A stretch of 64,000 nucleotides of DNA. It comes from Rhodoferax lacus (GTDB lineage: Bacteria; Pseudomonadota; Gammaproteobacteria; Burkholderiales; Burkholderiaceae_C). Where the stretch lies: contig NZ_QFZK01000001.1 in NCBI RefSeq assembly GCF_003415675.1, forward strand, positions 1-64,000, written 5' to 3'. The notes beneath the pieces are model-generated. The model was given only the letters and a program-made list of their open reading frames with translations. It was not told the DNA's origin and made no database searches. The position numbers and the translations under genes are program-made. This document shows positions 1-64,000 of the stretch, piece by piece. Position 1 is the stretch's first letter. Each line of letters begins with the position of its first letter.

Positions 1-81
1 GGCAAAAATACAGAAAGGGGAAGCTCCAGATGTAGACTTATCCACAATCGAGTAGCCAAAAATACCTTTAAACCGTGTGGC

Positions 82-255
82 TCAAAATTCGACTGCAAAC
101 TGGCTCAGATTGACGCTGGAATCAACAAACCGGTTGGTGGCAATGGGCTTAGGGCTGCGTTGCTCACTCAAACCCAAGATCACATCCACGCTCACACCCA
201 GCACCTGCGCCATCTGCGGCAGCAAATGCGCCGGTGCCTGGGCATCGGGTTGAAT
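82..255 (-). pseudogene. Remnant of XRE-family HTH regulator
   Basis: The minus-strand reading frame ends in a stretch (LLPQMAQVLGVSVDVILG) that matches the last helices of Cro/CI-type helix-turn-helix domains, where the usual text is a conserved LGVSxDxLLG. The N-terminal half of the HTH cannot be found upstream in any frame: the frame stays open to position 573 but the residues before about position 255 show no HTH character. I therefore read it as the 3' end of a decayed regulator rather than a working gene. The last 25 or so residues do not resemble a normal family C-terminus either. Confidence 0.45.
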
Positions 256-587
256 CGCCCCGGGATTTGAGAAGGGAAGCTTTCTCGAATTGGACTGCTG
301 TCGGCTTTCGTGAAGTGTTTGTGCACTTGCAAGTTGATTGTCAAATCCGGTGCACGAGAAATGGGTGGCGGTGCGCATCTTGTGTATGATATTTTGAAAA
401 GTAAAAAGCAGTACGAAACCTTTACTGGTTCGATCTGTACCCCAATCAACAGACGCACATCGGCGACTGTTGAGCTTCAAGCCCGAACATAAATCCATAC
501 CCCCTGCGAGTGTCGCGGCAGCAGCGCGTTGTGCGTTCCTGCTTGCGTAGCGCTTGCTGCCCATTCGTTTCATTTTCAGGTGTAGTC
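256..587. other. Gene-free stretch upstream of cytochrome c gene
   Basis: About 330 bases with no convincing coding sequence; short open frames on both strands have no family character. The segment around 380-410 is AT-rich (TATGATATTTTG) and could contain the promoter of the cytochrome c gene starting at 588, but no clear paired -35/-10 is visible. Confidence 0.4.
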
Positions 588-899
588 ATGCGCAAATTAG
601 TTGTTACTTCTTGGGCCCTCTGCGTGGCCTGGTTTTCTGTTCCAGCCGTAGCACAAACGGAGCTCGCCCAGTCCAAAAACTGCGTCAATTGCCATGCCAA
701 CGACAAGCAATTGGTGGGCCCTACTTACGTGTCCATTGCTGCCAGGTACAAAGGTGACAAGGAAGCCAGAGACCGTCTGGCAATCCATATTGCACAGGGC
801 AGCTCCGGCATGTGGGGCAAGTACGCCATGCCGGCAAATCCGCAGGTCAGTGCGGAAGAAGCCAAGAAGTTGGCGGCCTGGGTGCTGGAACAGAAGTAG
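588..899 (+). CDS. Class I c-type cytochrome, periplasmic
   Basis: A 103-residue protein with a Sec signal peptide (MRKLVVTSWALCVAWF, cleavage after AVAQ) and a CVNCH haem-binding motif soon after the cleavage site. The distal methionine ligand is probably in the segment KYAMPANP near the C-terminus. Size and layout fit the cytochrome c-551/c-552 family of small periplasmic electron carriers. I chose the ATG at 588 because it gives a normal signal peptide; the frame is open further upstream but that part has no signal-peptide character. It converges on the gspG-like gene with a 24-base gap, so the two are separate transcription units. The electron donor and acceptor cannot be deduced here. 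Confidence 0.85.
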   Translation: MRKLVVTSWALCVAWFSVPAVAQTELAQSKNCVNCHANDKQLVGPTYVSIAARYKGDKEARDRLAIHIAQGSSGMWGKYAMPANPQVSAEEAKKLAAWVLEQK

Positions 900-923
900 A
901 CGCAGGTGAGGCAGTTTGCTTTG

Positions 924-1370
924 CTAGCGGTAGGAGATGTCGGCGTTGTCGCCATCTCCGCCAGGTTGTCCGTCTTTGCCCAGCGACTTCAGGGAAAAGT
1001 CACCGCTGGCGTCTTGCAGGGTGTAGAGGTAAGCGCGTCCCCATGTGTCAAGAGGAACCTCTTTTTGCAGATAGGGGCCCTGCCATTTGGTCTCGTTGCC
1101 AGGTTTTACCGTCAAGGCGCTGAGCCCCACATCGTTGCCCGGATAGTGGCCCGTATCCAACCGGTAAGTGTCCAAGGCCTTGGCCAAGGCTTCAATTTGG
1201 GCGCGTGCGGCGCCTTGTTCCGATTTGCCAATTTGCGCAAAGTAGCGTGGCCCCACATAGGCGGCCAGCAGCCCGATGATGACCATCACCACCAGCAACT
1301 CCAAGAGGGTGAAGCCATTTCGTATGAGCCGGGTTTTTTGAGGGGTATGAATCGTCTTGTGCATGCTCAT
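924..1370 (-). CDS. gspG: GspG-type major pseudopilin
   Basis: A 148-residue type II secretion pseudopilin. A 19-residue basic leader ends in Gly before FTLLELLVVMVIIG, the site cut and N-methylated by the prepilin peptidase; Glu at +5 is present. After the hydrophobic helix come the conserved GspG landmarks: a YRLDTGHYP segment, GPYLQKEVPLDTWG and a C-terminal SLGKDGQPGGDGDNADI calcium-loop-like tail. It is transcribed away from the secretion operon beginning at 1551 across a 180-base shared intergenic region, so it is probably the major pseudopilin of that machine although not in its operon. No prepilin peptidase gene is in the window. Confidence 0.88.
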   Translation of the reverse strand: MSMHKTIHTPQKTRLIRNGFTLLELLVVMVIIGLLAAYVGPRYFAQIGKSEQGAARAQIEALAKALDTYRLDTGHYPGNDVGLSALTVKPGNETKWQGPYLQKEVPLDTWGRAYLYTLQDASGDFSLKSLGKDGQPGGDGDNADISYR

Positions 1371-1550
1371 TTTTTCTTCTTGTTGGTATTGAACAGGCGG
1401 CTATGGTAAGCCGTGGCGTTGAAATGGTGAACCAGATCTTTGCTGGGGAACTTGGCTTGCCCAATGGCGGTCAGCGGTCTATTCTTTTTTTGGAAGCAGA
1501 TCTTCCCGCACGCCGACAAGGCTCAAGCACATGGATCGGCATTGAGAAGC

Positions 1551-2096
1551 ATGAATAATTCCACCCACACCCTGCTGCAGTTTTTCTATGTGCCGATGGG
1601 CCGCTGGCCATTGCGTGCCCATCTGATTCTTTCAATGCTTTTGTTGTTGTGCATGGCTGCGTTGGGTTGGAATGCAATACAGCTTGCTGAAAGGCACTTG
1701 CTTAGGTTGCGGGCAGAGCATGCGGACACACGCATGGCGTTGGGCGCCTTGCAAGACCGAGGCAGTGTTTCGGTACGGCCTGACTTTGTGCAGACCTTGC
1801 CCAGCACGCGCCAGGCCGATGATGTGCTACGTGACATGGGGCGCTATGCGCAGGATGCCGGCGTTCAAATCAACACGGTCGCCATCGACACGCAGGCGGC
1901 CACCGCTGCACAACTCGGGCGTGTGTATTTCACTATTGCTGCCGCCTCGCCCTACAAGTCTTTGAAGGCCTGGCTTGCGGATTTGCTCGGGCGCTATCCG
2001 GCGCTGGCTGTTGACTCACTTAGAGTCCAGGCGCAGCCCAATGATCCCATCCGGCAGGACGTTCATCTCAGCCTGGTTTGGTATGTCAAAGATTAG
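1551..2096 (+). CDS. PilO/GspM-like inner-membrane assembly protein
   Basis: A 181-residue protein with a short cytoplasmic start, one membrane segment (AHLILSMLLLLCMAALGW), a probable coiled coil (residues about 45-75) and a small alpha/beta domain ending in HLSLVWYVKD. This bitopic plan is that of PilO/GspM, which forms the inner-membrane alignment subcomplex. I place the start at the ATG at 1551, preceded by GAGAAG; an upstream in-frame ATG would add an unlikely leader. It is the first gene of the operon, 29 bases before the PilP/GspC-like gene. Assignment rests on topology and position, not on strong sequence signature. Confidence 0.6.
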   Translation: MNNSTHTLLQFFYVPMGRWPLRAHLILSMLLLLCMAALGWNAIQLAERHLLRLRAEHADTRMALGALQDRGSVSVRPDFVQTLPSTRQADDVLRDMGRYAQDAGVQINTVAIDTQAATAAQLGRVYFTIAAASPYKSLKAWLADLLGRYPALAVDSLRVQAQPNDPIRQDVHLSLVWYVKD

Positions 2097-2125
2097 CGCT
2101 TGGCTTTTTCTTCTGATTTGAAGCC

Positions 2126-2674
2126 ATGAAGCTCTCTCATCAAAGTTCACCGTATCGCTTGGCGCTGCTTGCAGCGGTGGCCTTGGGGTTGATGTGGCTC
2201 ACCATCAGAACACCACCTGTTGGCAATGTGGTGCCAGCGGTTGAGCGTGCCGTGCAGGCAACGATGGCACCCGCAGGGACCACGTCTGCCGCCTTGCCCG
2301 AAGCTTTGGATCGGCCAGCGCTGGTGCCAAGCGATGTGGACCCGTTTATGCCGGAGGCGCCAAAGGCTTTGCCGCTTGCCAAGCCGCCGCAAGCGCCCCC
2401 TGCGCCTGTCATGGTGGTGGCGCAGCCACCGGCACCACCAGAGCCCCCCCCGCTGAATCTGGCGTTTGCCGGGCGCATGACAGCACCGGACGGCAGCAAG
2501 GTGGTCTATGTGACCATGGGCGAGACAGCGCTGGTACTGGCGCCGGGCCTTGAGTTGCCCAACGGCTACAAGGTCACGCAGATCAACGCGCGTAGCGTGG
2601 AGTTCAGCTACGCGGCCTTGAACCGAACAGCTCGGCTGGATATTCCACCGGCCCAGAAATACGAGACGAGATGA
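2126..2674 (+). CDS. PilP/GspC-like periplasmic linker protein
   Basis: A 182-residue protein with an N-terminal membrane anchor (LALLAAVALGLMWL), a long proline- and alanine-rich linker (residues about 40-110, including PPAPPEPPP) and a small C-terminal beta domain containing a LELPNGYKVTQINARSVEF stretch. Family knowledge: PilP and the homology region of GspC have this anchor-linker-beta domain layout and dock onto the secretin's N-terminal domains. The stop overlaps the start of the secretin gene by four bases (ATGA), supporting co-translation and partnership with it. Confidence 0.6.
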   Translation: MKLSHQSSPYRLALLAAVALGLMWLTIRTPPVGNVVPAVERAVQATMAPAGTTSAALPEALDRPALVPSDVDPFMPEAPKALPLAKPPQAPPAPVMVVAQPPAPPEPPPLNLAFAGRMTAPDGSKVVYVTMGETALVLAPGLELPNGYKVTQINARSVEFSYAALNRTARLDIPPAQKYETR

Positions 2675-4968
2675 AGCAGCCTTGTCACCCATACCTTCCC
2701 AGCAGCCACTCCAGAAGGCTATTGCCACGCAGCTCTTTGGTGGCGACATTGCTGGTGACCATTTTGCTTTGGGGATGCGCAGAGCAGCGGCTGCGCGACG
2801 ATGCAACGGCCAATATGCGGGACGGCAATTTTGAAGGTGCCATCCAGTCACTCAAGGATGGCTTGGCCCAATACCCAGAGAGTGCCACCTTGCGAGCGGG
2901 CCTGAGTTCGGCCAAGTCCGAGGCCATGGGGCGGCTGGTATCCGAGGCCACCCAGTTGCGCACCAGTGGCAAGTTTGACCAGGCGGACAAGGTGCTGGAG
3001 AGGGCGCTTGCCATGGACGCTGACAACCTCCGGCTGCTGGACCTGCGGGGTGACCTGAACTTGGCGCGCAAGCAGCGCAATGGCCTGGAAGAGGTGAACG
3101 CCTTGCTGGCGCAAGGCAAGAAGGAGCCGGCGCTACGCAGGCTGGATGGCCTGTTGCAGGCGACCCCCAAACAACCGGACCTGCTGGCCCTGCAAAGGCG
3201 CTTGCAGCAGGACCTGCGCTTTGAGGCAGGTAGTACGCAGGGTTTGGGTGAAACAAGGCCTATCACGCTGGACTTCAAGAATGCGCCACTTTCAGCGGTG
3301 TTGGACGCCATTACCCGCGGCAGCGGCGTGAACTTTGTGCTGGACAAGGATGTGCGTCTGGACAACCGGGCCACCGTCTATCTGCGCAACGCCCGGGTGG
3401 GGGACGCGATTGACCTGGTTACCGGGGCCAACCAATTGGCACGCAATATTGTGGACCCGCAAACTGTTTTTATCTATCCCAACACACCGGACAAAAAGCG
3501 GGAACACCAGGAGCAGGTGGTGCGGGTTTTCTACCTGAGCAGCAGCCAGGCCCAGACCACAGCGGCCTTGTTGCGCTCGATGTTGCATGTCAAAGACCCG
3601 TTTGTGGATGAGAGGGCCAATATGGTGGCCATTCGGGAGGCGCCCGAGGTGGTGGCGCTGGCCGAGCGTTTGGTGGCGCTCTATGACTTGGGCGAACCGG
3701 AGGTGATGCTGGAACTGGAGGTGATGGAGGTGAGCTCCACCATCCTCAACAACCTGGGGCTGGATTTCCCGAACAGCTTTACCTTTAACCCGTTGGCTGA
3801 AGTGGGGGCAGCCGGTTTGACGGTGAACAGCCTGGGCACCTTGAACGGGGACCGCATAGGCGTGAGCTTGCCCAACCTCGTGTTGAACCTGCGCCGCGAG
3901 GTGGGGGACACCAATATTTTGGCCAACCCCAGGATCCGCGCCAAAAACAAGGAGAAGGCCCGCATTCTGATTGGCGACAAGATACCCATCATTACCTCCA
4001 CCAGCAGTGCCAGCGGCTTCGTAAGCCAAAGCGTGAATTACCAGGATGTGGGCTTAAAGCTGGATGTAGAGCCCGTCATTTCACCCGATGATGATGTGAC
4101 CATCAAGCTGGCCCTGGAGGTCAGCACCCTGGGCAACCCGGTGAGCACGTCGACGGGGACGGTGGCCTACCAGATTGGCACCCGCAACGCGAACACGGTG
4201 CTGCGCCTGCGCGATGGCGAAACCCAGTTGCTGGCCGGGCTGGTGAACAAGCAGGACGTGTCCAATGCCCACCGCTTTCCGGGTCTGGGTGACTTGCCAA
4301 TTGCAGGTCGCCTTTTTTCAAGCCAGCGCGACGATAAGTCACGCACGGAGCTGGTGTTGGCTGTGACACCGCGCATCTTGCGCAGTGCACCCAGGCCTGA
4401 CATTGCACAGGCGCAGATGTGGGTGGGGAGTGAGCTGTACACACGCTTGCTCTTGCCACCCGAGCAGCGCAATCCCGTTGGAGCCAATCCTCCGGTTGCG
4501 GTGCAGGCTCCGGCCAAGGCAGTGGCCCCTGCTGTGGTGGCAGCCAGCGCGCCTGAGGGGCCTGTCATGGCTTCTTGGAAGGCGCCAGAGGTGGTGAAGG
4601 TGGGTGAGGATTTCAAGGTGAGCCTGGTTCTGGATAGCGGTGGCCTGCTACGCGGAGCTCCGTTGGAAATTGGCTTCTCCAGCGCCGAGGTGGAAGTGCT
4701 TGAGGTGTTGGAGGGTGACTTCTTTCGGCAAGGGGAGGGGGTGACCAGCTTTTCGCAGGCGGTGAATCCTGCGACGGGCCGCATTGGCGTAGGCATTTTG
4801 CGCAGCGACTCCAGCGGCGCGATGGGGCGCGCATCGGTGGTGGAACTGCGGCTAAGGGCGCGCTCTGCCGGGCCCGTGCAGCTGCAGGTCACCAGTCTGC
4901 AGCCCATCGGCATGGGCACTCCCGTGACTGTGGGCACTTTGCCGGTGCTGAAAATGCAGGTGCAATAG
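2671..4968 (+). CDS. gspD: Type II/IV secretin lipoprotein with cohesin-like tail
   Basis: A 765-residue outer-membrane secretin. It starts with a lipoprotein signal whose lipobox is LLWGC (Cys36), followed by TPR-like helices (about 45-175), secretin N-domains (PITLDFKNAPLSAVLDAI, near 195) and the secretin core, with RIRAKNKEKARILIGDKIP and a VGLKLDVEP segment typical of the pore-forming region. After the core and an Ala/Pro-rich linker the last 130 residues form a beta-rich domain (MASWKAPEVVKVGEDFKV onward) that looks like a cohesin fold. It would form the multimeric outer-membrane channel of the system encoded around it. Both the N-terminal TPR module and the cohesin-like tail are absent from textbook GspD/PilQ. 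Confidence 0.9.
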   Translation: MKQPCHPYLPSSHSRRLLPRSSLVATLLVTILLWGCAEQRLRDDATANMRDGNFEGAIQSLKDGLAQYPESATLRAGLSSAKSEAMGRLVSEATQLRTSGKFDQADKVLERALAMDADNLRLLDLRGDLNLARKQRNGLEEVNALLAQGKKEPALRRLDGLLQATPKQPDLLALQRRLQQDLRFEAGSTQGLGETRPITLDFKNAPLSAVLDAITRGSGVNFVLDKDVRLDNRATVYLRNARVGDAIDLVTGANQLARNIVDPQTVFIYPNTPDKKREHQEQVVRVFYLSSSQAQTTAALLRSMLHVKDPFVDERANMVAIREAPEVVALAERLVALYDLGEPEVMLELEVMEVSSTILNNLGLDFPNSFTFNPLAEVGAAGLTVNSLGTLNGDRIGVSLPNLVLNLRREVGDTNILANPRIRAKNKEKARILIGDKIPIITSTSSASGFVSQSVNYQDVGLKLDVEPVISPDDDVTIKLALEVSTLGNPVSTSTGTVAYQIGTRNANTVLRLRDGETQLLAGLVNKQDVSNAHRFPGLGDLPIAGRLFSSQRDDKSRTELVLAVTPRILRSAPRPDIAQAQMWVGSELYTRLLLPPEQRNPVGANPPVAVQAPAKAVAPAVVAASAPEGPVMASWKAPEVVKVGEDFKVSLVLDSGGLLRGAPLEIGFSSAEVEVLEVLEGDFFRQGEGVTSFSQAVNPATGRIGVGILRSDSSGAMGRASVVELRLRARSAGPVQLQVTSLQPIGMGTPVTVGTLPVLKMQVQ

Positions 4969-5453
4969 TGGGCAAATTCAAGCGATCCTACCAGCGGGGT
5001 TTCAATATGGTGGAGCTGCTGGCCGTCATGGCCATATTGGGTGTGCTGGCCGCCGCCGTGATGCCCTTGGGCGAGACACTGCTGGTGGCTCGCAAGGAGC
5101 ACGAACTGCGGGCGGCGCTGAGGGTAATCCGCTCTGCACTGGATGAATACAAACGCACCGTTGGGCAAGACGTGTCTGTTGCAGGCAGCGGGTCTGGCTA
5201 TCCTGCCAGTTTGCAGGTGCTTGTGATGGGAACACCAGACCCGCGCACGCAGAACAAAGGGCAGTTGCTGTACTTTCTGCGGACTGTGCCGCGCGACCCG
5301 TTTGCCGACCCCAAGTTGCCGCCTGAACAAACCTGGCAATTGCGTGCCTATGCCTCGCCCGCAGAGCGCCCTGAGCCTGGGGCTGATGTGTATGACGTGC
5401 ATTCGACGTCCAAGGCCACGGCGCTGGATGGAAGTCTGTATGCGCAGTGGTAA
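4968..5453 (+). CDS. GspG/H-like minor pseudopilin A
   Basis: A 161-residue type IV pilin-like protein. The short leader (MGKFKRSYQRG) is followed by FNMVELLAVMAILG, with Glu at +5, so it should be processed by a prepilin peptidase. It uses a GTG start that overlaps the secretin stop by one base (TAGTG). The C-terminus is DGSLYAQW, almost the same as that of the next pseudopilin. It probably forms part of the pseudopilus with its two downstream neighbours. Confidence 0.85.
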   Translation: MGKFKRSYQRGFNMVELLAVMAILGVLAAAVMPLGETLLVARKEHELRAALRVIRSALDEYKRTVGQDVSVAGSGSGYPASLQVLVMGTPDPRTQNKGQLLYFLRTVPRDPFADPKLPPEQTWQLRAYASPAERPEPGADVYDVHSTSKATALDGSLYAQW

Positions 5454-5859
5454 CCGTTCTTTTCGCGATATGGCGCATGGAGGCCGGGCTGGGCCAGCCA
5501 ATGGCTTTACGCTGATTGAACTGCTGGTGGTGATGGCGGTGCTGGCGATCCTGGCCAGTCTGGTGGCGCCGCGCTATCTGGACCGGGTGGACACGGCCCG
5601 TGAGACCGTACTCAAGCACAACTTGGTGGGGCTGCGCAGCGCGATTGACCAGTTCTACAGGGACCAGTCCCGCTACCCGGAGACGCTCAACGAACTGGTG
5701 GAGCGCCGCTATATCCGTGAAGTGCCCAAAGACCCGGTCACCGGGCGTGCGGACACCTGGTTGGTGCTGCCACCCAAGGACGCTGCCAAGGGCGTCTTTG
5801 ATGTGCACAGTGGCGCCACCGGCCGCGCGCGTGACGGGAGCGACTATGCGCAGTGGTAA
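5440..5859 (+). CDS. GspG-like pseudopilin B
   Basis: A 139-residue pseudopilin with a 22-residue leader ending ANG before FTLIELLVVMAVLA (Glu at +5), followed by a compact globular domain with YPETLNELVERRYI and ending DGSDYAQW. The start ATG at 5440 lies inside the last codons of the preceding gene (14-base overlap) and has a GGAAG ribosome-binding sequence five bases upstream; an alternative ATG at 5470 would leave a shorter leader. Its end overlaps the next gene by the same 14 bases, so translation of the three pseudopilins is coupled. The protein resembles its upstream neighbour and may be a duplicate. Confidence 0.82.
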   Translation: MRSGNRSFRDMAHGGRAGPANGFTLIELLVVMAVLAILASLVAPRYLDRVDTARETVLKHNLVGLRSAIDQFYRDQSRYPETLNELVERRYIREVPKDPVTGRADTWLVLPPKDAAKGVFDVHSGATGRARDGSDYAQW

Positions 5860-6352
5860 GTCGGTGCAGCAGGGCTTTACTTATATTGCCGTACTGGCAG
5901 CCCTGGCCTTGTTGGCCCTGGCCAGCAGTGGCGTGATGCGCTATGTGTCACAGCAGGCCCAGCGTGAGCGGGAGCAAGACCTTTTGCAGACCGGACGGTA
6001 CTTTGTGCAGGCCATTGGTGACTTCTATGCAGCGTCACCCGGCAGCGTCAAGAAATTGCCGCAAAAGCTGGAGGACCTGCTGGACGACAAGCGTCAGGTC
6101 GGCATTCGGCGCTACCTGCGGGAGGTATACCGCGACCCCACCACCGGCAAGCCCGATTGGGACCTGATTCGCGACGCGGACGGTGGCATACGGGGCGTGC
6201 GCAGCAGCAATGCGCAAGCACCGATACGGACTGGGCCTGTCGTGCTGGATACTTTGCCGGCGATTACTTTGCAAGCCGCTGCGCACTACAGTGACTGGGT
6301 CTTTGCGTTCTACCCGGCTCAGGCCACACAAAGCCCCGGAGCGCCAAAATGA
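5846..6352 (+). CDS. Minor pseudopilin C lacking Glu5
   Basis: A 168-residue pilin-like protein with a ten-residue leader ending QQG before FTYIAVLAALALLALA. The residue at +5 of the mature protein is Ala rather than Glu. In known systems the tip pseudopilin GspK also lacks Glu5, so this may be a tip or minor subunit despite being much shorter than GspK. The start is set by the 14-base overlap with the preceding gene and a GGGAG sequence five bases upstream. The C-terminal half (WDLIRDADGGIRGVRSS) is more divergent than in its neighbours. The stop overlaps gspF by four bases. Confidence 0.75.
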   Translation: MRSGKSVQQGFTYIAVLAALALLALASSGVMRYVSQQAQREREQDLLQTGRYFVQAIGDFYAASPGSVKKLPQKLEDLLDDKRQVGIRRYLREVYRDPTTGKPDWDLIRDADGGIRGVRSSNAQAPIRTGPVVLDTLPAITLQAAAHYSDWVFAFYPAQATQSPGAPK

Positions 6353-7569
6353 GCGCAGCGGATCCTCTGTTTCGGGTTCGCTATTTGCGCATGGGTGATG
6401 CAGTGGTGCGCGACGAGGTTCTGCGCGGTACAGATGAAGCCGCACTGCGGGCGCGGTTGCAGCAAGCCGGGCAGATTGTGTTGCTGGTGCAGCCACAAAG
6501 AACCGTAGCAAGCGGTCTCTGGCCCCTTTGGCGCAAGCCCGGCATCCGTAGGGAGGCCTATGCACTGTTTTGTCGGGAGGTGCGCACCTTGTTGCGTGCG
6601 GGCATGACCGTGGTCGAAGCGGTGGACACCTTGTCTGCCAAAGGTGGCGGCCTGGCTGCCCAGCTATTGGCGGGCCTGCAAAAAGGCCAGGCGCTGTCCA
6701 CTGCGCTGTCTGCACTTCCACAAACCCCGCCGGTACTGGTGGCTGCAGTGCGGGCGGGTGAGCGCACCAGCAATTTGCTTGAGGCCCTGGACGATTACCT
6801 GCGGTTTGACACGCTGATTGCCTCCCTGCGCAAAAAGATTGTCAGCGCAGCCATCTATCCGGCACTGGTGAGTGGGGTGGGGCTGGCCATATCGGTCTTC
6901 CTGTTGCTGGTGGTTATGCCCAATTTTGCAAGCATGTACGAGAGCGTGCGCAGCACCGGGTCTGGGGGCATCTCTGGGGGCGCTGCGTTCACCGTGGAAG
7001 TAACCCACTTTATTGGCAAGAATCGCGCGCTGGTGGTTGGAGCGTTGCTGACTGTGGTGGCGGTCTTGACTGTCTGGATTGCCAGTGGAACAGCCCGTGC
7101 GCATTGCCAGCGCTTGGCGCGCAGCGTGCCTTGGATTCGGACAAAGGTGGAAGACTTTCAGCTGGCCATGATGTACCAGGCCCTGGCACTGCTGATCAAA
7201 GGCGGTTATGCCATGACCGAGGCCATGCAGGTGGCGGCAGATTCCGCGCTGTCGCCGCACCTCAAGCAGGCGCTGCAGCAGGTATGCGCCCGTGTGGAGC
7301 AAGGTGGTCTGGTTTCGCAAGCACTGTCGCAAGCGGGCTTGTGCGACGAAGTGGGCAGAAGGCTGATGGGCGCGGCTGAGCGCAATGGCGAGTTCCACCT
7401 GGCTGCGGATGTGGTGTCGCGCCTGCATGGCGAACGGTTCGAGCTGTTTGTGGAACGCCTGACCCGCATCGTGGAGCCCTTGCTGTTGCTGGCAGTGGCG
7501 CTGCTGGTCGGCGGCATTGTGATACTCATGTACATGCCGGTGTTTGACATGGCAACCCAGTTGCTCTAA
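6349..7569 (+). CDS. gspF: GspF/PilC inner-membrane platform protein
   Basis: A 406-residue polytopic protein of the GspF/PilC family. Two homologous helical domains are visible, the first beginning YALFCREVRTLLRAGMTVVE and the second FQLAMMYQALALLIKGGYAM, each followed by membrane segments, with the last one near the C-terminus (LLLLAVALLVGGIVILMYMP). In type II secretion and type IV pili this protein is the rotor-like platform that couples the ATPase to pilin assembly. It overlaps the preceding pseudopilin gene by four bases and is separated from the ATPase gene by three. Confidence 0.9.
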   Translation: MSAADPLFRVRYLRMGDAVVRDEVLRGTDEAALRARLQQAGQIVLLVQPQRTVASGLWPLWRKPGIRREAYALFCREVRTLLRAGMTVVEAVDTLSAKGGGLAAQLLAGLQKGQALSTALSALPQTPPVLVAAVRAGERTSNLLEALDDYLRFDTLIASLRKKIVSAAIYPALVSGVGLAISVFLLLVVMPNFASMYESVRSTGSGGISGGAAFTVEVTHFIGKNRALVVGALLTVVAVLTVWIASGTARAHCQRLARSVPWIRTKVEDFQLAMMYQALALLIKGGYAMTEAMQVAADSALSPHLKQALQQVCARVEQGGLVSQALSQAGLCDEVGRRLMGAAERNGEFHLAADVVSRLHGERFELFVERLTRIVEPLLLLAVALLVGGIVILMYMPVFDMATQLL

Positions 7570-7572
7570 GCC

Positions 7573-9327
7573 ATGGCAACTTCCCAGTCCAGTCAACCTC
7601 AACCATCCACGCCCGTGGCAACGACTTCGCTTTCCAGCGCGGTGCTGAACACAGCGCTGCTGCAGCTTCGTGGCAGCGCGGCCGCCTCCAACGTCGGTTT
7701 GGTGGGAGACCTATGGCAGCAACTGTTGGATGCTTTGAAAGTGAATGAAGCGGAGCTTTCATTGGCTTTGCTGGAACAGCATGGCGTGGCTGTTTTAGAC
7801 GACAGCCAGTGGAGCCGGGCGCACGTCTTGAGAGACGGCAATGCACTGCACGTGGAGCGCATGGGATGTGTCGTTGTTGGTGTCGACGGCCGGACTTATC
7901 TGCTCACTCCTGATCCGTGGCACCCCAATGCGATAGCCGCCCTAAACCATAGCCGTTTGCAGGATGTGCAACTGGCTTTGGCCAAGGCGGGGCAATGGGA
8001 GCATGCCTTGATCGAGGCACGGGGGCTGGATATGAGCCCGCTCACGGGATCTGGGGGCGGGGACCCAACGCTTGCGTCGGCACAACCGACCAAGGTGCTT
8101 GAGCAAACCGATATCGTGCAGTTCGTGGATGACATCATCTTGCAGGCATACCAGGAAGGCGCCAGCGACATTCACTTTGAGACCCACAGGGCGGGCCTGG
8201 CCGTCAAGTACCGCTTGGACGGTGTCATGGCGCAAGGGGCACGCCTGAACAACCTGCAGCAGAGTGAAGAGGTGGTTTCGCGCATCAAGGTCATGGCCCA
8301 ACTCGACATCACCGAGCGCAGGCGGCCACAGGATGGGCGCATCCATTGGAGCCGACCGGGGCTGGCGGCGTTGGACTTGCGCGTGTCGGTCATGCCCAGC
8401 ATTTTTGGCGAGGATGTAGTGCTTAGATTGCTGGACAAGGCGCAGCTCAAGCAAAGCGCACCTGGCGATGCGCTGGCCGGTTCGGTTCATCCCGTAGCGG
8501 AGCAGAACCTGACATTGAACATGCTGGGTTTTGAGGGCGAGGAAGCAAGCCAGTTGCGTGAGCTGGCAGCGCGCCCACATGGCATGCTGCTCATTACCGG
8601 GCCCACAGGAAGCGGCAAGACAACCACGGTGTATGCGGCCATGTCCGAGGTCAACGATGGCCTGGAAAAGATTGTGACCATTGAAGACCCCGTGGAATAC
8701 GAGTTGTCGGGTGTGTTGCAAATACCGGTCAACGAGCAAAAGGGCTTGACCTTTGCAACCGGTCTGCGCTCCATCTTGCGCCACGATCCCGACAAAATTT
8801 TGGTGGGCGAGATACGGGACGCAGAGACGGCACAGATTGCCGTGCAAAGTTCACTGACAGGGCACCTTGTGTTTACCACGGTGCATGCCAACAGCCTGTT
8901 TGATGTGCTTGGACGCTTTCAACACTTTGGTATTGAACCTTTTGCGCTCGCTTCGGCACTGAACGGTGTTGTGGTGCAGCGACTCATGCGCAAGCTCTGT
9001 CCGCATTGCCAGGATTTGCGTGCACCAACTGACGCGGAAGTGCAGAAGCTCAAGGCATTGGAACTGCAGGTGCCGACTCAGTTTCCTGTGGCAGTGGGCT
9101 GTGAGCAATGCAGGCACACGGGCTACCGGGGGCGTTTTGTGGTGGCAGAAGTCCATGTACTTACCGATGCCGTGCGTGATTTGATTGTGCGCCAGGCTTC
9201 GATGCTGGAGTTGCGTTCTGCTCTATATGCTAATTCTTCCGCGCGCCTGTTGGCGCGGTCTGTCGCGCACGTTGCAGCCGGGCACACAACTTTGGAGGAG
9301 GTGAGCCGTGTGGTCGGGCTGGTTTGA
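7573..9327 (+). CDS. gspE: GspE/PilB-type assembly ATPase
   Basis: A 584-residue secretion ATPase. The N-terminal 180 residues are poorly conserved; the ATPase core has ASDIHFE (Asp box region), Walker A GPTGSGKTTT at about residue 343, Walker B around DPDKILVGEIRD at about 405 and a His box (GHLVFTTVHANS). Two CxxC pairs (CPHC at about 476 and CEQC at about 510) make the tetracysteine zinc motif typical of GspE/PilB. It would drive pseudopilus extension from the cytoplasmic face of GspF. The end overlaps the next gene by 20 bases. Confidence 0.93.
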   Translation: MATSQSSQPQPSTPVATTSLSSAVLNTALLQLRGSAAASNVGLVGDLWQQLLDALKVNEAELSLALLEQHGVAVLDDSQWSRAHVLRDGNALHVERMGCVVVGVDGRTYLLTPDPWHPNAIAALNHSRLQDVQLALAKAGQWEHALIEARGLDMSPLTGSGGGDPTLASAQPTKVLEQTDIVQFVDDIILQAYQEGASDIHFETHRAGLAVKYRLDGVMAQGARLNNLQQSEEVVSRIKVMAQLDITERRRPQDGRIHWSRPGLAALDLRVSVMPSIFGEDVVLRLLDKAQLKQSAPGDALAGSVHPVAEQNLTLNMLGFEGEEASQLRELAARPHGMLLITGPTGSGKTTTVYAAMSEVNDGLEKIVTIEDPVEYELSGVLQIPVNEQKGLTFATGLRSILRHDPDKILVGEIRDAETAQIAVQSSLTGHLVFTTVHANSLFDVLGRFQHFGIEPFALASALNGVVVQRLMRKLCPHCQDLRAPTDAEVQKLKALELQVPTQFPVAVGCEQCRHTGYRGRFVVAEVHVLTDAVRDLIVRQASMLELRSALYANSSARLLARSVAHVAAGHTTLEEVSRVVGLV

Positions 9328-10063
9328 ACGGGTGGACGTTTATATGGGCCGTGGATTGACGATGGTCCGGCGCAGTGGCACACCCGTGAAGGTCTTGGAG
9401 CACCCTATCACTTGGCCTTTGAAACGGGTATTGGCCGGTGTGCTGGAGCCTATTCCAGCTGGTGTGAAACCCGGGCTTTTTAAGAGGCGCATCCGGCTTC
9501 ACATCACGCTTAGCACCAATGTGTGTGAGCTGATTTCCTTTGCGGTCCCACAGGGGGTGCGAAAGTATGGTGAATTGCAGCAGCTGGCGCAGGCCGCCGC
9601 AGCGCAGGCACTGGACAGTGCTGCCGACATAGTTGTTGCGACGGACCCATTCACCCCTGAGCTTGTGGCGAGCCTTGGTGTGCGCTTCTTGGAGGACTTG
9701 CATGCATGGGCAATGGGCTGCGGTGCAGTGGTGGCGTCATTGCAGCCGCTTTGGACAATTGCCAGCCACTGCGCTCTGGCCAGGCGGCCGCAGATTGAAG
9801 GTCTGGCATTGGTGGAGCCGGACGGTGTCACGCTGATTGCATGTCCTGCGGCCAATTGTGCTGTGGCTAACGGCCGTTCACTGAGTGGCATGGCGATTTC
9901 TTTGGAGCCTGGCGAAGAAGCCCGAGCATCGATACTGCGTTGGATGGTTAGCAATGGCTTGAAGGATGATGCCGTTCTGAGTTTGAAATTTGCATTGCAT
10001 GGGACAGGCAAGGCCCAAGGTGGTATGCCACGGGTTTGGCCAGAGTATTGGAGTCGGCTTTGA
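9308..10063 (+). CDS. Secretion operon protein in PilM position, unrecognised family
   Basis: A 251-residue soluble protein without a signal peptide or membrane segment. It begins at a GTG overlapping the gspE stop region by 20 bases, with GGAGG nine bases upstream. I do not recognise its family by sequence. Its place between the ATPase and a PilN-like bitopic protein is where an actin-like PilM or the cytoplasmic part of GspL would be expected, and an alternating beta/alpha pattern (VVASLQPLWTIA, IEGLALVEPDGVTLIACP) is compatible with that. The assignment is positional inference. Confidence 0.55.
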   Translation: MWSGWFERVDVYMGRGLTMVRRSGTPVKVLEHPITWPLKRVLAGVLEPIPAGVKPGLFKRRIRLHITLSTNVCELISFAVPQGVRKYGELQQLAQAAAAQALDSAADIVVATDPFTPELVASLGVRFLEDLHAWAMGCGAVVASLQPLWTIASHCALARRPQIEGLALVEPDGVTLIACPAANCAVANGRSLSGMAISLEPGEEARASILRWMVSNGLKDDAVLSLKFALHGTGKAQGGMPRVWPEYWSRL

Positions 10064-10635
10064 TCCCGGTGCGAATCAATTTCATACAAGACAGGCATTG
10101 GCGGCTGGTCTGGGCGGGTGCGTTGCTGCCAATTCTGGCCATGCTGGGTGTGCTCGGTTTGCAGTGGGTTGACGTGCGGCGAGAGATGGAAACGGAAGGG
10201 CGCGCCATTGCGACAGCACAGGCTGAGATGCAACGTCTGCGTGCGCCTGCGATTGCCAAGCCGGATCCGCGTTACGCAAGTGCCATGCAAGCTGCACAAC
10301 AATTGCAGCTGGATCTGAACCCGGCATTTGCTGCTGTCGAGAACCTGAAAATTGCCGGCGTGCGGCTGACTGGTATGAGCTTGGACACCAAGGCAGACAT
10401 TCTTCGGCTGGACTATGAGATGGACTCCCTGGCCCAGGCCACACAAGTCACAGAACAACTCAATGCGGGCTTTGAGTCAAAGCCCTGGAAGTTGGGCGGA
10501 GTGTCGGCTGCCCAGTCATCCCTTAAACCCGGGCCGGGTAATTTGGCATATACGCTGGGCGGCCAAACCCAGATTCAGCAAGGCCAAGTCTTCAAGGCGC
10601 ATTGGAGTGTTCGTGTCAGTGTGATCGTGCAGTAG
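10060..10635 (+). CDS. PilN-like bitopic assembly protein
   Basis: A protein of about 191 residues with a short cytoplasmic N-terminus (residues INFIQDRHW), one membrane helix (WAGALLPILAMLGVLGL), a coiled coil and a C-terminal alpha/beta domain. This is the PilN / GspL C-terminal layout. The start is uncertain: a TTG at 10060 overlaps the preceding stop (TTGA) and has GGAG six bases upstream; a GTG at 10069 and TTG codons further upstream are alternatives. It is the last gene of the secretion operon; a toxin remnant on the opposite strand begins immediately after its stop. Confidence 0.62.
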   Translation: MIPVRINFIQDRHWRLVWAGALLPILAMLGVLGLQWVDVRREMETEGRAIATAQAEMQRLRAPAIAKPDPRYASAMQAAQQLQLDLNPAFAAVENLKIAGVRLTGMSLDTKADILRLDYEMDSLAQATQVTEQLNAGFESKPWKLGGVSAAQSSLKPGPGNLAYTLGGQTQIQQGQVFKAHWSVRVSVIVQ

Positions 10636-10719
10636 TCAGCGTAGCCAAGTGGGGCATGCCTGTTTTGATTTCACCTGACCGGCTGCCGGGCCACACCAAA
10701 TGAAGGTGTCGAGAATCAT
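10636..10719 (-). pseudogene. Truncated VapC-like toxin stub
   Basis: Directly downstream of the antitoxin gene, an ATG overlaps the antitoxin stop (ATGA), the usual coupling in toxin-antitoxin operons. The 27-codon frame reads MILDTFIW then loses any family character and stops at 10636. MILDTxxxW is the start of PIN-domain VapC toxins, including the first catalytic Asp. The rest of the toxin, with the remaining acidic active-site residues, is missing and is replaced by the end of the secretion operon on the other strand. Confidence 0.5.
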
Positions 10720-10973
10720 GCCCATAGATCGGACACCGTATCGCTAAAACCTTCCCGGCTGTCCTTCAGCCACGTCTTTGCTTGTACCGCGGTCAGTGCT
10801 GGAAACGTCAAGCCGGCGAACGCCTGGGCGGCTGTCAGGGTCTTTTGCAGCGGCATGATTTGGGCAATCAAGGTGTGGTTGCGCTCTATCGTGACCGTCT
10901 CACCACGCTTGAAAAAACGGTCCAGAATTTCACGGGTATTTCTGGTCAACTCGGTAGCGCTAATGGTTGGCAT
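10716..10973 (-). CDS. Phd/YefM-family antitoxin (orphan)
   Basis: An 85-residue protein beginning MPTISATELTRNTREILDRF, the DNA-binding N-terminus of the Phd/YefM antitoxin family; the segment TVTIERNHTLIAQIMPL is the conserved beta hairpin. The C-terminal half should wrap a toxin, but the toxin gene that follows with an ATGA overlap is cut to 27 codons. Antitoxins of this family usually repress their own promoter, and a 13-base palindrome lies about 40 bases upstream. With no toxin, it may be a solitary regulator, an anti-addiction remnant, or decaying. Confidence 0.8.
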   Translation of the reverse strand: MPTISATELTRNTREILDRFFKRGETVTIERNHTLIAQIMPLQKTLTAAQAFAGLTFPALTAVQAKTWLKDSREGFSDTVSDLWA

Positions 10974-11013
10974 AGCTCGGGCCTCTTTTCATTGCGTACA
11001 AGTGCGAATTCTA

Positions 11014-11026
11014 TGCATTCGATGCA
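11014..11026. promoter_or_regulatory. Palindrome, candidate antitoxin operator
   Basis: The sequence TGCATTCGATGCA is a perfect inverted repeat (TGCAT, three-base centre, ATGCA) about 41-53 bases upstream of the antitoxin start. Phd/YefM proteins bind short palindromes at their own promoters, so it is a plausible operator. It lies between two divergent genes and could also affect the PhyH-type gene at 11116. Confidence 0.35.
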
Positions 11027-11115
11027 CGTATGGGGCAGGGAGAACGCCAATACGATCCGCGAAGGCCGCTTGCCAATGAACGCTTAGCGGTGCCATTTGC
11101 TGGTGAAATAGCGGT

Positions 11116-11928
11116 ATGACAAACCAGCCCTTTCAACTCCCCACCAGCGCAGTGGCCGACTACCAGCGCGACGGTGCCGTGGTGCTGCGCGGCGTGCTCA
11201 ACGCGGCCCAGGTCGAACAACTGCAGCAGGGCATAGAACACAACCTGGCCCACCTCAGCCCGCTGGCCCAGGTCGCCAGCCAGGGCGATGACCCCGGCAA
11301 GTTCGTGGAAGACTTCTGCACTTGGCAAAGCAATCCAGACTACGAGGCGCTCATGCGCCACTCGGCCTTGCCTGCTGTGGCCAAGCAGCTGATGCAAAGC
11401 GAGACTGTGCGCATTTACCACGACCACTTGCTGGTCAAGGAACCCGGCACCCGCCAGGCCACACCCTGGCACCAGGACCAGCCCTACTACAACGTCAGTG
11501 GCCGCCAGAACGTGAGTCTATGGATCCCGGTGGATGCGGTGAGCCTGGAGAGTACGTTGCGCTTTGTGGCGGGGTCCCATGCAGGCACTTGGTACATGCC
11601 GCGCACCTTCCGCGACAACCAGGCCAAATGGTTTCCGGATGGCACGCTGGCCGAGTTGCCCGCCATCGACGCCAACCCCCAGCAATTTCAGCAACTGGCC
11701 TGGGCCTTGCAGCCCGGCGATGCGGTGGCTTTTCACATGCTCACGCTGCATGCCAGTGGCGGCGTCAGCCCCCAGCAACGCAGGCGTGTGTTCTCGGCGC
11801 GCTTTCTTGGTGATGACGCCCGCCACGCTGTGCGGCCCTGGCGCACCTCACCACCATTTGCGGGCTTGGACCAACGGCTGGCCGATGGGGCGGTGATGGA
11901 GGATGCGCTGTTTCCCCTGGTAGCGTGA
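11116..11928 (+). CDS. Phytanoyl-CoA dioxygenase family protein
   Basis: A 270-residue Fe(II)/2-oxoglutarate-dependent oxygenase of the PhyH family. The HxD iron-binding pair is in TPWHQDQPYYN (around residue 120), the distal His probably in FHMLTLHASGGV and the 2-oxoglutarate-binding Arg in the following RRRVFSARFLGDD. Such enzymes hydroxylate small molecules or lipids; the substrate cannot be predicted here. It stands alone, with no operon partner, between the antitoxin and the converging antiporter gene. Confidence 0.85.
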   Translation: MTNQPFQLPTSAVADYQRDGAVVLRGVLNAAQVEQLQQGIEHNLAHLSPLAQVASQGDDPGKFVEDFCTWQSNPDYEALMRHSALPAVAKQLMQSETVRIYHDHLLVKEPGTRQATPWHQDQPYYNVSGRQNVSLWIPVDAVSLESTLRFVAGSHAGTWYMPRTFRDNQAKWFPDGTLAELPAIDANPQQFQQLAWALQPGDAVAFHMLTLHASGGVSPQQRRRVFSARFLGDDARHAVRPWRTSPPFAGLDQRLADGAVMEDALFPLVA

Positions 11929-11958
11929 GCCCAAGGCAGAGGAGGGCGGACCACCGCG

Positions 11959-13662
11959 TCAGTGCACAGGGTTCGGCACAAAACGTTCCAGCACATGGTC
12001 CGTCATGCCCTTGGCCAGCTCTTCCTCGCCAAAAAACACCATGCCCACCTGTTCATTGCGCAGCAACTGCGACTCTTCCTCGCTGTGCGTGCGCATGATG
12101 ATTTCGATGCCAGGGTTCAGTGTCCTGGCGGTATCGGCCATTTGGCGCACATGCAGGGCGTCTGGGGTGGCAATCACCAGCATGGCGGCATTCGCAATAT
12201 GGGCCTGGATCAGCACAGCTGGTTCGGCGGCGTTGCCGGAGACGGCGGCCCGGCCGCTCTTGCGCAGGTCTTCCACCACATCGCGGTTCTGTTCGGCCAC
12301 CACATAGGGTATGCCGTTGGACTCCAGGGCCCGGGCAATGCGTTTGCCCACGCGGCCGTATCCCACCAGCACCACCTGGCCCTCCAGGTACTTGCGCTCG
12401 GTGGTGCCGGGCAACTCGGCATAGGGGTCCTGGCGCTGTTCCAACTGGCGCGCCAGGCTGGAGCGCCTGAGAATCCAGCGGCGCAGCGGCTCCACCGCGC
12501 GGAACAAAAAGGAGTTCAGCGCAATCGAGATCAGCACACCGGCCAGCACCAGGCTCATGCCCTCTTTGGGCAGCAGCCCCAGCGATACACCGAGGCCGCC
12601 CAGAATGATGGAGAACTCGCCGATTTGTCCCAGACCTGCGGCAATGGTCAGCGCTGTGTTCAGGGGGTAGCGCTGGAGCAGCACCAGGGCCAGCGACACT
12701 AGGGGGTTGCTCACGGTGACGATGGCCACCACGCCCAGCACCCGCAGCGGCTGGTCCAGCAGCACCATCGGGTCCACCGACATGCCCACGGACACGAAGA
12801 ACAGCACCGAGAAGGCATCCCGCAGGGGCAGCGATTCCTGTGCTGCGCGGTGGCTGAATTCCGACTCCCGCATCACCGAGCCGGCAAAAAACGCACCCAG
12901 CGCAAACGAGACACTGAACAGGGCCGAGGCACCGTAGGCAATGCCGATGGCCGTGGCGATCACCGACAGCGTGAACAGCTCGCGCGAGCCGGTGCGCGAC
13001 ACCTGCCAAAACAGCCAGGGCAGCAGGCGCCGCCCGACGATCAGCATCAGCGCGATAAAGGCCGACACCTGCAACAGCGTTTGCCCCACGGTCATCCACA
13101 GCGGCTTTGCATTGCCAACCAGCGCAGCGGGCCCTCCGAGGGCTGTGGCCAGTGGCGGCAGCAGCACCAGCACCATGACGGTGGCCAGGTCCTGCACCAC
13201 CAGCCAGCCCATGGCGATGCGCCCGCTCATGGTGTCCATCTGCCCGCGTGCCTCCAGTGACTTGAGCAGCACCACGGTGCTGGCACAGGCCAGTGCCAGG
13301 CCAAAGATGAGCATGCCGCCCACACTCCAGCCCCATTGCCAGGCCATGAACATGCCAAGCCCGGTGGTGACCGCCATTTGCACTACGGCCCCGGGAATGG
13401 CGATGCGCTTGACCGCCAGCAGGTCATCGGGCGAGAAATGCAGGCCCACGCCAAACATCAGCAGCATGATGCCGATCTCCGACAGCTGCGAGGCAATGCT
13501 GATATCGGCCACAAAGCCCGGCGTTGCCGGGCCAATCACCACCCCTGCGATGAGGTAGCCCACCAGCGCAGGTACCTTGATGCGTTCGGCCACAAACCCC
13601 AGTGCCAGGGCGACACAAAAACCGGCGGTCAGGGTGGTTATCAACGAGATGCTGTGATCCAT
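11959..13662 (-). CDS. ybaL: YbaL-type monovalent cation:proton antiporter (CPA2)
   Basis: A 567-residue inner-membrane protein of the CPA2 family. The N-terminal part has about 12 membrane helices with GYLIAGVVIGPATPGFVAD and IGIMLLMFGVGLHFSPDDL, very close to E. coli YbaL as I remember it. The C-terminal part is an RCK/TrkA-N nucleotide-binding domain with GYGRVGKRIARALE (near residue 415), which gates KefB/KefC-type transporters. The start at 13662 (MDHSISLITT) is preferred over an upstream codon that would add 39 residues without membrane or signal character. Proton-coupled K+ or Na+ efflux is the family role. Confidence 0.88.
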   Translation of the reverse strand: MDHSISLITTLTAGFCVALALGFVAERIKVPALVGYLIAGVVIGPATPGFVADISIASQLSEIGIMLLMFGVGLHFSPDDLLAVKRIAIPGAVVQMAVTTGLGMFMAWQWGWSVGGMLIFGLALACASTVVLLKSLEARGQMDTMSGRIAMGWLVVQDLATVMVLVLLPPLATALGGPAALVGNAKPLWMTVGQTLLQVSAFIALMLIVGRRLLPWLFWQVSRTGSRELFTLSVIATAIGIAYGASALFSVSFALGAFFAGSVMRESEFSHRAAQESLPLRDAFSVLFFVSVGMSVDPMVLLDQPLRVLGVVAIVTVSNPLVSLALVLLQRYPLNTALTIAAGLGQIGEFSIILGGLGVSLGLLPKEGMSLVLAGVLISIALNSFLFRAVEPLRRWILRRSSLARQLEQRQDPYAELPGTTERKYLEGQVVLVGYGRVGKRIARALESNGIPYVVAEQNRDVVEDLRKSGRAAVSGNAAEPAVLIQAHIANAAMLVIATPDALHVRQMADTARTLNPGIEIIMRTHSEEESQLLRNEQVGMVFFGEEELAKGMTDHVLERFVPNPVH

Positions 13663-13783
13663 GCAGGGCCTTGTGGGAACTTTCTTGTGATGATGGAAAG
13701 CCCATGTTACAGGCCCGGTGCGCAGCCGCAGCCCATGTGGGGCCACTTGTCGCTGCACGCAAGTGCAGTCCCGCTCCACAGTG

Positions 13784-14662
13784 TCAGCGCAGCGCCCAGT
13801 GCTTCAACAGCGAGTGCGCCACCGCATACGCCGGCGGCGCCAGAAATTTGGCATCAGGTGCGCCCGCCAGAGCCGCCAGCACCTCATCGCGCGTGACCCA
13901 AATTGCACCCTCCAGCTCATCGGTGGCAATGGTCAGCGCATCGCTGTCCACCTGCGCAATGCAGGCCAGCATCAGTTGCGCCGGAAAGGGCCAGGGCTGG
14001 CTGGTGACGTAGCGCACCTGGGTTGCGCGCACACCGGCTTCTTCGAACAGCTCACGGGCCACTGCTTCCTCCATGGTTTCACCCGGCTCCAGAAAGCCGG
14101 CCAGCGCCGAATAGCGGCCTTCGGGCCAGCTGGCCTGGCGCCCGACCAGGGCGCGGCCCGCGTGTTCGGCCACCATGATGACCACCGGGTCCACGCGCGG
14201 AAAGTGTTCGGCCGCGCAGCCGCCGCAACGCCTGCCCCAACCGGCTCTTTGCACGCTCGTAGGCGCACCACATTTGCCGCAAAACCGGTGCTTGCCGTGC
14301 CAGTCAATGAGGCTTCTGGCCGTGCCATAAATGGCCATCTCGGCCGGGCCCAGGGTGGCCAGCACCTGCATCACGCGGGGCGAGCGGAACAGGGGCGCCT
14401 CGATAGTCTGGTTTTCCAGCACAACGAAGCAGGGGGCTCCATCCACCAGGCCCAAAAGGATGGCGTCCGCGCGTGCGTCGGTGGCAGGGGCTGTGGACCA
14501 GTCCAGCGCGCCGTCTTCGGTCAGCACCGGGTCAAAGCCCTGCATGTGCAACCAGCGCGCGCCGTTGTGGCACAGCAGGTCCGCAAGGGCTTGCGGGTCG
14601 GCACGCAGGTGGTCGGCACGGTCCAGGGTGTTGCCGCTAAAGCCGGGCGTCTCAGGTGTCAT
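13784..14662 (-). CDS. nudC: NAD(+)/NADH diphosphatase NudC
   Basis: A 292-residue Nudix hydrolase. It has the four-cysteine zinc site (FCGKCG and RCGGC, spaced about 15 residues), the complete Nudix box beginning GFLEPGETMEEAVARELFEE, and the SQPWPFP motif that distinguishes NADH diphosphatases from other Nudix proteins. It hydrolyses NADH (and, in known members, NAD-capped RNA) to NMNH and AMP. I chose the ATG at 14662; a GTG at 14749 would add 29 residues without conservation. It is a single-gene unit. Confidence 0.92.
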   Translation of the reverse strand: MTPETPGFSGNTLDRADHLRADPQALADLLCHNGARWLHMQGFDPVLTEDGALDWSTAPATDARADAILLGLVDGAPCFVVLENQTIEAPLFRSPRVMQVLATLGPAEMAIYGTARSLIDWHGKHRFCGKCGAPTSVQRAGWGRRCGGCAAEHFPRVDPVVIMVAEHAGRALVGRQASWPEGRYSALAGFLEPGETMEEAVARELFEEAGVRATQVRYVTSQPWPFPAQLMLACIAQVDSDALTIATDELEGAIWVTRDEVLAALAGAPDAKFLAPPAYAVAHSLLKHWALR

Positions 14663-14831
14663 GCGTTTGCCTTGTCTGGTGGTAGCTGCCTTTATAACGC
14701 CGACTGCAGCGCGCATTTCGTGTGGGGCAGCTTTGGAAATGCGTGTCACAGCAATGACATATGGGTGTGCCCCAATGGTACGGGCACAAGTGTCGCATTG
14801 GTCTTGGACAGAACCTCACCTTCTCAAAAAA

Positions 14832-16091
14832 ATGAATACACCCTCTCCCCTGAAACGCCTTGCCCTGGTAATTGCAGTGGTCTCGGCCCTCAGCGCCTGC
14901 AGCGTCATGCACAGCAAGCCGGACGCGCAAGCAGCGGCTGCGTTTACCGTGGCTGTGATTGGCGACGTGCCCTATGGCACCTCACCCACAGATACCCGGC
15001 AAATGGTCTTGCATCCGCGTTTTGTGGCGGCCCTGAACGCCGACGCCGATGTGTCCTTGGTGGCGCACATTGGCGACATCCATGCGGGCAAGCAGTACTG
15101 CACCCAGGAATACAACACGGCCGTGTATGAGCAATGGACGGCGTTCAAGAAGCCACTCGTCTACACCCCTGGCGACAACGAGTGGGCCGACTGCCACAAG
15201 GCCAAGGAAGGTGGGGGCAGCTTCAACAAGGCCACGGGCGTGATTGACTACGTGGTGGATGCCAGCGGCAAGTTCGTGAACCATGCCAAGGGCAACCCGG
15301 TGGCCAACCTGGCGCTGGTGCGCGCCCAGTTTTTTGCCAAGCCCGGTCAGACCCTGGGCGCGCCCCTGCAGGCGCACAGCCAGGCAGTAGAGTTCAACCC
15401 GGCAAACCCGGCGGACAAGGCCTTTGTGGAAAACGTCTGGTGGGAAAAGTCCGGTGTGCTGTTCGTCACCCTGAACATCCCCGGCGGCTCCAACAACGGC
15501 ACCGATCCCTGGTACGGTGCCCCGGCCATGGGCGCCGAGCAGCAGCAGGAAGTAACAGAGCGCACCGCCGCCACGCTGCGCTGGATTGATGCCGCCTACA
15601 ACCGCGCCACGACGCAGGGCTATGTCGGCATGGTGCTGTTGACACAGGCGGACATGTGGGACGTGGACGACGCCGCCAGCGGCGCGGCGCACCTGAGCGG
15701 CTACAAGCCCTACCTGGACAAGATTGCCGAGGGAGCCAAGGCCTATGGCATGCCGGTGCTGATGGTGCAGGGCGACTCGCACACCTACCGCTCTGACAAC
15801 CCGCTGGCCAAGGGTGCGCTGTGCGCCATTGAAGTTGAATCCGGCAAGCCCGCAGTGCCCTGCACGGACAGCCGTGCCGAGGCGATGATCACCGCGCGCA
15901 AGAGCCCGGTTGACGCCTACATGGCCCAGGCCCATGGCTACAAGGTGCCCAACTTTCACCGCATCGTGGTGCATGGCGAAACCCAGCCCCTGGAGTGGCT
16001 GAGCCTGCGCATCGACCCGGGGGCCAACGCAGCCCATGGCCTGGACGCCTTTGGCCCCTTCAGCTGGAAGCGCACGCAGCCTGCCCTGTAA
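14832..16091 (+). CDS. Lipoprotein calcineurin-like phosphoesterase
   Basis: A 419-residue exported protein with a lipoprotein signal peptide (lipobox LSAC, Cys23). Metal-binding motifs of metallophosphoesterases are visible: IGDVPYG, HIGDIHAG and PGDNEW, then later QGDSHTYR. The start at 14832 is fixed by the signal peptide. It would sit in the outer membrane or periplasm. The substrate is unknown; the family includes phosphatases and nucleotidases. It is flanked by genes on the other strand and appears monocistronic. Confidence 0.78.
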   Translation: MNTPSPLKRLALVIAVVSALSACSVMHSKPDAQAAAAFTVAVIGDVPYGTSPTDTRQMVLHPRFVAALNADADVSLVAHIGDIHAGKQYCTQEYNTAVYEQWTAFKKPLVYTPGDNEWADCHKAKEGGGSFNKATGVIDYVVDASGKFVNHAKGNPVANLALVRAQFFAKPGQTLGAPLQAHSQAVEFNPANPADKAFVENVWWEKSGVLFVTLNIPGGSNNGTDPWYGAPAMGAEQQQEVTERTAATLRWIDAAYNRATTQGYVGMVLLTQADMWDVDDAASGAAHLSGYKPYLDKIAEGAKAYGMPVLMVQGDSHTYRSDNPLAKGALCAIEVESGKPAVPCTDSRAEAMITARKSPVDAYMAQAHGYKVPNFHRIVVHGETQPLEWLSLRIDPGANAAHGLDAFGPFSWKRTQPAL

Positions 16092-16109
16092 GCGGCCGCG
16101 GGACCCGCG

Positions 16110-17033
16110 CTACAGCTGGGTGCGCAGCGTCCAGATTTCGGGGAACAGCACCACGTCCAGCATCTTGCGCAGGTAGCTCACGCCGCCTGTGCCACCCGAG
16201 CCGCGCTTGAAGCCGATGACGCGCTCCACCGTGGTGACATGGCGGAAGCGCCAGAGGCGAAAAGCGTCCTCCAGGTCGGTGAGCTCTTCGCCGAGTTGGT
16301 ACAGATCCCAGTGCTGTTCGGGATTGCGGTAAACCTGCAGCCAGGCCTGCTCCACGTCAGCACTGGCCGCATAGGGCTGGGTCCAGTCGCGCTGCACATG
16401 GCTTGGGGGCACGGCAATGCCGCGCCGGGCCAGCAGCTTGAGTGCTTCGTCATATAGCGAGGGCGCCTCAAAGGCCGCCGTCACCAGCGCCAGGCGCTCC
16501 GGGCTGTGGGCATGGGGCTGCAGCATGGCCGCGTTTTTGTTGCCCAGCGAGAACTCGATGCAGCGGTACTGGTAGCTCTGGAAGCCGCTGCTGTGGCCCA
16601 GGTAGGGGCGTATGGCCGTGTACTCCGGTGGTGTCATGGTGGCCAGCACGTCCCAGGCGTGCACCAACTGCTCCATGATTTTGCTGACGCGCGCCAGCAT
16701 CTTGAAGGCCGGTGCCATGCGGTCTTCTGCAATGTGCGCAATGGCGGCCTGCAGCTCGTGCAGCATCAGCTTCATCCACAGCTCGCTGGTCTGGTGCTGC
16801 ACGATGAACAGCATCTCGTCATGCGCGGGCGAGAGCGGGTGTTGCGCGCTCAGGACCTGGTCAATGTGCAGGTAGTCGCCATAGCTCATGTCATTGCTGA
16901 AATCGAGCTGCGCCTTTTCTTGCGCGACGATGTCTTCGGGGGACAGGGCCTCACCCTGTGCGTTGTCTGACACGTTGTGTGGAACGGCGCCGGGGCTTGT
17001 ATGCATCGGGCAGCCCGAGTGTGTATTGCTCAT
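16110..17033 (-). CDS. kynA: Tryptophan 2,3-dioxygenase
   Basis: A 307-residue haem dioxygenase that opens the indole ring of L-tryptophan to N-formylkynurenine. Family landmarks are [17 protein letters not shown], the signature [19 protein letters not shown] and [17 protein letters not shown]. It follows kynU with no spacer (TGAATG), so the two are one operon. The middle enzyme, kynurenine formamidase (kynB), which is often in this cluster, is not in the window. Confidence 0.96.
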
Positions 17034-18314
17034 TCAGGTCACCGCATGTTTCTGGTTGAACTCGGGCCTTTGCCACTCAGCGCTTGCCAGCACCAGGCGC
17101 AACTGCTCCACCGCGTTCCACACGTCTTCGAAACCAATGTAGAGCGGGGTAAAGCCAAAGCGCAGGATGTCCTTGTGTACGCCGCCGTCACCGGCGCGGA
17201 AGTCACCAATCACGCCGCGGCCGATCAGGGCCTGCATGATGGCGAAGGCTCCGCTTCCGTGTTCTCGTGTCAAACAGACTTGGGAGCCGCGTTGTGCGTG
17301 TTCGCGCGGTGTGGCCAGCCCCAAGCCATAGCCCTGGCAACGCTCTTCCACCAGCGCGATAAAGAGATCGGTCAGTGCCAGCGATTTGGCACGCAGCGCC
17401 GCCATGCCGCCCAAACTTTCAGCTGCCTCAAAGCCATCCAGCCCGCACGCCAGCAGCGAGAGGCTGACCATGGGCTGGGTGCCGCACAGGTAGCGGGTGA
17501 CACCGGGGGCGGGTTGGTAGTCGGGTGTGAAGGCAAAGGGCGCCGCGTGCCCCCACCAGCCCGAGAGCGGCTGCCAGAAGCGCTCGGCGTGCTGCGGGCT
17601 GACCCACAAGAAGGCCGGGGCACCAGGGCCGCCGTTCAGGTACTTGTAGCCGCAGCCCACAGCAAAGTCGGCACCGGCGCCCTGCAGATCCACTGGCACG
17701 GCGCCTGCGCTGTGGGCCAGGTCCCACACCACCAGGGCACCGGCCGCATGGGCCGCCGCCGTCACGGACGCCATGTCATGCATGGCGCCGGTGCGGTAGT
17801 TCACATGGGTGAGCATCAGGATGGCCAGCGCGCTGTCCAGGGCTGCGGTTATCTCTTCGGGCTCCACCAACTTGAGCGTGAAACCTTGAGCCTTGCACAG
17901 ACCCTCGGCAATGTACAGGTCGGTGGGGAAGTTGCTGCGCTCGCTCATGATCACGCGGCGCGCGGGTGCGTCCTGCTTGGCGATGGCAATGGCCGCCGAC
18001 AGCACCTTGTAGAGGTTGATGGAGGTGGTGTCGGTCACCACCGCCTGGTCGGGCCCGGCCCCAATCAGCGGGGCAATGCGGTTGCCCAGGCGCTGGGGCA
18101 GGGTGAACCAGCCGGCCGTGTTCCAGGACTTGATGAGGTCCTGCCCCCATTCCTGGGTGACCACCTCGGCTGCGCGCGCAGCGGCCGTTTTGGGCATGGC
18201 ACCCAGCGAGTTGCCGTCCAGGTAAATGGTGCCGGGCGGAATGGAAAACAGGTCGCGCAAGGGGCGCAGCGGGTCTGTGGCGTCGCGCGCCTGGCATTCT
18301 TGGAGTGTGGTCAT
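17034..18314 (-). CDS. kynU: Kynureninase
   Basis: A 426-residue PLP enzyme that cleaves kynurenine to anthranilate and alanine. The PLP-binding region [17 protein letters not shown] and the lysine-containing [18 protein letters not shown] are present, as is [16 protein letters not shown] at the N-terminus. It is the first gene of a kynU-kynA operon, a common order in betaproteobacteria. The upstream 195 bases are shared with a divergent START-domain gene; no Lrp-type KynR gene is adjacent. Confidence 0.96.
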
Positions 18315-18509
18315 GGCAGTGTGTTCTCGGTGTCTTGGGCAGGGTGGTCGTGAGGCGCCGCAAAGGTAACACCGGGGAATTGACTGTGGTGTCGGTTAAT
18401 TCCAACAGCAAAAGAAATCATTGCCAACCCATTGTTGCGGCGGCCCATAGCAGCCTGCGCAGGTTCGTACAACAATGCGCTTTTGTGCATTCAGATGGAG
18501 CCAGACACC

Positions 18510-18983
18510 ATGACCACTCTCCAGACTTTCCGGGAAATTGCTGCGGACCCGGCAGCGGTGTTCGCCGCTATAGCAGCGCCGCAGCGGCTTGCACGGTGGT
18601 GGGGCCCTGACGGCTTTCGCAACACTTTTGAGACCTGTGACTTCAAACCCGGCGGTACCTGGCAATTCACCATGCATGGGCCGGACGGCAGCAGCTACCC
18701 CAACCTGTCACGGTTTGCGGAAATCGAGCCGGGGCGCAGGGTGGTGATCGACCATGTGTGCGAGCCGCTGTTTCGGCTGACCGTGGAGCTGGTTCCCATA
18801 GGCACAGGTACGCTGGTGAGATGGACGCAGGTGTTTGACAACCCGGAAGTGGCCGCAGCCGTTCGCCACATAGTGGAGCCATCCAATGAGCAAAATCTGG
18901 CGCGGCTGGCTGCGGAGGTGGCCGCAGGCTACGCGGATTCTGCTGGGCCTTTTTACCTCCGCAGTGCGCTTACAGGTCCGTGA
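18510..18983 (+). CDS. SRPBCC (AHSA1-like) family protein
   Basis: A 157-residue protein with the Bet v 1/START-like AHSA1 pattern: TLQTFREIAADPAAVFAAI, RLARWWGPDGF and FKPGGTWQFTMHGPDG. These proteins form a hydrophobic cavity and bind small ligands or act as stress cofactors. The ATG at 18510 gives the normal family start; another in-frame ATG is at 18495. Its 3' end overlaps the converging YkgJ gene by 14 bases. Confidence 0.82.
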   Translation: MTTLQTFREIAADPAAVFAAIAAPQRLARWWGPDGFRNTFETCDFKPGGTWQFTMHGPDGSSYPNLSRFAEIEPGRRVVIDHVCEPLFRLTVELVPIGTGTLVRWTQVFDNPEVAAAVRHIVEPSNEQNLARLAAEVAAGYADSAGPFYLRSALTGP

Positions 18984-19314
18984 GCTGCGCCATCCCGTGC
19001 CTGCGTCTGGCCTTGTTACAAGCTTCGCTGCCTTCGGCAAATTCCCGGCAGGGCGAGGGGCGCCATTCGTAGATGCCGCAGCCAATCTTGTCACCCAGCT
19101 TGCCGCTGAGCGCGGCGCAGCGCGGCGGCTGGTGGTCGGTGCCGCGCATGCGGGCAATACGGGCGTTGACCTCCACGGCCAGACCACCTGGCACGCTGCC
19201 CCCATGTTCCTGCAGTTCCTCCACCGAGAAGTCCACGCGGAAGCAGGCACAGCAGGCGCCGCAACTGGTGCAGGCGCTCACCGGGAACCCTGCGTGCAGC
19301 GCGCAGCAGTGCAC
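18970..19314 (-). CDS. YkgJ-family cysteine cluster protein
   Basis: A 114-residue protein of the YkgJ/CxxCxxCC family, with CTSCGACCACF near the N-terminus and further cysteines (PPRCAAL, GCGIY, PSPCREF, EACN). Such proteins are thought to bind zinc or iron; no enzymatic role is established. It ends inside the converging START-domain gene, and there are 28 bases between its start and the stop of the following unrelated gene at 19343. Confidence 0.82.
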   Translation of the reverse strand: MHCCALHAGFPVSACTSCGACCACFRVDFSVEELQEHGGSVPGGLAVEVNARIARMRGTDHQPPRCAALSGKLGDKIGCGIYEWRPSPCREFAEGSEACNKARRRHGMAQLTDL

Positions 19315-19342
19315 ATTTGCTTGAACCGGCAGCGCATGGCGT

Positions 19343-19759
19343 TCATACCAGCGCGTGGCACACGGCTTCGATGTTGTTGCCTTCCGGGTCTATGACAAAG
19401 GCGCCGTAGTAGCCGGCGTGGTACTCGGGGCGCAGCCCGGGCTTGCCGTTGTCGCGCCCACCCTGGGCCATGGCCGCTGCATAAAAGGCGTCGACTGCAG
19501 CGCGGTCAGGCGCCGCCCAGCACAGGTGGCAGCCGGTGCTCACCGCATGGCCGCCATAGGGGGAGGGGCCGTCCACAAACCAGCTGTCGATCTTGTGGCC
19601 GCGCGGGTTGGCGGCGTCGGGCGTGCCATAGCCCAGCATGTTGCTGCCGCCGTAGTTGGCTTCCACCAACAGCACATAACCCAAGGGCGCCAGGGCGGCG
19701 CTGTAGAAAGACTTGGTCTTCTCGATATCGCTCACGCGAAAGGTCATGTGGTCGATCAT
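19343..19759 (-). CDS. VOC-family (glyoxalase/dioxygenase-like) protein
   Basis: A 138-residue single-domain vicinal-oxygen-chelate protein. MIDHMTFRVSDIEKTKSFY is the first beta-alpha-beta motif and GAFVIDPEGNNIEAVCH the last strand with the metal-binding Glu. Members include lactoylglutathione lyase-like and resistance proteins; this one cannot be assigned to a substrate. It is transcribed in the same direction as argF with only 19 bases between, so it may be read through from the arginine genes. Confidence 0.85.
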   Translation of the reverse strand: MIDHMTFRVSDIEKTKSFYSAALAPLGYVLLVEANYGGSNMLGYGTPDAANPRGHKIDSWFVDGPSPYGGHAVSTGCHLCWAAPDRAAVDAFYAAAMAQGGRDNGKPGLRPEYHAGYYGAFVIDPEGNNIEAVCHALV

Positions 19760-19778
19760 GGCGCAGCCCTTCGTGAAA

Positions 19779-20750
19779 TTACAGCTTGCCCAGCAGCAGG
19801 TACTCCATGAGCGCCTTCTGCACGTGCATCCTATTTTCGGCCTCGTCCCAGACCACGCTTTGCGGTCCGTCAATGACTTCGGCTTCCACTTCTTCGCCAC
19901 GGTGGGCGGGCAGGCAGTGCATGAAGAGGGCATCGGGGGCGGCCACCGCCATCATCTTGCGGTCCACGCACCAGGCTGCGAAGGCCTTGCGGCGCACTTC
20001 GTTTTCTGCCTCGTAGCCCATGCTGGTCCACACATCGGTGGTAACCAGGTCGGCGCCATTGCAGGCTTCCATGGGGTCGCTATAGGTCTTGTAGCTGCTG
20101 GATCCGACCGAGAGCGGGGCTGCGGCGGTGACCTCGTTGACCTCGTAGCCGCTGGGCGTGCTCACGCGCAGGTGAAAGCCCAAGAGGGCGGCGGCCTGCA
20201 GCCAGGTGTTGGCCATGTTGTTGCCATCACCCACCCAGGCCACCGTCTTGCCCTCGATGGGGCCACGGTGCTCAATGTAGGTGAAGATGTCGGCCAGGAT
20301 CTGGCAGGGGTGGAACTCGTTGGTCAGGCCGTTGATCACCGGTACGCGTGAATGTTCTGCAAAGCGCTCCAGTTTGCTTTGCTCGTAGGTGCGGATCATC
20401 ACGATGTCGGTCATGCGGCTGATGACCTTGGCGCTGTCTTCAATCGGTTCGGAGCGGCCCAACTGGCTGTCGCCGGTGGTGAGGTGCACCACGCTGCCGC
20501 CGAGCTGGTACATGCCGGCCTCGAAGCTCACGCGCGTGCGGGTGGAGGCCTTCTCGAAAATCATGGCCAGGGTGCGGTCCACCAGCGGCTGGTGGCGTAC
20601 AAAGGTCTTGAACTTCTGCTTGATGAAGGCGGCGCGCTGCAGCAGGTAGCCGTATTCCTCGGTGCTGAAATCGCTGAACTGCAGGTAGTGGCGCAAGGGG
20701 GGTGCGCCTTGGGGCAGGGTGCTGGCCACCACTTTTTTGGCTTTGCTCAT
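19779..20750 (-). CDS. argF: Ornithine carbamoyltransferase
   Basis: A 323-residue enzyme that makes citrulline from ornithine and carbamoyl phosphate in arginine synthesis. The carbamoyl-phosphate loop KASTRTRVSFEAG, the HPCQILAD motif, DVWTSMG and the ornithine-binding FMHCLPAHRGEEV are all present. It overlaps argD by four bases (ATGA), showing a coupled argD-argF operon. Confidence 0.96.
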   Translation of the reverse strand: MSKAKKVVASTLPQGAPPLRHYLQFSDFSTEEYGYLLQRAAFIKQKFKTFVRHQPLVDRTLAMIFEKASTRTRVSFEAGMYQLGGSVVHLTTGDSQLGRSEPIEDSAKVISRMTDIVMIRTYEQSKLERFAEHSRVPVINGLTNEFHPCQILADIFTYIEHRGPIEGKTVAWVGDGNNMANTWLQAAALLGFHLRVSTPSGYEVNEVTAAAPLSVGSSSYKTYSDPMEACNGADLVTTDVWTSMGYEAENEVRRKAFAAWCVDRKMMAVAAPDALFMHCLPAHRGEEVEAEVIDGPQSVVWDEAENRMHVQKALMEYLLLGKL

Positions 20751-21967
20751 GCGGCTTCCTTCAACAAGTCAGAGATCAGGGGGCAGAGGATGGCGGCGAT
20801 TTCATCGGCCTCGGCCGTGCTCAGGATAAGGGACGGCACCAGGCGCACCACGCTGTCGGCGGTGACGCTGATCAGCAGGCCCGCATCCACCGCGCGCTGC
20901 ACCAGGGCGCCGCAGGGTTTTGAGAGGTCCACACCCAGCATCAGGCCCTGGCCGCGGATTTCCTTTACGGCACCACTGGCCAGTTCGGCTTCCAGGCCTT
21001 TGGCCAAGGCGGCCTTGAGGTGTGCACCCACGCGGGCGGCGTTTTCCAGCAGGCCCTGTTCTTCCATGATGCGTATGGTTTCCACACCGGCGCGCATGGC
21101 CAGCGGGTTGCCGCCAAAGGTGCTGCCGTGGTTGCCGGGCTGAAATATCGTGGCGGCCCTGGGGCCCACGACCACCGCGCCCACCGGCACGCCCGAGCCC
21201 AGGCCCTTGGCCAGCGGCATCACGTCGGGCTTGATGCCCGCCCACTGGTGGGCAAACCACTTGCCGGTGCGGCCCATGCCGCACTGCACCTCGTCAATCA
21301 TCAGCAGCCAGTCTTGCTCATCGCACAGGGCGCGCACATCGCGCAGGTAATCCATGTGCATGGGGTTGACGCCGCCTTCGCCCTGGATGGCCTCAAAGAA
21401 CACGGCCACCACATTCGGGTTGTTGGCAGTGGCGGCCTTCAGGTCCGCAATGTTGTTGATGGGCACGCGGATAAAGCCTTCCACCAGCGGGCCAAAACCG
21501 GCCTGCACCTTGGGGTTGCCGGTGGCGCTGAGTGTGGCAATTGAGCGGCCATGGAAGGCTTTTTCATAGACCACAATTTCAGGGCGCTCAATGCCCTTGT
21601 CATGGCCGAACTTGCGTGCCAGCTTGAGTGCCGCCTCATTGGCTTCCAGCCCGGTGGAGCAGAAGAACACATTGGTCAGGCCCGAGCGCTCCACCAGCAG
21701 CTTGGCCAGCTCTTCCTGCAGGGGGATGTGGTAATAGTTGGAGGTGTGGATCAGTTTGGTGACCTGGTCCTGCAGGGCGGCTACCAGCTTGGGGTGGTTG
21801 TGGCCCACGGTGTTGACCGCGATGCCGCCCAGCGCGTCCAGGTACTCTCGTCCGTTGGTGTCCCAGACCCGGCAACCCTGGCCATGCGACAAGGCAATGG
21901 GCAGACGGCCGTAGGTGTTCATCACGTGGGGTGAACTGGGCACAGAAGAGACAGGGACGCTGGACAT
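20747..21967 (-). CDS. argD: Acetylornithine aminotransferase
   Basis: A 406-residue class III PLP aminotransferase. Features include NTYGRLPIALSHGQG at the start, FFCSTGLEANEAALKLAR, the Asp of LLMIDEVQCGMGRTGK and the PLP lysine in MPLAKGLGSGVPVGA. It transfers the amino group to N-acetylglutamate semialdehyde in arginine synthesis and may also act in lysine synthesis. I start at the ATG at 21967 (MSSVPVSSVP); longer starts add a non-conserved extension. First gene of argDF, divergent from the DUF3579 gene. Confidence 0.94.
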   Translation of the reverse strand: MSSVPVSSVPSSPHVMNTYGRLPIALSHGQGCRVWDTNGREYLDALGGIAVNTVGHNHPKLVAALQDQVTKLIHTSNYYHIPLQEELAKLLVERSGLTNVFFCSTGLEANEAALKLARKFGHDKGIERPEIVVYEKAFHGRSIATLSATGNPKVQAGFGPLVEGFIRVPINNIADLKAATANNPNVVAVFFEAIQGEGGVNPMHMDYLRDVRALCDEQDWLLMIDEVQCGMGRTGKWFAHQWAGIKPDVMPLAKGLGSGVPVGAVVVGPRAATIFQPGNHGSTFGGNPLAMRAGVETIRIMEEQGLLENAARVGAHLKAALAKGLEAELASGAVKEIRGQGLMLGVDLSKPCGALVQRAVDAGLLISVTADSVVRLVPSLILSTAEADEIAAILCPLISDLLKEAA

Positions 21968-22217
21968 GCATGCACTCCGGATGGATAAAAAAAGAATCGG
22001 CCCAACGCAGAATTGCAGCTTGGGCCGTTGAGCCGTGATTTTAGGCGCATCTGCACGGGGCTTTGTTGGGGCGATTGTGGTGCCGTTTGGGGTGCCCGCA
22101 AGCACCACCACGGTGCCCATTGTTTTGGCAGTCTGTGTCAACTTGAAGACAGGCGAGGAGGTAGAATTCTTGTGCGCTGCAACACTTGCAATCTCCCGCC
22201 CAAGGCGCTGCGCATTT

Positions 22218-22550
22218 ATGACCACTATGGATTCTTCCTCCGCCAAAAAACTCTACATCCTGGGTGTGACCAAGCAGGGCAAGACCTTTCGCCCCAGTGA
22301 TTGGGCAGAGCGTCTGGCGGGTGTGATGAGCCAATTTCGCCCGGGCGGCTCGCGCCCTGGCAGCCACATCGCCTATTCACCCTGGTGTGTGCCAACGTCC
22401 ATAGGCAATGTGAAGTGCGTCATCGTGCACCATGAGCTGCGCGACCACAACGTGATGGCCTGGGACTTCTGTGTGCACTTTGCACAGGACAATGATCTGC
22501 AGGTCAGTGACACGCGCCCGCATCCGCCAGAAAAGCCAACGGCAGCCTAG
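22218..22550 (+). CDS. DUF3579 domain-containing protein
   Basis: A 110-residue protein of the DUF3579 family, which is common in betaproteobacteria and has no known function. The conserved core is KQGKTFRPSDWAERLAGVMS followed by SPWCVPTSIGNVKCVIVH. It is cytoplasmic by appearance. The ATG at 22218 gives the usual family length. It is divergent from argD and ends before a bidirectional terminator shared with rpsT. Confidence 0.82.
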   Translation: MTTMDSSSAKKLYILGVTKQGKTFRPSDWAERLAGVMSQFRPGGSRPGSHIAYSPWCVPTSIGNVKCVIVHHELRDHNVMAWDFCVHFAQDNDLQVSDTRPHPPEKPTAA

Positions 22551-22604
22551 ACACAGCGCTCGGGGTGGCCTGCTGCCTGTGTTCCTGCAAAACCTTTCGC
22601 CCAC

Positions 22605-22631
22605 AAAAAAGCCGTCCTAAGACGGCTTTTT
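22605..22631. terminator. Bidirectional intrinsic terminator
   Basis: A hairpin with stem AAAAAGCCGTC / GACGGCTTTTT and a four-base loop CTAA, flanked by A and T runs on the two sides. It lies between the converging DUF3579 and rpsT genes and can end transcription from both. Confidence 0.85.
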
Positions 22632-22698
22632 AGCTTTGCTGACAGCGCACCCGTTACAAACGGCGGACCTGTGAAGGTCCGGGCGTGTGCCTAAGTGA

Positions 22699-22998
22699 TT
22701 AGGCGGCGAGGGCCAAGGCTTTCACCTTGGTTGCCAGACGGCTCTTGTCGCGAGCGGCCTTGTTCTTGTGGAAGATGCCCTTGTCGGCCACGGTGTCAAC
22801 CACGGCTTGCATCTTGGCAAACAGCTCAGCGGACTTGGTCTTGTCACCAGCCAGAACTGCTTTTTCCACGTTCTTCACCGCAGTGCGGTATTTGGAACGC
22901 AACGAGGTGTTCGCTGCGTTGATTTTGACGTCCTGACGGACGCGCTTGCGGCCCGACGCCAGGCGCGGGTTCTTTTTCTTGGGTTTTCCAGATGCCAT
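22699..22998 (-). CDS. rpsT: 30S ribosomal protein S20
   Basis: A 99-residue, strongly basic protein with the S20 pattern: an N-terminal [36 protein letters not shown] and [19 protein letters not shown]. It binds 16S rRNA in the small subunit. It is divergent from murJ across 72 bases, an arrangement typical of betaproteobacteria. A strong terminator follows at 22605-22631. Confidence 0.97.
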
Positions 22999-23070
22999 AA
23001 TATGTGTTCCTTGTGTCGTAGGATGTTGTCAGCAAAGCCCACGATTGTAGCAGCAGCTACACTCGGCCCG

Positions 23071-24636
23071 GTGAGCCTACTCAAATCCGCATCCACAGTC
23101 TCCCTTTTGACCCTCTTGTCGCGCATAACCGGACTGGTGCGCGAGCTGCTGGTGGCCTCCACCTTTGGCGCCAGCGCCATGACCGACGCCTTCAATGTGG
23201 CGTTTCGCATCCCCAACCTGTTCAGGCGCCTTTTTGCCGAAGGTGCCTTCAGCCAGGCCTTTGTGCCGGTGCTGGCGGCCAGCAAGGCCCAGCATGGGGA
23301 CGAGGCCACGCACCAGTTGATTGACCATGTGGCCACGCTGCTGGCCTGGACTCTGCTGGCAACCTGCGTGCTGGGCGTGCTGGCAGCGCCGCTGCTGGTG
23401 TGGGTGATGGCCAGCGGTCTGAAGCAAAACCCGCAGGGCTATGACGCAGCCGTCTTCATGACCCGCTTCATGTTTCCCTACATCGGCTTCATGTCGCTGG
23501 TGGCCCTGGCTGCGGGCGTGCTCAATACATGGAAGCGTTTTGCCGTGTCGGCGGCCACGCCGGTGCTTCTGAACATTGCCATGATCAGCGCGGCCTGGCT
23601 GCTGGCGCCCTGGTTCAAGTCCCAGGGCATAGAGCCTATTTACGCCATGGGCGTGGGCGTTGTGGTGGGCGGCATGCTGCAGCTGGGTGTGCAGATTCCC
23701 GCACTCAAGCGCCTGGGTCTGCTGCCCCATATTGCCCTGAACCGCGAAGGCATACGCGCTGCCATTGCCGACCCCGGCACCCGGCGCATCGGCAAACTGA
23801 TGATGCCCGCGCTGCTGGGCGTGAGCGTGGCGCAGATCTCGCTGCTGATCAACACGCAGATCGCCTCGCACCTGCCCACCGGCAGCGTCAGCTGGCTGAC
23901 CTATGCGGACCGGTTGATGGAGTTCCCCACCGCCATGCTGGGCGTGGCCCTGGGTGTGGTGCTGATGCCCCAGCTGGCAGCGGCCCGTGCGGCGGGTGAC
24001 CCGGCCCGGTACTCGGCCTATCTGGACTGGGGCCTGCGCATCGTGGTGGTGCTGTCGGTGCCGTCTGCCATTGGCCTCTTGCTGTATGCCAAGCCTATCG
24101 TGGCTGTGCTGTACCACAACGGAGCTTTTAGCGCGGCCGATGTGGCCCAGACCACCACAGCCCTGATGGGCTACGCCGCAGGTCTGGTGGGGTTGGTGGC
24201 CATCAAGGTGCTGGCACCCGGCTACTACGCCAACCAGGATATCAAGACGCCGGTGCGCATTGCCGTGCTGATTCTGGTGCTGACACAGCTGATGAACATG
24301 GTGCTGGTGCCGATCTTCCAGGTGGCGGGCCTGTCGCTGTCGATTGGTCTGGCCGCGATGGTGAATGCTGCTTTGTTGTTGACGGGGCTGATCCGGCGCG
24401 GTACCTTCAAGCCAGAGCCGGGTTGGGGCCGCTTTTTGTTGCAGGTGCTGGCCGGCAGTGCCTTGCTGGCGGTGTACTTGCTGTGGGTTTTGCAGTCGTT
24501 TGACTGGATTGCCTTGCAGAGCGAAAGCCTCAAGCGTGTGGGCTTGCTGGCGCTCACACTGGGGGGCGCTGCGCTGGTGTACCTGGGCGCCGTGTGGGCT
24601 GCGGGCCTGAACCCGCGGCAGTTTTTGCGCCGGTAA
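23071..24636 (+). CDS. murJ: Lipid II flippase MurJ
   Basis: A 521-residue polytopic inner-membrane protein (about 14 helices) of the MviN/MurJ family. The N-terminus LLKSASTVSLLTLLSRITGL followed by RELLVASTFGAS, and the amphipathic IPNLFRRLFAEGAFSQAFVP, are diagnostic. It moves lipid II across the membrane for peptidoglycan synthesis. I place the start at a GTG at 23071, because the conserved family N-terminus begins there; the frame is open further upstream but overlaps rpsT. Confidence 0.95.
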   Translation: MSLLKSASTVSLLTLLSRITGLVRELLVASTFGASAMTDAFNVAFRIPNLFRRLFAEGAFSQAFVPVLAASKAQHGDEATHQLIDHVATLLAWTLLATCVLGVLAAPLLVWVMASGLKQNPQGYDAAVFMTRFMFPYIGFMSLVALAAGVLNTWKRFAVSAATPVLLNIAMISAAWLLAPWFKSQGIEPIYAMGVGVVVGGMLQLGVQIPALKRLGLLPHIALNREGIRAAIADPGTRRIGKLMMPALLGVSVAQISLLINTQIASHLPTGSVSWLTYADRLMEFPTAMLGVALGVVLMPQLAAARAAGDPARYSAYLDWGLRIVVVLSVPSAIGLLLYAKPIVAVLYHNGAFSAADVAQTTTALMGYAAGLVGLVAIKVLAPGYYANQDIKTPVRIAVLILVLTQLMNMVLVPIFQVAGLSLSIGLAAMVNAALLLTGLIRRGTFKPEPGWGRFLLQVLAGSALLAVYLLWVLQSFDWIALQSESLKRVGLLALTLGGAALVYLGAVWAAGLNPRQFLRR

Positions 24637-24707
24637 GGGCTTTTGAAGTTGCGACGAAAAAGGCGGTACATGGTTGGGCGAATGGTTGGGCAAACGCGAG
24701 GGCAAAC

Positions 24708-25565
24708 ATGGCTATGAACCTGTCATACGATGTGCCGACACCACTGGATTACTTTGCCTCCCTGGTGCAGAGTGATGGAAACTTTGCTTTGTTCGAGGCC
24801 GCCGTCAGCCTGGGGCAGGACGAATACCCCGAGCTTGATGTGCAGGCCGTGCTGGGCGATGTGGACCGGCTGCTGGAACGCATACGCCGCCGCCTGCCAG
24901 CCGACGCCGGTCCCCTGCAAAAGCTGCGCCTGCTGAACCAGTTCTTCTTCAAGGACCTGGCCTTTGGCGGCAACCTCAACAACTACTACGACCCCGACAA
25001 CAGCTTTGTGCACGCCGTGCTGCGCACGCGCCGCGGCATTCCGATTTCCCTGGCGCTGCTGTGGATGGAGCTGGCGCAGGGCCTGAACCTGTCGGTCAGC
25101 GGCATTGGCTTTCCGGGGCACTTCATGCTCAAGGTCAACCTGCCCATGGGGCAGGCGGTGATTGACCCCATGACGGGCCAGTCGCTCAGCCGCGAAGAAC
25201 TCTCGGAGCGGCTGGAGCCCTACCGCAGGCCCAGCAGCTTGATGGACGATATGGATACGCCCTTGGGCCTGTACCTGCAGAGCGCGCCACCGCGCGACAT
25301 CATCGCGCGCATGCTGCACAACCTGAAGGAAATCTACCGCACCCAGGAAGACTGGCCGCGCATGCTGGCCGTGCAGGAGCGTCTGATCGTGCTGCTGCCC
25401 GAGGCCTGGCCCGAGTACCGCGACCGCGGACTGGCGCACGCCGAGATGGGCAACACCGAGCAGGCGCTGGCCGACCTGGAGTGCTACCTGGTGCACACCG
25501 AAGACCTAGTGGACGTGAACGCGATTGCCGACCGGGTGGATGAGCTACGACGCGAGGGTGATTGA
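24708..25565 (+). CDS. SirB1-family (transglutaminase-like/TPR) protein
   Basis: A 285-residue protein of the SirB1 family. The N-terminal transglutaminase-like core shows LLNQFFFKDLAFGGN, RTRRGIPISLALLWMEL and GIGFPGHFMLKV; the C-terminal part has TPR-like helices (LIVLLPEAWPEYRDRGLAH). The Cys of the catalytic triad is not where enzymatic transglutaminases have it, so the domain is probably structural. The role is unknown. It lies 71 bases after murJ on the same strand. I use the ATG at 24708. Confidence 0.82.
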   Translation: MAMNLSYDVPTPLDYFASLVQSDGNFALFEAAVSLGQDEYPELDVQAVLGDVDRLLERIRRRLPADAGPLQKLRLLNQFFFKDLAFGGNLNNYYDPDNSFVHAVLRTRRGIPISLALLWMELAQGLNLSVSGIGFPGHFMLKVNLPMGQAVIDPMTGQSLSREELSERLEPYRRPSSLMDDMDTPLGLYLQSAPPRDIIARMLHNLKEIYRTQEDWPRMLAVQERLIVLLPEAWPEYRDRGLAHAEMGNTEQALADLECYLVHTEDLVDVNAIADRVDELRREGD

Positions 25566-25605
25566 AACCTCTGTGCGGAAAGGTGGCCTTGCTCCGATTT
25601 GTACT

Positions 25606-26622
25606 TCAGGCGCCTGTCGTTTGTGACGGTGTGCCGCCCGTCCCGAACTGGTGCCAGGCCCGGCGCAGCTGCGTATCCGAACTGAAGCCTGCCATCTCTG
25701 CGGCCTGCGTCACATTGCGCCCGCTGCGCAGCGCCTGCTGGGCCACGGCCAGGCGGATTTGCCGCAGATAAGCCAGTGGCGCCACACCCGCGTGATCCAC
25801 AAACAGGCGCGTCAGATGCCGCGGCGAGGTGTGTGCAAGGGCAGCCATGTTGGTCAGATTCCAGTCCTGTGCAGGCGCCTGGCTGATGGCGTCCTGCACC
25901 CGGTGCAGGGCCGGGTGCAAGTGGTTGCGGTGGGCCAGAAAGGGCGACAGCTCCGGGTCCTGCGGGCCGCGCCGCATAGCCACCACCATGGTCTGCGCCA
26001 CTTGCGCTGCAACCGCCGGGCCGCACACCTGGCTGATGCGGTGCAGGATCAAATCCACCCCGGTGGTCACGCCGGCGCTGCTGAAGACCGGCGCATCGTC
26101 CACAAACACCCGGTTGCTCACCACCTGGCAGGCGGGTGCGGCGGCCTGCAGTTCGCCCAGATGGTGGTGGTGCGTGGTGGCAGAGCGGCCATGGAGCAGG
26201 CCCGCATGGGCCGCCAGCACCGCACCGGCGCAAATGGTCAGCAGCTCCAACTGCCCGGTTTTGAGTGCCATGGGAGACAGCCAGCGCAGGGCGCTCTGGC
26301 TGGCGGCTGAATCCACCGCCACGTGATCACCCGGCTGGCCCACCAGGACCAGCCAGGTGGGCCGGGAGAAGGCCGCAGGCAAGGGCTCCAGGCCACTCAC
26401 CGTTACGCCCACCGAGCTGACGGTCTCGGGCAGCGGGCTGACAAAGCGCAAGTGAAAGGGCTGCCCTTTGCCCTGTTCTGCCATCGCCCGGTTGGCCATG
26501 CGCAGGGCTTCGGCGGGCCCAGCCCAATCCAGGATCAGGCTGTCGGGCAGCAGCAGGAACACCACGTCCCAGACGGGCTGGTCGGCTTGCGGATCTGCTT
26601 TCCTCTCCTGCTTCACCTTCAT
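25606..26622 (-). CDS. GlxA-family AraC-type regulator
   Basis: A 338-residue regulator: an N-terminal DJ-1/PfpI-like amidotransferase-type domain (VVFLLLPDSLILDWAGPAEA onward, with the nucleophile-elbow-like LLTICAGAVLAAHAG) and a C-terminal AraC HTH (NMAALAHTSPRHLTRLF and QAAEMAGFSSDTQLRRAW). Such GlxA proteins sense small metabolites and often control nearby amidohydrolases. Its start overlaps the stop of the DUF1272 gene by four bases (ATGA), so it is the last gene of a three-gene operon with the cysteine hydrolase, which it may regulate. Confidence 0.87.
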   Translation of the reverse strand: MKVKQERKADPQADQPVWDVVFLLLPDSLILDWAGPAEALRMANRAMAEQGKGQPFHLRFVSPLPETVSSVGVTVSGLEPLPAAFSRPTWLVLVGQPGDHVAVDSAASQSALRWLSPMALKTGQLELLTICAGAVLAAHAGLLHGRSATTHHHHLGELQAAAPACQVVSNRVFVDDAPVFSSAGVTTGVDLILHRISQVCGPAVAAQVAQTMVVAMRRGPQDPELSPFLAHRNHLHPALHRVQDAISQAPAQDWNLTNMAALAHTSPRHLTRLFVDHAGVAPLAYLRQIRLAVAQQALRSGRNVTQAAEMAGFSSDTQLRRAWHQFGTGGTPSQTTGA

Positions 26623-26879
26623 GTCCACTTGCCGGTCAGCTTGTCCAACAGCCCGGCCTGCAGCACGCGCCGGGTGGAGGCCGGGTTGTTCTGCAGCTTG
26701 CCCGCCGGACGCCGCGGCCGCTGCAGCAGTTCGCCGCCACAGTTGGGGCACAGGCCGTGCAACAGCGTGTCGGCGCAGTCTGCGCAGAAAGTGCATTCAA
26801 AGGTGCAGATGCGTGCCTGTTGCGAATCAGGTGGCAAATCCTTGTCGCAGCATTCGCAACCGGGTCTGAGTTCCAGCAT
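26619..26879 (-). CDS. DUF1272 zinc-ribbon-like protein
   Basis: An 86-residue protein that begins MLELRPGCECCDKDLPPDS and contains several cysteine pairs (CECC, CTFECTFCADC, CPNCGG), the hallmark of DUF1272, presumed to bind zinc. The function of the family is unknown. It sits between the cysteine hydrolase gene (29 bases upstream) and glxA (ATGA overlap), so all three are probably co-transcribed. The basic C-terminal tail (RPRRPAGKLQ) is typical. Confidence 0.85.
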   Translation of the reverse strand: MLELRPGCECCDKDLPPDSQQARICTFECTFCADCADTLLHGLCPNCGGELLQRPRRPAGKLQNNPASTRRVLQAGLLDKLTGKWT

Positions 26880-26908
26880 GGTGTTCTCCTGACGGAATCT
26901 GTTGCTGC

Positions 26909-27466
26909 TTAAGAGACCGCAGCCAGCGCCTGCTCCACCGTGCACACGCGTGCAAAGCGGCCGTCCAGCACGGTGGCGGTGCGGGTCTTGATGTCGGCTG
27001 CGCTCAGGGTCTGACCATCGGGCTGGGTCATGTCAAAGGTGAGGGTGGCATCCAGCACATAGTCCACCTCCCAGCCCAGGTCCGAGGCGTGGCGGGCCGT
27101 GGTTTCGCAGCACTGCTCGGTGCGTATGCCGCTCACCAGCAGCTTGTGGATGCGGTTCTCGGTCAGCCAGACCGACAGGCCCGTGCCCACCAGGGCGCTG
27201 TGGCGGTGCTTGGTGAAGGTGGCGGCGGCTGCAAAGTCAGCCAGGCCCTGCAGTGGCCGGACAAAGCCCGATGCCACTGCAAACGGATTGCCCGCCTCTT
27301 CAGGGCCGTCGCTGTGGAAGATGCGCACGATCGGCAGGCCCCGGGCTTGGGCGCCCGCAATCAGCGCGTTTTGCTGCAGCAGGTAGCTGCTGGCCAGGGG
27401 CTCATTCCAGCTGGGGCGCTGGCGAAAGGATTCCTGGGCGTCGATCACCAAAAGACATGTGTGCAT
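26909..27466 (-). CDS. Isochorismatase-family cysteine hydrolase
   Basis: A 185-residue hydrolase with the catalytic Asp in LLVIDAQESF, a Lys around FTKHRHSAL and the nucleophile Cys in SGIRTEQCCETTARHA. The family hydrolyses isochorismate, nicotinamide or carbamoyl-amino compounds; the exact substrate is not clear. It is first in an operon with DUF1272 and a GlxA regulator, which suggests a regulated small amide or carbamate catabolic step. Confidence 0.87.
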   Translation of the reverse strand: MHTCLLVIDAQESFRQRPSWNEPLASSYLLQQNALIAGAQARGLPIVRIFHSDGPEEAGNPFAVASGFVRPLQGLADFAAAATFTKHRHSALVGTGLSVWLTENRIHKLLVSGIRTEQCCETTARHASDLGWEVDYVLDATLTFDMTQPDGQTLSAADIKTRTATVLDGRFARVCTVEQALAAVS

Positions 27467-27574
27467 GGCCTGTTCCCGGTTCGGGTTTCAAGTGGATAAG
27501 CCATGATTCTGCAGGGCATGGTGCTTTGCCGCTACACACAGACCGACAAGTGCCGGTCATTTTCGGACAAGATG

Positions 27575-27599
27575 ACAAGGCCCCGTGCAGGGGCCTTGT
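27575..27599 (-). terminator. Hairpin after purM, probable terminator
   Basis: Ten-base perfect stem ACAAGGCCCC / GGGGCCTTGT with a five-base loop, three bases after the purM stop. The T-run that follows on the minus strand is weak, so it may need Rho or may only stabilise the mRNA end. Confidence 0.5.
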
Positions 27600-27602
27600 G
27601 CC

Positions 27603-28670
27603 TCAGGACACGACGACGGCTGCCGTATCGCCCTTGGCCGTGATGCGGCCAATGGTGTACACGCGCTCACCGGCTGCAGCCAGGGTGGCGGCGCAGGCTT
27701 CTGCGGAAGCCGCGTCCACCACCACCACCATGCCGATGCCGTTGTTGAAGGTGCGGTTCATCTCGATGTCGTCGATGCCGGCAGTCTTTTGCAGCCAGGC
27801 AAAGAGCTCGGTCTGGGGCCAGCTGCCCTTGACCAGGTGCGCGGCCATGCCCTCGGGCAGCACGCGGGGGATGTTCTCCAGCAGGCCGCCGCCGGTGATG
27901 TGGGCCAGGGCCTTGATGCCGCTGCTGGCGTCAGCCGACAGCGGGTGGGCGGCCAAGGCGGCCAGCACGTTTTTCACGTACAGGCGGGTGGGCTCCATCA
28001 GGGCCTGTTTGAAGGGTTTGCCATCCAGCGTGGCGGGGGCTTGAGAGCCTGCGCGCTCAATGCACTTGCGCACCAGGCTGAAGCCGTTGGAGTGCACGCC
28101 GCTGCTGGCCAGGCCCAGCACCACGTCGCCGGGAGCGACCGAGGCGCCGGTGAGGATTTTGGATTTTTCCACCGCGCCCACGGCAAAGCCGGCCAGGTCG
28201 TATTCACCCGAGGGGTACATACCGGGCATCTCGGCGGTTTCGCCGCCGATCAGGGCGCAGCCGGAGAGCTCGCAGCCTTTGGCAATGCCGCCCACCACGG
28301 CAGCAGCGGTGTCCACATCGAGCTTGCCGCAGGCAAAGTAGTCCAGGAAGAACAGGGGCTCGGCACCCTGCACCAGCACGTCGTTGACGCTCATGGCCAC
28401 CAGGTCGATGCCCACGGTGTCGTGCATATTCCACTCAAAGGCCAGCTTGAGCTTGGTGCCCACACCATCGGTGCCGCTGACCAGCACAGGCTCCTTGTAG
28501 CGCTTGGGCACTTCAAACAGGGCGCCAAAGCCGCCAATACCGGCCAGCACGCCTTCGCGCATGGTCTTCTTGGCCAGAGGCTTGATGCGTTCCACCAGGG
28601 CGTCTCCGGCGTCAATATCAACACCGGCATCTTTGTAGGAAAGGGGGGTAGGGGAATTAGATTGGGTCAT
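27603..28670 (-). CDS. purM: Phosphoribosylformylglycinamidine cyclo-ligase
   Basis: A 355-residue AIR synthetase of purine synthesis. [20 protein letters not shown] at the start, [15 protein letters not shown] and [12 protein letters not shown] are characteristic, and the C-terminal ATP-grasp-like AIRS half has [17 protein letters not shown] start at the ATG at 28670 ([10 protein letters not shown]). It is divergent from the perM-type gene across 82 bases. Confidence 0.97.
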
Positions 28671-28752
28671 GGAAAGTGGCTGGGGGCTTTTGCAAGGGTC
28701 AAGCCCGATAGAATTTGCCCTTGATTTTAAGGGTTTCAAACTCCTCGCCTGT

Positions 28753-29835
28753 ATGCAATTCACCCCCACCCAAAAAACTTTAGCCGCCTGGGGTGCCATT
28801 GCGGCTGCGTTTTTGCTCGCGCTGTGGCTGCTGGCACCTGTGTTGGCTCCCTTTGTGGTGGCCGCGGTACTGGCCTATGCGCTCACCCCGGTGGTGGACT
28901 GGCTGGACGATGTGGGGCGGGGCCGCGTGCCGCGTGTGCTGGCTGTTCTGGTGGTGGAACTGCTGTTTGTCATCGCCGTGCTGGCCCTGGTGCTGCTGGT
29001 GATACCTATTCTGGCCAAAGAGTTGCCTTTGATCCGCGACCAGTTGCCGGTGCTGCTGGAGCGTGCGGTGGCGCTGGTGCAGCCCCTGCTCACGCAGTGG
29101 GGCTTTGAGGTGGCACTGGACATGGAAAGTGTGCGGGGCTTTGTCAAAGCCTACCTGGACACCAATTTCCAGGATGCGCTGGGTTCCGTACTGTCCTCAT
29201 TGAAGATTGGCGGCAGCGTGGCCTTCTCGCTGATTGGCAACCTGGTGCTGATCCCGGTGGTGCTGTTTTACCTGCTGATGGAATGGGATGGCCTGGTGCA
29301 GCAGCTGCGGCAGCTGATTCCGCCTGCGCTGCGGCCTGCGTCAGACCACTTTGTGCGCGATGCCGATGCCGTACTGGGCCAATACCTGCGCGGGCAGATG
29401 CTGGTGATGCTGTTGCTGGCCGTCTACTACAGCGTGGGCCTCAAGCTGTTCGGGTTGGACCTGGCCCTGCCGATTGGCGTGTTCACCGGCCTGGCCGTGT
29501 TCGTGCCCTACCTGGGCTTCGGGCTGGGGTTGGCCCTGGCCACCTTCGCCGGCCTGCTGCAATTCACCGCCGCCTCGGGTTTCAGCCATACCGTGTTGAT
29601 GCTGGTGGTGGTGTTTGGCGTGGGCCAGTTGTTGGAGAGTTTTGTGCTCACGCCCAAGCTGGTGGGCGAGCGCATAGGCCTGCACCCTTTGGCTGTGATT
29701 TTTTCGCTGATGGCTTTTGGCCAGCTGTTCGGTTTTCTGGGCGTGCTGGTTGCGCTGCCGGTAAGCGCTGTATTGTTGGTGGCCATACGCCGCGTGCGCA
29801 CGGGCTACCTGGCCAGCCATCTCTACAAGGGCTGA
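28753..29835 (+). CDS. AI-2E family (PerM) membrane protein
   Basis: A 360-residue protein with about seven membrane segments, beginning with a paired hairpin ([20 protein letters not shown]) and ending with the conserved [15 protein letters not shown]-like segment (here [20 protein letters not shown]). Members have been linked to autoinducer-2 export or ion transport; the role here is not shown. It starts the conserved block perM-hda-HAD-pcnB-folK, with hda four bases downstream. The ATG at 28753 gives the normal length. Confidence 0.88.
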
Positions 29836-29839
29836 GGCA

Positions 29840-30532
29840 ATGCCCATGAAACAGATCGCCCTGGACATCGGCCTGTCCGCCGGACCCACGGTGGCCAACT
29901 TTTGTGCCGGCCCCAATGCGGCCGCCTTGCAGCATCTGGCGCTGTGGCTGGGCGACAAAACCCAGGCGCAGACGCGCTCGCCAGTGCCCACCTACTACTG
30001 GGGGCCGGGCGGCAGCGGAAAGACCCATTTGCTCAAGGCCGCCCGCGAGGGCCTGCGCGAGCAGGGCGCACGTGTGGGCTGGTTGGATGCCTCGGTGCAC
30101 AACGCGCCCGACTATGCGGATGACTGGGCTGCCGTGCTGTTGGACGATGTGCATCTCTACACCGCCGCACAGCAGCAGGTGGCCTTCAACTGGTTTGTGA
30201 ACGCCCACGCCCTGCAGCGCCCGGTGATGGCAGCCGGTGAATACGCACCGGTGGAACTCAAGCTGCGCGACGATTTGCGCACCCGCCTGGGCTGGGGCCA
30301 TGTCTTTGGCCTGCAGTTGCTCAGCGAGCCCGAGCGCCGCGCCGTGCTGCGCCAGGCCGCGGACGACCGCGGCGTCTTTTTGGGCGATGAAGTCATGGAC
30401 TTCATGCTGACCCGCTTTTCCCGCGACCTGGGCCACCTGATGGAACTGCTGGAGCTGCTGGACGGCTACAGCCTGCAAAGCAAGCGCGCCATCACCATAC
30501 CCATGATCAAATCCATGATGGAGAACCAATGA
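29840..30532 (+). CDS. hda: DnaA regulatory inactivator Hda
   Basis: A 230-residue AAA+ protein related to DnaA domain III. Walker A is GPGGSGKTHLLKA near residue 55, Walker B is AVLLDDVHLY, and sensor regions follow (RDDLRTRLGWGHVF). The N-terminus contains QIALDI, which matches the sliding-clamp-binding motif of Hda. With the clamp it promotes ATP hydrolysis by DnaA and limits re-initiation. ATG codons at 29840 and 29846 are both possible. The stop overlaps the HAD gene by four bases. Confidence 0.93.
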   Translation: MPMKQIALDIGLSAGPTVANFCAGPNAAALQHLALWLGDKTQAQTRSPVPTYYWGPGGSGKTHLLKAAREGLREQGARVGWLDASVHNAPDYADDWAAVLLDDVHLYTAAQQQVAFNWFVNAHALQRPVMAAGEYAPVELKLRDDLRTRLGWGHVFGLQLLSEPERRAVLRQAADDRGVFLGDEVMDFMLTRFSRDLGHLMELLELLDGYSLQSKRAITIPMIKSMMENQ

Positions 30533-31215
30533 CCAAGAAGAAGCTGGCCCTGTTTGACCTGGACCACACCCTGATTCCGTTTGACTCGGACTACAGCTGG
30601 GGTGAGTTCACCATAGGCCTGGGCTGGAACGAGGCCGGGGAATTCAAGCGCCAGAATGACGCTTTCTACGCCCAGTACAAGGCCGGCACCCTGGACATCC
30701 ACGCCTACTGCCGCTTTGCCACCTCGGCGGTGTGCCGCCAGGGCGAAGAAAAATCCCGTGCAGCGCATGCCCAGTACATGCAGCAGGTGGTGTTGCCCGG
30801 CATCCGCGCCAATGCGCTGGCCCTGGTGCGCCAGCACCAGGAAGCGGGCGACACAGTGGTCATCATCACCGCCACCAACGAGTTTGTGACGCGCCCGATT
30901 GCCGCCGCTTTTGGCGTGCCCGAGCTCTTGGCCATCGAACTGGAGCGCGACGAGCGTGAGGGCGGTACCGGCTGGTACACCGGCGAAATCCGCGGCGTGC
31001 CGTCCTTCCGCGAAGGCAAGGTCACCCGCATGGAGCAGTGGATGGCCGAGCGCGGCCTGGACTGGGGCACCGTGCACACCACTTTTTATTCCGACTCCAT
31101 CAACGACGTGCCGCTGCTGGAAAAAGCCGACGTGGCCGTGGCAACCAACCCGGACGAGCGCTTGCGCCTGATGGCTACCGAGCGCCAATGGCGCATACTC
31201 GACCTGTTTGCCTGA
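30529..31215 (+). CDS. HAD-IB family phosphatase (SerB-like)
   Basis: A 228-residue haloacid dehalogenase-superfamily hydrolase of subclass IB. Motif I is FDLDHTL, motif II lies at VIITATNEFV, motif III at the Lys of FREGKVTRM and motif IV is YSDSINDVPLL. The cap is helical. It resembles phosphoserine phosphatase but the natural substrate is uncertain. It overlaps hda by four bases and precedes pcnB in a gene order conserved among betaproteobacteria. Confidence 0.88.
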   Translation: MTKKKLALFDLDHTLIPFDSDYSWGEFTIGLGWNEAGEFKRQNDAFYAQYKAGTLDIHAYCRFATSAVCRQGEEKSRAAHAQYMQQVVLPGIRANALALVRQHQEAGDTVVIITATNEFVTRPIAAAFGVPELLAIELERDEREGGTGWYTGEIRGVPSFREGKVTRMEQWMAERGLDWGTVHTTFYSDSINDVPLLEKADVAVATNPDERLRLMATERQWRILDLFA

Positions 31216-31245
31216 AAGCAGGCAGGAAACCCTAGGAAGACAGAC

Positions 31246-32835
31246 TTGATCAAGACATTCATCGACAAACTGCTGGGCAAGGCAGGCGTAGCCAAGCGCA
31301 CAGCCGGCCCCAAGTTTGGAAAGCGCGTGGAAGTGCCCGCCAGCACCCACGGCATAGATCCCAGCCTGGTGGACGAACGCGCCGCCAATGTGGTGCGCAC
31401 CCTCAAGAGCGCGGGCTTTGAGGCCTACATCGTGGGTGGCGCCGTGCGTGACCTGCTGCTGGGCCTGCGACCCAAAGACTTTGACGTGGCCACCAACGCC
31501 ACGCCCGAGCAGGTCAAGGGCCTGTTCCGCCGGGCCTTCATCATCGGGCGGCGCTTTCGCATCGTCCACGTGGTGTACGGGCGGGGCCGCGAGAACGAGG
31601 TGATCGAAGTCTCCACCTTCCGCGCCTACCTGGACAATGCCGCGGCCGAACAGGTGGCGGGCAACGAGAAGACCAGCAAGAGCGAACTGGCCGGCATGCA
31701 CCACGCGGTGGACTCCACCGGTCGCGTTCTGCGCGACAACGTCTGGGGCCCGCAGGAAGAAGACGCAGTGCGCCGCGACTTCACCATCAACGCGATGTAC
31801 TACGACCCCGAGACGCAGATCGTGGTGGACTACCACAATGGCCTGAAAGACGCCAAGAACCACACCCTGCGCATGATTGGCGACGCCGCCACACGCTACC
31901 GGGAAGACCCGGTGCGTATCATCCGCGCCGTGCGCTTCTCGGCCAAGCTCAATGCCCTGGGCTTCAAGATGGACGCCAAGACCTCGGGTCCGCTGATCAA
32001 GTCGCAAGCCCTGCTGGCCGACGTGCCGCAAAGCCGTCTGTTTGACGAGATGCTCAAGCTGCTGCAAACCGGCCACGCCCTGGCGTCGATTGCACAGCTG
32101 AAGTCCCTGAATATGCACACCGGCATCTACCCGCTGCTGGACGTGGTGGTGGAGCGCGCCGACCAGCCCTTTGTGAACGCCGCCCTGAAAGACACCGACC
32201 GCCGCGTGGGCGAGGGCAAGCCTGTGGCACCCAGCTTCCTGCTGGCCTGCGTGCTCTGGGCCGATGTGCGTGACGGCTGGGCCCGCCGCATGGCCGACCA
32301 CCAGCACAGCCACCCGGCGCTGCAGGATGCGATAGAAGACGTGTTCAACGCCCGCATTGGTGATGTGTCGGGCCGTGGCCGCCTGGCCGGTGACATGCGC
32401 GAGATCTGGCTCTTGCAGCCGCGCTTTGAAAAGCGCGTAGGCAGCACGCCCTTTGGCATGGTGGACCAGCCGCGCTTTCGCGCCGCCTTCGACTTCATGC
32501 GCCTGCGTGCCGATGCCGGTGAAATTGAAGAAGTGCTGGCCGATTGGTGGCAGGAATTCAGCATGGCCGACGACAACCTGCGCCAGGACATGATCGACCA
32601 GGTGCGCGCCGAACAGCAGGCCCGCCCCAAGGCGCCACGTGTGCACCGCGCGCCTGCCCCGGTGCGTGACCAGCCCCCGCGTGACGCGGCAACGCCCGCG
32701 CCCGGTCCGCAAACCGATACCCAGCCTTCCACCGAAGAAGGCAGCACCGCCCCGCGCAAGCGCCGCCGCAAACGCCGCCCCAGTGGTGGTGGTGGCGGCG
32801 GTGAAGCAGCGCCCACGGGCGGCAGCGATTACTGA
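31246..32835 (+). CDS. pcnB: Poly(A) polymerase I
   Basis: A 529-residue nucleotidyltransferase of the class II CCA-adding/poly(A) family. VGGAVRDLLLG and the DxD pair in PKDFDVATNATPEQV form the active site; FRRAFIIGRRFRIVHV and EEDAVRRDFTINAMYYD follow. The PcnB-specific long C-terminus ends in a very basic, Gly-rich tail (KRRRKRRPSGGGGGG) likely to bind RNA. It tails RNAs for decay. Translation appears to start at a TTG (31246, MIKTFIDKLLGK). Confidence 0.94.
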   Translation: MIKTFIDKLLGKAGVAKRTAGPKFGKRVEVPASTHGIDPSLVDERAANVVRTLKSAGFEAYIVGGAVRDLLLGLRPKDFDVATNATPEQVKGLFRRAFIIGRRFRIVHVVYGRGRENEVIEVSTFRAYLDNAAAEQVAGNEKTSKSELAGMHHAVDSTGRVLRDNVWGPQEEDAVRRDFTINAMYYDPETQIVVDYHNGLKDAKNHTLRMIGDAATRYREDPVRIIRAVRFSAKLNALGFKMDAKTSGPLIKSQALLADVPQSRLFDEMLKLLQTGHALASIAQLKSLNMHTGIYPLLDVVVERADQPFVNAALKDTDRRVGEGKPVAPSFLLACVLWADVRDGWARRMADHQHSHPALQDAIEDVFNARIGDVSGRGRLAGDMREIWLLQPRFEKRVGSTPFGMVDQPRFRAAFDFMRLRADAGEIEEVLADWWQEFSMADDNLRQDMIDQVRAEQQARPKAPRVHRAPAPVRDQPPRDAATPAPGPQTDTQPSTEEGSTAPRKRRRKRRPSGGGGGGEAAPTGGSDY

Positions 32836-32856
32836 CCTCGGCCATAGGGAGTTGTG

Positions 32857-33321
32857 ATGCGGGAGCCTGTGATTGCCTACATCGGCCTGGGTGCCAATCT
32901 GGGCGACCCGCGCACTGCGGTGTTGTGCGCCATCGATGCCATCGCCGACCTGGACGGCCTGGCTCTTACTGCCCAGTCTTCCCTGTATGGCAGCGCCCCT
33001 GTGGATGCCGGCGGCGCAGATTACGTCAACGCCGTGGTGCAGGTGACCACCCGGCTCAAACCCCATGCCCTGCTGGCGCAACTCCAGGGCATTGAAAATG
33101 CGGCCGGGCGCAGCCGCCCGTTTCGCAATGCACCGCGCACCCTAGATCTGGATGTACTGCTCTACGCCCAACTGGTGTTGAACGACGCCGACCTGGTGCT
33201 GCCGCACCCGCGCATGTGGCAACGCGCCTTTGTGCTACAGCCCCTGGCCGAGCTTGCGCCCGATCTGGTGAGTGCCGAACAGTTGCAGGCCGTGGCCGAG
33301 CAGTCGGTGTGGGTGTTGTGA
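32857..33321 (+). CDS. folK: HPPK, folate pathway pyrophosphokinase
   Basis: A 154-residue 2-amino-4-hydroxy-6-hydroxymethyldihydropteridine pyrophosphokinase. IAYIGLGANLGDP at the start, RSRPFRNAPRTLDLDVLLY with the catalytic Asp pair and LVLPHPRMWQRAFVLQPL are diagnostic. It follows pcnB by 21 bases; the ATG at 32857 is preceded by an in-frame GTG at 32854. Tetrahydrofolate made by this route is the one-carbon acceptor for the sarcosine/dimethylglycine enzymes encoded further right. Confidence 0.95.
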   Translation: MREPVIAYIGLGANLGDPRTAVLCAIDAIADLDGLALTAQSSLYGSAPVDAGGADYVNAVVQVTTRLKPHALLAQLQGIENAAGRSRPFRNAPRTLDLDVLLYAQLVLNDADLVLPHPRMWQRAFVLQPLAELAPDLVSAEQLQAVAEQSVWVL

Positions 33322-33331
33322 GGCCTTTGCG

Positions 33332-34219
33332 GTGAAGCGCCTGCCGCCGCTGAATGCGCTCAAGGCCTTTGCCGTGGCCGCGCGTGAGGGCAGCTTCACC
33401 CATGCGGGTGAGGTGCTGCACGTCACGCAGGGTGCCATCAGCCGCCAGGTCAAGCAGTTGGAGACCGCCCTGGGCGTGCCTCTGTTTGTGCGTGTGCACC
33501 AGGCCGTGGAACTCACGCCCGCCGGGCGGGAGTTGGCTGACACCCTGGGCCGCCTGTTTGCAGAGATGGAGGTGGCCGTCAACCGCGCCGCCGGTCAGCA
33601 CCGCCCGGAAGTGCTGACGGTGAATGCGCCGCCCACCTTCGCCACACGTTGGCTGGCGCCGCGCCTCTCCGACTTCCGCGCGCGCTTTCCGCATATTGAC
33701 CTGTCCATCACTACCGACCGCATCACCACCCTGCGGGAAGCCCGTTCGCTGGACTGCATGGTGGTCTTCGACACCCAGGCCTGGCCGCGCACCCCCTGCG
33801 AGCCGGTGATGAAGGAGCGCCACGTGATGGTCAGCAGCCCGTCCTTGTGGCGCGCCAGCAAGCCGCCAGCCCTGCCAGGTGCCACGCTACTGCATGTGCT
33901 GGACGGCGGACAGCGCCTGCCGGTGTGGGAGCAGTGGATTGCCCAGCATGGGCCACTGGCACTCGATGTGCGGCCCGGCCTGACCTTCAGCACCCTGGAC
34001 CAGGCCATTAGCGCCGCCATTGCCGGGGCCGGCGTGGTCATCGTGGACGAGGCCATGGTGGTGCGCGAGCTGCAGTCGGGTGAGCTGATACGCCACAACA
34101 CGCTGTATGTGGAAGGCCCGTTTGCCTACTGGTTTGTGGTGCCCAGCAGTGAGCCTACCACCCCCGCGCGGGTGCATGACTTCAAGACCTGGCTGATGCA
34201 GAAAGCCTTGCCGGATTAG
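33332..34219 (+). CDS. LysR-family regulator (GcvA-like)
   Basis: A 295-residue LysR regulator. The N-terminal winged helix-turn-helix starts PPLNALKAFAVAAREGSFT, with HVTQGAISRQVKQLE as the recognition region; the LysR substrate-binding domain follows. PPLNALKAFxxAAR is typical of the GcvA/AmpR subgroup, which often controls glycine or amino-acid pathways. The start is a GTG at 33332, ten bases after folK. Its end overlaps the converging DMT transporter gene by four bases. The target is unknown; the right-hand catabolic cluster is possible. Confidence 0.88.
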   Translation: MKRLPPLNALKAFAVAAREGSFTHAGEVLHVTQGAISRQVKQLETALGVPLFVRVHQAVELTPAGRELADTLGRLFAEMEVAVNRAAGQHRPEVLTVNAPPTFATRWLAPRLSDFRARFPHIDLSITTDRITTLREARSLDCMVVFDTQAWPRTPCEPVMKERHVMVSSPSLWRASKPPALPGATLLHVLDGGQRLPVWEQWIAQHGPLALDVRPGLTFSTLDQAISAAIAGAGVVIVDEAMVVRELQSGELIRHNTLYVEGPFAYWFVVPSSEPTTPARVHDFKTWLMQKALPD

Positions 34220-35094
34220 TGCGCTGCCGTGCTGCGCCCCGAGCTCAGCACATTCACCAGCACCGCCGACACAATCACCGCGCCGCCCAGCAGGCTCTGT
34301 CCCGAGACGGCCTCGCCAAACAGGGCGTAGACCCACAGGGGGGCCAACGGAATTTCCAGCATGCACACCAGCGAGGCCAGCACCGCCTTGATGCGGCGCA
34401 CGCCCAGCAGGTACAGGCCAAAGCCCACGCCCACGTTGAGCACGCCATACAGCCACAGCCAGAGCAGGTCGTGCGTGCTGGTGCCTTCAAAAGTGGCAAA
34501 GGGGGCCATGGCCAGCGCGGCTACAAAGGCACCCACATAGGTCACTTTCACCATCTCGGCCTGGGGGTAGCGCTTGATGCCGATGGTGATGAGCGCAAAC
34601 AGCAATGTGGCCAGCAGACTCAGGGCTGCCCCCATGAGGTTGTGCAGCGAGTTTTGACCCCACACGATCAGGCCCATGCCCAGCACCACGGTGGCAGTGC
34701 ACAGCAGGTCGATGCGCTGCACCACCGTTCCCAGCAGCAGGGCCGAGAGCAGCAGGGTCATGATGGGAAAGGCGCTGTAGATAAACACCACGTCGGCCAC
34801 GGGCGCGTAAAAGAAGGCGGCAATAAAGCACACCATGGCGCCCGAACCCGCCAGGGACATCCAGAACTCCGGCCAGGTCAGGCGCCACAGGCTGCCCAGG
34901 TCCTGGCGTTTGGCCAGCAGGGCTTGCGCGGCCAGCACCGACAGGCCGCCCAGGGCAGAGCGCCAGAACAGCGTGGTGAACACATCGGTGCTGACCACGC
35001 GCGGGAACAACCCCGCCGTGCTCCACGACAAGGCCGCCAGCGCAATCAGTGCAATGCCCGCCCAGAGATTGGCGCGGGCGCCTGCCTGGTTCAC
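34216..35094 (-). CDS. DMT-superfamily (EamA) transporter
   Basis: A 292-residue protein with about ten membrane helices arranged as two EamA repeats (first LIALAALSWSTAGLFPRVV, second beginning near LMGAALSLLATLLFALI). Family members export or exchange amino acids and other small metabolites. It overlaps the ABC ATPase gene by four bases (ATGA), which places it at the end of the ABC transporter operon: an importer and a possible exporter co-expressed. Confidence 0.88.
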   Translation of the reverse strand: MNQAGARANLWAGIALIALAALSWSTAGLFPRVVSTDVFTTLFWRSALGGLSVLAAQALLAKRQDLGSLWRLTWPEFWMSLAGSGAMVCFIAAFFYAPVADVVFIYSAFPIMTLLLSALLLGTVVQRIDLLCTATVVLGMGLIVWGQNSLHNLMGAALSLLATLLFALITIGIKRYPQAEMVKVTYVGAFVAALAMAPFATFEGTSTHDLLWLWLYGVLNVGVGFGLYLLGVRRIKAVLASLVCMLEIPLAPLWVYALFGEAVSGQSLLGGAVIVSAVLVNVLSSGRSTAAH

Positions 35095-36734
35095 GCAGCC
35101 AGGGCTTGCGGCGCTTCTGCGGCAGCTTTGGCGCGGTGGGCCAGCACCTCGTCGAGCCAGTCCACGCGCATCTCCGGCACGGCGGTGATCAGCTTCTGGG
35201 TGTAGGGGTGCTCGGGGTTGTCAAAAATCTTGTCGGTCTGGTCGAAGGCCACGAACTTGCCCTGCAACATCACGGCCGTACGGTGCGCAATGCGGTGCAC
35301 CACGTCCAGGTCATGGGTGATGAGGATGTAGCTCAGGTTGAGCTCGCGCTGCAGCTTGCGTAGCAGGGTCAGAATTTCTTCAGCCACCAGTGGGTCCAGG
35401 GCCGAGGTGGGCTCGTCCAGGATGATCATGTCGGGCCGTGCGGCCAGGGCCCGTGCAATGCAGACGCGCTGTTTTTGCCCGCCTGACAACTGGCCGGGGC
35501 GGCGGTCCAAAAACTCCAGCGGCAGTTCCACCAGGCGCATCAGTTCACGGGCGCGCTCCTGCATTTCCTTGCGGCCCACGCCGAAGTAGAACTGCACCGG
35601 GCGGCCTATGATTTCCATCAGGCTCTGGCGCGGGTTGATGGCCACATCGGGGATCTGGTAGACCAGCTGGATGCGCTGCTTGAGCTCCTTGCTGCGCTCC
35701 TTGAGGCTGCGCGGCAGGGCCTTGCCCTGGAAGATGATTTCTCCGCTGCGGGGGGGCAGCAGGCCGGTGACAATGCGCGCCAGCGTGGACTTGCCCGACC
35801 CCGACTCGCCCACCACCGCCACCGTCTCGCCCAGCTTCACGTCCAGCGACACGCCCTTGACCACATGGAAGGCGCCGTAATAGGCGTGGCAGTCCTTGAT
35901 GGACAGCACCGTGGTGTCTTCCTTGACCGTATCCTGGGCTGCGCGCTCGCTGGCTGCTGCGCCACGCACGGCCACCAGGCGGGCGGTGTAGTCCTGTTTG
36001 GCGTTGTGCAGAATCTGTGCGGTTTCGCCTTCTTCGACTTCCTTGCCATGGCGCAGCACCTTGATGCGGTCGGCCACCTGGGCTACCACGGCCAGGTCGT
36101 GGGTGATATAGATGGCTGCGGTGTTGTACTGCTTGATCAGGGACTTGAGCAGGATCAGCACCTCGATCTGCGTGGTCACGTCCAGCGCGGTGGTGGGCTC
36201 GTCGAGCACCAGCACATCGGGGCGGCAGGACATGGCCATGGCCGCCATGGCGCGCTGCAACTGGCCGCCAGAAGCCTGGTGCGGGTAGCGTGCGCCAAAG
36301 TTCTCGGGGTCGGGCAGGTCGAGTGCCTTGAAGAGCTGGCGCGCCCAGGCTTCGGCCTCGGTGCGGCTCATCAGCTTGTGGATCAACGGGGCTTCGCAGA
36401 CCTGGTCCATCAGCGTGTGGGCCGGGTTGAAGGCAGCGGTGGCGCTTTGGGCAATGTAGGCAATGCGCTTGCCGCGCATGCCGCGGCGGCCGTCCGCGTT
36501 GAGTGCGCGGATGTTCACGCCACCCAGCAGGATTTCACCCAGGGCAATGTGCACACCGGCACGGGCGTAGCACATGCTCGACAGGCCAATGGTGGACTTG
36601 CCCGCGCCCGACTCGCCAATCAGGCCTAGCACCTGGCCCTTGTTGACACGCACGTCCACGTTGTCGACGATGGCGCTGCCGCTCATGCTCTCCAGCCGCA
36701 GGCCCTTGATTTCCAGAATCAGTTGATCGCTCAT
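35091..36734 (-). CDS. Fused peptide/opine ABC transporter ATPase
   Basis: A 547-residue protein holding two complete ABC nucleotide-binding domains, equivalent to DppD and DppF joined, as in YejF or GsiA. Walker A motifs are GESGAGKST (about residue 40) and GESGSGKST (about 307); signatures are SGGQLQRAM and LSGGQKQRV. It energises import through the two permeases upstream. I use the ATG at 36734; 14 bases separate it from the permease stop, and the EamA gene overlaps its end. Confidence 0.93.
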
Positions 36735-36747
36735 GGTGGGATCCCTT

Positions 36748-37581
36748 TCAGAGTTCGGCCTGCGCGCCGGAGGGGCGGGCGTCAATGGACAGCATCCAGT
36801 CCACCACCAGGTTCACCGAGACGGTGAGCAGGGCAATGGCGGTGGCCGGGTAGATGGGCGCCATCATCCCGAAGTTGATGGCCGCAGCGTTCTCGCGCAC
36901 CATGCCACCCAGGTCGGCGTAGGGAGGCTGGATACCCAGGCCCAGGAAGGACAGGCCGGCGATGAACAGGAAGTTGAAGCAGAAGCGCAGTCCGAACTCG
37001 GAGATCAGCGGGGCCCAGGCATTGGGCAAAATTTCGCGGCGGATGATCCACCACAGGCCTTCACCGCGCAGGCGGGCGGCTTCCACATACTCCATCACGG
37101 TAAGGTTCATGCCCAGGGCGCGCGCCAGGCGGAACACGCGGGTGGAGTCCAGCACAGCGATGGTGAGGATCAGCACCGGAATGCTGGAGCCGAACACGCC
37201 CAGGATGATCAGCGCGAAGATCAGTCCGGGAATGGACAGCATCACATCCACCAGACGCGAGAAGAATATATCCACCCAGCCGCCCAGAACCGCGGCCACA
37301 AAGCCCAGCACGATGCCGATCAGGAAAGACAGCAGGGTGATGGCCAGGGCCACGCCAATCGTCATGCGCGCGCCGTACATGATGCGGGTGAGCATGTCGC
37401 GGCCGATCTGGTCGGCGCCCAGCAGCATTTTCATGGAGGGCTCATCCCAGGTGCCGCCCACGTTGGCGGACTGCCCGTAGGGCGCCAGCCAGGGCGTGAA
37501 GATGGAGACGAAGATAAAGATGGACACCACAGTCAGGCCGAACCAGGCCGAGAGGGTGGGTTTGTTGCCAAAGATTTTCAT
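36748..37581 (-). CDS. ABC transporter permease (DppC-like)
   Basis: A 277-residue inner-membrane permease with about six helices and the cytoplasmic EAA loop YVEAARLRGEGLWWIIRREILP that contacts the ATPase. The second-permease N-terminal pattern (TVVSIFIFVSIFTPWLAPYG) identifies it as DppC/OppC-like. It lies between the DppB-like gene (16 bases upstream) and the fused ATPase gene. Confidence 0.92.
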   Translation of the reverse strand: MKIFGNKPTLSAWFGLTVVSIFIFVSIFTPWLAPYGQSANVGGTWDEPSMKMLLGADQIGRDMLTRIMYGARMTIGVALAITLLSFLIGIVLGFVAAVLGGWVDIFFSRLVDVMLSIPGLIFALIILGVFGSSIPVLILTIAVLDSTRVFRLARALGMNLTVMEYVEAARLRGEGLWWIIRREILPNAWAPLISEFGLRFCFNFLFIAGLSFLGLGIQPPYADLGGMVRENAAAINFGMMAPIYPATAIALLTVSVNLVVDWMLSIDARPSGAQAEL

Positions 37582-37597
37582 GGGGTTTTCCTTCTTC

Positions 37598-38545
37598 TTA
37601 GCGTTTGTGGCGCAAACGGGGATTGACCAGAATGACCAGGATGTCGGCCAGGGTGTTGAGCATCACAAACACCATGGCAAACACCAGACCGCAAGCCTGG
37701 ATGACGGGCACGTCGCGCTTGGACACCGCATCCACCATCAACTGGCCGAGACCCGGGTACACAAACACCGCCTCGATCACCACCACGCCCACCACCAGGT
37801 AGGCCAGGTTGAGCGCAATCACCGTGATGATGGGTGCGGCCGCGTTGGGCAGGGCGTGGCGCACGATGACGCGGCCGCGTTTGGCACCCTTCAGGAAAGC
37901 CATTTCAATATACGGCGTGGACATGACCGACAGCACCGAGCTGCGCGTCATCCGCAGCATGTGCGCGGCCACCAGCAGGGTGAGTGTGATGGCCGGTAGC
38001 GTGGTCTGGTAAACACGCTCGGAAAACGGCATGCCTGCAAACACGGTGGAGAGCGAGGGGAACCAGTCGACCTCCACGGCAAAGAAGATGATCAGCAGAT
38101 AAGCAATAAAAAACTCGGGCAACGAGATCGCCGTGAGCGTGATGATGTTGGCCAGTTTGTCGGACAGCTTGCCTTCGTTGATGGCCGAAAAAATACCCAG
38201 GCCCACGGCCACGGGAATGGCAATCATGGCGGCGTAGCCGGCCAGAAAAAGCGTGTTGCCCAGGCGCGGCAGGATTTCATCGACGATGACACGCTTGTTG
38301 GTCAAGGCCACGCCCAGGTCGCCATGCAGGGCACCGCTGAGCCAGTTGAAATAGCGCAGGTAGGCGGGGACGTCCAGGCCCAGTTCCTTGCGGAAGATCA
38401 CCAGGGCTTCTGGCGTGGCGCCCTGACCCAGCACCGCCGAGGCAACGTCGCCGGGCAGGATCTGGGTACAGACAAAAATCAGGACGGAGACAGCAAATAG
38501 CGTCAGCACTCCCAGCAGGAGCCGGTTCAATATCAGTTTGGCCAT
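37598..38545 (-). CDS. ABC transporter permease (DppB-like)
   Basis: A 315-residue permease starting with the DppB/OppB-type N-terminal helix (RLLLGVLTLFAVSVLIFVCT followed by QILPGD) and including the EAA-type loop EMAFLKGAKRGRVIVRHALP. Pairs with the DppC-like permease to form the channel. It is separated from the substrate-binding protein gene by 225 bases that carry an intrinsic terminator. Confidence 0.92.
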   Translation of the reverse strand: MAKLILNRLLLGVLTLFAVSVLIFVCTQILPGDVASAVLGQGATPEALVIFRKELGLDVPAYLRYFNWLSGALHGDLGVALTNKRVIVDEILPRLGNTLFLAGYAAMIAIPVAVGLGIFSAINEGKLSDKLANIITLTAISLPEFFIAYLLIIFFAVEVDWFPSLSTVFAGMPFSERVYQTTLPAITLTLLVAAHMLRMTRSSVLSVMSTPYIEMAFLKGAKRGRVIVRHALPNAAAPIITVIALNLAYLVVGVVVIEAVFVYPGLGQLMVDAVSKRDVPVIQACGLVFAMVFVMLNTLADILVILVNPRLRHKR

Positions 38546-38630
38546 GGCATGTTCTTATTTGTGAATTGACTCAACTGACAACGGGTTTGCGCAGCTTGCA
38601 AACCTGTACATCAGCACCTGGTACACATCA

Positions 38631-38670
38631 AAAAAAGCGGGGAGAGCTATAAGGCCCGACCCGCTTTTAA
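38631..38670 (-). terminator. Intrinsic terminator between binding protein and permease genes
   Basis: On the minus strand, a nine-base stem AAAAGCGGG / CCCGCTTTT with an 18-base loop is followed by a run of seven T. It lies 100 bases past the stop of the substrate-binding protein gene and before the dppB-like start. It probably ends most transcripts after the binding-protein gene and lets a fraction read through to the membrane components. Confidence 0.7.
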
Positions 38671-38770
38671 TTCTTCGTCTACCTTGACAAAACCCATGCA
38701 ATTTCCAGACCCGGACAACCCATATGGTCGCCCGGATATAAAAATGCGTCGGCTGTCAAAGCCCTGCTTG

Positions 38771-40345
38771 TTACGCGAACCAACCCTTTTCCGCAATGCG
38801 GTCATCGGCCATGTCGTAACGGCCAGAGATCGTCAGACCTTGCAGCTTGGTGCTGCAGGCGTCCAAGTAGTCTTGCACGGCGAAGCACACCATGCCGGAG
38901 TTCTGCGCAATCAGTTCCTGGCAACGCGCGTACATCGCGCCGCGCTTCTTCTGGTCCATTTCGACACGGGCTGCAACCAGGGTCTTTGTGAACTCGGGGT
39001 TGTCAAAGTGGGTGTCGTTCCAGGGGTTCTTGGTGCCACCGAAGAAGGTGCTGGTGAGCTGGTTGTCGATGGTGGGACGGTTGCCCCAGTACACCGCGCA
39101 GAAGGGTGACTTCAGCCAGACGTTGTCCCAGTAGCCGTCGCCGGAGACGCGCTTCAGATCGAGGGTGATGCCGGCCTTGGACAGCGATTCCTGGTAGATC
39201 TGGCCGGAGTCCGTTGCACCGGAGAAGGCACCTTCAGAGACTTGCAGTTCGACGGGGCCGCTCAGACCCGATTTCTTGTAGTGGAACTTGGCCTTTTCCG
39301 GATCGTAGGCGATCTGCTTTTGCTTGGTGTCGTAGTACTTCATCTTGGTGCCGACGGTGTGGTCGTTACCGATGGAAGCATAGCCAGAGAACACGTTGTC
39401 AACGATCTGCTTGCGGTCAATGCCGTACTTCAGGGCCAGCATCAGGTCCTTGTTGGCGAAGGGCTGCTTGTCGGTGTGGGCCACAAAGGCAAAGCGGTTG
39501 CCCATGCCGGGTGTGCGCGACAGGCGCAGGTTCTTGTTCTTGGCCAGCAGCGCTGCGGTCTTGGGGTCCACGCGGTTGATGATGTCGACCTGGCCGGTGA
39601 CCAGGGCCTGGGTGCGCGCAGCGGCGTCGCCGATGTAGCGCAGTTCCACGCGGTCAAAATTGCCGCGGTTGGGCTTCCAGTAGTTGCCGGGCTTCTTCTT
39701 GAAGGTGGCGCGCACGCCGGGCTGGAATTCTTCCAGCACATAGGCGCCGGTGCCATCAGGCTTGCTGAAATCGGTGGTGCCGTTGGGCACGACGATGATG
39801 TGGTAGTCGGAGAGGTTGAAGGGCAAGTCGAGGTTGCCATTGCTCATGGTGATGCCAACCTGGGTGGCGCTGAGCTTTTTGATGTCAGAGATGTCAGCCA
39901 GCAACGACTTGGCAGGCGACTTTGTCTCACCGCGGTGCAGGTTCAGGGAGTAGATGACGTCATCTGCGTCCAGCGTTTTGCCGGAAGTGAAAGTGATGCC
40001 CTTGCGTACATTGAAGATCCATTCGGTAGCACCGGGCTTGACTTCCCAGCTCTCGAACAGTTCGCCGGTGGCGTCGCCGTTGTCAGCCACTTCAACCAGG
40101 TTGTTCCAGAGCATCAGGCTCATGGAGATGGGGATGGAGTCCGCATAGGTACGTGGATCCAGGCTGTCAGAAGGCGAGCCGCCTTCCATGCCGATGCGCA
40201 AAGTGCCGCCCTTTTTCGGTGCGCCTGCTGCCAGGGCTGGCATGGATCCGAAAGCTGCGGAGAGTCCGACTGCGGACGCTCCGAGAACCATTTGACGACG
40301 GTCCAGGATGATGCCCGATTCCGTTTTATTTTCGATCATTGCCAT
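38771..40345 (-). CDS. ABC transporter substrate-binding protein (family 5)
   Basis: A 524-residue periplasmic binding protein of the peptide/nickel/opine family. The N-terminus has a probable twin-arginine signal (DRRQMVLGASAVGLSAAF, cleavage after ALAAG), then GTLRIGMEGGSPSDSLDP and WEVKPGATEWIFNVRKGI, which are typical of SBP family 5. It captures the ligand for the DppB/DppC-like importer. The ligand cannot be read from sequence; nearby genes suggest a modified amino acid, peptide or betaine derivative. Confidence 0.92.
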   Translation of the reverse strand: MAMIENKTESGIILDRRQMVLGASAVGLSAAFGSMPALAAGAPKKGGTLRIGMEGGSPSDSLDPRTYADSIPISMSLMLWNNLVEVADNGDATGELFESWEVKPGATEWIFNVRKGITFTSGKTLDADDVIYSLNLHRGETKSPAKSLLADISDIKKLSATQVGITMSNGNLDLPFNLSDYHIIVVPNGTTDFSKPDGTGAYVLEEFQPGVRATFKKKPGNYWKPNRGNFDRVELRYIGDAAARTQALVTGQVDIINRVDPKTAALLAKNKNLRLSRTPGMGNRFAFVAHTDKQPFANKDLMLALKYGIDRKQIVDNVFSGYASIGNDHTVGTKMKYYDTKQKQIAYDPEKAKFHYKKSGLSGPVELQVSEGAFSGATDSGQIYQESLSKAGITLDLKRVSGDGYWDNVWLKSPFCAVYWGNRPTIDNQLTSTFFGGTKNPWNDTHFDNPEFTKTLVAARVEMDQKKRGAMYARCQELIAQNSGMVCFAVQDYLDACSTKLQGLTISGRYDMADDRIAEKGWFA

Positions 40346-40642
40346 GTTTGTAGATCTCCAATCAAATCAAGTAAAGGTATCCGGAGCCATCATCCGCGAT
40401 GGTCTTGGCCCCGGAAAATTTGAGAGCAACTAGTGTTTAGCCCCATGAACATAGTATTGCAATTCGTTCGGCAATATTCATCAACGTATTCCCTTAGCGC
40501 GCATTTTTTTTGGCTGGCAAGCGGTATTTTTTCGTATTGATTTTTCGGGCCTGGTCGCGTTGATGTTCAAGCACGTCGCATGCAGTGAATAAACTTGTTC
40601 ACGCTCTGCTAGGACCCATAAAACCACCACTTTTGTCGCGAT
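40346..40642. promoter_or_regulatory. Intergenic region upstream of binding-protein gene
   Basis: Nearly 300 bases between the CocE stop and the binding-protein start, AT-richer than its surroundings. On the minus strand a purine-rich GGAGATC precedes the ATG. It contains an imperfect palindrome at 40585-40602 and is the likely promoter region of the ABC transporter operon. No coding sequence is visible. Confidence 0.45.
40585..40602. promoter_or_regulatory. Imperfect palindrome, candidate operator
   Basis: GTGAATAAACTTGTTCAC is an 18-base imperfect inverted repeat (14 of 18 positions symmetric; arms GTGAA and TTCAC). It sits in the long leader of the transporter operon, about 240 bases upstream of the binding-protein start, and could bind a dimeric regulator. 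Confidence 0.3.
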
Positions 40643-42655
40643 TCAGAGCAGGTTTCGCCGGATTTTGTGGTCCCAGTCCCGGCTCCAGACCAGCACGTCA
40701 TTCTCAAAGGCCTCAAGGCGTCCCGTGACATGCCAATGGGTCTTGCTGGCGGTCATGGCGGAGCGGGTTTCGGTACGTACTTTCCAGTCGCCGCGTTCGC
40801 GTTCTTCGGTCCAATGGCACTCCTGACGGGCGCTCAAAGGGTCGTTGGGCAGGATGCTGTAGCTCTCGCGGCCGCACGCCCATAGTGCAAGGCCGTGCTC
40901 CGCAATGGTGCTGCGGCCAAAGTCATCGACGATGGTGAGCCGTGTTTCACCCGTGGCCTGGTCGCGGGTGAGCTCGCGTTTGTTGAATGGCTTGCTGTGT
41001 TCCACCAGTTTGACCGGCGCTGCGGCTTCGCTGGGGGCAAAGACGGGCGCCTTCTCGTTGCGGCGGGCGGCGCGCACGGGCAGGTCGATGAAACTGGCGG
41101 CGGTGTGGACGGTGAGCATGACCGGTTCGGGCGACGGCCAGATCATGGGCCAGTAACTGGTGGAGAGGGACACGCGCAACTTGTGCCCTTTGGGCAGGGT
41201 TGCTGCTACATCGTCCAGCGGAATGCGCACGGTGTAGGTCTTGCCCACTTCCAGCGCTTGCGGTTTTTCGTGGCCGTTGCGGTGGCAGAGGTTGAAAACC
41301 GCATAGCTGATGCGCGATACCGCGCCGTCCGGCCAGACCATGTTCAGGCGCACCGCCACATTGGCCACGGGCTTGTCGGAACTGAACTTGAGGGTGAACG
41401 TGGGCGCGCCCACCAGGTCCATGTCTTTGCCCAGCGGCACGCTATCGAATGTGAGCGAGCCCGAGTCGTCATGGCGCTGGTCGCCAGCGAACTCCGGCCC
41501 CAGCCAGATGATGCAGTACTCGCCACCATCACCGCCCACGCTTTGCAGGCTGTTGTGGGTTTGCTTGCCGGCTTTGCCTTTGGCGGTGGACAGGCCCTCG
41601 GCATTCAGATGCCAACGCTGCACCTCGCCCTTGTCAAACGGCCACTGGATGTCGCTGACCCAGCGGCCCGCGATGTGGCTGATGGAGCCACCCGGGCGGG
41701 ACGGCTCCATGATGTAGGTTCGAAAGGCCGGGTCCTTTTGCACGCCTGTGTTCTCGCCTTTAAGCCACTGGTCCCACCAGCGCAGGGCCTCCTGCAAGAA
41801 GCCGATGCGCGGCTCCGGCACGGCAAAGTGCGGATACTTGTGGGCCCAGGGGCCGATGATGCCTTTGGCAGGTGACTTCAGGTTGCCCACCAGCCGCGGC
41901 ACGGCGTTGGTGTAGGCATCGTTCCAGCCGCCAACGGCCAGCACGGCGGCTTGAATGGCGGAGTAGTCCTCATTGACCGAGCCGTGTTTCCAGTAGGCGT
42001 CGCGGTGCGGGTGTTGCAGCCAGTCAATGGCCAACAGCGGCTCGGCCTCCAGGCGCTGCAGCCACATGTCGCGCCAGCGCTCGCCCACCAGCAGAGGGTC
42101 CGGCGCGCGTGAGGAGTAGGCAAACATGGTGGCCGACCAGCCCAGGTTTTCATTGAGCAGACAACCACCCTTGTAGTGGATGTCGTCGGTATAGCGATCA
42201 TCGGTGGAGCACAGGGTGATGATGGCCTTGAGCCCCTCGGGCCGCATGGCCGCCACCTGCAAGCTGTTGAAGCCGCCCCACGATATGCCCATCATGCCGA
42301 TGTTGCCGCTGCACCAGGGCTGCTGGCGCAACCAGGCAATCACCGCGCAGGCGTCGTCGAGTTCCACCTGCGTGTATTCGTCCAGCATCACCCCATCGGA
42401 ATCCCCGCTGCCGCGCATGTCCACGCGCACACAGGCATAGCCGTGGCCGGCAATATACGGGTGGGTAAGGGCGTCACGTATATGCGTGCCGTCGCGTTTG
42501 CGGTAGGGCAGGTATTCGAGGATGGCCGGCACCGGGTGCTTGCCGGCATCCTTGGGTAGCCAGATGCGTGCGGCGAGTTGCGTGCCATCGGGCAGGGTGA
42601 TGAAGGTGTTGGATATTTCCTGGACCTTGCGGGGGAATGATTTCACAGTTTTCAT
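40643..42655 (-). CDS. CocE/NonD family alpha/beta hydrolase
   Basis: A 670-residue hydrolase of the X-Pro dipeptidyl-peptidase (S15)/cocaine-esterase family. The nucleophile Ser is in GMMGISWGGFNSLQ (about residue 125), preceded by RVDMRGSGDSDG for the oxyanion region; the His is probably in WAHKYPHFAVPEP. The C-terminal jelly-roll domain (LVGAPTFTLKFSSDKPVANV) is also present. No signal peptide, so it acts in the cytoplasm. It would cleave an ester or amide, possibly of a compound brought in by the adjacent ABC transporter. Confidence 0.88.
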   Translation of the reverse strand: MKTVKSFPRKVQEISNTFITLPDGTQLAARIWLPKDAGKHPVPAILEYLPYRKRDGTHIRDALTHPYIAGHGYACVRVDMRGSGDSDGVMLDEYTQVELDDACAVIAWLRQQPWCSGNIGMMGISWGGFNSLQVAAMRPEGLKAIITLCSTDDRYTDDIHYKGGCLLNENLGWSATMFAYSSRAPDPLLVGERWRDMWLQRLEAEPLLAIDWLQHPHRDAYWKHGSVNEDYSAIQAAVLAVGGWNDAYTNAVPRLVGNLKSPAKGIIGPWAHKYPHFAVPEPRIGFLQEALRWWDQWLKGENTGVQKDPAFRTYIMEPSRPGGSISHIAGRWVSDIQWPFDKGEVQRWHLNAEGLSTAKGKAGKQTHNSLQSVGGDGGEYCIIWLGPEFAGDQRHDDSGSLTFDSVPLGKDMDLVGAPTFTLKFSSDKPVANVAVRLNMVWPDGAVSRISYAVFNLCHRNGHEKPQALEVGKTYTVRIPLDDVAATLPKGHKLRVSLSTSYWPMIWPSPEPVMLTVHTAASFIDLPVRAARRNEKAPVFAPSEAAAPVKLVEHSKPFNKRELTRDQATGETRLTIVDDFGRSTIAEHGLALWACGRESYSILPNDPLSARQECHWTEERERGDWKVRTETRSAMTASKTHWHVTGRLEAFENDVLVWSRDWDHKIRRNLL

Positions 42656-42772
42656 CGTGTTGCTTTCACAAGTAGTTCCAATACCAGATGCAGACTATGT
42701 CACGCCGCCGCCAGCTGGGTGGGTGCGCAGTGACCGGGGGGCCCAATTCATTGCACGCCAACATCGCCTGCA

Positions 42773-42868
42773 GACGCAGGACGGCATGGCGCTCGACGCC
42801 GGTAGGTAAAGGAGGAGCCCGAAGGGCGGGGGACACGGACGGCGTTGAGTGCCATGGCGGCCTGCGTC
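42773..42868. repeat. Inverted repeat between CocE and enolase-superfamily genes
   Basis: Two 28-base arms at 42773-42800 and 42841-42868 are inverted copies, matching at 24 of 28 positions, around a 40-base centre that itself contains AGCCCGAAGGGC. The structure fills most of the 254-base gap between two same-strand genes. There is no T-run, so it is not a standard terminator; it may be a REP/BIME-like element or an mRNA-stabilising hairpin. Confidence 0.6.
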
Positions 42869-42909
42869 CAGAAGTGCCTGATGTCCCCCAGTGCCCAGAC
42901 ATACCTACG

Positions 42910-44100
42910 TCACACCATATGCGGCGTATGCGTCATATCCAGATGCAGCGCGTTACCCACATACGGGTGCGCCAAGGCAACCGCTTCATTCAATTCCACA
43001 CCCAGCCCCGGCTCGGTGGGCGGAATGATGTAGCCGCTCTCCCAGCGGATCGGCTTCTTCAACAGCTCGCCATAAAAACCGCCACCGTCATAAATGGTTT
43101 CCAGAATCAGGAAGTTGGGCGTGCTGGTAGATACCTGAATGGCCGCCGCCCAGGTGATGGGGCCGCAATAGATGTGCGGCGCAATCTGCGCGTGCACAGC
43201 CTCGGCCATGGAGGCAATCTTCTTGGCCTCGGTAATGCCACCCACACGCGCCAGGTTCATTTGCAAAATGCTGGCCGCGCCTTCTTCCAGTACACGCTGG
43301 AACTCCCACTTGGTGGTGAGACGCTCACCGGCAGCAATGGGGATGGAGGTAGCACGCGCCACCTTGGCCATTTCTTTTTGGTTGTCCGGCGGAATGGGTT
43401 CTTCAAACCACAGCGGATCGTATTTTTCCAGGCGCTTGGCCAGCCGGATGGCGCCCGATGCGGTCATCTGCCCGTGGGTGCCAAACAGCAAGTCGGCCTT
43501 GTTGCCCACGGCTTCGCGCAGCAATTTGCAAAAGCGCTCTGAGCGGTCCAGGTCTTCCAGCGACAACTGGTGGCCGTCGTACACGGTGTAGGCGCCGGCC
43601 GGGTCGAACTTGACCGCATTGAAACCCATCTCCACATATTCGGCCGCGCGCACGGCGGCGAGTTCCGGGTCGGCATAGACGTTGGTCTTGTCACCCGGCT
43701 TGGGGTAGATGTAGGTGTAGCTGCGCAGCTTCTCGTGCACCTGGCCGCCCAGCAGTTTGTAGACAGGCTTGTTGAGCTCCTTGCCCTTGATGTCCCAGCA
43801 GGCCATGTCAATGGCGCTCAGAATGCCCATCATGGAAGTGTCGGGCCGCTGGATGAAGCCGCCGCCATAGACGCTGCGCCATATTTTTTCGGTATCAAAC
43901 GGGTCCTGCCCCACCACGTAGCGCTCCACCACATCGCGCGCCATTTTTTCGACGATGTGCGGGTGGTAGGGCAGGTTATATATTTCCCCCACGCCTTCCA
44001 CGCCGGTGTCGGTGATCAGCTTGATGAACACGTAATAGCGTCCGCCAAAGCCGGGGGGCGGGTTGCCTACGGTGAAGGTCTTGATGTCTTTGATTTTCAT
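42910..44100 (-). CDS. Mandelate racemase/muconate lactonizing enzyme family protein
   Basis: A 396-residue enolase-superfamily enzyme, nearest in style to sugar-acid dehydratases such as DgoD. The N-terminal capping domain begins MKIKDIKTFTVGNPPPGFGG. In the barrel, LWFEEP and AAGERLTTKWEF supply two metal-binding Glu, and IAPHIYCGP the catalytic His. However, the position that normally carries the first metal-binding Asp reads GTHG (residues 207-210), and the Asp normally partnering the His is Asn282 (QMNLARVGG). It may be a specialised dehydratase or epimerase in the pathway with the flanking dehydrogenases. The ATG at 44100 is the clear start. Confidence 0.85.
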   Translation of the reverse strand: MKIKDIKTFTVGNPPPGFGGRYYVFIKLITDTGVEGVGEIYNLPYHPHIVEKMARDVVERYVVGQDPFDTEKIWRSVYGGGFIQRPDTSMMGILSAIDMACWDIKGKELNKPVYKLLGGQVHEKLRSYTYIYPKPGDKTNVYADPELAAVRAAEYVEMGFNAVKFDPAGAYTVYDGHQLSLEDLDRSERFCKLLREAVGNKADLLFGTHGQMTASGAIRLAKRLEKYDPLWFEEPIPPDNQKEMAKVARATSIPIAAGERLTTKWEFQRVLEEGAASILQMNLARVGGITEAKKIASMAEAVHAQIAPHIYCGPITWAAAIQVSTSTPNFLILETIYDGGGFYGELLKKPIRWESGYIIPPTEPGLGVELNEAVALAHPYVGNALHLDMTHTPHMV

Positions 44101-44117
44101 GTTTGTCTCCAGGTTTT

Positions 44118-44196
44118 GCCGCCGGGCCGCCCCAAGGCAAAACGCTCCCCCTCGGGGGGCAGCGCAGCACACGGAGTGGCAAGCGTGGGGGTTAAT
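44118..44196. repeat. REP-like GC-rich intergenic repeat
   Basis: GC-rich element with a core palindrome CCCCCTCGGGGG and the flanks GGGCCGCCCCAAGG and GAGTGGCAAGCGTGGGGG, filling the gap between two same-strand genes. From memory, sequences of this type recur in intergenic regions of Comamonadaceae genomes. It could form a hairpin in the mRNA after the aldehyde dehydrogenase gene. Confidence 0.5.
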
Positions 44197-44198
44197 CT

Positions 44199-45620
44199 TT
44201 AGAGTCCGTTGATGATTTTGTATTCCAGGAAATCCTGCAGGCCAAAGCGGCCCCACTCGCGTCCGTTACCCGACTGCTTGTAGCCGCCAAAAGGGTTGCA
44301 GTACTCGTTGCCGCTGGCATTGACCGACACATTGCCCGCACGCAGGCGCTTGGCCACACGCCGGGCTTTCACCTTGTCGTTGGTGCTGAGGTACGCAGCC
44401 AGGCCGAAGGGCGTGTCGTTGGCAATGCGGATGGCGTCTTCTTCGTCCTCAAAGGGAATCAGGCACAGCACGGGGCCGAAGATCTCCTGGCGCGCAATCG
44501 GCATGTCATTGGTGACATCGGCAAAGATGGTGGGTTTCACGAAATAGCCGGCATCAAACCCATCCGGGCGCCCGGGGCCGCCCACTACCAGCCGCGCACC
44601 GCAGTGCATGCCGATGTCGATAAAACGGTTCACGGTTTCGAACTGGCGCTTCATGGCCAGCGGGCCTATGCCATCGCCTTTTTCAGTGGGCTGGATCACG
44701 CGCACGTTGGCACCGGCTTTTGTGGCAGCGGCCACGGCCTGCGCGTACACCGACTTTTCAATCAGCATGCGGGTGGGCGCGTTGCAGCTCTGGCCGGTGT
44801 TGTTCATGCAGCGCTTCACGCCGCGCGCAACCGAGGCATCCACATCGCAGTCGGCAAAGATGATGTTGGGCGACTTGCCACCCAACTCCTGCACCACGCG
44901 CTTGACCGTGTCGGCCGCAGCCTTGGCCACGGCAATGCCTGCGCCCGTGGACCCGGTGAAGGACACCAGGTCCACCTCGGGGTGGGCGCTCAGGGCGGCA
45001 CCCACCACCGGGCCATCGCCGTAAACCATGTTGAAGACGCCCGGCGCATAGCCGGCCTCATCCATGTATTCGCCCACCAACTTGGCCGAGAGCGGCGCGA
45101 ATTCGCTGGGCTTGAGCACCACCGTGCAACCGGCCAGCAGGGCCGGTGCCAGCTTGGCCACCACCTGGTTCATGGGCCAGTTCCAGGGCGTGATCAGCAC
45201 GCACACGCCAATGGCTTCGCACAACAAGTCACCCTTGCCGCTCTTCACTTCAAACGGATAGTCCTTGGCCGCTTCCAGCGTGGCCTTGATGTGGCCAGGG
45301 CCGCACTCGGCCTGCGAGTCATAGGCCAGATCCCAGGGCGCACCCATCTCGGTGCTGATGGCCTGGGCCATTTCGGTGTAACGGCGCTCAAATATGCCTT
45401 GCAGCTTGTGCAGCATTTCAGTGCGGTAGGCCAGGGTGGTCTGGCTGTAGGCATCAAAGGCGCGGCGGGCGGCCATGACAGCGCGGTCGGCATCCAGCGC
45501 GCCACCCATGGCCACAGTGCCCACGGATTGCTCGGTGGCCGGATTGATGATGGGGTGGGGCGTGCCGGGCTGCAGCGGCTCGCACCAGGCACCATCGATA
45601 TAGAAGTTGCAAGTGGTCAT
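44199..45620 (-). CDS. NAD(P)-dependent aldehyde dehydrogenase
   Basis: A 473-residue member of the ALDH superfamily. The catalytic Cys is in NNTGQSCNAPTRM, the general-base Glu in VQELGGKSPNIIF, and the cofactor loop is SFTGSTGAG. It oxidises an aldehyde to its acid; betaine aldehyde or a sugar-derived semialdehyde would fit the cluster but the sequence does not decide. The ATG at 45620 is used; a TTG at 45632 is possible. It is 45 bases downstream of the hydroxyacid dehydrogenase gene. Confidence 0.92.
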   Translation of the reverse strand: MTTCNFYIDGAWCEPLQPGTPHPIINPATEQSVGTVAMGGALDADRAVMAARRAFDAYSQTTLAYRTEMLHKLQGIFERRYTEMAQAISTEMGAPWDLAYDSQAECGPGHIKATLEAAKDYPFEVKSGKGDLLCEAIGVCVLITPWNWPMNQVVAKLAPALLAGCTVVLKPSEFAPLSAKLVGEYMDEAGYAPGVFNMVYGDGPVVGAALSAHPEVDLVSFTGSTGAGIAVAKAAADTVKRVVQELGGKSPNIIFADCDVDASVARGVKRCMNNTGQSCNAPTRMLIEKSVYAQAVAAATKAGANVRVIQPTEKGDGIGPLAMKRQFETVNRFIDIGMHCGARLVVGGPGRPDGFDAGYFVKPTIFADVTNDMPIARQEIFGPVLCLIPFEDEEDAIRIANDTPFGLAAYLSTNDKVKARRVAKRLRAGNVSVNASGNEYCNPFGGYKQSGNGREWGRFGLQDFLEYKIINGL

Positions 45621-45665
45621 GGGTGTCTCCAAAAGGGAATGGCGCGGCGGTTGTGCAGGCTGCGC

Positions 45666-46589
45666 TTATTCGGCCAGCAGTTCAGTGGGGTAGCCAGGTG
45701 CGCGCAGTTCCAGGTCGCAGGCTTTTTCCAGCATGCGCACCACCTCGGGGGACTGCGCGTTGCCGCCCATGAGGCCGCGCGCACGGCGGAAGATTTGCTG
45801 CGCCATGCTGCCCAATTCGAGTGGCACGCCCAGCTTTTCGGCAATGCCGTTGACCAACCCTAAGTCCTTGCAGGCCAGGTCCATGGTGAACTTGACGTTG
45901 TAGCTGCCCGAGAGCACCAGCTTCGACTCGGTCTCGTGCACAAAGCTGTTGCCCGAACTTGCGCGGATAGCGCGGTAGGTGGCGTCCGGGTCCACACCAA
46001 ATTTGGCCGGCAGCATCATGGCTTCTCCGGCTGCAATCAGGTGGATGAAGGCCAGCATATTGGTCACCACTTTGACTACCGAGGCATTGCCCATCTTGCC
46101 CATGTAGATGATTTCGCCGCCTATGGTTTTGAGCACGTCTTCGACCTGTTTGAAGGTGTCTTCCTCACCGCCCACCAGCACGGTGATCTCGCCCGAGTTG
46201 GCCAGGTGCACGCCACCGGTGACGGGGCATTCCAACACCTTGATGCCTTTGGCTTTGGCCACGTCGCTCAGGCGCAGCAGGTCGTCCATGTCGGTGGTGC
46301 TCATCTCGATCCAGATGCCACCTGCTTTGAGGTTGTCGAACACGCCGTTCTTGCCTTCTACGACTTGGCGGGAAACTGCCGGGGAGGGGAGAACGGTGAT
46401 GACGATGTCAGCGTCCTGGCAGGCGCCGGCTGTGGTGTCGGACCAGGTTGCTCCGGCTTGAAGCAGTTTTGTCGCCAGGTTTTTGTTGAGGTCGTTGACG
46501 GTGACGGGGTGGCCGGCTTTGACGAGGCTGTTGCACAGGCCTTCGCCGAGGCTGCCAAGGCCGATGAAGCCGATTTTTTGTTTGGTCAT
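45666..46589 (-). CDS. Beta-hydroxyacid dehydrogenase (3-hydroxyisobutyrate type)
   Basis: A 307-residue NAD(P)-dependent oxidoreductase. The Rossmann motif is GFIGLGSLGEGLCNSL; substrate-binding ECPVTGGVHLANSGEITVLV and the catalytic Lys in NASVVKVVTNML are those of the 3-hydroxyisobutyrate/tartronate semialdehyde reductase family. The substrate probably comes from the enolase-superfamily enzyme or the aldehyde dehydrogenase encoded next. First gene of the aldehyde dehydrogenase/enolase block, just after the first 530-bp repeat. Confidence 0.9.
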   Translation of the reverse strand: MTKQKIGFIGLGSLGEGLCNSLVKAGHPVTVNDLNKNLATKLLQAGATWSDTTAGACQDADIVITVLPSPAVSRQVVEGKNGVFDNLKAGGIWIEMSTTDMDDLLRLSDVAKAKGIKVLECPVTGGVHLANSGEITVLVGGEEDTFKQVEDVLKTIGGEIIYMGKMGNASVVKVVTNMLAFIHLIAAGEAMMLPAKFGVDPDATYRAIRASSGNSFVHETESKLVLSGSYNVKFTMDLACKDLGLVNGIAEKLGVPLELGSMAQQIFRRARGLMGGNAQSPEVVRMLEKACDLELRAPGYPTELLAE

Positions 46590-46630
46590 TGTTGGTCCTT
46601 TATGTGGTGATGAATAGGGTTTGTTGGCTG

Positions 46631-47166
46631 TCGTTGCAAGCCGGGTCTCGGCCCGGCGGCCGACTCACTTTCTCTTGCCTCGCCAAGAGAAAGTAAGCAA
46701 AGAGAAGGCGAGCCAAAGACCGTGCCCCTTCGGGGTACCCTGCGCTGCTCGCGTTGTGCGGGGTCTGGCTAAACTCGGCTATCGCCTCAAACAACGCCAG
46801 CCCTGATCCGCCCAACGCTGCGCTGCTCGGCACGGCCTCAATGGCGGTGGGGATCGGACTACCGCTCGCGTCAGCATCCGCTCCGGCGCGCGTGTCTTCG
46901 GTCTTGGTATTGGGCTTGGGCTTGGTATTGCTCCCCCACGCCCGTGTGCGCGTGCCGAGGAGCGCAGCAGCAGGCGGAAAAAGCGGGCCGCTTGTTTGAG
47001 GCGATAGCCGAGTTTGCGGCCAGCCCGCCTGTTGCGAGCACCGCAGGTTGCCCGTAGCGCAGCGGAGGGACACGCGCACCCGGGTCGCCTTTTCTTTGGT
47101 TCGTTTCTTTTGGCGAAGCAAAAGAAATGAACTCGGCCGCCGGGCCGAGACCCGGCCTGCCACGAA
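46631..47166. repeat. Long near-palindromic repeat, copy 1
   Basis: About 535 bases with no credible gene. The two ends are inverted copies starting CCGGGTCTCGGCCCGGCGG; inward of this, each half carries a short hairpin with the loop region TTGCxTCGCCAA and then AAGGCGA, a TGCTCGC block and the segment CTCGGCTATCGCCTCAAACA, so the whole unit is a long imperfect inverted repeat around a GTATTGGGCTTGG centre. A second copy, in the same orientation, lies at 54320-54846. Short open frames inside (for example with RQKKRTKEKAT) are translations of the repeat, not genes. Confidence 0.85.
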
Positions 47167-47222
47167 AGCAAAAGCAGATAACAAAGAGAGGCTGGTCCGC
47201 CAAGCAAAGCCAGAGCAAAACA

Positions 47223-48845
47223 TCAAGCGTTGTCCTGCAAAATCATCTCCGAAGCCTTCTCCGCCACCATCATCACCGGCCCATTCGTATTGCCAGACGT
47301 GACAGAAGGAAACACCGAAGCATCGACAACGCGCAAAGAGGCAATGCCATGCACCCGCAAGCGCGCATCCACCACCGAAGCAGCCGGATCCACCCCCATC
47401 GCACAGGTGCAAGACGCGTGGTACACAGAGCCTGCGCGCGCCCGGAAGTCCTTCAATATATCCGCATCCGACTGCACCGAGACCCCCGGCAAATGCTCGC
47501 TTTGCAACACATCGCACAAGGGCTTGCTGTTGGCAATGCTGCGCACCATGCGTGAGCCTTCCACGATGTCGCGCAGGTCGTGCTCGGTCGTCAAAAAGTG
47601 GGTTTCAATCTTGGGTTTGTCCAAGGGGTTGGACGAGGTGATGGTCACACTGCCGCGGCTGGTGGGCACGCAGGTGTTGAAGGAAATCAGAAAGGCCGAG
47701 AACGGATCGGGGTTGGTGATCTTGAAGCGCCCGGGGACGATGGTGGCCGCGCTGTAGCTGATGGGGTTGAAGTACAGATGCAGATTGGGCCGCTCCAGGC
47801 CCGGGCGGCTGCGCACAAAGGCGCCAGCCTGGTTCACGCTCATGCCCAGCGGGCCTTTGCGGGTGAAGAGGTAGCGCACACCCGCCCACAGCTTGCCATA
47901 CCAGGGGTAGAGCTTGTCGTTGAGCGTGGGTACGCGCGACTTGAAGAAGTAGGACACGCACAGATGGTCCTGCAGGCCCTGGCCCACACGCGGCGCATGC
48001 AGCACCAGGGGCACGCCCACGCGCGCCAAATGTTCGCTGTCGCCAATGCCGGAGAGTTGCAAGAGTTGGGGCGAGTTGATGGCGCCACCCGACAGAATGA
48101 CTTCCTTGGCCGCGGTAAAGGTCTGCAGTGCGCCGTTCACCAGGCACTCCACACCCACGGCCTTTTTGTTCTCCAGCAGCACGCGGGTGGCGTGGGCCCG
48201 GGTTTTGAGCGTCAGGTTGCTGCGCTTCAGTGCCGGGCGCAAAAAGGCGTTGGAGCTGGACTCGCGCACGCCACCGCGAATCGTCATCTGCCACAGGCCA
48301 AAACCTTCTTTCAGCTCGCCATTGAAATCTTCGGTGCGGGCATAGCCCAGGTTCTTGCCGGCTTGCAAAAAACGCTCGCACAAGGGGTGCACCTGGTCCT
48401 TGAAATCGCTCACGCGCAACTCGCCACCGGCACCGTGGTGGTCGGAGGCGCCAAAGATGTGGTCTTCGTGTTTCTTGAAGTAGGGCAGCACATCTTTCCA
48501 GGCCCAGCCGGTGTTTCCTGCGGCGGCCCAGTCGTCGTAGTCGCCCTGCTGGCCGCGGATGTAGACCATGGCATTGAGCGAGCTGCTGCCGCCCAGCACC
48601 TTGCCACGTGGCCAGAAGGAGGCGCGCTGGTTCAGGGCCGGGTCGGGTTGGGTGGTGTACATCCAGTTGTATGTGGGGTCGGCAAAGGTCAGGCCGTAGC
48701 CCAGGGGCACCTGAATCAAGGGGCTGCGGTCGGATCCGCCAGCCTCCAGCAGCAGCACCCGGTCTTTGCCGCTGGCAGACAGGCGGTTGGCCAGCACACA
48801 GCCGGCTGAGCCTGCGCCCACGATGATGTAGTCGAATGCGTTCAT
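47223..48845 (-). CDS. GMC-family oxidoreductase (choline dehydrogenase-like)
   Basis: A 540-residue FAD enzyme of the glucose-methanol-choline family. The FAD motif is YIIVGAGSAGCVLANRLS; GMC signatures include GGSSSLNAMVYIRG and SGGAINSPQLLQLSGIG; the active-site His is in YHASCTCAMG and the Asn in TNGPVMMVAEK. It is close to BetA-type choline dehydrogenases, but the family is broad and the alcohol it oxidises is not certain. The ATG at 48845 fits the family start. It is divergent from a MocR regulator across 123 bases. Confidence 0.88.
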   Translation of the reverse strand: MNAFDYIIVGAGSAGCVLANRLSASGKDRVLLLEAGGSDRSPLIQVPLGYGLTFADPTYNWMYTTQPDPALNQRASFWPRGKVLGGSSSLNAMVYIRGQQGDYDDWAAAGNTGWAWKDVLPYFKKHEDHIFGASDHHGAGGELRVSDFKDQVHPLCERFLQAGKNLGYARTEDFNGELKEGFGLWQMTIRGGVRESSSNAFLRPALKRSNLTLKTRAHATRVLLENKKAVGVECLVNGALQTFTAAKEVILSGGAINSPQLLQLSGIGDSEHLARVGVPLVLHAPRVGQGLQDHLCVSYFFKSRVPTLNDKLYPWYGKLWAGVRYLFTRKGPLGMSVNQAGAFVRSRPGLERPNLHLYFNPISYSAATIVPGRFKITNPDPFSAFLISFNTCVPTSRGSVTITSSNPLDKPKIETHFLTTEHDLRDIVEGSRMVRSIANSKPLCDVLQSEHLPGVSVQSDADILKDFRARAGSVYHASCTCAMGVDPAASVVDARLRVHGIASLRVVDASVFPSVTSGNTNGPVMMVAEKASEMILQDNA

Positions 48846-48887
48846 AGAGTGGGGCAATCAGTTCGGTGCGGTCGTAGCATGGGCGGC

Positions 48888-48950
48888 AATTGCGCATACT
48901 ATGACCTGAATTGCATGCCATCAATGCAGCCGGTTTGAGTAATTGCACAT
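48888..48950. promoter_or_regulatory. Three phased direct repeats, candidate MocR operator
   Basis: AATTGCGCAT (48888), AATTGCATGC (48909) and AATTGCACAT (48941) are direct repeats in the intergenic region between the GMC oxidoreductase gene and the MocR gene. Their starts are 21 and 32 bases apart, two and three helical turns, so they lie on the same face of the DNA. MocR/GntR-type regulators commonly bind such spaced direct repeats. Confidence 0.55.
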
Positions 48951-48968
48951 TTGAGGGACTAGACACCG

Positions 48969-50348
48969 TTGCCCGCCGACAACCTGATCACCACCGCCTG
49001 CTTCCAGGACACCCGCAAACCACGCTACCTGGCCATTGCCGATGAACTGGCCCAAGCCATTCTGAACGGCCAGTTGCCCACCGGTGAGCGCCTGCCGCCG
49101 CAGCGCAAGCTGGCGCAGCGCCTGTCAGTGACAGCTGGCACGGTCAGCCATGCCTATGCCCTTCTGGAGCAGCGTGGCCTGGCCACGGCGCGCGTGGGCG
49201 ACGGCACCTATGTGCACGCACCGTCGCAGACGCCCAAGGTGGCGGACAGTGCCACACCGGTGGACCTGGCCCACAACGTGGCCATCCCCACGCAAGACGG
49301 GGCTGCCTTGGCCAGCTACCTGCAGCGCCTGGCACTGGACGAACGGGCGCTGGGCGAGGTACTGAGCTACCAGCCCGAGCTGGGTCACATGCGCCACCGC
49401 CAGGCGGGCGCCCAATGGCTGCGGCGCTTTGGCACCACGGGGGATGCCAACCGGGTGATGGTGACGCATGGTGCGCAGCATGGCCTCTCGTGCGTCCTGC
49501 GCACGCTGGCTCGCCCTGGGGATGCGGTGCTGACCGAGTCGCTCAGCTACGCGGGCTTGCAGGCGCAGGCGCGCCTCATGCGCTTGCAGTTGGTGGGCAT
49601 TGAGATGGATGCCGAGGGCATGCTGCCCGACGCGCTGGACCATGCCGCCCGCCATATTGATGCCAAGCTGCTGTACTGCTCGCCCAGCCTGCACAACCCC
49701 AGCAACGCCAGCATGTCCATGCGCAGGCGCGAGCTCATTGCCCAGGTGGCGCGGCGCCACAACCTGCTCTTGGTTGAGGACGCGGTGCATGCCGCCGCCC
49801 AGGCGCAGCCGTTGCCAGCCCTTTCCACGCTGCTGCCTGAGCAGTCGTTTCTGTTGTCGAGCTTTTCCAAGGTGGCCGGGCCGGGTCTGCGTGTGGGGTA
49901 TGTAGAGGCTGCGCCGCAATGGCTTAGCAAGCTGGCGGCCAGCATGCGGGCTGATTGCTGGATGGTGGCGCCGCTGATGCCCGACATCGTGAGCGACTGG
50001 ATAGAGAGCGGTGTGGCCGAGCAACTGATTGCCGCGCAACGTGCTGCCATCGCTCAGCGCCTGGCCTTGGCACTGCCGCTGCTGCAGAGCCTGGACTATT
50101 GCAGCGACCCCGAGTCACCACTCATCTGGTTGCCCTTGCCTGAACCCTGGCGCGCCGGTCCGTTTTCTGCCGCCCTGCGCCAGGCCGGAGTCCTGGTGCG
50201 CACAGCCGACCACTTCGCCGTGGGCCGCGCGCCTGCGCCACATGCGGTGCGCATCAGCCTGAATGCGGCGAAGTCGGGTGCCGAGGTTGAAACCGGGCTG
50301 CGCACGCTGGTGGGCGTGCTGCGGGGCTTGCCCACGGCACAACCCTGA
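48969..50348 (+). CDS. MocR-type (GntR/aminotransferase) regulator
   Basis: A 459-residue regulator with an N-terminal GntR winged HTH (LPTGERLPPQRKLAQRLSV and SHAYALLEQRGLA) and a C-terminal fold-type I aminotransferase domain with the PLP lysine in LLSSFSKVAGPGLRVGY. MocR proteins use PLP as a sensor and often activate a divergent operon, here the GMC oxidoreductase gene. The start appears to be a TTG at 48969, since there is no suitable ATG near the HTH. It converges on soxG, four bases away. Confidence 0.9.
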   Translation: MPADNLITTACFQDTRKPRYLAIADELAQAILNGQLPTGERLPPQRKLAQRLSVTAGTVSHAYALLEQRGLATARVGDGTYVHAPSQTPKVADSATPVDLAHNVAIPTQDGAALASYLQRLALDERALGEVLSYQPELGHMRHRQAGAQWLRRFGTTGDANRVMVTHGAQHGLSCVLRTLARPGDAVLTESLSYAGLQAQARLMRLQLVGIEMDAEGMLPDALDHAARHIDAKLLYCSPSLHNPSNASMSMRRRELIAQVARRHNLLLVEDAVHAAAQAQPLPALSTLLPEQSFLLSSFSKVAGPGLRVGYVEAAPQWLSKLAASMRADCWMVAPLMPDIVSDWIESGVAEQLIAAQRAAIAQRLALALPLLQSLDYCSDPESPLIWLPLPEPWRAGPFSAALRQAGVLVRTADHFAVGRAPAPHAVRISLNAAKSGAEVETGLRTLVGVLRGLPTAQP

Positions 50349-50352
50349 CGCG

Positions 50353-50967
50353 CTACAGAAGCTCCAGGGACACTCCGTATTCCAGCGCCGCGTCCAGCAC
50401 GGTGCCGAGCTGGTCGTGGGCGTAGGTACTGAACACATAGATGTCAAACGCGTCCGTGTCCAGGCGGTGCAGCATGCTGGGCACGTGGTGGGTGCCGGTG
50501 AGCGCCACGTCGCCGATGGGAAAGGTGGACTCACGCAGGTCCAGTGCGAAAAGCTTGCCCAGGGTGCTGCGGCACTGCGCGCCGGTGATGCGGATGCGGC
50601 AGCGCGCCTGGCTGAGGTCGGTGACTGCACCGGTGTCCGCGCCAATGCTGGTGCGCAAGAGGGCTGTGCGGTCGGTGGCATCGTCGCCCACCAAGACAAA
50701 CTCTTCCGGGCCGGTGCGCATCAAGAGGCCCAGCTCGGTCTGCACGGACTTGCCGGTGTGCACGGGCAGGGTGCTGCCGAAGACGGAGGACATGCTTTGC
50801 AGCAGGCCGGGCAGGCCGCTGATCCAGGTGCTGATGAGCGTGACGCTGGGCAGCATGCTGGCCGAAAGTTGCACGCCTACCTGGCCGGCCTGGTTGGGGC
50901 GTGGGCCTGTCGAGTGACCCTCGAAGGGAGAGCGCACATGCGCGCTGGGAAGTGTTGGTTCAACCAC
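50353..50967 (-). CDS. soxG: Sarcosine oxidase gamma subunit
   Basis: A 204-residue protein matching the small gamma subunit of heterotetrameric sarcosine oxidase, with TGPEEFVLVGDDATDR and DLSQARCRIRITGAQCRSTL. It lies last in soxB-soxD-soxA-soxG and overlaps soxA by eight bases. The complex oxidatively demethylates sarcosine to glycine, producing H2O2 and 5,10-methylene-tetrahydrofolate. Confidence 0.9.
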   Translation of the reverse strand: MVEPTLPSAHVRSPFEGHSTGPRPNQAGQVGVQLSASMLPSVTLISTWISGLPGLLQSMSSVFGSTLPVHTGKSVQTELGLLMRTGPEEFVLVGDDATDRTALLRTSIGADTGAVTDLSQARCRIRITGAQCRSTLGKLFALDLRESTFPIGDVALTGTHHVPSMLHRLDTDAFDIYVFSTYAHDQLGTVLDAALEYGVSLELL

Positions 50968-53900
50968 GGTAACGGTTTCCTTCTGGATCGAGGAAGCAGG
51001 GTTCTACCACCTTGAGTTTGTATTGGCGCCCATGCACTGGCGAGGCAGCTACCACGGTCTGGCCGACGCGGGTGGTTCCCCCTTGCAGCAGGCCCAGGGC
51101 AATCGCCTTGCCCATGGATTTGCTGTAGGTGGTGCTCGTGATGTGGCCGCGACCATGCCCCTTGATCTCGTCATCGGCAAAGAACAGGATGGCGCCGTTG
51201 TTGGGCGGCTCGTTGGCGTCCAGCGCCTCCAGGCCCACCAGCGTGGGGCGGTTGGGCCGCTGCAGCACTTCGCTGTGGCGCAGGGCGTCGCCCCAGAAGG
51301 GTTTGAGCTGGCTGGCCATCTTGCCTGCACCCACATCGTCCAGGGTGGTGCGGCCATCCATCTCCGAGCCCACCACATGGCCTTTTTCGATGCGCAGCGA
51401 ACCCAGTGCTTCCAGGCCGTAGCTGCCCAGCTTCCAGGGCTTGCCCATCTCCATCAGATGGTCCCAGACCGCGCGGCCATGGTGGGTGGGCGTGTAGACC
51501 TCGTAGGCCATCTCACCCGAGAAGGTCAGGCGGATGATGCGCACCTTCACGCCGGCCATGGCACCTTCCAGCATGGCATCCACCACGCCCATGAAGGGAA
51601 AGGACTCGTTGTCGAAGTTGATGCTGGGGAAGGCCGCACGCATGACCTCGCGCACCGGCCGCCCGGCTACGCTCATGGCAGCCCACTGGTCGGAAATGGA
51701 GGCCACAGTCACCCGCAGCTCCGGCCACACCACCTGCAGCAAGAACTCCAGATGGCTCATGACGCGGGCCGCTTGGGCCGTGGTGGTGGTCATGAAGAAT
51801 TCGGTCTCGCTGATGCGGCTGGTGGTGCCGTCGTCCATGACGATGCCGTCTTCGCGCAGCATGAAGCCGTAGCGGGCTTTGCCGATACCCAGCTTGGCAA
51901 AGCCGTTCACATACACGCGGTTCAGGAACTCGGCCGCATCTGGCCCCTGCACATCAATTTTGCCCAGGGTGGATACATCGGCCATGCCAACACCTTCGCG
52001 CACGATGTCCATCTCGGCCTTGTAGGCCTCGGACAGGTTGGCGCCATGGGTCTGGTACCACAGCGGGCGCATCCAGTAGCCGGCCTCCATCATCTGGCCG
52101 CCGTTGTCCAGATGCCAGTCGTGCATGGCGGTGCGGCGTACCGGCGCCAGGTGGCTGCGCACGCTGCGCCCGGCAATCGTGCCGATGGTGGCCGGCGTGT
52201 AGGGTGGGCGGAAGGTCGTGGTGCCCACATCTGCAATCGCCATACCGCGCTTGCTGGCCATCAGGGCTAAGGCGTTCAGGTTGGAGGTCTTGCCCTGGTC
52301 GGTGCCCATGCCCTGGGTGGTGTAGCGCTTGAGGTGCTCCACCGACTGGTAGCCCTCCAGATGCGCCAGGGCCACATCGTCGGTGGCCACATCGTTCTGG
52401 AAATCAATAAAACTCTTGTCCACAGGCTTGGCTGTGGCAATGGGCGGGATGCTGGTGAAGGCCATGTAGGCGTCGCTGGAATCCGGCGCGCGCGGGGCGT
52501 CGCCGCTGATGGCTTTGCCACAGACCTGTGCTGCCTGGCGCGCCGCTTCCCAGCCGCTCTGGATGGCCGCCGTCATGGTCTGCGTGCCCAGCATGCTGCC
52601 TGCGCCAAAGTGCGCCACGTCAAAGCCGCCCGGCACAAAGCTGCACAGCTCGGGCTTGTAGACCGGGCGTATGCCGCGGTGCGAGGTCAGATGCACGGAC
52701 GGCGTCCAGCCGCCGGACATGGCCAGCAGGTCTACCGTTTGGCTGGCTTGGGTCTGGCCGAGCGCGCCGGTGGCAATGTCGTAGGAAGCCAGTGCGCACT
52801 GGTTCACGCGCGCGGCACCCGTGGCCTGCACCACTGCCGTGGCGGTGCGCACATCAATTCCTGCGGCCCGGGCGCTTTCCACCAGGCCGGTATTGACCTG
52901 CTTGCGCAAGTCAGCCAGCGTGACCTGGGCCCCGGCCTTGGCCAGCGCCATGGCATCGGCGTAGGCGGCGTCGTTGTTGGTGTTGAAGACGGCCTGCTTG
53001 CCAGCCATCACCGCATAGCGGTTGGCATAGGTGCCCACCGCACTGCTGAGCATCACGCCCGGCCTGTCGTTGCCCGCAAATAGCAGCGGACGCTCCAGTG
53101 CGCCGCAGGCCATGACCACGCTTTTGCAGCGCAGGATGTGCAGGCGCTGGCGTGGCACGCCGCGCGCCGCGTCGGCTACGCCGGGGGCGCTGCGCTCCAT
53201 CACGCCCACGGTGTTGCCGTCGAACAGGCCGAAGCCGGTGGCGCGGTTCATCAGGGTGACCTTGCTGTGGGACTGCAGTTCGTCCAGGGTGCTCTTGAGC
53301 CACTGTGCTTCCGGGCTGTTGATGGCGTGGTTCAAGAGTGAACCGCCGTATTCAAAATCCTGCTCCACCAGCGTCACATCCAATCCGGCGCGGGCGGCTC
53401 CCAATGCGGCTGTCAAGCCTGCGGGGCCGGAGCCAACCACCAGCACATCGGGGAATCCATGGTGCCAGTCGTAGCGGTCCGGGTCGGGCAACTCGGTCGC
53501 TTTGCCCAGGCCGGCCGCCTTGCGGATGAAGTGCTCAAAAAACATCCAGCCCTTGAGCGAGGGCATGAAGGTCTTGTAATAAAAGCCCGCCACAAAAATG
53601 GAAGACAGCTTGTTGTTCACCGCCATCAGATCGAACGCGACGGAGGGCCAGGCGTTTTGCGTGCGGGCCACCACGCTGCTGTGGGTTTCTATGACCGTGG
53701 CCGCAATATTCGGTTCTGTTGTTGCGCCACTGCCCAGCGTCAGCAGGGCATTGGGTTCTTCCACGCCGGCTGCCACGATGCCGCGTGGGCGGTGGTATTT
53801 GAAGGAGCGCGCTACCAGGTGCTTGCCATGCGCCAGCAGCGTGGCGGCCACGGTGTCGCCTGCGTAGCCAGTGAGGCTTTGGCCGTCGAAGGAGATGGTG

Positions 53901-53971
53901 ACTGGCTGGCTGCGGTCTATGCGGCCGCCCTGCGCCGTGCGGAATGCGCCGGCTTGTGTGGGGTTGCTCAT
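50960..53971 (-). CDS. soxA: Sarcosine oxidase alpha subunit
   Basis: A 1003-residue subunit. The N-terminal region (ISFDGQSLTGYAGDTVAATL) is followed by a nucleotide-binding domain (VLVVGSGPAGLTAALGAARA, about 175-195), and the C-terminal 400 residues are a GcvT-like aminomethyltransferase domain (ADVSTLGKIDVQGPDAAEFL and later SFPFMGV) that binds tetrahydrofolate. It carries NAD and the folate site of the complex. Its start overlaps the soxD stop by four bases. Confidence 0.95.
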   Translation of the reverse strand: MSNPTQAGAFRTAQGGRIDRSQPVTISFDGQSLTGYAGDTVAATLLAHGKHLVARSFKYHRPRGIVAAGVEEPNALLTLGSGATTEPNIAATVIETHSSVVARTQNAWPSVAFDLMAVNNKLSSIFVAGFYYKTFMPSLKGWMFFEHFIRKAAGLGKATELPDPDRYDWHHGFPDVLVVGSGPAGLTAALGAARAGLDVTLVEQDFEYGGSLLNHAINSPEAQWLKSTLDELQSHSKVTLMNRATGFGLFDGNTVGVMERSAPGVADAARGVPRQRLHILRCKSVVMACGALERPLLFAGNDRPGVMLSSAVGTYANRYAVMAGKQAVFNTNNDAAYADAMALAKAGAQVTLADLRKQVNTGLVESARAAGIDVRTATAVVQATGAARVNQCALASYDIATGALGQTQASQTVDLLAMSGGWTPSVHLTSHRGIRPVYKPELCSFVPGGFDVAHFGAGSMLGTQTMTAAIQSGWEAARQAAQVCGKAISGDAPRAPDSSDAYMAFTSIPPIATAKPVDKSFIDFQNDVATDDVALAHLEGYQSVEHLKRYTTQGMGTDQGKTSNLNALALMASKRGMAIADVGTTTFRPPYTPATIGTIAGRSVRSHLAPVRRTAMHDWHLDNGGQMMEAGYWMRPLWYQTHGANLSEAYKAEMDIVREGVGMADVSTLGKIDVQGPDAAEFLNRVYVNGFAKLGIGKARYGFMLREDGIVMDDGTTSRISETEFFMTTTTAQAARVMSHLEFLLQVVWPELRVTVASISDQWAAMSVAGRPVREVMRAAFPSINFDNESFPFMGVVDAMLEGAMAGVKVRIIRLTFSGEMAYEVYTPTHHGRAVWDHLMEMGKPWKLGSYGLEALGSLRIEKGHVVGSEMDGRTTLDDVGAGKMASQLKPFWGDALRHSEVLQRPNRPTLVGLEALDANEPPNNGAILFFADDEIKGHGRGHITSTTYSKSMGKAIALGLLQGGTTRVGQTVVAASPVHGRQYKLKVVEPCFLDPEGNRYRG

Positions 53972-54291
53972 GCGGTGGCTTTCTTGCCTGCGGCCGGGCC
54001 GGTGGTGGGGGCGGGGCTAGTGGCGCCCAGGGGGCGGTTGCGTGCGGGCATGACTTCGAGGATGTCGTGGGTGATGGTGTTGCGTTTGACTACCAGCCAG
54101 CGGCGGCAGGCGAGGGTGTGTTGCCAGAATTCATAGTGCTCGCCCTTGGGGTTGTTGCGGGTGTAGACGGCTTCTACCCAGCCTGCGTGGTTTTCTTTTT
54201 CCAGTCCGGGGTAGGTTTTGGTGGCGTCGCCGAAGTAGCTGAATTCTTCGTGGTCGCGCTCGCCGCAGTTTGGGCAGGTGATTCTTAGCAT
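53968..54291 (-). CDS. soxD: Sarcosine oxidase delta subunit
   Basis: A 107-residue zinc protein starting MLRITCPNCGERDHEEFSYF, with the third Cys in HTLACRRWLVVKRNT, as in characterised SoxD. The C-terminal tail is Ala/Pro-rich. The gene is separated from soxB by 583 bases occupied by the second 530-bp repeat, while it overlaps soxA by four bases. Confidence 0.95.
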   Translation of the reverse strand: MLRITCPNCGERDHEEFSYFGDATKTYPGLEKENHAGWVEAVYTRNNPKGEHYEFWQHTLACRRWLVVKRNTITHDILEVMPARNRPLGATSPAPTTGPAAGKKATA

Positions 54292-54319
54292 ATTGCTTTG
54301 TTTGTGATGTTGGTGGTTG

Positions 54320-54846
54320 CGTGGCAAGCCGGGTCTCGGCCCGGCGGCCGACTCACTTTCTCTTGCTTCGCCAAGAGAAAGTGAGCAATGAGAAGGCGAG
54401 CCAAAGTCCGTGCCGCTGCGCGGTACCCTGCGCTGCTCGCGTTGGGCGGGGTCTGGCTAAACTCGCTTCGCTCAAACAACGCCAGCCCTGATCCGCCCAA
54501 CGCTGCGCTGCTCGGCACGGCCTCAATGGCGTGGGGGAGCGGACTACCGCTCGCTCCAGCATTCGCTCCGGCGCGCGTGTCTTCGGTATTGGTATTGGGC
54601 TTGGTATTGCTTCCCCACGCCCGTGTGGCTGCGCCGAGCAGCGCAGCGGAGCGCGGAAAAAGCGGGACGCTTGTTTGAGCCCGTAGGGCGAGTTTGCGGA
54701 CCGCCCGCGCGGAGTGAGCAGCGCAGGTTGCCCCGTAGCGCAGCGAAGGGGTCGCAGACACCAGGGTCGCCTTTTCTTTGGTTCGTTTCTTTTGGCGAAG
54801 CAAAAGAAATGAACTCGGCCGCCGGGCCGAGACCCGGCTTGCCACG
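54320..54846. repeat. Long near-palindromic repeat, copy 2, inside sox operon
   Basis: About 527 bases bounded by perfect 32-base inverted ends (54320-54351 and 54815-54846, starting CGTGGCAAGCCGGGTCTCGG). Just inside the left end a 14-base perfect stem (54352-54365 with 54372-54385) forms a hairpin; a similar weaker hairpin lies inside the right end. It is highly similar to copy 1 at 46631-47166 and has the same orientation. It occupies nearly all of the soxB-soxD spacer and has no credible gene. Confidence 0.88.
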
Positions 54847-54874
54847 AAAGAAAAACCATCAAACAAAGAGGACA

Positions 54875-56152
54875 TCACTGCAAGTGGTTATAAGGCCCAT
54901 ACCCCGCCTCATCGATATACCGCCCCTTCTCAAACCGATCCATCGTGAATCCGGCGTTATAGGCATGCGGCGAGTCGTTGGCAATCGTGTGCGCAAAACA
55001 CCAGCCAGAAGCGGGAGTGGCTTTAAACCCGCCATAACACCACCCCCCATTCAAATACAAACCAGGCACAGGCGTCGTCGTAATAATGGGCGACCCATCC
55101 GGCGTCATATCCATAATCCCGCCCCAGCTACGCAACAAGCGCAGCCGCGCCGCAAACGGCACCATACTCACCAGGCCCTGCATGGTCTCACCCCAGTTGG
55201 CCAGGTTGCCGCGCTGCGCATACGAGTTGTAGCGGTCAATATGTCCGCCAAAGACGAGGCCGCCCTTGTCGGATTGCGAGACGTAAAAGTAGGTGGCACT
55301 CCACACCACCACGTGGTTCACCACCGGCTTGATGGACTCGCTCACAAAGGCCTGCAGCACATGGCTTTCAATCGGTAGTTTCAATCCGGCTTTTTGCGCC
55401 AGCACCGAGGTATGGCCCGCCACCGCAATGCCGACCTTGCCTGCGCTGATGTTGCCGCGGTTGGTCTTCACCCCCACAATCCTCTCGCCGGACCAGATGT
55501 AGTCCTGCACTTCGCAGTTCTGGATGATGTCCACACCCATCTGGTCGGCCGCGCGGGCATAGCCCCAGGCCACGGCGTCGTGGCGGGCGGTGCCGGCGTC
55601 GGGCTGCAGCATGCCGCCGTAAATCGGGAAGCGCGCTTGTGGCGAGTAGTCCAGGTAGGGCGCCTCCTTCATCATCTCCTCGCGCGTGAGAATTTCGGCG
55701 TTGATCCCGTTCAGGCGCATGGTGTTGGCGCGGCGCACCACGCCGTCCAGAGCCGCCTGCGAGCAGGCAGTGAACAGGTAGCCGCGCGGCGAGAACATGA
55801 CGTTGTAGTTCAGGTCTTCGGACATGCCGCGCCACAGCTCCATGCTGTGCTCATAAAACGGCGTGTTCTCCTGCATCATGTAGTTGGAGCGCACGATGGT
55901 CGTGTTGCGCCCCACGTTGCCGCCGCCCACATAGCCTTTTTCCAGGATGGCAATGTTCTTGATGCCGTGGTTCTTGGCCAGGTAGTAGGCGGTGGCCAGG
56001 CCGTGGCCGCCGCCGCCTACGATGATGACGTCGTAGCTCTTCTTGGGCTCGGGGTCGCGCCAGGCGCGCTCCCAGCTCTTGTGCCCACCCATCGCATGCT
56101 TGAGCAGCGACCAGATGGAATACTTTTCTCCCGTGCGTTCGATCACTGCCAT
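54875..56152 (-). CDS. soxB: Sarcosine oxidase beta subunit
   Basis: A 425-residue flavoprotein that binds FAD (motif VIIVGGGGHGLATAYYLAK) and the covalent FMN, and holds the sarcosine-oxidising site. Family segments include NVGRNTTIVRSNYMM and the C-terminal LYLNGGWCYGGFKATPASGW. Its gene follows the dimethylglycine dehydrogenase-like gene by three bases. The natural next gene, soxD, is displaced by the inserted repeat. Confidence 0.95.
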   Translation of the reverse strand: MAVIERTGEKYSIWSLLKHAMGGHKSWERAWRDPEPKKSYDVIIVGGGGHGLATAYYLAKNHGIKNIAILEKGYVGGGNVGRNTTIVRSNYMMQENTPFYEHSMELWRGMSEDLNYNVMFSPRGYLFTACSQAALDGVVRRANTMRLNGINAEILTREEMMKEAPYLDYSPQARFPIYGGMLQPDAGTARHDAVAWGYARAADQMGVDIIQNCEVQDYIWSGERIVGVKTNRGNISAGKVGIAVAGHTSVLAQKAGLKLPIESHVLQAFVSESIKPVVNHVVVWSATYFYVSQSDKGGLVFGGHIDRYNSYAQRGNLANWGETMQGLVSMVPFAARLRLLRSWGGIMDMTPDGSPIITTTPVPGLYLNGGWCYGGFKATPASGWCFAHTIANDSPHAYNAGFTMDRFEKGRYIDEAGYGPYNHLQ

Positions 56153-56155
56153 CGC

Positions 56156-58585
56156 TTACATCCGCATGCGTTTGGCTTCGGGGTCAAACGGCGGGTCCAT
56201 CTGCAGGCGTGCCTTGCGGCGCTCGCCCAGGATTTCAATTTCCAGGTCGATGCCGTCCTTCACCAGTTCGGTAGGGATGTAGCCCTGGGCCAGCGACTGG
56301 TCCACAAAATGGCCATAGCCGCCGGAGGTCACCCAGCCCACCACCTTGCCATCGGCCCAGATCGGCTCGTCGCCCATCACATCGCAGTCCAGCGCGTCCA
56401 CCACCATGAAGATGCGGGTCTTCTTGGGGCCTTCCGTTTTTTCCTTCAGGGCTGCGGCCTTGCCGATGAAGTCAGGCTTGTCGAGTTTCACAAAGCGCTC
56501 CAGGCCGGCCTCGAAAGGTCCGTAGATGGGGCGGAACTCGCGGTACCAGGTGCCGAAGTTTTTCTCCAGGCGCATGCACAGCAGTGCGCGCATGCCAAAG
56601 GGCTTGATGCCAAGGTCGGCACCGGCTTCCAGGATGCTTTCGTACAGGCGGCGCTGGTATTCAGGGGCCACCCAGATCTCGTAGCCCAGGTCGCCGGTGT
56701 AGGTGACGCGGTTGACCTTGGCTTGCACCGTGGCCACTTCCATCTCGCGGTAGTCCATGAACTTGAAGGACTCGCCCGAGACATCGTCATCGGTCAGGCG
56801 CTGCAGCAGTTCGCGCGACTTGGGGCCGGCAATCGACAGGCCAATGAGCTTCATGCCGTAGGGCGTGATGCGCACGGAGCCGTCCTTGGGCAGGTGCTGC
56901 TCGAACCAGCGCATGTGGTAGACCTGCGCCTGCGACGAGCCCCACATCATGTAGCGGTTGTCTTCGGCTTTGGCGATGGTGAAGTCGCCAATGATCTTGC
57001 CGTTCTGGTTGAGCATGGGCGTGAGCATCAGGCGGCCGGTCTTGGGCATGGTGTTGGTCATCACCTGCAGCAGCCAGGCTTCCGCCCCGGGTCCTACGAT
57101 TTCGTATTTGGCGAAGTTGGCGATCTCGGTCACACCCACGCCATTGCGTACGTTCTTAACCTCGGCCTTGATGGGCTCGAAGTCATTGGAGCGGTGGAAG
57201 GACACGATGTCTTTTGCCTCTGAGCCCTTGGGAGCAAACCACAGGGGCGTCTCCATACCCCAGGAGTCGCCCATGACCGCGCCCTGTTCGATGAACTTGT
57301 CGTACAGCGGCGTGGTCTGCAGCGGGCGTGCTGCGGGCAGCTCTTCGTTGGGGAAGCGGATACGGAAGCGGCGCGAATAGTTCTCGCGTACCTTGGCATT
57401 GGTGTAGGTGCGGGTGGCCCAGTCGCCATAGCGCGCCACGTCCATGCCCCAGATGTCAAAGCCGGGGTCGCCGTCCACCATCCAGTTGGAGAGTGCCAGG
57501 CCCACGCCGCCGCCCTGGCTAAATCCAGCCATCACGCCGCAGGCGCTCCAGAAGTTGGTGCGGCCCTGCACCGGCCCCACCAGCGGGTTGCCGTCGGGTG
57601 CGAAGGTGAAGGGGCCGTTGATGACGCGCTTGATGCCTGCGTTCTCCAGCGTGGGGAAGTGTTTGAAGGCAATTTCCAGTGAGGGCGCGATGCGGTCCAG
57701 GTCGGGCTGCAGCAACTCCTGGCCAAAGCTCCAAGGTGTGTTCTTGGGGCTCCAGGGTTTGCCAGCCTGTTCGTACACGCCCAGCACCATGCCCTTGCCT
57801 TCTTGGCGCAGATAGCTCTCGGCACCGAAGTCGATGACGTGGCCGATTTCCTTGCCGGTGCTCTTGTTGAACTCCACCACTTCGGGGATGTCGTCGGTCA
57901 CCAGGTACATGTGTTCCATGGCCAGCACCGGCAGCTCGATGCCCACCATGCGGCCCACCTCGCGCGCCCACAGGCCGCCGGCGTTGACCACGTGCTCGCA
58001 CTCGATCACGCCCTTGTTGGTGATGACGCGCCAGTGGCCGTCGGGCTTTTGCTCCAGGCTCTCGACCTTGGTTTGCACTTCAATCGTTGCTCCCCCCAGT
58101 CGCGCGGCCTTGGCGTAGGCATAGGTGGTGCCGCTGGGGTCCAGGTGGCCTTCGTTGGGGTCGAGCAGTGCGCCCAGGAAATATTTTTCTTCGATGAAGG
58201 GGAAGTAATTCTTGGCTTCCTTGACCGAGATGATTTCGGTCTCCATGCCGAGATAGCGGCCACGGGCTACCGTCATCTTCAGGAATTCCATGCGCTCGGG
58301 CGTGTCGGCCAGCATGATGCCGGGTGACTTATGCAGGCCGCAGCTCTGGCCGGAGATGCGCTCCAACTCTTCGTACAAGGCCACGGTGTAGCTTTGCAGC
58401 ATGGCCACATTGGGGTCACCGTTGAGGGTGTGAAAGCCTCCTGCCGCATGCCAGGTGGAGCCGGAGGTGAGCTGGTCACGCTCCAGCAACATCACATCAC
58501 TCCAACCCTTTTTTGTCAGGTGGTACAGGACCGAGCATCCCACCACGCCGCCACCAATCACTACTACTTGTGCTGTCGTCTTCAC
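56156..58585 (-). CDS. Dimethylglycine dehydrogenase-like FAD/GcvT protein
   Basis: An 809-residue fusion: an N-terminal DAO-type FAD domain (VVVIGGGVVGCSVLYHLTKK, then GSTWHAAGGFHTL), an FAO_M linker region, and a C-terminal GcvT/aminomethyltransferase domain (NGVGVTEIANFAKYEIVGPG and LGYEIWVAPEYQRRLYESI). Dimethylglycine and sarcosine dehydrogenases have this layout: they oxidise an N-methyl group and pass the carbon to tetrahydrofolate. Next to mttB and soxBDAG, dimethylglycine to sarcosine is the most likely reaction. It is 21 bases after mttB and three before soxB. Confidence 0.9.
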   Translation of the reverse strand: MKTTAQVVVIGGGVVGCSVLYHLTKKGWSDVMLLERDQLTSGSTWHAAGGFHTLNGDPNVAMLQSYTVALYEELERISGQSCGLHKSPGIMLADTPERMEFLKMTVARGRYLGMETEIISVKEAKNYFPFIEEKYFLGALLDPNEGHLDPSGTTYAYAKAARLGGATIEVQTKVESLEQKPDGHWRVITNKGVIECEHVVNAGGLWAREVGRMVGIELPVLAMEHMYLVTDDIPEVVEFNKSTGKEIGHVIDFGAESYLRQEGKGMVLGVYEQAGKPWSPKNTPWSFGQELLQPDLDRIAPSLEIAFKHFPTLENAGIKRVINGPFTFAPDGNPLVGPVQGRTNFWSACGVMAGFSQGGGVGLALSNWMVDGDPGFDIWGMDVARYGDWATRTYTNAKVRENYSRRFRIRFPNEELPAARPLQTTPLYDKFIEQGAVMGDSWGMETPLWFAPKGSEAKDIVSFHRSNDFEPIKAEVKNVRNGVGVTEIANFAKYEIVGPGAEAWLLQVMTNTMPKTGRLMLTPMLNQNGKIIGDFTIAKAEDNRYMMWGSSQAQVYHMRWFEQHLPKDGSVRITPYGMKLIGLSIAGPKSRELLQRLTDDDVSGESFKFMDYREMEVATVQAKVNRVTYTGDLGYEIWVAPEYQRRLYESILEAGADLGIKPFGMRALLCMRLEKNFGTWYREFRPIYGPFEAGLERFVKLDKPDFIGKAAALKEKTEGPKKTRIFMVVDALDCDVMGDEPIWADGKVVGWVTSGGYGHFVDQSLAQGYIPTELVKDGIDLEIEILGERRKARLQMDPPFDPEAKRMRM

Positions 58586-58606
58586 GTTCTTGTCCTTGTC
58601 TGAAAT

Positions 58607-60166
58607 TTAAAAATCGGTGGGCGCGCCGCCCTCGGCTTTGCGCCTGGCCACAAAGGCATCGAGCTCTTCTTCGATCGCCGGGTCCATGGCCGGGCGCTCG
58701 TAAGCGGCCAGCTCTTTTTGCCAGACCGCATTGGCCTTCTGGTAGGCGGTGGGGCTGCCGCCCTCGCTCCAGGTCTCGAAGTTGCGCCAGTCGGAAATGA
58801 TGGGCGAGTAGAACGCGGTCTCGAAGCGCTCCAGCGTGTGCGCCGTGCCAAAGTAATGGCCGCCGGGCTCCACATCGCGGATGGCATCCAGACCCAGGGC
58901 GGCCGGGCTGGTGTCCAGGGGGGTGAGGAACTCGGCCACCATTTGCAGCAGGTCGCAGTCCAGCACAAATTTTTCAAAGGAAGCCGTCAGGCCACCTTCG
59001 AGCCAACCGGCGCTGTGCATGATGAAGTTGCCGCCGCCCTGCGTCAAAGCCCAGAGCGAGAACACCGACTCATAGGCCGCCTGTGCGTCCACTGTGTTGG
59101 CGGCGTTCACATTGCTGGTGCGGTAGGGCACGCCGTACTTGCGGCAGAGCTGGCCACCGGCCAGCACGGCCTTCATGTACTCGGGCGTGCCGAAAGCGGG
59201 GGCGCCGGTCTTCATGTCCACATTGCTGGTGAAGCCGCCGTACACCACCGGCGCGCCAGGGCGCACCAGCTGGGTGAAGGCAATGCCGGCCAGGGCTTCG
59301 GCGTTCTGCTGCACCAGGGCACCGGCAATGGTCACGGGCGCCATGGCACCGGCCAGGGTGAAGGGCGTGAGCATCACGATCTGGTTGCGTGAGGACATCT
59401 CCATGATGCCCTGCAGCATGGGCGTGTCCAGGCGCCGCGGCGAGTTGCTGTTGATGATGGTGAACAGCGAGGGCTCAGCCTCGAACTGCTCGTGGCTGAT
59501 GCCACGCGCAATGCGGGCAATCTCCATGCCGTCGCGGTTGCGCTCCTTGCCCAGGGAGTAGGCGTGAAAAGGCTTGTCGGTCAGCTTGGCAATGTCGGAG
59601 AGGCAGTCCAGGTGGCGGATGCTGGCGTGCAGGTCCACCGGCTCCACCGGATAGCCACCGGTGCAGCTGATGATGTCATAGCGCTGGGCCAGCTTGACCA
59701 GGTTGCGGAAGTCCTGCTGGTTGCCTGCGCGCCGACCGCCTTGCATGTCCGAGCAATTGGGCGGGCTGGCCACCTGGGCGAATGCCAGGTTCTTGCCACC
59801 GATGCGGATGTTGCGCTCGGGGTTGCGCGCATGCAGGGTGAATTCGGAGGGGCAGGTCTTGATCGTCTCCATGATCATGTTGCGGTCAAAACGCACGCGC
59901 TCCACGCCGTCTTTCACATCGGCACCGGCTTTTTTCAGGATGGCGCGGGCGCCCTCGTGCATGAAGTCAATGCCCATTTCTTCGAGCACGGTAAGCGAGG
60001 CGTTGTGGATGGATTCCAGCTCGTCTTCGGAGACCACCGGCGAGGGTGGGAAGCGGTGCTTCAGCGAGCGGTATTGGGTGGTGGAGAGGGCTGCGCGAAC
60101 GGTGCCACTGCCGCGGCCACCCCGTCTGCGGGGACCGGCGGTGCGGCCTGTAACTTCATCTGACAT
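58607..60166 (-). CDS. Trimethylamine methyltransferase (MttB) family protein, no pyrrolysine
   Basis: A 519-residue TIM-barrel protein of the MttB superfamily (COG5598). Characteristic segments are EEMGIDFMHEGARAILKKAG, TGGYPVEPVDLHASIRHLDC and MKAVLAGGQLCRKYGVPYRT. There is no in-frame TAG, so it belongs to the non-pyrrolysine group, whose known members (for example MtgB) demethylate quaternary amines such as glycine betaine and pass the methyl group to a corrinoid protein. No corrinoid protein or activator gene is nearby. It heads a tight operon with the dimethylglycine dehydrogenase-like and sarcosine oxidase genes. Confidence 0.9.
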   Translation of the reverse strand: MSDEVTGRTAGPRRRGGRGSGTVRAALSTTQYRSLKHRFPPSPVVSEDELESIHNASLTVLEEMGIDFMHEGARAILKKAGADVKDGVERVRFDRNMIMETIKTCPSEFTLHARNPERNIRIGGKNLAFAQVASPPNCSDMQGGRRAGNQQDFRNLVKLAQRYDIISCTGGYPVEPVDLHASIRHLDCLSDIAKLTDKPFHAYSLGKERNRDGMEIARIARGISHEQFEAEPSLFTIINSNSPRRLDTPMLQGIMEMSSRNQIVMLTPFTLAGAMAPVTIAGALVQQNAEALAGIAFTQLVRPGAPVVYGGFTSNVDMKTGAPAFGTPEYMKAVLAGGQLCRKYGVPYRTSNVNAANTVDAQAAYESVFSLWALTQGGGNFIMHSAGWLEGGLTASFEKFVLDCDLLQMVAEFLTPLDTSPAALGLDAIRDVEPGGHYFGTAHTLERFETAFYSPIISDWRNFETWSEGGSPTAYQKANAVWQKELAAYERPAMDPAIEEELDAFVARRKAEGGAPTDF

Positions 60167-60316
60167 TATTGGAGGTCTCCAGTGGCTTTTGAAACATCAA
60201 AAAACATTATCTGGCCAAAGGATTGTGAGGCTCGGATGATGTTTTTACGGCCAACGAGTGAGTTTTAGTCATGCGGTTTTAGCCATGTGTCCTGCATGCT
60301 ATCTGGCGCAGGCACA

Positions 60317-60802
60317 TCAGGCGTAAGGCGTGCCGTCCTTGTGCACAAATTGCCAGCTGCCATTGGCCTGCAGCAAGGCCTTCAAATCATCGTCCGGGTA
60401 CTGGCCTTCGTCACCCGGCGTGCGGTCTCCCACCTCCAGATACAGCACGCTGTCCGAGGTTTCATTCACAAGCTGGTGGCCGTTGCCGCTATCTGCCTTG
60501 AAGCCCGCGCACATTCCCGGTGCCAGTGGTGTGGCACCGGCATCCGTCATCAGGGTCGGGTGGCCTTGCAGGATGTAGACAAACTCGTCCTGCTTGCTGT
60601 GGCAATGGCGCAGCGCCGAGATGGCACCCGGTGCCAGGCGCGTGAGGTTCACGCCGAAGTTGGACAGGCCAAACACATCGCCCAGCGCGCGCTTCTCACG
60701 GCCGGCCATGCGCGCAGCAAAGGGCTCGGGGTAGTTCGAGGGCTTGGTGCGCAGCGGAGCATCCAGGGCGTGGAGGGCGATGGGGTGAGTGGTCGGTGCC
60801 AT
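60317..60802 (-). CDS. Cupin-domain protein
   Basis: A 161-residue protein with a conserved single-cupin core: LRHCHSKQDEFVYILQGHP gives the HxH and Glu metal ligands, and GNGHQLVNETSD the last His. Function unknown; possibly a small-molecule isomerase, or a metal- or sugar-binding protein. It is 150 bases upstream of mttB on the same strand, so it may or may not be transcribed together with it. The start at 60802 (MAPTTHPIAL) fits the family. Confidence 0.82.
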   Translation of the reverse strand: MAPTTHPIALHALDAPLRTKPSNYPEPFAARMAGREKRALGDVFGLSNFGVNLTRLAPGAISALRHCHSKQDEFVYILQGHPTLMTDAGATPLAPGMCAGFKADSGNGHQLVNETSDSVLYLEVGDRTPGDEGQYPDDDLKALLQANGSWQFVHKDGTPYA

Positions 60803-60898
60803 GGGTTTACATACCTTCACAACGTTGCAGTAGTCGCCATTGTCAGGGGCGGCGTTGTATTTGCAAGCCGCCTTGGCTTTGACTCTATCAAGGATCCC

Positions 60899-61492
60899 AT
60901 GAAATACAGCATTGTTGTCGCCTCCCTGCTGCTGGCCTTTGGCGCTGCCAGCGCCTTCGCTCAAACCACCACCGCCAATACCGTCCAGCGCGATGTCAAC
61001 CAGCAGACGCGCATTGAGACAGGCCTGAAGGATGGCAGCCTCAACACCCGGGAGGCTGGCCGCCTGGAGAAGGAACAAAGCCAGATCGAGCGGCTGCAGG
61101 CCAAGGACTTGAAGGACGGCCGGCTGACACCGCGCGAGCGGGCCCGGTTGCAGCGGGCGCAGAACAGGGCCAGCACGGACATTCAGCAAGCCGAGACCAA
61201 CAAGGCAAAGGGCAACCCGGAGTCCGCGTCATCCCAGCGTTTGCAGGCCGATGTGCAACGCAATGTGAACCAGGAAAAACGTGTGGAGCAGGGCGTGCAG
61301 ACGGGTACCCTGACCAACCGCGAAGTCGGCACGCTGGAGCGTGGCCAGGCCCACGTGGACCGCAAGGAGTCCCGGGCGGCGCGCGATGGCCATGTGGGCA
61401 AACTGGAGCAGGCCGGCATCCAGCACAAGGAAGGCCAGCAAAGCGATGTGATATTCGACAGGAAGCACAACGCCAAAAACCGCAAGGGTTAG
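60899..61492 (+). CDS. Exported protein with internal duplication
   Basis: A 197-residue protein with a Sec signal peptide (MKYSIVVASLLLAFGAASAFA, cleaved before QTTT) and a highly charged mature part. The mature part contains two related units of about 65 residues, beginning VQRDVNQQTRIETGLKDGSL and VQRNVNQEKRVEQGVQTGTL, each followed by a (T/N)REAGRLE-like segment and an Arg-rich helix. I do not recognise a functional family. It is probably periplasmic and helical. It stands alone, divergent from the cupin gene. Confidence 0.75.
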   Translation: MKYSIVVASLLLAFGAASAFAQTTTANTVQRDVNQQTRIETGLKDGSLNTREAGRLEKEQSQIERLQAKDLKDGRLTPRERARLQRAQNRASTDIQQAETNKAKGNPESASSQRLQADVQRNVNQEKRVEQGVQTGTLTNREVGTLERGQAHVDRKESRAARDGHVGKLEQAGIQHKEGQQSDVIFDRKHNAKNRKG

Positions 61493-61508
61493 CAGGGCGT
61501 CTCAGGGC

Positions 61509-62645
61509 TCAAGCCATGGCAATCCGGTTGCGGCCATTGGCTTTGGCCTGGTAAAGCGCCGCGTCAGCGCGCGCCAGAATGGAATCAAAGCTGTCTGCGG
61601 CGTGCGCGTTGGTGGCGATGCCGATGCTCACGGTGCAGACTGGCAAATCATGGGGCTGCGCACAGGATTCGCAAATGCGTTGTGCCACCATCTCGGCTTC
61701 CTGCTGTGAGGTTTGCGGCAGCAGGGCCAGGAATTCTTCACCCCCAAAGCGGCCGAGCTGGTCCTGTTGCCGCAGGGAGGCATTGATCTTTCCCACAAAC
61801 GCCACCAGCACCAGGTCACCTTGCTGGTGACCATACAGGTCGTTGATGCGTTTGAAATGGTCCAGGTCCATCATCAACAAGGCCATGCTGTGGCCGTGGC
61901 GCTTGCAGCGTGAGAGTTCGCTGTCACACAGCTTGTGCATATGGCGCCGCGTCAGCGCGTTGGTGAGCGGGTCATGGATGGCCAGTTGCTCCATTTCGGT
62001 CAGCAACCTCTCGGTGGTCATGAGGATGGCGCTGATGGAGAACAGCAAAATGGCGAAGGCGAAACTCGTGATGTAGACCAGGTTTTGAGGCGATGTGCTC
62101 AGTGTGTTGTAGTCGGGCTGTTCGGTGAAGGTGGTCACGAAGCGCATCAGCTGAATCACCGCCGTGATGCCCAGCACACCAGCCGTCAGCATGTTGCCAA
62201 AGGTTCTGGCAGGCTGCTGCAGGATGAACCGTGCATGTTGGCCAAACAGGATGGCCATGGCGATATTGGAGGTGCGCAGCCGTCCCTGGTAGCTGGGCTC
62301 GACCACAGTGAACCAAAGCTCCAGCACCAGGGCCAGCAACAGCAATACGGCAAACGGGGCAGGCCTGGGCGCGACACCAAAGAACCGCTGCGTTCCCCGG
62401 TACCCGATGTAGAGACCCAACAGCAACAGGAAGACGCTGAAGGGAATGCTCAGCACATCGGGCAAGCTGCCGCGCGCAGCAAACAGGCTGCCTCCCACGC
62501 AAAAGATCAGCATGGCGACCGACCAATCACCCAGTCCCTGAATGGAGGTGGGGTATTTGCGCTGCAGGATATAGAACACCAGAGCCATCAGGCCACTCAT
62601 GGAGCCTGACAGAATGATGACGGTGCGGGGATCGATCAGGTTCAT
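61509..62645 (-). CDS. Membrane-bound diguanylate cyclase (GGDEF)
   Basis: A 378-residue protein with about six membrane helices in the first 210 residues (ILSGSMSGLMALVFYIL at the start) and a C-terminal GGDEF domain: DPLTNALTRRHMHKL, MDLDHFKRINDLYGH and the active-site GGEEF. An RxxD inhibitory site (RQQD) lies five residues before GGEEF, so product inhibition by c-di-GMP is likely. No EAL domain. A single-gene unit between the internally duplicated exported protein (converging) and the RidA gene. Confidence 0.92.
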   Translation of the reverse strand: MNLIDPRTVIILSGSMSGLMALVFYILQRKYPTSIQGLGDWSVAMLIFCVGGSLFAARGSLPDVLSIPFSVFLLLLGLYIGYRGTQRFFGVAPRPAPFAVLLLLALVLELWFTVVEPSYQGRLRTSNIAMAILFGQHARFILQQPARTFGNMLTAGVLGITAVIQLMRFVTTFTEQPDYNTLSTSPQNLVYITSFAFAILLFSISAILMTTERLLTEMEQLAIHDPLTNALTRRHMHKLCDSELSRCKRHGHSMALLMMDLDHFKRINDLYGHQQGDLVLVAFVGKINASLRQQDQLGRFGGEEFLALLPQTSQQEAEMVAQRICESCAQPHDLPVCTVSIGIATNAHAADSFDSILARADAALYQAKANGRNRIAMA

Positions 62646-62689
62646 GGTCCAAAGCCGTTGCAGCCACGCATTGGACCTGTGATTGAAGC

Positions 62690-62723
62690 GGCCGGATATC
62701 CCCCATACGGGTGATATCCGGCC
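62690..62723 (-). terminator. Hairpin after RidA gene, probable terminator
   Basis: An 11-base perfect stem GGCCGGATATC / GATATCCGGCC with a 12-base loop, eight bases past the RidA stop. There is no good T-run on the minus strand, so Rho-independent termination is uncertain. Confidence 0.45.
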
Positions 62724-62730
62724 CGGACGC

Positions 62731-63186
62731 CTATTCCACTTCGGCGATCATCTCGATTTCAACGCAGCAACCCATGGGGATTTGCGCCACGCCAAAAGCA
62801 CTGCGTGCGTGCGCGCCCTTGGCACCAAACACCTGGCCTATGAGTTCGCTGCAACCGTTGGTGACCAGGTGCTGCTCGGTGAAGTCGCCGGTGGAGTTCA
62901 CCAGGGACATGAGCTTGACGATGCGGGTCACGCGGTTGAGGTCGCCTACGGCGGCATGCAGCGTGCCCAGCAGGTCAATGGCGATGGCGCGGGCGGCCGC
63001 CTGGCCTTCGGCTGTGGTGGTGTTCTTGCCGAGTTGGCCCACCCAGGGCTTGCCGTCCTTCTTGGCCACGTGGCCGCTCAGGAAAACCAGCTTGCCGGTC
63101 TGAACAAAGGGAACATAGGCCGCAGCCGGAATGGCCACCGGGGGCAGGGTGATGCCGAGCTCAGCCAGCTTGTCGTAAACGCTCAT
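62731..63186 (-). CDS. RidA family protein
   Basis: A 151-residue YjgF/YER057c/UK114-type protein of the longer subgroup that starts MSVYDKLAELGITLPPVAIPAA. Conserved segments are LVFLSGHVAKKDGKPWVGQLG and ARSAFGVAQIPMGCCVEIE. RidA proteins hydrolyse reactive enamine/imine intermediates; the catalytic Arg usually near the C-terminus corresponds to the Arg in HARSAFGVA. It may protect PLP and amine-oxidising enzymes of the neighbourhood, but this is inference. Confidence 0.9.
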   Translation of the reverse strand: MSVYDKLAELGITLPPVAIPAAAYVPFVQTGKLVFLSGHVAKKDGKPWVGQLGKNTTTAEGQAAARAIAIDLLGTLHAAVGDLNRVTRIVKLMSLVNSTGDFTEQHLVTNGCSELIGQVFGAKGAHARSAFGVAQIPMGCCVEIEMIAEVE

Positions 63187-63198
63187 GGTGTGTGTCCT

Positions 63199-64000
63199 TT
63201 AGTTGTTGGATTGCGATTGGGTTTGAGAGAGCCCGCCGGGCAGGGATTGGCTTTGCGACTGCAGTCCCGAGAGGCCTTGCGTTTGCGTTTGGCCAAGTGC
63301 CATGGCGGGCATGCCGGGCATGGCATTTTCGCCCACTGGTGCCACTGTCACCCCCACATGCAAGGTGTGGCTGGCGCCGCCGTGGATGACACCGCGCAGG
63401 GGAGACACATCGCCAAAGTCGCGGCCGGTGGCCACTGTCACGTAGTCTTCCCCAGGCGCATGCCAGCCCCAGCGGTTGTTGGTAGGGTCAAAGTCGACCC
63501 AGCGCGCACCCTCGGGCAGGTCGGGCAGGTAGACGCTGACCCAGGCGTGCGAAGCATCACTGCCTACCAGTCGCGGCTGGCCTGCAGGGGGATGGGTGAG
63601 CACATAGCCACTGACGTAGCGGGCGGGCAGGCCCAGGGTGCGCAGGCACGCGATCATGATGTGCGAGAAGTCCTGGCACACGCCCTTGCGCTGGGCCAGC
63701 GCCTGCAGTGCCGGGGTGTTGATCTGGGTGCTTTGGCTCTCGTAGCTGAAGCCTTCATGGATGCGCCGCGTCAGGTCTATGCAGGCGTCCAGCAACGAAG
63801 CACCGGGCGTGAAGCTGCTGCGCGCAAAGGTGGCGAACTCCATGTGGCGCGGCACAAAGGGCGATGGGTAGACAAACTCGGAAGCTGCATCAAAACGGTT
63901 GCCGGCCTGGTAGCGAAACAGCTCGCGCACTTTCTCCCAGGGCAGCGGGCTGCTGACCAAGGGGCTGGCCTGTGTGGCGATCAGGCTGTGCGCCACCACC
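63199..64000 (-). CDS. Transglutaminase-like protein (partial, cut by window edge)
   Basis: At least 266 residues; the N-terminal part continues beyond the window. The transglutaminase core shows the nucleophile Cys in RKGVCQDFSHIMIAC, the His in SDASHAWVSVYLP and the Asp in RWVDFDPTNNRWG. The conserved segment GRDFGDVSPLRGVIHGGASH is typical of the bacterial family that is often clustered with alpha-E and circularly permuted ATP-grasp genes. The C-terminal tail is low-complexity and rich in Gln and Ser (QTQTQGLSGLQSQSQSLPGG), which is unusual for the family. Confidence 0.88.
   Translation of the reverse strand, partial: VVAHSLIATQASPLVSSPLPWEKVRELFRYQAGNRFDAASEFVYPSPFVPRHMEFATFARSSFTPGASLLDACIDLTRRIHEGFSYESQSTQINTPALQALAQRKGVCQDFSHIMIACLRTLGLPARYVSGYVLTHPPAGQPRLVGSDASHAWVSVYLPDLPEGARWVDFDPTNNRWGWHAPGEDYVTVATGRDFGDVSPLRGVIHGGASHTLHVGVTVAPVGENAMPGMPAMALGQTQTQGLSGLQSQSQSLPGGLSQTQSQSNN

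Follow-up and report, generated by a model that had tools for sequence, protein, structure and literature searches.

Many copies of a palindromic, hairpin-bearing repeat family are flanked by a compositional halo. Beside most of those tested, G and T are enriched on the incoming strand, and A and C on the outgoing one, for 200–400 nt, a pattern that alters synonymous codons in the flanking genes. One such copy separates soxB from soxD in the window, the 64,000-nt stretch of Rhodoferax lacus DNA analyzed here. Taken as a whole, the account that we favor, with slightly less than even confidence, is that a repeat copy replaced the spacer between these genes, that it is likely read through, and that a mutational halo forms beside copies of the family.

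A repeat family at the soxB–soxD junction

The soxB–soxD spacer measures 583 nt (54292–54874): on the minus strand, the ATG of soxD ends at 54291 and soxB has its stop at 54875. The original prediction held that this gap is almost entirely a repeat and that the rest of the operon is tightly packed. Both statements stood: a 575-nt imperfect palindrome spans the gap, and in the ORF table the other junctions are 21 nt (mttB to the DMGDH-like gene), 3 nt (DMGDH-like gene to soxB), an overlap (soxD–soxA) and an 8-nt overlap (soxA and the ORF after it). The features, with G+T at third codon positions in windows of 25 codons, are as follows.

58607–60166, minus strand: MTTB-family methyltransferase, first gene of the run (Pfam)
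56156–58585, minus strand: DAO and GCV_T domain protein (DMGDH-like), upstream in the operon (Pfam); 3′ end G+T 0.48
54875–56152, minus strand: soxB, sarcosine oxidase beta-like, DAO domain (Pfam)
54296–54870, unstranded: palindromic repeat element between soxB and soxD, 575 nt, recognized by imperfect inverted arms and genome copies
54658–54835, plus strand: second hairpin module, inverted, 3′ end towards soxB (covariance model R1, 169.9 bits; in the model's alignment)
54781–54814, unstranded: terminal hairpin, 14-bp stem, recognized as an inverted pair; stem covaries among relatives
54352–54385, unstranded: terminal hairpin, 14-bp stem, recognized as an inverted pair; stem covaries among relatives
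54331–54491, minus strand: hairpin module, sense to the sox mRNA, 3′ end towards soxD (covariance model R1, 160.3 bits; in the model's alignment)
53968–54291, minus strand: soxD (Pfam SoxD); third positions A/C-rich throughout, G+T 0.08–0.20
50960–53971, minus strand: soxA (Pfam); first ∼75 codons low, G+T 0.20, 0.32, 0.20, then 0.44–0.56
50353–50967: ORF after soxA, putative soxG (ORF table)

The arms of the sox copy (54296–54402 and 54764–54870) are 107 nt each, 79% complementary and 361 nt apart. As RNA, the insert folds into a single long hairpin of −349 kcal/mol, with a z-score of −19 against 100 shuffles. Because of this score and because further copies exist, the palindrome is not a chance structure. 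The genome holds three copies in all: this one, one between GMC-oxidoreductase-like and HIBADH-like genes in the window, and one on contig C40 between UrtD-like and UrtE-like genes. The two further copies are 89 and 92% identical to the sox copy. Where names of genes at the non-sox junctions go beyond Pfam domains, they are our interpretation. The second window copy and its neighbors are the following.

47223–48857, minus strand: GMC-oxidoreductase-like ORF, upstream of the copy; a homologue in genome G121 (locus L256, 90% identical) matches GMC_oxred
46632–47188, unstranded: second element copy, with modules at 46643–46806 (minus) and 46979–47153 (plus), laid out as in the sox copy
45666–46589, minus strand: HIBADH-like gene, downstream of the copy (Pfam); 5′ end A/C-rich, G+T 0.12–0.24 over four windows

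The covariance model was built from 22 modules, both sox-copy modules among them. It finds four modules in the window, with E-values of 7e-48 to 2.3e-51, three of the four being among its building sequences. The sox insert belongs to a family of interspersed repeats built from a structured hairpin module, of which this copy has two, inverted and facing outwards. A 197-aa reading frame, open across the whole element (54285–54878, minus strand), has no Pfam match and is probably spurious.

The strong terminal hairpins that the original prediction had pointed to look genuine. RNAalifold gives 21 pairs, 13 of which show two-sided changes. A pattern in which the loop and the inner four pairs are fixed retrieved 82 distinct hairpins; their 14-pair terminal stems comprise 1066 Watson–Crick cells, 55 G·T/U, 3 A·C and 24 others. 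The excess of G·T over A·C means that the structure seems to be kept on one strand, as in RNA. Rfam 15 gave only sub-gathering matches for window positions 45500–56000 and 15 loci, among them SorX at L264 1824–1887 (plus strand; 34.3 bits against a cut-off of 46.6). An initial DNA pattern run over the genome contigs and a search of a phage collection yielded no match to the element; a plasmid collection yielded one matching record, from Variovorax. In the parts of the literature searched, we found no description of the family.

Comparison with relatives, the named ones being Rhodoferax and other Comamonadaceae, indicates that the element is an insertion or a replacement of a short spacer in this lineage, since in three genomes whose SoxB is 94–95% identical (G032, G006 and G065) the soxB–soxD junction is 8 nt long. 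In this the expectation of an insertion into the operon was borne out. Among 47 distinct soxB1 loci, 9 carry the element (two of them cut by contig ends) and 38 do not, the empty loci having spacers of 8–54 nt where soxD is visible. On the soxB1 tree the presence/absence label requires five changes (three of them forced by starred branches), and carriers fall in two distant clades. The paralogous soxB2 (50–54% identity) has the element at 10 of 44 loci and lacks it at 33, two of which bear an unrelated insert, one locus being unjudgeable; here the label requires three changes. Three of the inserts, L041, L160 and L178, are truncated but match others. In a set of 40 named soxB1 loci (351,711 bases), elements occur only at the soxB–soxD junction, at 4 loci that duplicate loci of the main set. 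The soxB1 stop codon is TGA in 7 of the 9 insert alleles and in none of the listed empty ones.

The split is therefore not unique. The original prediction had regarded the same insertion in related species, combined with an independent promoter for soxD, as the mark of an old and neutral split; relatives do bear such elements at the same place, whereas no independent soxD promoter was found. In the sox copy a search for sigma-70-like promoters, a weak test, gave 0 sites against 0.2 in shuffles. The proposal that the element is either transcribed through or supplies a promoter thus stands by default in its first part: because no promoter-like site was found, the sox transcript most likely reads through the element, with translation of soxD separated from that of soxB. 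Pairing of the stretch that follows the soxB stop with the one that precedes soxD, which would fold the insert out of the mRNA, was considered and set aside: 3 of 13 inserts beat their shuffles at p < 0.01 (permutation p 0.015), and the effect is mostly one of composition.

Other junctions are also occupied in some genomes and empty in others. The GMC-oxidoreductase-like/HIBADH-like junction is occupied in G000, G121, G086 and G014 and empty (27–49 nt) in G069, G006, G032 and G065; elements also lie upstream of HIBADH in G098 and at a second G014 locus. At the UrtD/UrtE-like junction, G000, G121 and G014 have the element, whereas G098, G069, G006, G032, G086, G065 and G061 have an empty site (2–20 nt). 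Several other genomes have copies flanked by a hydantoinase/carbamoylase-like pair. Repeated occupation of the same junctions may stem from ancient insertions that some lineages lost, from transfer among species or from a preference for particular sites.

One reading of such recurrence is that the element is a regulatory RNA which operons of nitrogen and one-carbon metabolism retain (those with genes for sarcosine, urea uptake, hydantoin and choline-like functions), where it would tune subunit ratios. The modules covary, the same junctions recur across species, and low-copy genomes have their copies in such operons, all four hairpin matches of G110 being at sox operons. Moreover, the 12 asymmetric sox inserts read share one orientation by eye, the window copy being palindromic. 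However, the copies of G111, G019 and G114 (32, 16 and 15 matches) are dispersed beside other genes. Close relatives lack the element, and part of the recurrence may be common descent. We consider a regulatory role of this kind unlikely.

The hairpin pattern matches in 46 of 100 genomes of the genus, at least 9 of which, as far as read, hold chance matches only. An upstream-motif filter was failed by 21 of 136 ends, of which 11 were unrelated by eye, 9 were second hairpins or variants and 1 was unclear. The covariance model has matches at E ≤ 1e-4 in 35 of 249 Pseudomonadota genomes, the element's own genome included; weaker matches are often the terminal hairpin only, and inverted pairs are common.

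Between modules of G106, G009 and G003 lie additional ORFs. The one in G009 (L018 339–1004, minus strand), between two half-elements, encodes an HNH endonuclease with HNH_repeat domains, and a different ORF without a Pfam match takes the same position in G003 (L033). An endonuclease as the element's own function was rejected in view of this counterpart, and the gene is probably cargo. The module pairs of G106 (L263 and L264) are 1.15–1.22 kb apart with single ORFs of ∼175–179 aa inside. Pfam revealed no recognizable transposase in the enclosed ORFs of G009 and G003, and none was recognized in those of G106.

Strand-asymmetric composition beside element copies

In the window, the halo is visible at both copies. 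Over its last ∼100 codons, taken 25 at a time, soxB has a third-position G+T of 0.80, 0.56, 0.92 and 0.84, then 0.44–0.52; at the 3′ end of the GMC-like ORF it is 0.88, 0.76, 0.64 and 0.76, then 0.28–0.40.

It is useful to contrast carriers with empty loci. In the last 25 codons of soxB1, third-position G+T is 0.76–0.92 (mean 0.82) in 8 carriers and 0.28–0.64 (mean 0.38) in 38 empty loci (p 4.5e-6), a ninth carrier, near-identical to another, being omitted. For soxB2 the values are 0.64–0.92 (mean 0.80) in 10 carriers and 0.16–0.64 (mean 0.34) in 31 empty loci (p 1.7e-6), with the two unrelated inserts (0.88 and 0.20) held outside both groups. These p-values treat related loci as independent, and genes were taken as simple longest ORFs. 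In one soxB2 clade the shift is confined to the last 25 codons, and the next 25 go the opposite way (−0.11). Downstream, soxD1 clade A is shifted by −0.15, whereas soxD1 clade B (−0.03) and soxD2 (+0.05) show no shift, perhaps a floor effect at these genes, which lie downstream of asymmetric elements. Three empty loci are nested among carriers. Two of them have raised G+T, L036 at 0.64 (the highest of the 38) and L055 at 0.52 (tied third), as would fit the fading scar of a lost element; the third, G006, lies outside the top eight empty loci.

One of the unrelated soxB2 inserts, L152 at the sox2 junction of G061, fills a 561-nt gap, has no match to the hairpin-repeat family and holds its own small ORF, which we take to be DUF2809-like. 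Since the adjoining soxB2 end nevertheless has a G+T of 0.88, the halo may not be confined to copies of that repeat. The other, a 135-nt insert at the sox2 junction of G006 (L154), starts similarly and has a G+T of 0.20.

Carriers also resemble one another in sequence. The carrier set ranks first in likeness among 70 label sets for the last 75 nt of soxB, first among 56 at UrtD (its final 75 nt) and again at UrtE (its initial 75 nt), and first among 210 for HIB, but only 31st of 35 for soxD and 14th of 35 for the last 75 nt of GMC. Spread by recombination was rejected as the main cause, since the codon shift is common to the two soxB1 clades and the paralogous soxB2. The composition shift is therefore the main cause of the likeness; there may be some shared descent within soxB1 clade A.

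The same asymmetry recurs elsewhere. Upstream, UrtD and GMC are shifted by +0.21 each; downstream, UrtE is shifted by −0.15 to −0.34 over 100 codons and HIB by −0.21 nearest the element. G111 is a single contig, and 18 of its copy loci were read: here 19 gene ends beside copies have a mean shift of +0.31 (18 positive, 15 of at least 0.25; p 8.7e-10), and 10 adjacent gene starts have a mean of −0.17 (8 negative). Among 232 control ends from 400 kb of this genome, 2.2% reach 0.25, and means are flat regardless of gap or neighbor. At copies in G019, G114 and G021, 14 module-side gene ends have a G+T of 0.74 nearest the element and 0.45–0.49 from 75 codons on. Because the skew at G111 gene ends is reversed at gene starts, the pattern has the element as its center of symmetry and needs more than transcription of the neighboring genes to explain it.

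The skew can be seen without gene calls. Outgoing-strand A+C at 110 module ends, in bins to 600 nt, falls through 0.68, 0.60, 0.59, 0.55, 0.535 and 0.505. For other genera, 39 ends of 20 loci chosen as pairs in nine genomes give 0.62, 0.60, 0.595, 0.52 and 0.51, with 0.50 at random G111 points; the skew is present in seven, and G205 and G367 are nearly flat. A preliminary set of 29 single loci from other genera, with minus-strand matches left unturned, averaged 0.56, 0.50 and 0.52. In Variovorax paradoxus VAI-C, a gene ending at an element has a G+T of 0.96, 0.88, 0.84, 0.68, 0.56 and 0.44.

Comparison with known repeats

Several known repeat systems resemble the element. In the sections of the source available to us (PMC2718517), Pseudomonas fluorescens families such as R0, R1, R2 and R6 are intergenic and hairpin-forming, with two inverted repeats round a variable core and a tail-to-tail bias, features that the sox-type element shares. 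Going by these descriptions, their inverted-repeat members are shorter, at 80–177 bp against ∼560 bp for the element; a single strain has more than 500 copies of R0 and of R2, and those sections describe no flank skew. REP/BIME repeats with RAYT transposases and the TIR families of TIRtrons, as far as the available text of PMC3733652 goes, have hairpins with GT/GU pairing that lie after genes, sometimes as inverted pairs, and again the element is alike. Unlike REPs, it rarely has GTAG (4 of 82 distinct hairpins) or CGTC (1 of 82) at the hairpin foot. Bacterial MITEs are described in the same text as non-coding, intergenic sequences of 70–300 bp with terminal inverted arms. The element is likewise non-coding and intergenic with terminal inverted repeats (the 107-nt arms and paired inverted modules), although it is larger and many copies in other genomes are asymmetric.

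Mobilization by RAYT found no support. No module scored above 10 bits at four RAYT-like loci (in G000, G111, G121 and G019), where only inverted pairs of 18–20 nt (75–89%) occur, one of which, in G019, possibly flanks the gene. Y1_Tnp family genes, mostly one match of ∼240 aa each, are present in 93 of 100 genomes of the genus, those without the element included; one RAYT-like example lies at G000:C30:126641–126922.

An ordinary MITE- or REP-like intergenic repeat might simply prefer sites that are already skewed, with the sox copy being neutral. The inverted module architecture and the widely differing hairpin counts fit this reading. So does the placing of copies in G111, where 29 sides have a gene no more than 260 nt away and 19 of these face a gene end, recalling the tail-to-tail bias given in the consulted part of PMC2718517. 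Yet orthologous empty sites have no skew and the G111 control ends are flat, so site choice and gene ends in general are poor explanations. By eye, no target-site duplication is seen against empty sites at the sox or UrtD–UrtE junctions, where the old spacer is likewise unrecognizable. We regard this reading as distinctly improbable.

Mutational and selective accounts of the halo

Two causes fit the halo: single-strand exposure of the incoming strand, which we think the likelier, and selection on outgoing RNA. Under the first, the palindrome would repeatedly stall or break DNA. On both of its sides the incoming strand would then lack its partner and gather damage with a strand bias, for example deamination of C and A. 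We think it possible, though somewhat less likely than not, that element copies in part of the Pseudomonadota each create a strand skew around them like that of a replication terminus. Breakage, stalling or processing of the hairpin, with exposure of single strands, would then continually rewrite 200–400 nt on each side and place the adjoining coding sequence under its own mutation regime.

The synonymous sites of G111 gene ends bear on both causes. Two-fold and four-fold sites all shift, and at four-fold sites on the coding, incoming strand C falls from 0.40 to 0.12 as G rises from 0.37 to 0.56. The gain of G as well as T goes beyond plain C-to-T deamination and, together with the unshifted soxD2, weakens simple deamination. 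Over the final 75 nt of soxB, carriers also resemble one another more closely than mutational saturation might give, which counts against a mutational cause.

The main rival, which we consider somewhat unlikely, is that selection makes the halo. RNA leaving the element would need to be terminated, so selection would favor an outgoing strand with much C and A, little G and no structure, as in a Rho utilization site, partly silencing antisense RNA into gene ends. The outgoing strand at G111 gene ends is indeed G-poor and C-rich, and the GU/AC asymmetry of the hairpins suggests RNA on the outgoing module strand. The halo, at 200–400 nt, is about as long as a Rho terminator. Against this rival, no promoter-like site was found in the sox copy. 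The outgoing strand gains A along with C, and G111 gene starts, where outgoing RNA would be sense, shift too; these two observations weaken a pure Rho model.

Interspersed palindromic repeats have usually been studied for their mobility or their effects on mRNA. The halo is a pattern for which the portions of the literature searched yielded no description. If a strand-symmetric halo comes and goes with the element, then a short stretch of non-coding repeat governs how neighboring sequence is substituted, and this would bias analyses of codon usage, selection and gene trees near repeats. The pairs of occupied and empty sox, urt and GMC–HIB junctions allow mutational and selective causes to be separated. 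More broadly, the halo offers a natural record of single-stranded DNA or of outgoing RNA in bacterial chromosomes.
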